The notes under the pieces were generated by a model. It worked only from the letters and a program-made list of their open reading frames with translations. It made no database searches and had not been told where the DNA came from. This document shows positions 1 through 22,599 of a DNA stretch of 22,599 nucleotides, piece by piece. The DNA lies in the IMG/VR virus record IMGVR_UViG_3300027983_000129, positions 1-22,599 of that record. The stretch is one strand, 5' to 3'. The translations under genes were made by a program, and so were the position numbers. Origin of the DNA: a virus. Positions within the stretch are counted from its first letter, which is position 1; every line of letters starts with the position of its first letter.

Positions 1-273
1 ACACCTGTGTTATTTGAACCTGTTGTGTTTGAAAGTAAAGCAGCTCTTCCAATACCTGTATTATCGTTTCCTGTTGTGTTTGATTTTAAAGAATCTTCGC
101 CAAAGGAAGTGTTATTTGAGCCTATTGTGTTTGCTTCTAAAGCACTTTGACCATTAGCTGTATTTCTACTTCCTGTTGTGTTTGAAAATAAGGCAGTTTG
201 ACCATTAGCTGTGTTACTATTTCCTGTTGTGTTTGAAAGTAAAGCAGCTTGTCCAAAAGAAGTATTTGATGAA
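1..273 (-). repeat. 51-bp in-frame tandem repeat in the tail fibre gene
   Basis: On the plus strand the word cctgttgtgtttga (cctattgtgtttgc in the third copy) starts at 19, 70, 121, 172 and 223, exactly 51 bases apart. That equals 17 codons, so copies can be gained or lost without breaking the frame. The part encoding NTTG is nearly constant; the part encoding GQxALxS varies. The array reaches the left edge, so the copy number is not known. Confidence 0.9.
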
Positions 274-977
274 ACATCGCCTTTACCGTTATTCCAAACA
301 GTCTTATCTGCATCGTTAAATTCTAAATGCGATATTAAAGGGTTTTTAGTATCAACTTGACCTTTAGTTGCTAAATGTGTACTTGCAGTTGCAGGTGAGG
401 CTATTACAGTACCCCCAACCGTAACATTAGTTCCATCCGTAGAAATAGGACTGTCTATCAACTCGTTTGCTGATTTATATGGGATATTACCAGTTGTTAT
501 TGCTGTTGGTGTTATGGTTAAAGCTTCTACGTCTGCTGATGCAGTAACTTGTCCCGTAAAACTTGGCGAATCTAAATTTGCTTTATCGTCTAAAGAAGAT
601 TGTAAGTTTAGTATGTCTGAAATTTGTGACTGAATTAAATTAACCCATTTAGTTGAGTTGTAATAAATTATTTCATCAATTCCATAGGTTAATGAGCCAT
701 TACCTAAATCTAAAGTACCCGCTACACTTACTCTATAAACACTACCAGTTAATCCTGTTCCGTTAATTAAAGTAGGAGTGTTTGTTGTTGCGTTCCAATT
801 ACCATTAAAACCCCTTAATAATGGTAATTTAATTTTTTTCGCATCACTTGTACCTGTATTTATTGCTGTAAAAAACCCATCATCAGTAAGTGTGGTTTGC
901 TCTAATAATTCACTAAATAACTTAGCGTTTGCTATTATTTCTAATAATTGTGCAAATTGACTATCTGTATATGCCAT
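1..977 (-). CDS. Tail fibre protein, 3' part cut by the window edge
   Basis: The minus-strand frame is open from an ATG at 977 to the left edge, so at least 325 residues are seen and the C-terminus is missing. Residues about 50-115 (GNWNATTNTPTLINGTGL through YNSTKWVNL) resemble a domain I know from Flavobacteria phage tail proteins. Then come two classic fibre motifs: DDKANLDSPSFTGQVTA near 130-146 and the ATKGQVD collar near residue 205. From about residue 235 the protein is built of 17-residue repeats of the type NTxxGQxALxSNTTGSN. Fibres of this type often end in a self-cleaving S74 chaperone, which would lie beyond the edge. It would sit at the tail tip and contact the host surface. It begins 1 base after the stop of the upstream 681-residue tail protein, so it is in the same operon. 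The fibre identity is well supported; the receptor cannot be deduced. Confidence 0.85.
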   Translation of the reverse strand, partial: MAYTDSQFAQLLEIIANAKLFSELLEQTTLTDDGFFTAINTGTSDAKKIKLPLLRGFNGNWNATTNTPTLINGTGLTGSVYRVSVAGTLDLGNGSLTYGIDEIIYYNSTKWVNLIQSQISDILNLQSSLDDKANLDSPSFTGQVTASADVEALTITPTAITTGNIPYKSANELIDSPISTDGTNVTVGGTVIASPATASTHLATKGQVDTKNPLISHLEFNDADKTVWNNGKGDVSSNTSFGQAALLSNTTGNSNTANGQTALFSNTTGSRNTANGQSALEANTIGSNNTSFGEDSLKSNTTGNDNTGIGRAALLSNTTGSNNTG

Positions 978-978
978 A

Positions 979-3024
979 TTAATAATTTTTAGTCCAAGCT
1001 AATATTCCTTTTCCTTTAGCAGATGCTAAAGCAATACCTATTTCTAAACTTTGAGGTGAATCTATTATAAGTTCTTGTTCTGTTGTTAAGAATTGCTCTC
1101 CACTTTGCTTCAAATTTACGACAAATTTTTTAATGTTGTAATTACCGTCCCCCGTAACTTCTGGTGGTTCAGATAACTTGTATGAAAGACCATTTATAAT
1201 AACGTATTTATGGGCAAAAACCAATCTTAACTTGTTAGCCATTTGAGTACTTAACTTCAAAAAAGTAAATCTTTGAACATCAAAAACAACATTATCAGTT
1301 ACATAATATTCTTTATCTCCATTATAGCCTTCTGTTTCTTGCTCGCCAATGTCGTCTTGATATCCAAATATTCTTAATTTATTTTTTATTCCTGTTTGAT
1401 AATTAAATTTACCTTTGTTCTCATCATCATAATAAGTAATATCAAATAAAAAGTCGCTATCACTAACTTCATTAATACATTCAGAAACGTAAGTAAAATC
1501 AATATTATCTATATCTGTCCCAGCTTCTATTAAAACGTTAAATCTTTCAGAAATAAGAGTGTTAAATTCATATATCTCATAAGGCTGTATATTGTATTTA
1601 GCGGAAATGTTTTTTGAAACAGCAGCACCTGTATAAGCAATGTTAAATTCTAAAATAAAACTATTTTTTGCGTCAGAATACCTAATACTATCAATTGGAA
1701 CTTGTCCTAAACCGTCAATAGTAACTAAATTACCTTCTGTATTTGCCCAAATAGGCAAAGACGAACCGTAATTAAGTTGTTCTATAACTGCATTAGTTAA
1801 ATAATTTAAAGAGTTTACTACTCCAAAGTAAATAGCACTTCGACCATTACCTATGTTAAAATAAGTAGAAGTAGATTTTGCTTGTAAATTTATATTTGAT
1901 GTTTTTTTAACTGCTGTTAAAGGTATTTTTACTCCTTCATTATTTAAAGAATAGCAATTTATATAATTTGCGTTTGTTTTAAATTGAGTAGTAATTACAT
2001 CATTAGCTAAATACTTTTGAGTATATCCATATTTTGTTAATCGTAATTCGTTAAAACTTAAAGTATTTTTTTGATTCTTTTTACCGCTTTCTACTTTAGC
2101 AAATCTAAAGGAATTTATTTCTGAAATATCAAAAACCGTTTCTGAAACAACTGTTACTCCATCTACAATAAAGCTTTTGCTTTTAACACAACCAAACCCA
2201 TCTTTTACATATAAAATATAATTATTTGAAGCTTGCCCAGTAAACGTACTTGACGATTGAAAAGTAACGTTATCTAAAGAATAAGTGTAAACAGATATTT
2301 CAGCAGATATAAAAGTAATAGTACTAGATACTGTTGCTCCGCTTGTGTAATTTGCAATTGTTATATTAATATCCTCCTCTATTATACTGCGAGTATTTAT
2401 AGTTTGAACAGTGCCAATTAATGAGCCTAAAGAATCCACCACTCTTAAAGCCTTTGGTATTCCCCTATCAATAATTACTGTAACTGGTGATGTTTGAGCT
2501 GAAACAGTAAGAACATCATCTACATAAACACTATAAGAGTTGTCACCCCCTTGAATTGTTAGTTCAACGTCTGTTTTATTACATTTATTAGCCGTGTTTT
2601 CAGAATAACTTGCAATAGTTACATTTTTATCTACCGCCAACGTGTCATTGGAAAATGTAGAATTAATACTACCATTAGCAATAGCTGTACCGCTTGAAGC
2701 TAAAAACAACCAAGAAGGGTTATTTAAAGTTATTGTAACTACGTTAGCTAAAGAAGTTGCAACTAAACTACCAACTTTACCTGTTCCAAAATTAACAAGA
2801 CCTGTATTAGAGTAATCTAAATTAAAAGAAGATGCATAATTTGTTGCTGTTTGATTAACGTCATAAGGATCAGTAACCGCAGATTGATAATTTCTAAACC
2901 TAGATAATTTAAAAGTTTCTAATAAAGGAAGTGTTCCGCTACCTATATTTACATTAATACTTAGTGTTTCATTTAAGGAAACCTCTGGAGAAGTATTAAA
3001 AGTTAAAGTTATTGTACTTGCCAT
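979..3024 (-). CDS. Tail tip / virion protein with SprB-like repeats
   Basis: A 681-residue protein between the probable baseplate-type protein and the tail fibre, so probably part of the tail tip. It is rich in Thr, Ser, Asn and Val, as expected of beta-sandwich modules, and has no signal peptide or membrane segment. Residues about 245-290 (YSLDNVTFQSS, then FTGQASNNYILYVKDGFGC) match the pattern of the SprB repeat of Bacteroidetes surface adhesins: YSxD, FQSS, FTG, Y-V-KD and GC in order. A weaker copy lies at about 133-213, with NKC, IQGGDNSYSVYVDD and LRVVDSLG. The C-terminal 390 residues are not recognised. The start codon overlaps the previous stop by one base (TAATG), which suggests coupled translation. 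The virion role is inferred from position; the SprB likeness is read from the sequence. Confidence 0.7.
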   Translation of the reverse strand: MASTITLTFNTSPEVSLNETLSINVNIGSGTLPLLETFKLSRFRNYQSAVTDPYDVNQTATNYASSFNLDYSNTGLVNFGTGKVGSLVATSLANVVTITLNNPSWLFLASSGTAIANGSINSTFSNDTLAVDKNVTIASYSENTANKCNKTDVELTIQGGDNSYSVYVDDVLTVSAQTSPVTVIIDRGIPKALRVVDSLGSLIGTVQTINTRSIIEEDINITIANYTSGATVSSTITFISAEISVYTYSLDNVTFQSSSTFTGQASNNYILYVKDGFGCVKSKSFIVDGVTVVSETVFDISEINSFRFAKVESGKKNQKNTLSFNELRLTKYGYTQKYLANDVITTQFKTNANYINCYSLNNEGVKIPLTAVKKTSNINLQAKSTSTYFNIGNGRSAIYFGVVNSLNYLTNAVIEQLNYGSSLPIWANTEGNLVTIDGLGQVPIDSIRYSDAKNSFILEFNIAYTGAAVSKNISAKYNIQPYEIYEFNTLISERFNVLIEAGTDIDNIDFTYVSECINEVSDSDFLFDITYYDDENKGKFNYQTGIKNKLRIFGYQDDIGEQETEGYNGDKEYYVTDNVVFDVQRFTFLKLSTQMANKLRLVFAHKYVIINGLSYKLSEPPEVTGDGNYNIKKFVVNLKQSGEQFLTTEQELIIDSPQSLEIGIALASAKGKGILAWTKNY

Positions 3025-5273
3025 TATATTCTTGCTTTAATTAATGTTATTTTAGCTTCTTCTGAACTTTCTAATTTAACCAACCTTCCGTATTTTTTTT
3101 GTCCTTTTTCAATATACTCAATTAATCCGAAATAATTGTAAACTTCTAATCCGTTTACTTTTGTTTTTTGTAAAAACTTTTTCTCTAAAATTTGATCCAT
3201 ACTAAACGTAAAGTTAATCATTGTTGCCTCAACTCTTGCGTTTGGTAAATCTTTAATTTCTACACCGCCACTTTCGCTTAAAACAAAACTATTTCTTTCT
3301 GTTATTAAATTTTGATTTGCATTACTAGAATTAAAAGTTATTCTTTTATTTGGAAAATGATACAAACCTCTTTTTAAAGAATACCCATGACCGTAATACA
3401 ACCTATTCATTGGACTAAGCCATAAATTCCAAGCACTATCTGGGTCATAAATACCAATAGGCTTTGATGTAAACCTGCCTTCATAATCCCATTTTTTATG
3501 TGTAATAAACGTGCCTGAATTATACGCATCGTGAATCCAAATATCATTATCTCTTTTACTATCTTCTTTTGGGTACAATCTAAAAGGCAATCTTCTTGTT
3601 AACTCGTAAGCAACTGCATCTGTTCTAAACTTAGATACCGCTTCGTATTTTGCATTATTTTTAGTTATAAATGTGCTAAATTCAGATTTTCCGTTAGGCT
3701 CATCTAAACCGTTTAACTCTTCATATTTTAAGCTACCTTCATGACCTAAAGTTACATTCGAGAAATAATCAATTGTTGAACTTTCGTATTCTATTTTATC
3801 AACTTCACCTAAAGAAATACCTATAAAATTTTGTTGAGTATGTGTTGCTTTTTCTATTCTAACATATTCAGTACTACCTATAACCTCTGTAAACCAACAT
3901 AAAGGCTCTAAATAATTAAAACTTTCAAAAGCATCTTTAAAAGATGTTGATAGTTGTATTTTTTGATCTTCTCCTGATGAATTTTTGTAATTATTTGGAA
4001 ATCCCCTAGCCCAAAGACCATTGTCAACTACCATAAATTCATATTCACCATTTTCTTCAAAAACACTAGATTTAACTAATCCTGTTTTACCTGTTATTTT
4101 AGCAATTAGTCTATCAAAAAAGTTAATGGGCTTAATACATTTACCTATTGTAACAAACTCGTTATAAGCAGTCAAATCTTCAATTAATAAATTACTTTTT
4201 AAAACGTTTAAATAAACGTCAATACGCCCCGTTGGCATTAAAGTACCTCCGTCAAATGATGTAAAAGCCGTAAACACAATCCCTAAACTTTCGTTTTTAT
4301 TTAAAGTTTCTTCTAAAGGTGCTGTTAAATTTTTAGTAACGTTAATGTTTCCAATAGCCGCAAACGTTTGTAAAACAGTTCTTTTTATTAATATATCGTT
4401 AGTGCCAACTAATTCTGTTTTAATTAAATCTACTGAAAAACCATTAAATTCAGAATATCTCCTAATTGTTTTTGTTATTTTATACTCTAAATCTAAATTT
4501 AATTTTAATCTTAATTCATCTTCTGCTCTAAAAAAGAATAAATCTCCAATTGGTATTTGACTACCCAAATCGTAAGTATTTGGACGACTAAATGGTAACA
4601 ACGTATCGTTTCCACTAGAGGAGTTAAACGGCAATTGAACATCTTTACCACTTGAACTGTAAATTACATCTAAAGGTATAGTTCTTGATGTTTTATCATT
4701 TTCAGAACTTATTCTTTGATATCTATAACCATTTATTCTATAATCTGTAATTTGCTTTGATTCTAATAAACTTTCTATAAATATTTTCCTACCCAATGGC
4801 TGAAAAATCTCTGTTTTTAGTTCGCCAATATTTTGTTCATCAGCAGATAAATCTGTTAATAAATCATACTCATCACTTTCTCTGTTTTTAATATCAGAAT
4901 ACAAACCACCTTCTGTAGAATTTACAGTAACACTACCTGTTCTTGATATTTCTTTAAAAGTAGCCATGTCTAATTCTTGAATGTATCTAATCTCCCACTC
5001 TTCGCTCAATGAAAATTTATTCTTTTCATATTTAGTAAGTATTACTTTTTCCTCAATACCTAATGTATAATAAATGTTTTTTAAATAATTAGAAGCATCT
5101 CCAAAAAACTCTAAATCAATATCTATTTTTGACGTAATTCCTCTACTGTCAGAATCTCTTGAATAACTTTTAACATCATTACTCCAACCCTTTGGCTCTT
5201 GTATTGGTAATTTACCAAATTTACTAGAGTAAAGTTCATATAAAACAGAATTATTCCTTTCAATGTTTTCCAT
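3024..5273 (-). CDS. Large tail protein downstream of tape measure (distal tail/tip component)
   Basis: A 749-residue protein directly after the tape measure gene. In long-tailed phages this place is taken by distal tail and tail-associated tip proteins. From residue 616 it carries a stretch (NLWLSPMNRLYYGHGYSLKR, then ITFNSSNANQNLITERN and EIKDLP) that I recall as conserved in Bacteroidetes phage tail proteins, with the pattern NLxLSPxRML, F-SSxxN-xLxT and DL. No peptidase or glycosidase motif is seen, so a cell-wall-cutting role cannot be claimed. Its start overlaps the tape measure stop by one base (TAATG) and its stop overlaps the next start in the same way, so the three tail genes are tightly coupled. 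The exact structural role is inferred. Confidence 0.7.
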   Translation of the reverse strand: MENIERNNSVLYELYSSKFGKLPIQEPKGWSNDVKSYSRDSDSRGITSKIDIDLEFFGDASNYLKNIYYTLGIEEKVILTKYEKNKFSLSEEWEIRYIQELDMATFKEISRTGSVTVNSTEGGLYSDIKNRESDEYDLLTDLSADEQNIGELKTEIFQPLGRKIFIESLLESKQITDYRINGYRYQRISSENDKTSRTIPLDVIYSSSGKDVQLPFNSSSGNDTLLPFSRPNTYDLGSQIPIGDLFFFRAEDELRLKLNLDLEYKITKTIRRYSEFNGFSVDLIKTELVGTNDILIKRTVLQTFAAIGNINVTKNLTAPLEETLNKNESLGIVFTAFTSFDGGTLMPTGRIDVYLNVLKSNLLIEDLTAYNEFVTIGKCIKPINFFDRLIAKITGKTGLVKSSVFEENGEYEFMVVDNGLWARGFPNNYKNSSGEDQKIQLSTSFKDAFESFNYLEPLCWFTEVIGSTEYVRIEKATHTQQNFIGISLGEVDKIEYESSTIDYFSNVTLGHEGSLKYEELNGLDEPNGKSEFSTFITKNNAKYEAVSKFRTDAVAYELTRRLPFRLYPKEDSKRDNDIWIHDAYNSGTFITHKKWDYEGRFTSKPIGIYDPDSAWNLWLSPMNRLYYGHGYSLKRGLYHFPNKRITFNSSNANQNLITERNSFVLSESGGVEIKDLPNARVEATMINFTFSMDQILEKKFLQKTKVNGLEVYNYFGLIEYIEKGQKKYGRLVKLESSEEAKITLIKARI

Positions 5274-8269
5274 TAATAAGCTTTGTTAGTTTTTATTTCT
5301 ACTTTGTTGTTTACATTTATTGGTCTTGAAGCTAATTTCTTTACCTCTCTCCAAACCATTTCGTTACTTGATGCTAACATATCTATTTTATTTAATAAAG
5401 CCTTATCTGTAACGTTTTCACTTAAAGAACGACCATTACTAGACATATTCATTTCAAAAACAACTCTTTGTAAGTCGTCATTAGCTAAAGAATTAAAATA
5501 ATCTTCTTGATTTTTAAATACCTTATCCCCTTTTTCTAAATAAGTTAAAGAATTTCCACCCTTAGTACCCATTGTTTTAAGGTTTCCAAATTTATCTGTA
5601 ATGGGTTCGGGTCTTTTCTCTTGTGTTATAGCCCATCCTTTAGGTGCGTTTTCTGTACCTTGTTTAAATTGAGGTAAAGGCTGTGATACTACGAGTGCCG
5701 CTTGTGCTAAACCCAATCCAACTATTAAAGGTATTGCAAAAGGAGATAAAACCCCTGTTTGCGCAATTACTTTAGCTACACCAACCGCTGTGTCAATAGC
5801 TATTTTAATTAAAGCATTTTTACGTTCTTGTTTTGCCTTTCTGTTATTAATATCCCTTTCTCTTTCATCAAATTGTTTTCTTGCAGCTTCTTTAGCCTCT
5901 GATGACGCTAGGTCATTGTTTAAAATTAAATCCCTTGTTCTTTGAGCTGCTTGTAATTCAATATCATAGCTCTGTAAACTAGCATCTAAAACACTGCCTA
6001 TTAATTCTTTTGATAAATCAGCCCAAGCACCAATTTTATCAGCACTAAATAATTCATCTGTTTTATCTCCTAAACTGTCAAATATAAAGTCAAATTTAGA
6101 AAAATCAACGTCAAATATATCCCCAAAAGTATCTGTTACTCCTTTAAATAATTCTTTATATTCTTTAAAATCATTTTTTCTATTTTTTATTTCTCTTAAC
6201 AATTTATTTGCCGCCGCATACATTTCTAAAGTTTCCTTACTGGCCGGTTGTAGCTTGGGTGCATCTGCTAGTCCATTTTGTACATCTTCAAAAGGTTTTT
6301 TTAAGTTTTCAAAAAATTTAGTATCAAATCCAACAGGTTTTAAAACATTAAATTTAACTTCTAAATCGGCTAAAGCGTCTTTTGCGTTTTCAATTTGTTT
6401 TGTAAACTTAAAAAATTCCCGTCTACTTAATGCTGTTTTATTTATAGACTCTTCCGCTAATGATATTTGTTTTTTATAAAATTCTATTGTTCCTTTTAAA
6501 AAATCAATATTCTCCAAAGCTTTTAATTTCTCCCAAGCTTTTAATTCTAAATCTAAAACAGCTATCTTACTTCGTATAGCCCTAGCCTGTTCTTTTGTAG
6601 AGCCAAGTAATTCGTCTTCTAATTTCTTTTTTTCTTCTAAAACAACAGCCATTGTTCTTTCTTTATTTATCGCATCATCTTTATTTTCATTATACTTTGA
6701 CGAATAAATATTAGCGGCTTTTAGTATTCCGTTTTGTGTAGATAAACTGTTGTTTAATTTTTTATTTTCTTGATTAGCCTGTGTTGTTGATTTATTATGC
6801 TCTCTACTTAATTTATAATAAGCAGGGTAATCTGTTTTAAATAATTTTAGTAAATTATTATTAAACTCTATTTCTTTTGTGATTTCTTTTATTCTTTTTT
6901 CTGCATTTTTTTTTGTAATCTTAGCGTAATTAGAGGCTTCTTTACCTAAACCATCAAAATATTTAGCTTGATTAACAAAAGCTTTATTCTCTAATAATGA
7001 ATTAAAGTCTTCTTGTGTTTCATTTAACAAGTTTAAACCATTAACTAATCCACCAACTAGTCCTATTGTAAACATTAAAGTTTTACTTATAGCACCTTCA
7101 CTATTTGTTAAATTACCAATAAACTTAACCCAAGAATTAGACATTCTTTCAATAGATGCATTTAAAGTTTCAACACTATCTTTTTGATCAATACCAATAG
7201 ATTTTTCATATTGTTTTGAAAATTCAGGTAAAACCTCTGCTGATAATATTGTTCCTGCTCTAAGCATTTTATCTAAAGTAGAAACAGTAACTTCAATATC
7301 TGGATTTAACTTCTGAACAGTTTGAGCCATTACGCCAAATGCTCCTGGCAATCTTTCCGCTAGCTGTCTACGTAATTCTTCTGTTGTTACCTTACCTTTA
7401 GAAAGCATTTGTTCTAATGCTAAAAACACTCCTTCCAATTCATGAGAACTTAAACCTAAGAAACCTGCTGATTTTGTAAATGACTTAAAAATAGCTTCTG
7501 TATCTTTTAATGTAACACCACTTTGCCGTGCAGCAGTATAGAATTTATTATATCTATCAGTTAATGTTAATATAGATGCTCCATACTTTTCTGCGGTTTC
7601 TGCTAAAAATAATTGCGTTCTTTGTAATATTTCAGCGTTACCAATAACCGCTTTCATTGTAAAATTAAGACTATCTAACTTACGTGCTAAATCAAAACCT
7701 TGTTTTGCAAATTGTGCAAATAATTGAATACCACCAATAAGACCAAAAGCACTTAAAAGGTTTTTAAAGCCACGAGCCATTCCTCCTAAACCTGTATTAG
7801 CAAAATTAGATGTAGCTTTGTTAGCTTGGTTTACTCTTGCTGTAAGTCTGTTGTATTCTTGTTGTGCTTTTTTAGTTTCAGCATTATTTTTACCTTGACT
7901 TACTATTAAATCTTGTAAAGCTTTTTTAGCTAATTTTTGTTTAGCAACTAAATTAGCGTATGCACCTACTAATTTATTTGTAGAATTTTCTTCTAATTTT
8001 GTTTGTTGATTTAATGCTTGTTTTTCTATTTTTAATTTAGCTTCTTCTTGTGATAATTCTTTAGTTGTCTGTTTAAGTCTTCCCAATGATACATTTACTT
8101 CCTCTGTGGTTTTTCCTAATTCTTTAAAAGAATCAACATCTTTAGAAAGCATTTTATGCAATTCCCCAGCACTACTTAATAATGTATTATGTAATTTTTC
8201 TGCTTTTACTTGAATCTCATCAATCGCTCTTTTAGCTAAGTCTAATGCTTCTTGTGTACTATTTGCCAT
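5273..8269 (-). CDS. Tail tape measure protein
   Basis: A 998-residue protein that sets tail length and fills the tail tube. Residues 1-160 are charged and heptad-rich (coiled coil). Residues about 191-380 match the phage tape measure N-terminal domain: KYGASILTLTDRYNKFYTAA, then LGLSSHELEGVFLALEQMLS and the hallmark KGKVTTEELRRQLAERLPGA at 291-310. More coiled coil follows at about 460-700. Near the C-terminus there is a hydrophobic stretch (IAIDTAVGVAKVIAQ then FAIPLIVGLGLAQAALV), as usual for the part inserted into the host membrane. The gene overlaps the upstream chaperone-like gene by 11 bases and the downstream tail gene by 1. At roughly 0.15 nm per residue the tail would be about 150 nm long. 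Confidence 0.95.
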   Translation of the reverse strand: MANSTQEALDLAKRAIDEIQVKAEKLHNTLLSSAGELHKMLSKDVDSFKELGKTTEEVNVSLGRLKQTTKELSQEEAKLKIEKQALNQQTKLEENSTNKLVGAYANLVAKQKLAKKALQDLIVSQGKNNAETKKAQQEYNRLTARVNQANKATSNFANTGLGGMARGFKNLLSAFGLIGGIQLFAQFAKQGFDLARKLDSLNFTMKAVIGNAEILQRTQLFLAETAEKYGASILTLTDRYNKFYTAARQSGVTLKDTEAIFKSFTKSAGFLGLSSHELEGVFLALEQMLSKGKVTTEELRRQLAERLPGAFGVMAQTVQKLNPDIEVTVSTLDKMLRAGTILSAEVLPEFSKQYEKSIGIDQKDSVETLNASIERMSNSWVKFIGNLTNSEGAISKTLMFTIGLVGGLVNGLNLLNETQEDFNSLLENKAFVNQAKYFDGLGKEASNYAKITKKNAEKRIKEITKEIEFNNNLLKLFKTDYPAYYKLSREHNKSTTQANQENKKLNNSLSTQNGILKAANIYSSKYNENKDDAINKERTMAVVLEEKKKLEDELLGSTKEQARAIRSKIAVLDLELKAWEKLKALENIDFLKGTIEFYKKQISLAEESINKTALSRREFFKFTKQIENAKDALADLEVKFNVLKPVGFDTKFFENLKKPFEDVQNGLADAPKLQPASKETLEMYAAANKLLREIKNRKNDFKEYKELFKGVTDTFGDIFDVDFSKFDFIFDSLGDKTDELFSADKIGAWADLSKELIGSVLDASLQSYDIELQAAQRTRDLILNNDLASSEAKEAARKQFDERERDINNRKAKQERKNALIKIAIDTAVGVAKVIAQTGVLSPFAIPLIVGLGLAQAALVVSQPLPQFKQGTENAPKGWAITQEKRPEPITDKFGNLKTMGTKGGNSLTYLEKGDKVFKNQEDYFNSLANDDLQRVVFEMNMSSNGRSLSENVTDKALLNKIDMLASSNEMVWREVKKLASRPINVNNKVEIKTNKAY

Positions 8270-8879
8270 TGTTCTTTTTTCTTGCTTCGTTTCTTAATCT
8301 TACTTCTTTAAACATTGCTATAAATTTAGTTACAGAAGTTGTTTTTAAATTTATATCGTTTTTATCTAATGCTAGTTCTAGTTTTAGACCTTGCTCAATA
8401 ATTGATAATTTCTCCCCTTCATTGACCTTTAAATCATCCAATTCAGATTGTTTAATATTTATTTTATTAGTACTGGCTTTTAATTGCATAAACATTCTTT
8501 CTAATTCTTCATGCAATGGTTTTTCTGTATTAATGTTGTAATTCCATTCAGCTAATGCTTTAAAATAACCAAACCTTATATCTTTCTTTTCAACCCCATT
8601 AACTAATTGCATTAGTAAAGTTCTTGCAACTTCGTATCTTGTTCTTAAATAAATTAATTGTTGATGTATTGCTAAAAAAAGTAAAGCTTTATTGTCTTCT
8701 GTTAATTTAGAATATTCTTCAAATATTTTTTGCCATATTTCGCTAGCTTCTTTTTCATCAAATTTAACATCTTTGTATTCATCAAAATCAACTAACAACC
8801 AAGCATAGTTATTTGTTTCCAATACTTTGGAAAAACTGTGTATAGAAAGTTCGTTACAATTTCTGTAATATTTGTTCAT
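8259..8879 (-). CDS. Probable tail assembly chaperone
   Basis: A 206-residue, mostly helical, acidic and lysine-rich protein just before the tape measure gene. That is the place of the tail assembly chaperone, which binds the tape measure and loads the tail tube protein. I do not recognise its sequence, so the call rests on position and size. Its last 11 bases overlap the tape measure start. An A-AAA-AAG heptamer in the right phase lies at 8274-8280, but a -1 shift there would add only about ten residues before a stop, so no extended second product is apparent. It is the first gene after the promoter box at 8982-8989 and starts at the ATG at 8879. Confidence 0.55.
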   Translation of the reverse strand: MNKYYRNCNELSIHSFSKVLETNNYAWLLVDFDEYKDVKFDEKEASEIWQKIFEEYSKLTEDNKALLFLAIHQQLIYLRTRYEVARTLLMQLVNGVEKKDIRFGYFKALAEWNYNINTEKPLHEELERMFMQLKASTNKINIKQSELDDLKVNEGEKLSIIEQGLKLELALDKNDINLKTTSVTKFIAMFKEVRLRNEARKKNNGK

Positions 8880-8981
8880 TGATAAAAAGTTATATGATTA
8901 ATAAGAAGCGATTTCTAACAAGTTTGTTAAATATTCTAATTTGTAGGTAGCTCGTAAGCCTTTTAGAATGATTGCTCAATG

Positions 8982-8989
8982 CAAATATA
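8982..8989 (-). promoter_or_regulatory. Promoter -7 box (TATATTTG) before the tail operon
   Basis: The minus-strand octamer TATATTTG fits the Bacteroidetes -7 consensus TAnnTTTG exactly. It lies about 100 bases upstream of the ATG at 8879 and just past a long hairpin that closes the previous unit. No good TTTG -33 element is seen at the usual 19-21 base spacing; the nearest TTG is 11 bases upstream. The chaperone, tape measure and tip genes would be transcribed from here. Confidence 0.5.
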
Positions 8990-8997
8990 GGTAAAAT

Positions 8998-9051
8998 TTA
9001 CAACTAGGTATAAAGCACATTTAAAAACTCGCCTTATACTTTTAGTTGTAA
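8998..9051 (-). terminator. Long inverted repeat, probable terminator
   Basis: Arms 8998-9016 and 9031-9051 pair almost completely: TTACAACTA with its complement, then GTATAA with its complement, then GGC with GCT including one G-U pair. A 3:1 internal loop interrupts the stem and a 14-base loop closes it. It starts 13 bases after the stop of the 152-residue gene. The T-run after it is weak (TAAATTTTACC), so it could instead be an RNA-stabilising hairpin or an operator overlapping the -33 region of the next promoter. Confidence 0.6.
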
Positions 9052-9064
9052 CTATATAACATTA

Positions 9065-9523
9065 TTATATTAATACCAAATTATCTAATATGTATTTTTG
9101 TAATTCAGGTAAAATTATTTCTAAATTAACAAATTCATTGTGTTCATCTGTTAAATCAAATAATTTACCGTACATATCCTCTAACAACTCTTGCTTACCG
9201 CTTGTGGAAAATATATCAAACTCACCTACGTCATCTGCCTTAATATCCATAAATGCAAAGGTTGCTCCTGACCATTGAAAGTTAAAAGGATCACCTGCTC
9301 TTTTGGGTTTTAAAGTATCTTGAAAATTAGCATATTGCTCTGTTATTCCTTTATAAACACCTGCACTAGTTCCGTCTGATTTAATACCTAATTCTAATTG
9401 AGAAAACTTAACAATATTCATTATGTTTTCTTTATTTTCAATAACAACTAATTTAGCAACATTAGTAAGTTCTTGTTTAATAAATTCAAGTTTTTGCAAA
9501 TATGGGGTAATGATTGTTTCCAT
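9065..9523 (-). CDS. Phage protein of unknown function, Bacteroidetes family
   Basis: A 152-residue acidic protein. The core (QLELGIKSDGTSAG, then KRAGDPFNFQWSGATFAFM and LFDLTDEHNEF) follows the pattern of a small family I recall from Bacteroidetes phages and prophages: QLxxGIxSDG, KxxGxPxxLxxTGxFyxxf and GLTxEN. No function is established for it; it is loosely like small head-tail joining or morphogenesis proteins. The ATG at 9523 is preferred over the internal Met near residue 35 because the helix before QLELGI is part of the family pattern. It is the last gene of a short unit that begins with the phosphoesterase and ends at the hairpin 8998-9051. A TACCTTTG octamer lies only four bases before the ATG, so if it is a promoter the message would be leaderless; chance is more likely. 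Confidence 0.7.
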   Translation of the reverse strand: METIITPYLQKLEFIKQELTNVAKLVVIENKENIMNIVKFSQLELGIKSDGTSAGVYKGITEQYANFQDTLKPKRAGDPFNFQWSGATFAFMDIKADDVGEFDIFSTSGKQELLEDMYGKLFDLTDEHNEFVNLEIILPELQKYILDNLVLI

Positions 9524-9614
9524 AATTCAAAGGTAATGTATTATATGTATTTAAGTATAATGTACGTTATTTTGTACAAATTATATGTTTTTAAATATAA
9601 TAACTTATAAATAT

Positions 9615-9698
9615 TTATTTGTCTTTAAAAGGTGCGTTGTTTATTAATCCATAACAAACAAAACACCCTATAAGAATAATACAAATTATTTCTTCCAT
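9615..9698 (-). CDS. Small membrane peptide (27 residues)
   Basis: The ATG directly follows the phosphoesterase stop (TAGATG) and the frame runs 27 codons to TAA. The peptide begins MEEIICIILIGCFVCYG and ends with NNAPFKDK. It therefore has a short acidic N-terminus, a hydrophobic segment of about 15 residues with two or three cysteines, and a charged tail, like a single-span membrane peptide. The exact abutment with the upstream gene favours real, coupled translation. The function is unknown; a holin-like or regulatory peptide is possible but nothing shows it. At this length chance cannot be excluded. Confidence 0.4.
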   Translation of the reverse strand: MEEIICIILIGCFVCYGLINNAPFKDK

Positions 9699-10880
9699 CT
9701 AAAAATTATGAGTTAATCTACAAACTTGCCCTTGTGTTTTATGATGTATAAATGCCTCAATTGCTACAGGTGCGTGTTGATAACCGTTTCTATGATGCCA
9801 ACTATCTGCTCCGCTTGGACTCCTTAATGTTTCTACAGTAATTCCAGGATAATCTTTTGATATTTTATGATGTACGTGATGCCCGTAAACATATCTTTTT
9901 GTCGTTGTGTCCCACATTTTAGATTCTTGGGCAACTAATATTGGAAATAAATCCATTTTAGCGCCATCCATGTGAGTAGTAGCAATTAAATTATCATAGT
10001 ATTTTGTGTATTTTCTGTGGTTCATATCACAATTAAAGGTAACGTCTTTTGACTGCCTAAACCAAGAACTAATACCGTCTAAAAGGAAAAAACCACTCAT
10101 ATAATCGTGATTTGATGGATTAAAAACAACTTCTACTGGTGCGATTTGAATTAAAGTTTCTATTACTTCAATTAATAGCTTTTTAGCCATTAAAAAACTA
10201 TCATACCACATACCAGTAACATCTTGTCTTGTACCGCTAGTTGTCGTGTTATTAGGGCTGTCTACATGCAATATATCGTTTCCAGCTACAAATATTACCT
10301 TATCAAATTCAAAGCCTTTAGACTTGTTTAAGACACCGTGCAAACCTTCTAAAACTCGTTTAACTGCTATTTGATTGTTGTAATCTTCGCCTGTTTCAAA
10401 TGATGATGCTATTTTACCAATATGAATATCTGATGGGTCAAAAACCAAACAATATGATTCTTTTGATTTCTTGTATTTTACCTTTGGATATTTTGGCGCA
10501 TAAAGTTTCATTTCTTTGATTATTTCATCTCGTAACTCGAAATAATCAAATTCATTGCTTAACTTTTTAGGTGCATATTGCGCCCATTGCTGACCTGTTG
10601 TTTTTGAAGTGGATAATTTTATTAATTCAAAGTTTTCTGGTATGTCTATTGGTTCACTTTGTAATTTTTCTAAAGTTGAAACAATTTGACCGTTTTTATC
10701 CTTTTTTATTTGTGTTTCTACAAATTCTCTTTTATTAGGTGTAACTCTATATTTTTGTATGTATTCCCATTGCTCAATTGATACCGTGTACTTTGGATTT
10801 CCAACCCCTTTATACTCTTTTAAATCTAAATTTAATAAATTCGCCTCTTTATCACTTAATCGTTTGTTTAAATTCCTCAT
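9699..10880 (-). CDS. Calcineurin-like metallophosphoesterase
   Basis: A 393-residue protein with the complete metal-binding motif series of the calcineurin-like phosphoesterases: DIH at 151-153, GND at 200-202, NHD at 257-259 (here SNHD rather than GNHD), H303 within ATTHMDG, and GHHVHH at 333-338. It should be an active two-metal phosphoesterase or nuclease; the substrate cannot be read from the sequence. The first 140 residues form a lysine-rich region without a known catalytic motif, containing YTVSIEQWEYIQKYR near 31-45, perhaps a DNA- or partner-binding part. It lies between the tail tube gene and the chaperone/tape measure unit, separated from the tail tube gene by a strong terminator. 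The box TATATTTA about 20 bases before its ATG is one base off the -7 consensus. Such enzymes occur in many Bacteroidetes phages, and a role in phage DNA metabolism or against host nucleic acids is plausible but unproven. Confidence 0.88.
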   Translation of the reverse strand: MRNLNKRLSDKEANLLNLDLKEYKGVGNPKYTVSIEQWEYIQKYRVTPNKREFVETQIKKDKNGQIVSTLEKLQSEPIDIPENFELIKLSTSKTTGQQWAQYAPKKLSNEFDYFELRDEIIKEMKLYAPKYPKVKYKKSKESYCLVFDPSDIHIGKIASSFETGEDYNNQIAVKRVLEGLHGVLNKSKGFEFDKVIFVAGNDILHVDSPNNTTTSGTRQDVTGMWYDSFLMAKKLLIEVIETLIQIAPVEVVFNPSNHDYMSGFFLLDGISSWFRQSKDVTFNCDMNHRKYTKYYDNLIATTHMDGAKMDLFPILVAQESKMWDTTTKRYVYGHHVHHKISKDYPGITVETLRSPSGADSWHHRNGYQHAPVAIEAFIHHKTQGQVCRLTHNF

Positions 10881-10916
10881 TTTGTAAATTTTTTATAAAT
10901 ATACTACTATTTTAAC

Positions 10917-10950
10917 AAAAAAAGCACCTAATTTAATTTAGGTGCTTTTT
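10917..10950 (-). terminator. Rho-independent terminator after the tail tube gene
   Basis: A perfect stem GCACCTAA / TTAGGTGC (10924-10931 with 10938-10945) encloses a 6-base loop. It is flanked by seven A's on one side and five T's on the other, so it can act in both directions. It lies 21 bases after the tail tube stop and 37 bases before the phosphoesterase ATG, and divides the late region into two transcription units. Confidence 0.9.
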
Positions 10951-10970
10951 ATTTTTCTTTTTTTAAAAGA

Positions 10971-11897
10971 TTAAATTACTGTTGCTGTTAAGTTATTTGA
11001 TTTATATAGAGTGTTATCTAATTCAATAACAGATTTACTTCCTGACACATCGTAAAGACTTAATGTCAAAACTTGATTTGTAGCTAAAGAAGTTACTGTT
11101 AAAGTATAAGTCCCTGATGTTTCCGAAAAAACAGAAGGAGTAACTGTTGCTGAATTTACTTTATATAAAAAATTACCGATTAAAGCACCTGTAAAAGCTC
11201 CTCCACCTTGTTTAATTTTAGCTTTAACAACTAAAGAAGTTGCTGAATCTGCTGGAGCAGTAGAGTACGTTAATACCACTTCGTTAATACCATCTGCATT
11301 TTTTGGCTTATATGGTGCTAATGATTTTCCGCTAAGAAAAGAAAACAAATCGTCTAATTCGTCTGGCTCTGTTAATTGAACATTTAAACCTTGTTTAGAA
11401 CCTGCTGACCCTGTAGCAAAAGTATATTTAGATACTTGAACCATACCAGCGCTAAATCCTTTTACAGATCCATCTTCTGCTAAAGTTCCTAAAATGTTAT
11501 TGTCGCTATCTATTAAAGAAACATCATAAACGTCTTGAGAATTTAAAGAGTTTAAAGCAGCTTGATAATAAAGACCATTTACAAATTCAATTAAAAATTT
11601 ATATTTACCTTTTCTTATTAATTGCTCTGTTCCATCGTCATAAGTTTCAGTTACCATATCTTCCGAGTTATCGGTAAATGCAGTAATTCCATTTAAAACA
11701 ATTAACTTGCCCTCTGCTTGTAATTCTTGAACATAAGTTTCATTTAATGTTTTTGTTCCATCAAATTTAAAACCTTTTTTTGTTAACCAAGCTGATGATA
11801 CATTTCTGAAAAACGCTTTACAGCCTACGCTACCTGTTCCATAAGTTGCAGATAATCCGCAATCTACTAAATTTGTAATACTTGTTATTGTTGCCAT
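10971..11897 (-). CDS. Major tail tube protein with Ig-like C-terminal domain
   Basis: A 308-residue protein at the place of the tail tube gene, after the tail terminator and before the chaperone/tape measure unit. The first 200 residues (CGLSATYGTGSVGCKAFFRN, later FVNGLYYQAALNSLNSQDVY and SKQGLNVQLTEPDELDDL) resemble Flavobacteria phage tail tube proteins as I recall them. Residues about 205-308 form a separate Thr/Ser/Val-rich domain (VLTYSTAPADSATSLVVKA through SGTYTLTVTSL), like the Ig-like decoration domains often fused to tube subunits. These would project from the tail surface. It is the last gene of the head operon and is followed by a strong terminator. The tube role is inferred from order and composition. 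Confidence 0.75.
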   Translation of the reverse strand: MATITSITNLVDCGLSATYGTGSVGCKAFFRNVSSAWLTKKGFKFDGTKTLNETYVQELQAEGKLIVLNGITAFTDNSEDMVTETYDDGTEQLIRKGKYKFLIEFVNGLYYQAALNSLNSQDVYDVSLIDSDNNILGTLAEDGSVKGFSAGMVQVSKYTFATGSAGSKQGLNVQLTEPDELDDLFSFLSGKSLAPYKPKNADGINEVVLTYSTAPADSATSLVVKAKIKQGGGAFTGALIGNFLYKVNSATVTPSVFSETSGTYTLTVTSLATNQVLTLSLYDVSGSKSVIELDNTLYKSNNLTATVI

Positions 11898-11899
11898 TG

Positions 11900-12109
11900 T
11901 TATCTAATATAAAATTGTGTTTGTAAATATTCTTTACCTTCTTTAGTTAAATAAATAGAAGTGCCTTTTTTCTTTACTTCTCCATTTAAAGAAAAGTCTT
12001 TTATTAAAATACACTTTTCTTTTACTAATTTAGGTTCAAATTCTTTATTGTTCTCAATGACCTTTTTAGGTTTTTTTTCATTGATTTGAACATCTTTGTT
12101 TTCTTTCAT
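11900..12109 (-). CDS. Small lysine-rich neck/tail protein, unknown function
   Basis: A 69-residue protein. Its first half is highly charged (KENKDVQINEKKPKKV) and probably disordered. Its second half (ILIKDFSLNGEVKKKGTSIY, then LTKEGKEYLQTQFYI) looks like a small SH3-like fold of a kind seen in short phage head-tail proteins. It lies between the probable tail terminator and the tail tube genes, 4 bases after the former and 2 bases before the latter, so it is co-translated with them. No function can be assigned. Confidence 0.7.
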   Translation of the reverse strand: MKENKDVQINEKKPKKVIENNKEFEPKLVKEKCILIKDFSLNGEVKKKGTSIYLTKEGKEYLQTQFYIR

Positions 12110-12113
12110 TGTG

Positions 12114-12689
12114 TTATATACATTTATCGGTTAAATAATAATTAAGTTCTATGTTTACAGAAAACACATGAAATGGATGAAGGTCGTTAAACCTTATCTT
12201 ATTTGTAGTGTATTCGCTAAAAACATTATCAATACCCCTTTGAATTCCCCCAATAATATAAGAGCCATTAATATCCCTTAAAACACCTACAGCATCTTTC
12301 TCTGCTTTGCTATCTTGTCTTTCGTTAGAACTTGGATAAATTTTACTTAAATCTATCATAAAAACCACTTTAACCTTATTTTTAAATAAAACTTGATCTT
12401 CCGTATCGTCTTTATCAGAAACTAAAAAACAAAACACACAAGATTTTATGTCATTGTAATAAACGTCTTCGTAATTACCTTTAATTGAGTTAAAAACTTC
12501 TGGTATAAAGATTTTTGATGATTTGTAATATTTAGGTATATCATCAGAACTGTTTTCAATGTTTTTATATACCTTACCAAAACCTTCTATATCTCCTGCC
12601 CATAAATTAGATAAACCACTATACAACTCCTCTTGAATTGACTGAATAGCTGAACTTAACCCTTCTCCTGATGTTAATACGTTGTTCAT
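12114..12689 (-). CDS. Probable tail terminator / head-tail completion protein
   Basis: A 191-residue protein before the tail tube gene and after the connector, which is the usual place of the tail terminator that caps the finished tube and joins it to the head. Size and mixed alpha/beta composition fit (KVVFMIDLSKIYP, then FHVFSVNIELNYYL). I do not recognise its sequence further. Its start overlaps the previous stop by one base (TAATG). The call rests on gene order. Confidence 0.55.
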   Translation of the reverse strand: MNNVLTSGEGLSSAIQSIQEELYSGLSNLWAGDIEGFGKVYKNIENSSDDIPKYYKSSKIFIPEVFNSIKGNYEDVYYNDIKSCVFCFLVSDKDDTEDQVLFKNKVKVVFMIDLSKIYPSSNERQDSKAEKDAVGVLRDINGSYIIGGIQRGIDNVFSEYTTNKIRFNDLHPFHVFSVNIELNYYLTDKCI

Positions 12690-13819
12690 TATAAAGAACC
12701 GATTTCTGTTGTTAATCCTCCTTGACTTTTTAATTGTGTATCAAATGTTTTCTCTAACATCTTAATAGCTTTAGTCTTTTCATTAATGTATCTCCTAACA
12801 ACCGTATCTGCCTTAAACTCTTTAAGTTCAGCCATAAGTATATTATCTGACATTTGCAATCTCTGCGTTCTATTACTTCTACTATTAGAATTGTGAAAGA
12901 ACATTTGAAACGCCATATACTCAAAAGTAGCTCTTACAAACGAGCCAAAGTTAGACAAATTATTATTAACATACACTTTTGAATCTAAATACGCTGTAAT
13001 ATTTAACCCTATCCCATTTCCATAGGTATTATAAGTGTATTTAGAAGATTGCGGAGTATCGCCTATTCCATTTGTAGTATAAGCAACAAACCCATCAAAC
13101 CTTTTTGGATCAATATTAGCTTTACCCAAATAAACATCAGTACTATCAATTACTAACTTAAAAACACCTTTACCACTTAATACAATATCTGTATCTACAA
13201 AATTTAATTCACCATTATTAGGTGTTATTGTAATTGTTTTTATAAGCGTGTTTTGGTTAATAACATACAAATTAATTGGTGTCGTTCCATCTTTTTGTAT
13301 TGATATTTGGTTAATTCTAAAAGAAACATAATCACTTCCTTTTGGTTCAATTACCCAACCTGCATAATTATTTTGCAAAGTTGTAAGATTTTTACCATTG
13401 TCGTATAGAAATTGATTATTAATTAATCTCTTGTCTAATGACAAATCAGTGTAAACCCTATCCTTTACTTTTTCAATAAAGTTTTTAAGCCTTAAAGACT
13501 CCATATTAGTTTCTAACCAATATAAAGAATCCGCTACATTTGGCAATTGATTTGTTGATACACCTATAGATTGATAAATTTTTGAATTATACAAAACAAT
13601 GTCCTTTTTGTTTCTTGTCGTTGCAAAAATATTGTATTCAATTAAATCGCTCCAATTACTAAAAGTAATTTCGGTCATTGGAAGGAACTCCAAAAGATTT
13701 TCATTAGTAATAGAAGGGTGAACTCCACTATTGATATATAATCCCGAACTAGGGATTTTTGTCAATTCGCTATCAAATTCTATGTCTACTGTATAATCTT
13801 CTGAAATCCCTAATACCAT
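12689..13819 (-). CDS. Head-tail connector-region protein with carbohydrate-binding-like motif
   Basis: A 376-residue protein of a type I recall from Bacteroidetes phages between the capsid and tail terminator genes. Residues about 74-105 (VLYNSKIYQSIGVSTNQLPN, then DSLYWLE) match the shape of carbohydrate-binding modules 5/12: Y-G-VY-S, N-P and D-YW. The middle (GWVIEPKGSDYVSFRINQIS near 155-175) and the helical C-terminus (FVRATFEYMAFQMFFHNSNS) are typical of the phage family. It may form part of the neck or coat it. There is no catalytic motif. It overlaps the next gene by one base and follows the decoration-like gene by 20 bases. The function is inferred. Confidence 0.6.
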   Translation of the reverse strand: MVLGISEDYTVDIEFDSELTKIPSSGLYINSGVHPSITNENLLEFLPMTEITFSNWSDLIEYNIFATTRNKKDIVLYNSKIYQSIGVSTNQLPNVADSLYWLETNMESLRLKNFIEKVKDRVYTDLSLDKRLINNQFLYDNGKNLTTLQNNYAGWVIEPKGSDYVSFRINQISIQKDGTTPINLYVINQNTLIKTITITPNNGELNFVDTDIVLSGKGVFKLVIDSTDVYLGKANIDPKRFDGFVAYTTNGIGDTPQSSKYTYNTYGNGIGLNITAYLDSKVYVNNNLSNFGSFVRATFEYMAFQMFFHNSNSRSNRTQRLQMSDNILMAELKEFKADTVVRRYINEKTKAIKMLEKTFDTQLKSQGGLTTEIGSL

Positions 13820-13839
13820 GACTTATATTTTACTTTTAA

Positions 13840-14256
13840 TTATGCCCAAATCCCTGTTGAACCTTTTATAATCCAAGCTTTAACACCTGCTATTCCAGTT
13901 CCAATAATAGTAATACTATCACCTAACTTAGAAGTTGCTTTAGTGTTAATAAGGTCTGCATCAGCAGTACCAACTCTTACAACAACTGTCTCGGCTAAAG
14001 TAATAGTTCCAGCAATACCATCTGCTGATTGTGGAGATATAGTTATAATGTTAGCTCCATTTGCACCTGTGTTAATAAAAGTGTATTCAACTCCCGCTTT
14101 AGTAGAAGGTAAAGTTACAACAATAGCATCCGTTGCTACGGCTATAATTGAACCACTATCTACGTAACCTAAAGAACTTGATACCGAAATTGTTTGTACT
14201 AAAGACTGCTCAATAGGTGCGTTATTGCCTACTGCGTCTGTTTTAAAATTACTCAT
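13840..14256 (-). CDS. Probable head decoration protein
   Basis: A 138-residue protein directly after the major capsid gene, rich in Gly, Ala, Thr, Val and Ile and poor in Lys, unlike its neighbours. It looks all-beta (SIIAVATDAIVVTLPSTKAG, then YTFINTGANGANIITISPQS), as do small proteins that stud phage capsids. Its start context is nearly a copy of the capsid gene leader (about 28 bases, AAACAATGAG at the start codon), which suggests that both are strongly translated. The composition may also fit a head fibre or an Ig-like protein. Confidence 0.6.
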   Translation of the reverse strand: MSNFKTDAVGNNAPIEQSLVQTISVSSSLGYVDSGSIIAVATDAIVVTLPSTKAGVEYTFINTGANGANIITISPQSADGIAGTITLAETVVVRVGTADADLINTKATSKLGDSITIIGTGIAGVKAWIIKGSTGIWA

Positions 14257-14285
14257 TGTTTATGTTTTTAAAATTAATAATTATG
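14257..14285 (-). promoter_or_regulatory. Leader of the decoration gene, near-copy of the capsid leader
   Basis: On the minus strand it reads CATAATTATTAATTTTAAA followed by AACATAAACA and the ATG. The first 19 bases are identical to the leader of the capsid gene at 15355-15382, and both end in TAAACA or TTAAACA before ATGAG. The capsid stop codon lies inside this copy. It has no Shine-Dalgarno; the A/T-rich start context is typical of highly translated Flavobacteria genes. Confidence 0.55.
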
Positions 14286-15354
14286 TTAAAAGACCTTGAA
14301 TCTTAACGATGTCATTAACTCTTGTCGCTAAATCAGAGTTATATCTGTAAACAACATAAAATCTTACCCAAATAGCCATTTCTTCAAAATGAGTCATAAT
14401 TAAGTTAGAATCTGTACCGCTTGAAATTAAAGAAGTAGCATCTGTTGCATTTTTATCTGTATAAATGTTTGCTCTCATATTTACAAAAGGCAAATCTACG
14501 TCAGAAACACTCCATTTCTTACCTGCAAATTCAGTACCCGCTCTAAAGTCAGAAGGAAAGTTTTCAACAACTCCAATAGAACCATCTCTAAGTAAATATC
14601 CATCAAACTTTACAGATGAAGTGATGTTACCTGATTCATGCATTCTGTCAGCACCAAAGAAATTTAATGCTTGTAAATTCTTGTCGTTTCCTGCTCCGTA
14701 TTTTAAAGCTTCGGCTTTTTGTCTTGCTAAACCAGCTCTGTTAGTTACAATTCTGTAATTACCAGCAACTTCGTTTGCAGCCATTAAAGCTTCTAAAGAA
14801 TAAAACATAGTTTCTTCTTGTGCAGCTTTTTTAACTTTTAAAATGTCTGGGGTTGCATCAAATGCATAATCTCCTGTTGCTGCTGAAACTTGTTCAGTAG
14901 AACCTAAAACTTGCGTTTTTCTTGCGTCAAGACTTGTTAATAAAATACCTTCAACAGTATTTCCCATTTCATAAAGAACGTTCTTTAAAACCTCTCTACT
15001 TTGAAATTCCGAGTCTAACATATTGTTATCATTCGCAGATGGATAATGGAGCATACCACTAAAAACATCGTAAGGCTGAAACCAATATTTATCACTTGTT
15101 GGTAGGTTTGAAGGTATGTATTCAAATCCAGGTGTAGTAACCACCGTTACTACTTGGTCTTTAATAACTGGTACTTGTGCGTCTCTTAAAGAAGACATAC
15201 TAGCTAAAGAAGCTTTAATACTTGGTGGAATATAATTTACGCTCGGTGTAGATGCTTTTACTGCATCAATAACACCTAATTCTGAAAATCGCTTTTCGTT
15301 TGTAGCTTGATCAGACTGCAAATCATTTAATAATGTTGCGTTTAAAAAACTCAT
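14281..15354 (-). CDS. Major capsid protein
   Basis: A 357-residue protein after the scaffold gene and before the decoration and connector genes, of the size of an HK97-fold coat protein. It has a flexible N-terminal arm (MSFLNATLLNDLQSDQATNE), then the body (YWFQPYDVFSGMLHYPSAND, later EGILLTSLDARKTQVLG and ALMAANEVAGNYRIVTNRAG), and ends with ANIYTDKNATDAT and MAIWVRFYVVYRYNSDLATR, the usual closing strand pattern of coat proteins in this kind of phage. No protease gene or obvious cleavage site is visible. It forms the icosahedral head. It starts at the ATG at 15354, preceded by the shared leader. Confidence is high from gene order plus composition. Confidence 0.85.
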   Translation of the reverse strand: MSFLNATLLNDLQSDQATNEKRFSELGVIDAVKASTPSVNYIPPSIKASLASMSSLRDAQVPVIKDQVVTVVTTPGFEYIPSNLPTSDKYWFQPYDVFSGMLHYPSANDNNMLDSEFQSREVLKNVLYEMGNTVEGILLTSLDARKTQVLGSTEQVSAATGDYAFDATPDILKVKKAAQEETMFYSLEALMAANEVAGNYRIVTNRAGLARQKAEALKYGAGNDKNLQALNFFGADRMHESGNITSSVKFDGYLLRDGSIGVVENFPSDFRAGTEFAGKKWSVSDVDLPFVNMRANIYTDKNATDATSLISSGTDSNLIMTHFEEMAIWVRFYVVYRYNSDLATRVNDIVKIQGLLT

Positions 15355-15382
15355 TGTTTAAAGTTTAAAATTAATAATTATG
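15355..15382 (-). promoter_or_regulatory. Leader of the capsid gene, duplicated before the decoration gene
   Basis: On the minus strand it reads CATAATTATTAATTTTAAA followed by CTTTAAACA and the ATG. Its first 19 bases are identical to those at 14285-14267. A shorter AATTATTAAT also precedes the tail fibre start at 977. It probably sets a strong translation start for abundant virion proteins. Confidence 0.55.
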
Positions 15383-15402
15383 TTTACTTTTGCGGTCTTT
15401 CG

Positions 15403-16296
15403 CTATTTTTTTGCGGCAATTCTTACTTTTGCGTACAATTCTAAAAATTTCTTAGAATACTCTGGACTTGTAATATCAGTAACTTCTTTTAAAACGTGTT
15501 CCCTCACTAAGTTACTTAAATCTTCACTTGTCGCAGATTCAGGAATTTTAAATGGAACTCCTTCTACCTCCTTGTAATCTACTTGTCTTGCACCGCTTCC
15601 TCCTTGTTGTCTGCCCTTTAACAATTCAGATATGTTTTGGTCTTGGTTTACTAATGTTTCTAAATCAAATTTCTTGTGTTCGTTTTCTTTGTCAATAGCA
15701 ATTGGTTTCCCATCAATTAATTCAATATTATATTTTTCTTCAATACTATTTTTAAAAGCATCCCATTTAGCTTTTGCTTCAAATGCGTTTACATCACTAG
15801 GGAAATTAGGTTTTATAGAGCTATAAGCAACTTCTTTTTTAAGTTTGCTTAATTCTTGTGTAGCTCCATTATATTTTTCGTCATACCCTTGTAATGGTTC
15901 TAGTTTAGCAATTTTCTGTAAAAGTAAGTCTTTTTCTGATTTAAGAGAATCTAGCTGTAATTTGTATTCATCTCCTCCTTTAAAATTAGTTAGTTTTTCA
16001 TCTATTTCTTTTTGTTTTAATTTAAGGTTTGATTCTGTTAAATTAAATTTTGAGTCTAATGCTCTTTTTAAATAATCACCAACTTTTTCTCCCTGCTCCC
16101 TATCTAAATCAATTCCTAATTTTTCTTTAGCGTAATTGCTTGCTCCTGTTAAAATGCCTTCCGCATTTGTGTTAGCAACCCCATCGTATTCTTTTTTTAA
16201 ATTTGGTATTACATCGCTTGTAAAATGAGAAGTAACTGCTGCTACTTGTTCTGCTGTTAAGCCGTTTTCTGTAATAAATTCTGTTGTAAATTCCAT
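15403..16296 (-). CDS. Capsid scaffolding protein
   Basis: A 297-residue, highly charged protein just before the capsid gene. A long coiled coil spans about residues 85-150 (LTESNLKLKQKEIDEKLTNF, then LQLDSLKSEKDLLLQKIAKL). A disordered Gln/Gly linker follows near 228-236 (GRQQGGSGARQ), and a basic C-terminus ends ELYAKVRIAAKK, as in scaffolds that bind the coat protein through a positive tail. The scaffold guides procapsid assembly and is then lost. No serine protease triad is visible, so no scaffold-protease fusion is apparent. Its stop is 48 bases before the capsid ATG. Confidence 0.8.
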   Translation of the reverse strand: MEFTTEFITENGLTAEQVAAVTSHFTSDVIPNLKKEYDGVANTNAEGILTGASNYAKEKLGIDLDREQGEKVGDYLKRALDSKFNLTESNLKLKQKEIDEKLTNFKGGDEYKLQLDSLKSEKDLLLQKIAKLEPLQGYDEKYNGATQELSKLKKEVAYSSIKPNFPSDVNAFEAKAKWDAFKNSIEEKYNIELIDGKPIAIDKENEHKKFDLETLVNQDQNISELLKGRQQGGSGARQVDYKEVEGVPFKIPESATSEDLSNLVREHVLKEVTDITSPEYSKKFLELYAKVRIAAKK

Positions 16297-16352
16297 AATT
16301 CTTTTTATGTATTGATTATTTTTATTTATTAATTAAAAAATATTTTTTGTTA

Positions 16353-16571
16353 TTAAAAGTTTACACATTCTAAAGACTCTACTGTACCACTATCTGAAAC
16401 AACTCTAAAATAATACCTCCAATTATAAAGACTGTAATCAGATTCTAAGCATTTTTTAGATTCTGTTTTACCACCATCTTCATTAACCCTATTAACATAA
16501 TAATTAGTTAATGCAGATGAGCTTATGTTAGAAAGCAATAAATTCTGTATATTTAAAGATATATTTAACAT
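16353..16571 (-). CDS. Small protein of unknown function in the head operon
   Basis: A 72-residue protein with a hydrophobic N-terminal stretch (LNISLNIQNLLLSNIS) and an aromatic beta-like C-terminus (YNWRYYFRVVSDSGTVESLE). I do not recognise it. Its ATG overlaps the previous stop by one base (TAATG), so it is translated together with the 101-residue protein, and it lies 56 bases before the scaffold gene. It may be a small virion or assembly protein. Confidence 0.6.
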   Translation of the reverse strand: MLNISLNIQNLLLSNISSSALTNYYVNRVNEDGGKTESKKCLESDYSLYNWRYYFRVVSDSGTVESLECVNF

Positions 16572-16876
16572 TAGTCTGTAATACTTATTAAATGAGCCAC
16601 AAGAGTACCACCCGTAACAACTATATTTTTAGCACAACCTAGTATAATAGTACTCCCTTGCGACAATGGTAAGCTAGTTACTGTTAAGTCTGAATTTGTT
16701 GGCACAGGAAAAGCTGATTCATAAGATATAGAGCAATCTGACAAAACTTGAACGGCGTGATAAACTCTTCCAATAGGAGAGGTGTCCCCTCCTGAAAGTA
16801 TGTTATGACCGTATATACCAATACTTGCAATTTCAAATTTTTTCCCGTAATCAGGAATATTTATAGATGTTGCCAT
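16571..16876 (-). CDS. Small beta-rich phage protein, head-associated
   Basis: A 101-residue protein ending with the pattern TVTSLPLSQGSTIILGCAKN then VVTGGTLVAHLI. This resembles a widespread class of small phage proteins (FxAIQVLxD, TLPxGxTIYGxFTxITLxSGxVIAY) of unknown structural role, here with HAVQVLSD near residues 40-47. It probably belongs to the head or neck. It lies between the HeH-like protein and the 72-residue protein in the portal-scaffold interval and overlaps the latter by one base. Confidence 0.65.
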   Translation of the reverse strand: MATSINIPDYGKKFEIASIGIYGHNILSGGDTSPIGRVYHAVQVLSDCSISYESAFPVPTNSDLTVTSLPLSQGSTIILGCAKNIVVTGGTLVAHLISITD

Positions 16877-16879
16877 TTT

Positions 16880-17404
16880 TTATATGTTTTTTAATTTATC
16901 AATCTCTACTATTAAAGTATCTTCTTTCCAAAAATGATGTGGTTTTTTACCTGATAATTTAAAATATTCTAATTTTAAATCTTCAATAATAACTTGACTT
17001 TCATTAGACTCTTCTTCTATAATTTCGGTTTTTAAATTACCATTCATAAAAACCTCCATTTTAGATAACATTGCTTTGTTTTCTGCTTCTAGTTTCTCAA
17101 TCCTTAATTGATCAACTGTTTTAGCAATATTTTTTTTAGGGTTTAAAGCGTCTTTTATTTCATCTTCATAAATTTTAATGTCTTTTATTTGTAGATAAAC
17201 ACCATCTTTATCTTCATTAAATACTTTTTCTATTGAAACTTTACAATACCCGCTTATTGATAAATTTTTTAACGTTAATTTCCACAATTTAGTATTGTGT
17301 TCAATTGATATTAAATTATTTTCATTTTGAATCGTTCCATCTTCATTAAAGCTTAAAGTCCTACCTCTAAACACTCTTAATTTAACTATTGGTTTCTTTC
17401 CCAT
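16880..17404 (-). CDS. Phage protein with coiled coil and HeH/LEM-like C-terminus
   Basis: A 174-residue protein overlapping the portal gene end by 23 bases. The first 85 residues look like a beta domain, a coiled coil follows at about 96-118 (VDQLRIEKLEAENKAMLSKM), then an acidic linker. Residues 142-172 (LKLEYFKLSGKKPHHFWKED, then LIVEIDKL) match the short helix-extended-loop-helix (HeH/LEM/SAP-like) module seen in phage proteins as EYxxLTGKKPxHxWxxxxL. Such modules often bind nucleic acid or protein partners. The role is unknown; gene order suggests a head or packaging accessory. Confidence 0.65.
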   Translation of the reverse strand: MGKKPIVKLRVFRGRTLSFNEDGTIQNENNLISIEHNTKLWKLTLKNLSISGYCKVSIEKVFNEDKDGVYLQIKDIKIYEDEIKDALNPKKNIAKTVDQLRIEKLEAENKAMLSKMEVFMNGNLKTEIIEEESNESQVIIEDLKLEYFKLSGKKPHHFWKEDTLIVEIDKLKNI

Positions 17405-19106
17405 TTGTTATTGTTTTAAAATTTGTATTACTGTTTATTAAATTTGTTATTAAATTGTCTATGTTAATTATTTTTGAACTTTCTTTTTCACTACCAAGTC
17501 CATCGTAGTATATTACTATGTTTCCAAAAGCGGATTCAAACCTAGCTATCCAATATGAAAATCTTGTTTGATATTCAAAATTAACCTCTGATATTCTTTC
17601 TTTATCAACAGCTATTTCAAAATCTTTATCACTTGTGTATGGCATTAATTTGTAAAGCAAAACTTCTCTTTTAGATTTTTCTTTATTGTACATATTTCTA
17701 CGTTGAGATAATCTAATTAAAATGTTTTTACGCTCAATAGTATTTGGAGAGTTTTTAAACATCTCATACAATTTGTCTTGTGTTTCTAAAAAGAAATCAC
17801 TTCCGTAAAACACGTCAACTTTTACATTGTCTTTTCCATAAGCCAAAGATAACATAACTTTATCACTTAGTTTTCTTGACGAACTTAAAGTGTTTGATAA
17901 AAACCTTAATTTATCTTGTTTAGAAACAATATCACTTGCTATTATTTCTGTATCACTTTTTGATCCTTGCGCTGTACCTTCTGAAAAATCTCCTATAGAA
18001 CTTATAATAATATTTCTTTCAACTGATTTAATTCTTTTATCTAAAAACTCTAAAGCTTCAATAGGTGCGTAATGAAAAACTAAAAAGTTTTTATTAAAAT
18101 CTGTATTAATATTTCCGTCTTTATCTTCTATTGGCGGTGTTTCTATAATTGTACCTGCTTGTAAAACTGAACCATTACCACTCCCAGCTGTAGAACGAGC
18201 CTCTCTTGAGACTTGACTGCCCATTTGGTCAATAGACATTGGCTCACCACTTCTGTTATCAAAATCATCAAATTGATTAGATTTTTCGTTGGTTTTTATT
18301 TTAACAGTAATAGGTAAAGTACCATTAGCATCTACCATTCTTTGCAAAGTCTTTAAAAAACAATATTCTTCAAAATCCGCTTTTAAATATGAAAACGTTG
18401 ATTCTTTTACAATCATATCATTTCCAAAACAACTATCAACTACAAATGTAGCTGGGCAAAAACCTAAATCGTGATAAGATTCTTTAATTAATTCTTTTTC
18501 TTTATTGAAAAAACAATATTTATTTTCGTCAATGTAAGCGTAACCAATAATATCTTCTCCGTTTATTTCTATTTTTGCAGTATATGCTATTTGAGATATT
18601 TTTTGATGCTTCATTTTAATCGAAACAACATTTTTTATAGAAACAAATTCTCTATAAGGTTTGTTGCTTTCAAATAAATCGTGTACAATTATATCGTTAT
18701 ATCTAAATAAAACTGCATCAAATAATCTTTCTTCAAAATCATCATCTAGTTCGCTTGGAAACTCGATGTATTGGTTATTAACTACGTAATTAAAGTAATT
18801 ATCTTCTGCAAAGAAAACCCTACTTAAATGCTCTTTTATTCTAGTATTAATTAATTTAGAAGACGGATTTGGGTTTCTGTAATATTTAGCAAAAGACAAA
18901 AAGTTATCTGTCTTAAAAACACTTTTAACCCAATTTAAAAATATATCATCAGTATAATAACCTCTTTTAACATATTTTTCAAAATAATCATCCCTTACCT
19001 CTTCCGAAACTTGTGATTGCAAAAAATATGAAAGTTGGTTATATTGCCTAACAGCTACGTCAAGCGAATTACTATTGTATTTACCTTCTATAAATTCTTT
19101 AGACAT
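17382..19106 (-). CDS. Portal protein
   Basis: A 574-residue protein between the large terminase and the head genes, the standard place and size of the portal that forms the dodecameric DNA channel at one capsid vertex. Its helix-rich C-terminal half includes a segment that fits the portal stem/crown (GTAQGSKSDTEIIASDIVSK, then FLSNTLSSSRKLSDKVMLSL). A central part rich in Gly and Ser (SREARSTAGSGNGSVLQAGT) may be a loop. I do not see a single diagnostic motif, so the call rests on order, length and overall shape. A promoter with both -33 and -7 elements lies 21 bases upstream, so the head operon may start here. Confidence 0.82.
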   Translation of the reverse strand: MSKEFIEGKYNSNSLDVAVRQYNQLSYFLQSQVSEEVRDDYFEKYVKRGYYTDDIFLNWVKSVFKTDNFLSFAKYYRNPNPSSKLINTRIKEHLSRVFFAEDNYFNYVVNNQYIEFPSELDDDFEERLFDAVLFRYNDIIVHDLFESNKPYREFVSIKNVVSIKMKHQKISQIAYTAKIEINGEDIIGYAYIDENKYCFFNKEKELIKESYHDLGFCPATFVVDSCFGNDMIVKESTFSYLKADFEEYCFLKTLQRMVDANGTLPITVKIKTNEKSNQFDDFDNRSGEPMSIDQMGSQVSREARSTAGSGNGSVLQAGTIIETPPIEDKDGNINTDFNKNFLVFHYAPIEALEFLDKRIKSVERNIIISSIGDFSEGTAQGSKSDTEIIASDIVSKQDKLRFLSNTLSSSRKLSDKVMLSLAYGKDNVKVDVFYGSDFFLETQDKLYEMFKNSPNTIERKNILIRLSQRRNMYNKEKSKREVLLYKLMPYTSDKDFEIAVDKERISEVNFEYQTRFSYWIARFESAFGNIVIYYDGLGSEKESSKIINIDNLITNLINSNTNFKTITNGKETNS

Positions 19107-19126
19107 TTAAAAATTGTATTATTTCA

Positions 19127-19159
19127 CAAATGTAGTTGTTTTTTTTTAAATAAAACAAA
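19127..19159 (-). promoter_or_regulatory. Bacteroidetes-type promoter before the portal gene
   Basis: On the minus strand TTTG (19159-19156) is followed after 21 bases by TACATTTG (19134-19127), matching the -33 TTTG and -7 TAnnTTTG consensus with good spacing. The TTTG is itself the end of another TACATTTG (19163-19156), so the octamer occurs twice 29 bases apart. The -7 box ends 20 bases before the portal ATG. This is the best promoter in the window. Confidence 0.65.
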
Positions 19160-19180
19160 TGTACAATAATTATAACAAAC

Positions 19181-19196
19181 TGTTTAATCTTAAACA
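19181..19196 (-). repeat. Perfect 7-bp inverted repeat right after the terminase stop
   Basis: TGTTTAA and TTAAACA are separated by 2 bases, directly after the terminase TAA. The stem is AT-only but for one pair and the following T-run is broken, so it is at best a weak terminator. It could be a protein-binding dyad near the portal promoter. Confidence 0.4.
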
Positions 19197-20696
19197 TTAA
19201 CTCCAAATAGTATCTAAACTTATAGTTGTTTTTAATTCAAAAAACATTCGCATAAACATCATATCTCTGTAATCAGGAGAACGACCTATATCTTGTTTAA
19301 TTTGTGCTTTACCTTTACATTCTAGTTTTTTTTCAGGATCGTGGTCGCCTTTAGATTGTATTTGCGCTAATTCTTGATTAATTTCTTGTTTTTGGTCAGT
19401 GCTTAAATCAGCACTTACATATAGCTCTCCTTTATTAATTTTATCAGCAAGTAAATACAAACATTGTGTTTGTAAATTCTTGTAATTAGGTATTTCTCTA
19501 CCAATTCTAATGGCTATTGCATTATTTTTAAAAGATTTTGCACCAATTTGAGAAACTACACCCCAACCTAAACCATCAGCATCAACAACAACCCTATGAG
19601 AAGGAACTCTATGTTTAAATCGTAATACTTTAATTGCATTTATTAATTGAGGGGCAGTAGATTTATCAAATGTTACAATTTCAACTAAATTCCAACCTTC
19701 CCAATAACCGATAACAGCTTTATCACTTCCTTGACCAGCAATATCAGCAGTAATATAGCTTTTACCTTTTGATTGCGCTACGTGGTCATTGTTATAAATA
19801 GCCTCAATCATTTCTTGTTCCGCTAATTGATAAGGGTTATCTTCGTAGTCCCAATTACCTTTAAACAAACGCTCGTACATTGACTTGTCTTCCTTTGCTT
19901 GTTTTCTAAGGTTGTCAATATATTTTTGCTCAATAAAAGGATTTTCAGTAACTAAACAATTTAAGTAAACTCTTTTTATAGTATCTTTTAGTAGATTATC
20001 AGTATAAAGACTTCCGTTTAAATGTTTAGTATAAAAATCACTTTTTGCCCAATTTTGTTTAGGGTTACAAGTAAGAAAAACAATTCCATCTAGTCCGTAT
20101 TTATCGTTTAAATGTCTACCTACCCTTGTTTGCAATACGCTTACTGCTTTTTTATTAATCTCACCAACTTCTTCAAACCAACCTCCAGTGTATTCAGTAG
20201 AACCTACATCTTCATACATTGGGTCAGATGGCTTGTAAGCAACTTCTATTAAATTTATATAGCTTCCGTTAGGAAATTCAATAAAATTCTTTACAGCGTT
20301 AAATTTATAGTCAGTAATACCATACTCTGTGCAAACTTTTTTAAATGTAACTAATACAGAGTCGGTCAATGCCTTTAATTCGTTTCTTGCAATAAACCAT
20401 CTAGTATTTGGGTACGCTAAACAATTAAAAGTGATCCAACACATTCCAGTCCAAGATTTAGCACCTCCTGCTGCACCTCCGTATAGAAATTGGTCATATT
20501 TATTTGATGTAAGTATTTTAAGTGCCTGGTTTTGCTTTGCGTGTATTGCTAATTGACCTTTTTTAAAATACCCCTCATTGTTTTTTGCTACATTTTCTGA
20601 TATAAAGTCAAAAACCCCTTGTTTAAAGAGGTTTATTCTTAATGACAAAGGATCAAGGTTTTTTAACAATTGGTTTATGTCGTTCCCTCTATTCAT
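19197..20696 (-). CDS. terL: Terminase large subunit
   Basis: A 499-residue motor that pumps DNA into the procapsid and cuts it. The ATPase has Walker A GGAAGGAKS at 73-81 (Lys80), Walker B GGWFEEVGEI with Glu175/Glu176, and motif C VFLTCNP at 206-212. The nuclease half has its acidic residues in place: Asp318 (YITADIAGQGSDK), Asp372/Asp374 (VVVDADGLGWG) and Asp475/Asp478 (SPDYRD). All motifs are intact, so it should be active. It starts at the ATG at 20696, inside the last codons of a 32-residue upstream frame. No recognisable small subunit lies next to it. The family identity is certain from the motifs. Confidence 0.97.
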   Translation of the reverse strand: MNRGNDINQLLKNLDPLSLRINLFKQGVFDFISENVAKNNEGYFKKGQLAIHAKQNQALKILTSNKYDQFLYGGAAGGAKSWTGMCWITFNCLAYPNTRWFIARNELKALTDSVLVTFKKVCTEYGITDYKFNAVKNFIEFPNGSYINLIEVAYKPSDPMYEDVGSTEYTGGWFEEVGEINKKAVSVLQTRVGRHLNDKYGLDGIVFLTCNPKQNWAKSDFYTKHLNGSLYTDNLLKDTIKRVYLNCLVTENPFIEQKYIDNLRKQAKEDKSMYERLFKGNWDYEDNPYQLAEQEMIEAIYNNDHVAQSKGKSYITADIAGQGSDKAVIGYWEGWNLVEIVTFDKSTAPQLINAIKVLRFKHRVPSHRVVVDADGLGWGVVSQIGAKSFKNNAIAIRIGREIPNYKNLQTQCLYLLADKINKGELYVSADLSTDQKQEINQELAQIQSKGDHDPEKKLECKGKAQIKQDIGRSPDYRDMMFMRMFFELKTTISLDTIWS

Positions 20697-20787
20697 AGTA
20701 ATACATTTTTTTATAAACTACAAACATTCCGCAAGGGCTAGGTATTGGCAGTAACCAAAAGTTTAATTTATTTATTTTTGTCTTCAT
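20689..20787 (-). CDS. Small peptide translationally coupled to terL (32 residues)
   Basis: It begins MKTKINKLNFWLLPIPSPCG and ends VVYKKMYYYE. The frame runs 33 codons and its last 8 bases overlap the terminase start (ATGAATAG), an arrangement that lets ribosomes pass from one to the other. The basic N-terminus and aromatic/hydrophobic rest give no known motif. It fills a gap that otherwise has no gene. It could be a real small protein or a leader that sets terminase translation. Confidence 0.5.
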   Translation of the reverse strand: MKTKINKLNFWLLPIPSPCGMFVVYKKMYYYE

Positions 20788-20804
20788 ATATGTAATTTTA
20801 AACT

Positions 20805-20999
20805 TTAAAAAGGCTTTTCTTCCTCATTTATGTCTATTCCCATATCTATTAACTCACAAACAAACCAATAAGGCATCATTTCGTATTTTAATAACATTAC
20901 AGAGTCAAACTCTTTTTTTAAATGACAATTAACGTAATCTTCAACTCCAAATTTATCTCTATAAATTTCAAATAATTTCTCTAAATCCAAATCGCGCAT
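20805..20999 (-). CDS. Small acidic protein of unknown function
   Basis: A 64-residue helical protein (LDLEKLFEIYRDKFGVEDYV, then MMPYWFVCELIDMGIDINEE). I do not recognise it. It starts 5 bases after the stop of the 49-residue gene and ends 17 bases before the 32-residue frame, so it is in the packaging operon. By position it is one of few candidates for a small terminase subunit, but it is short and shows no helix-turn-helix. Confidence 0.6.
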   Translation of the reverse strand: MRDLDLEKLFEIYRDKFGVEDYVNCHLKKEFDSVMLLKYEMMPYWFVCELIDMGIDINEEEKPF

Positions 21000-21004
21000 T
21001 GTTT

Positions 21005-21154
21005 CTAATTTATTTCATTATCAATAATACCTATTAACCACCTCCATAAAGACCTTTCCATACGTAACACAGAAACACCTCCAACAATTAATACGTAATA
21101 CTGATTATCCGTTGAATACTTACTACTTTTCTTAAACTGAACACCTTTCATCAT
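21005..21154 (-). CDS. Small protein of unknown function (49 residues)
   Basis: The ATG overlaps the upstream stop in the classic ATGA form, and the frame runs 49 codons to TAG. It begins MMKGVQFKKSSKYSTDNQYY, then has VLIVGGVSVLRMERSLWRWL and a short acidic end. The middle is hydrophobic enough for membrane contact but is broken by Arg and Glu, so a true membrane span is doubtful. The ATGA overlap and the tight fit between neighbours support a real gene. A second Met directly follows the first and could also be the start. Confidence 0.6.
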   Translation of the reverse strand: MMKGVQFKKSSKYSTDNQYYVLIVGGVSVLRMERSLWRWLIGIIDNEIN

Positions 21155-21402
21155 TTAATACCTTTTTTAATTATATCAATAAACATTTTAACTTCACTTA
21201 TTTTGTAATACCTTATAGGGTTTCTAGTATTAAATATTTCTACAAAAATCTTTTTAACAGAATTATCACTAGAGATTAAACAAAAATCATCTAATTCATC
21301 AAAAAAATCATAAGTGTAGTAAAAATATTCATCCCCTCCAGACTCCTCAAACGAAACACATTCTTTTTTAAAACCTAATAACTCTAAATCTTTAAATTTC
21401 AT
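21151..21402 (-). CDS. Phage hypothetical protein, acidic/aromatic
   Basis: An 83-residue protein (LELLGFKKECVSFEESGGDE, then YFYYTYDFFDELDDFCLISS and EVKMFIDIIKKGI). The pattern LGF-KE, EESGDEYFYYTYD and VKxFIDIIK is one I recall from many Bacteroidetes phage hypotheticals with no known role. It starts 8 bases after the helix-turn-helix gene and shares an ATGA overlap with the next gene, so it is within the same operon. Confidence 0.7.
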   Translation of the reverse strand: MKFKDLELLGFKKECVSFEESGGDEYFYYTYDFFDELDDFCLISSDNSVKKIFVEIFNTRNPIRYYKISEVKMFIDIIKKGIK

Positions 21403-21410
21403 AATTATAT

Positions 21411-21698
21411 TTATTTATTATCTGCCATTTGCCCACAACCAAAATCAACCCCAACACCACAGTAACACTTCATATGCGAAGCATTCGATTTTTTCTCAAC
21501 CAATTCCCCTTCTAAGAAATACCACCCTTTACCGTATAAGAACGATAAAACCCATTTCGGGACTACTTTTGCACCATCCCTAATTACATTCTTGTAACTA
21601 GAATAGGTAATTCCTATGCTTTCCGCAAAATCATCACCGCTAACACCATTCAAAGCCAACTCAAACCTAAATTTGTCTAAAACTAAAGTTACATTCAT
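21411..21698 (-). CDS. Cro/C1-type helix-turn-helix protein with cysteine-rich tail
   Basis: A 95-residue protein. Residues about 8-55 (DKFRFELALNGVSGDDFAES then IGITYSSYKNVIRDGAKVVP) fit a Cro/C1-like DNA-binding fold, with the recognition helix at SSYKNVI. The C-terminal KCYCGVGVDFGCG has three cysteines in a C-x-C-x7-C arrangement plus a nearby His (HMKC), which could bind a metal. It may regulate the operon, or act as an unusual small terminase subunit since those also have DNA-binding folds. Its start overlaps the previous stop by one base (TAATG). Confidence 0.65.
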   Translation of the reverse strand: MNVTLVLDKFRFELALNGVSGDDFAESIGITYSSYKNVIRDGAKVVPKWVLSFLYGKGWYFLEGELVEKKSNASHMKCYCGVGVDFGCGQMADNK

Positions 21699-22012
21699 TA
21701 CTTACCGCTTATAATTAAACCATCTCTTAACTTCTCCAAATATAAAACAAAATCCATAGCCTCTTCTTGTGCGCGATTAACCCATTCCAAGGTACTTAAA
21801 TTATTTACCTGCAATGTTGTTCCGTATTTTTTAATACCCACAGCAGAACGGTCTCTATACCTTTCTATAACATTTTCCACAACACTATCAACAATACTAT
21901 CCTCTTCACAATCATAATGCAATCCATCGTTTCCATTATAATCAACAATTCGCTGCCTTACTTCTGCTTTTTCCCACTCTTTATTTACTAATTCATTTAC
22001 CTTAATGCTCAT
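21698..22012 (-). CDS. MazG-like phage protein (NTP pyrophosphohydrolase-like)
   Basis: A 104-residue protein when started at the ATG at 22012 (MSIKVNELVNKEWEKAEVRQ). The C-terminal half (VIERYRDRSAVGIKKYGTTL, then LSTLEWVNRAQEEAMDFVLY) matches a common phage family with the EExxD helix of all-alpha nucleotide pyrophosphohydrolases. I infer a house-cleaning or modified-nucleotide role; activity is unproven. A longer frame from a TTG at 22084 would add a hydrophobic N-terminus, but that start lies upstream of the promoter box at 22043-22050, so the ATG is preferred. It is the first gene after the terminator and promoter and leads the packaging operon. Confidence 0.7.
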   Translation of the reverse strand: MSIKVNELVNKEWEKAEVRQRIVDYNGNDGLHYDCEEDSIVDSVVENVIERYRDRSAVGIKKYGTTLQVNNLSTLEWVNRAQEEAMDFVLYLEKLRDGLIISGK

Positions 22013-22042
22013 ATTAATCTTTTTTTTAGTTAATGTAAGTAA

Positions 22043-22050
22043 CAAATATA
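22043..22050 (-). promoter_or_regulatory. Promoter -7 box (TATATTTG) before the packaging operon
   Basis: The minus-strand TATATTTG matches TAnnTTTG exactly. It lies 30 bases before the ATG at 22012, leaving a leader of about 25 bases. The -33 element is poor: a TTG lies 12 bases upstream instead of about 19-21. Confidence 0.5.
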
Positions 22051-22102
22051 TTATTAATACACCAATAAACCTAATATTACTCAAAAAAAAATTTTCAACA
22101 AC

Positions 22103-22132
22103 AAAAAACCCAACCTAAATTAATAGATTGGG
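22103..22132 (-). terminator. Rho-independent terminator or attenuator
   Basis: CCCAATCTA (22132-22124) pairs with TAGGTTGGG (22117-22109) over nine base pairs including one G-U, around a 6-base loop, and is followed by six T's (22108-22103). It stops leftward transcription just before the promoter of the packaging operon. Because another promoter box lies about 40 bases upstream, it may act as an attenuator. Confidence 0.85.
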
Positions 22133-22173
22133 AAAATTAACTAAAATCAAAATATATGAAAAACTAATACACG

Positions 22174-22181
22174 CAAATATA
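22174..22181 (-). promoter_or_regulatory. Possible promoter -7 box (TATATTTG) upstream of the terminator
   Basis: It is another exact TAnnTTTG match on the minus strand, about 40 bases before the terminator at 22132. No -33 TTTG is seen at the right spacing. If active, it would make a short leader RNA ending in the terminator. Confidence 0.35.
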
Positions 22182-22385
22182 CACTAAATTATAACACCAC
22201 TAATAATAATACCAAAACATTTTCAAAAGAAGGAAAAATTATCGTGTGAGGTGGAAGCGGGCTTCACTCCTTTACCCGAGGGGGTGGGGCTTGGTCTTTT
22301 ATTTATTTCATTACACCCCTATATCGCTACATATTCCCTGCATTCATCTATTTATACTGATTACATGGTCTTGATTCAGTCTTTT

Positions 22386-22590
22386 ATTGCATTATATCTA
22401 TCGATACAGTACTTTTCATTGCATTATTCGCAATCTTTTTTGTCTCCAGTCGGTGCCTTATTGCATTATTCGCAATCTATTATGCCTCTATTATGTTCTG
22501 GCCCTTGTTCTGGCCCTTGTTCTGGCCCTTGTTCTGGCCCTTGTTCTGGCCCTTGTTCTGGCCCTTGTTCTCCATTGCATTATTCGTAAT
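22386..22590. repeat. Dispersed short repeat with dyad symmetry (ATTGCATTATTCGCAAT)
   Basis: Full copies lie at 22418-22434 and 22460-22476, a copy with one change (GTAAT for GCAAT) at 22574-22590, and a partial copy (ATTGCATTA) at 22386-22394. The unit has TTGC and GCAA half-sites seven bases apart, like a binding site for a dimeric protein. The last copies flank the 12-bp tandem array. Confidence 0.7.
22496..22567. repeat. Six perfect tandem copies of a 12-bp unit
   Basis: TTCTGGCCCTTG repeats six times without a change, with four more matching bases after it. The unit is GC-rich in an AT-rich genome and contains GGCC. Its length is a multiple of three, so all three frames stay open on each strand, but no plausible protein contains it. 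Confidence 0.95.
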
Positions 22591-22599
22591 TATTAGACA

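Follow-up and report, generated by a model that had tools for sequence, protein, structure and literature searches.

Ig-like domains are well known in phages, and some tail-tip proteins carry them in series: the Ig/FN3-like domains of the T5 straight fibre and lambda gpJ are also tandem beta-sandwiches, with no detectable sequence kinship to the modules described here. The SprB repeat (PF13573) belongs to T9SS adhesins of Bacteroidota, SprB among them, where modules of about 80 residues stand in tandem. Phage proteins have already been given the label 'SprB repeat', but these proteins, from uncultured Caudovirales phages (e.g. A0A6J5LDA4, in BFVD), are different ones: for the most part they are long arrays of large phages, and they lie outside the tail-protein family that concerns us here. 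We observed arrays of this kind in IMG/VR contigs L099-L144 (12-270 kb), where proteins have up to 16 SprB-type modules, several over the Pfam cut-off (for example L108 4375-9642, L122 3138-5279 and L127 4696-7983); some proteins of 700 residues in these contigs consist of seven SprB-type modules and little else. The nearest precedent is the BACON array of crAss-like phage tails, likewise an Ig-like domain common to Bacteroidota surface proteins and tail proteins; it differs from the pair described below in belonging to another domain family and in being expanded in tandem, with transfers and duplications documented (PMC6949934).

The window, by which we mean the whole stretch of DNA analysed, is a 22.6-kb virus record from IMG/VR. 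Its minus strand carries a siphovirus-type gene block that runs from terminase, portal and head proteins through the tape measure and a 749-residue structural protein to a 681-residue tail protein and a truncated fibre protein. The source is a phage of marine flavobacteria. The features that bear on the tail protein are as follows.

5273..8269, minus strand: tape measure protein (PF20155, E 1.3e-27; also PHROGs)
3024..5273, minus strand: 749-residue virion structural protein (phrog_15220), between tape measure and tail protein
979..3024, minus strand: 681-residue tail protein (phrog_26672), third in the tail-tip block (tape measure, 749-residue protein, tail protein, fibre)
2632..3024, minus strand: N-terminal domain, residues 1-131, predicted to resemble the T7 nozzle protein gp12 (residues ~148-248) in fold
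2389..2631, minus strand: module 1, residues 132-212, a weak SprB-type Ig-like module with cysteine C1 only
2581..2583, minus strand: codon of C148 (C1, in the A-B loop of module 1), kept by 12 of 13 relatives
2149..2388, minus strand: module 2, residues 213-292, a clear SprB-type Ig-like module with cysteine C2 only
2188..2190, minus strand: codon of C279 (C2, in the F-G turn of module 2), kept by the 12 of 13 relatives that also have C148
982..2148, minus strand: C-terminal part, residues 293-681, beta-rich and without a known relative by sequence
3..977, minus strand: fibre/tail protein downstream, truncated where the contig ends, with matches to tail spike and minor tail entries of PHROG

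Residues 3-680 of the tail protein match phrog_26672 over its full length (E 4.6e-173 in a PHROG profile search). That family is listed under head and packaging, whereas the gene order points to the tail tip, and its SprB-type part is unmentioned there. The relative in Cellulophaga phage phi19:1, gp98, is annotated as a virion protein from MS/MS. A profile of the 749-residue neighbour found no relative among solved structures. The fibre protein has degenerate 51-base (17-residue) repeats at window positions 19-256, with NTTGSxNTAxG motifs that resemble trimeric-adhesin head repeats. At the other end of the window, positions 22494-22571 hold 6.5 copies of a perfect 12-base repeat, TGTTCTGGCCCT, with a GC content above that of its surroundings, adjoining repeated 'ATTGCATTATTCGCAATC' stretches at the contig end.

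The initial annotation had taken the motif YTYSLDNVTFQSSSTFTG...YILYVKDGFGC, at residues 247-279, for part of a SprB-like repeat, with a weaker copy before it. The Pfam model gave this reading no help: PF13573 has 37 positions and covers the first half of a module only, it had no match to the window protein (curated cut-off, 28 bits), and among the relatives it reached E 0.015 in one, below the cut-off. A profile of the whole module was, however, clearly significant. The 67 bacterial modules in it had been picked out by PF13573 from five genomes of flavobacteria, independent of the phage motif, and the profile matched the window protein at 30.4 bits (E 1.8e-7 for 10,000 sequences), as against 11.6 bits for the best of 4,411 shuffled or reversed decoys. 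It scored at least 25 bits in 12 of the 13 family members and just 12 in the thirteenth, L145. A second profile, of 232 modules, gave E 2.5e-12 for 1,000 sequences; its modules had been found by a consensus written with the phage motif in view, and it is hence biased.

Profile-profile comparison placed both modules, with P 1.3e-15 for module 2 and P 1.1e-4, in the correct register, for module 1. Searched alone, module 1 reached E 0.03 in the window protein and E 1.3e-4 and about 2e-6 (two profiles) in phi19:1, so that the weaker copy was also confirmed and is clearer in the Cellulophaga phages. The N-terminal and C-terminal remainder of the tail protein had no match in the profile-profile comparison. 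In the reverse direction, long SprB-type array proteins from other phage contigs matched phrog_26672 solely at positions 186-301 (best E 1e-30). The two modules, of about 80 residues in tandem, resemble the bacterial period of 72-87 residues, occupy the same C1/C2 scheme and share the motif YSLDxVxYQxSxxFTGLxxGxYTxYVKDxxGC. They differ from the SprB repeat in lying below Pfam detection, in numbering two rather than many, in being located in a virion protein, and in that module 2 is without the first cysteine and module 1 without the second. Compared with a SprB gliding adhesin, the protein is short and two-moduled, and no T9SS sorting domain was matched anywhere in its 681 residues. The BACON model (PF13004) had no match in the window protein either. 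Pfam and NCBIfam scans of all family members returned nothing useful; a match to FlgD_ig in one member (E 0.0005) is to a different Ig-like model. Profiles of the whole tail protein or of the pair found nothing among solved structures, or intimin at E 0.064. On these profile scores, the window module is best described as a diverged relative of the SprB repeat and not as a curated Pfam member.

Structure prediction, the other check proposed for the initial annotation, was consistent with this description. The pair modelled alone (pLDDT 92.8, pTM 0.81) was predicted to form two Ig-like beta-sandwiches of six to seven strands per module; the full-length model, from eight sequences, had a mean pLDDT of 74.5, with residues 130-290 at about 78-91. 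In the module part, the best matches of the full model were tandem fibronectin III domains, GhpA and the T5 straight fibre, all with middling Z of about 8. GhpA, which Aureispira (Bacteroidota) carries on its surface, aligned over 9flw 3913-4078 with Z 8.3 and an rmsd of 5.7 over 145; the SprB consensus also matches it by sequence at 3964-4033, within the structurally matched stretch. The SprB profile also matched RemZ, a gliding-related protein of solved structure, at E 0.009. The predicted N-terminal domain (residues 1-125) aligned with T7 gp12 at Z 7.9 and rmsd 3.0 over 92 residues; with Z below 8, we treat this as a hint only. A likeness to a podovirus was unexpected.

The tail-protein family includes proteins of Polaribacter phages P12002S/L (47%), Cellulophaga phages Nekkels_1/2 and phi19:1, Tenacibaculum phage JQ and Leeuwenhoekiella phage Arctus_1, and further members in several IMG/VR contigs. 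In the records examined, the gene order of tape measure, a protein of about 740 residues and tail protein recurs, and in most cases a fibre gene or another structural gene follows. All 13 tail proteins, down to 22% overall identity, have the module pair at the same place, and these comparisons indicate that the pair was already present in the common ancestor of the family. When 100 modules were placed in a tree, all 13 module 2 copies fell on one side of a branch, requiring one change versus 12 expected from shuffled labels; the branch that separates them from the other 87 modules has a support of 76, which is not significant, and the tree, with 80 columns and few supported branches, holds too little to give the direction of transfer. 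The GC content of the module (29.6%) equals that of the window (29.8%). Since the pair is at the same place in every member, the module 2 copies group together and the GC content is that of the surroundings, the earlier suggestion that the modules were picked up from the host is unsupported as a recent event. The pair looks like an old inheritance and not a recent theft.

Several further differences within the family were observed. Between P12002S and P12002L (L004 5983-8019 versus L009 4983-7019; codons 136-206), 14 of the 15 changed codons lie in module 1, and nine of these 14 changes are synonymous; we considered and rejected positive selection in module 1 for this pair of phages, as the synonymous-rich patch looks recombined and coincides with the module. 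One IMG/VR contig has two adjacent paralogous copies of the tail protein (L107 3296-5320 and 5338-7362), the first with a different N-terminal domain that weakly matches BACON (E 0.035, below the cut-off). Another relative (L002 about 6060-6660; likewise L001) has an insertion of 183 residues after residue ~362, with a weak match to DUF4627 (E 0.005), which may be an extra, possibly sugar-binding domain.

SprB-type modules have two cysteine sites: C1 ('tCnG') sits in the loop that leads into the second strand, and C2 ('DanGC') in the final hairpin. We scored 1,485 modules from dereplicated bacterial and viral arrays as having both (D), C1 only (1) or C2 only (2). Loss of C1 and C2 within the same module was uncorrelated (phi -0.01), whereas C1 of one module and C2 of the next, C1(n) and C2(n+1), were lost together (phi 0.50). 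The correlation between C2(n) and C1(n+1) was 0.25 (phi), and arises because alternating arrays yield both. Many arrays read 1DDD...D2 or 1212.... The cysteine missing from incomplete first modules was C2 in all 26 cases (17:0 after dereplication, P 1.5e-5), and that missing from incomplete last modules was C1 in 36 cases and C2 in eight (21:4, P 9e-4). With the unbiased profile the counts were 24:0 for first and 5:1 for last modules, and viral contigs alone, several of which are near relatives, gave 12:0 for first modules. The viral contigs lay outside the set in which the rule was first seen; overall, the data in which we found the rule overlap with most of those used to test it.

The simplest reading is that this cysteine rule implies head-to-tail disulfides, C1(n)-C2(n+1), along the array. 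A disulfide between C1 and C2 of the same module was rejected, given the lack of correlation and the existence of alternating 1212 arrays, and pairing of C2(n) with C1(n+1) as a general rule was rejected by the array ends. The putative head-to-tail disulfide also fits the Ig topology, in which the A-B loop occupies the pole next to the following domain and the F-G loop that next to the preceding one. The phage pair follows the same scheme: module 1 has C148 as C1 and no C2, and module 2 has C279 as C2 and no C1, an arrangement also seen where bacterial and viral arrays begin and end. In the model, C148 falls between strands 134-142 and 150-158, and C279 at the turn between strands 267-274 and 280-287. 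No other cysteines are conserved in 12 of the 13 tail proteins; the thirteenth, L145, has neither C148 nor C279 and retains the module pair. Judged by its cysteines, the phage pair would thus be the minimal case of a stapled array. With sequence profiles, fold class and cysteine rule in agreement, the kinship with SprB-type modules of Bacteroidota put forward in the initial annotation is supported.

Building on the homology, tandem arrangement, position and conservation of the pair, we infer that this ancestral SprB-type pair probably serves the flavobacterial siphophage tail tip as a stiff, disulfide-stapled spacer, a joint reading that we favour without regarding it as secure. The N-terminal domain would probably dock to the tail, the beta-rich C-terminal part would present the tip, and the two modules would hold them apart as a stiff spacer. 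Stiffness would come from a C148-C279 disulfide joining the lower pole of module 1 to the upper pole of module 2. This would be the head-to-tail link, C1(n) to C2(n+1), that the cysteine pattern suggests for bacterial SprB-type arrays, and the pair would be the shortest stapled array possible. The spacer role, most likely in our view, is argued from position and analogy: the N-terminal domain resembles T7 gp12, the C-terminal part is the best conserved among close relatives, there are only two modules, they are constantly present, and a separate fibre is encoded downstream. Several points count against the staple: phage tails are assembled in the reducing cytoplasm, L145 keeps the pair without either cysteine, C2(n) and C1(n+1) correlate as well, and the data behind the rule and its test overlap.

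A different reading, which we consider unlikely, is that the tail protein contains a generic phage-resident Ig-like pair, whose likeness to SprB goes back to common descent within a broad pool of Ig domains; the transfer may then have run from phage to bacterium. Matches of the SprB profile to a solved phage decoration protein (5lxk, E 8.3e-8) and to a neck whisker protein (9occ, E 4.5e-7) would agree with such a pool, as would the long SprB-type arrays in large IMG/VR phages. However, a bacterial-type SprB consensus searched against 50,697 phage records matched the tail family, one huge phage and no others, and the two-cysteine pattern of the pair is that of SprB-type arrays.

We also considered receptor mimicry, in which the modules would attach to glycans on the host surface or to SprB-type adhesins of the host itself; this putative role seems to us rather improbable. 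Targets would be at hand, with SprB repeats in 55 of 60 Flavobacteriaceae genomes tested, and one paper names gliding adhesins among the possible receptors for phages (PMC13288928). Tail-associated BACON domains have been read in the same way in crAss-like phages (PMC6949934). Moreover, among close relatives the N-terminal half, which bears the modules, shows 47-55% identity against 65-73% for the C-terminal half and has hence diverged faster. However, there are two modules only, without expansion in the family, we saw no hypervariable loops in them, and a separate fibre protein lies downstream; the synonymous-rich changes in module 1 of P12002L and P12002S point to recombination and not to selection. 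In a more far-reaching reading, the tail tip might use a stapled minimal SprB array to dock onto, or slot into, host SprB-type adhesin filaments through module-module contacts, with gliding fibres as receptor or track, which we think very improbable. Chance or low-complexity likeness, for which the failure of PF13573 to detect the window protein might speak, can be dismissed, as it is refuted by the decoy test and by similar scores in 12 of the 13 family members.

Neither the SprB-type modules of the tail family nor the cysteine rule was found described in the literature searched, which included few subscription papers. SprB labels on proteins of uncultured phages were already known; the new elements are a diverged pair of SprB type in these tail proteins, and the cysteine rule. 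The pair links a widespread and structurally little described adhesin module of Bacteroidota with the tail tips of their phages, and its two-module version leads to a simple rule by which long adhesin arrays may be stiffened, namely disulfides between neighbours. If this is true, the phage pair would be a small, tractable protein for solving the inter-module joint of gliding adhesins.
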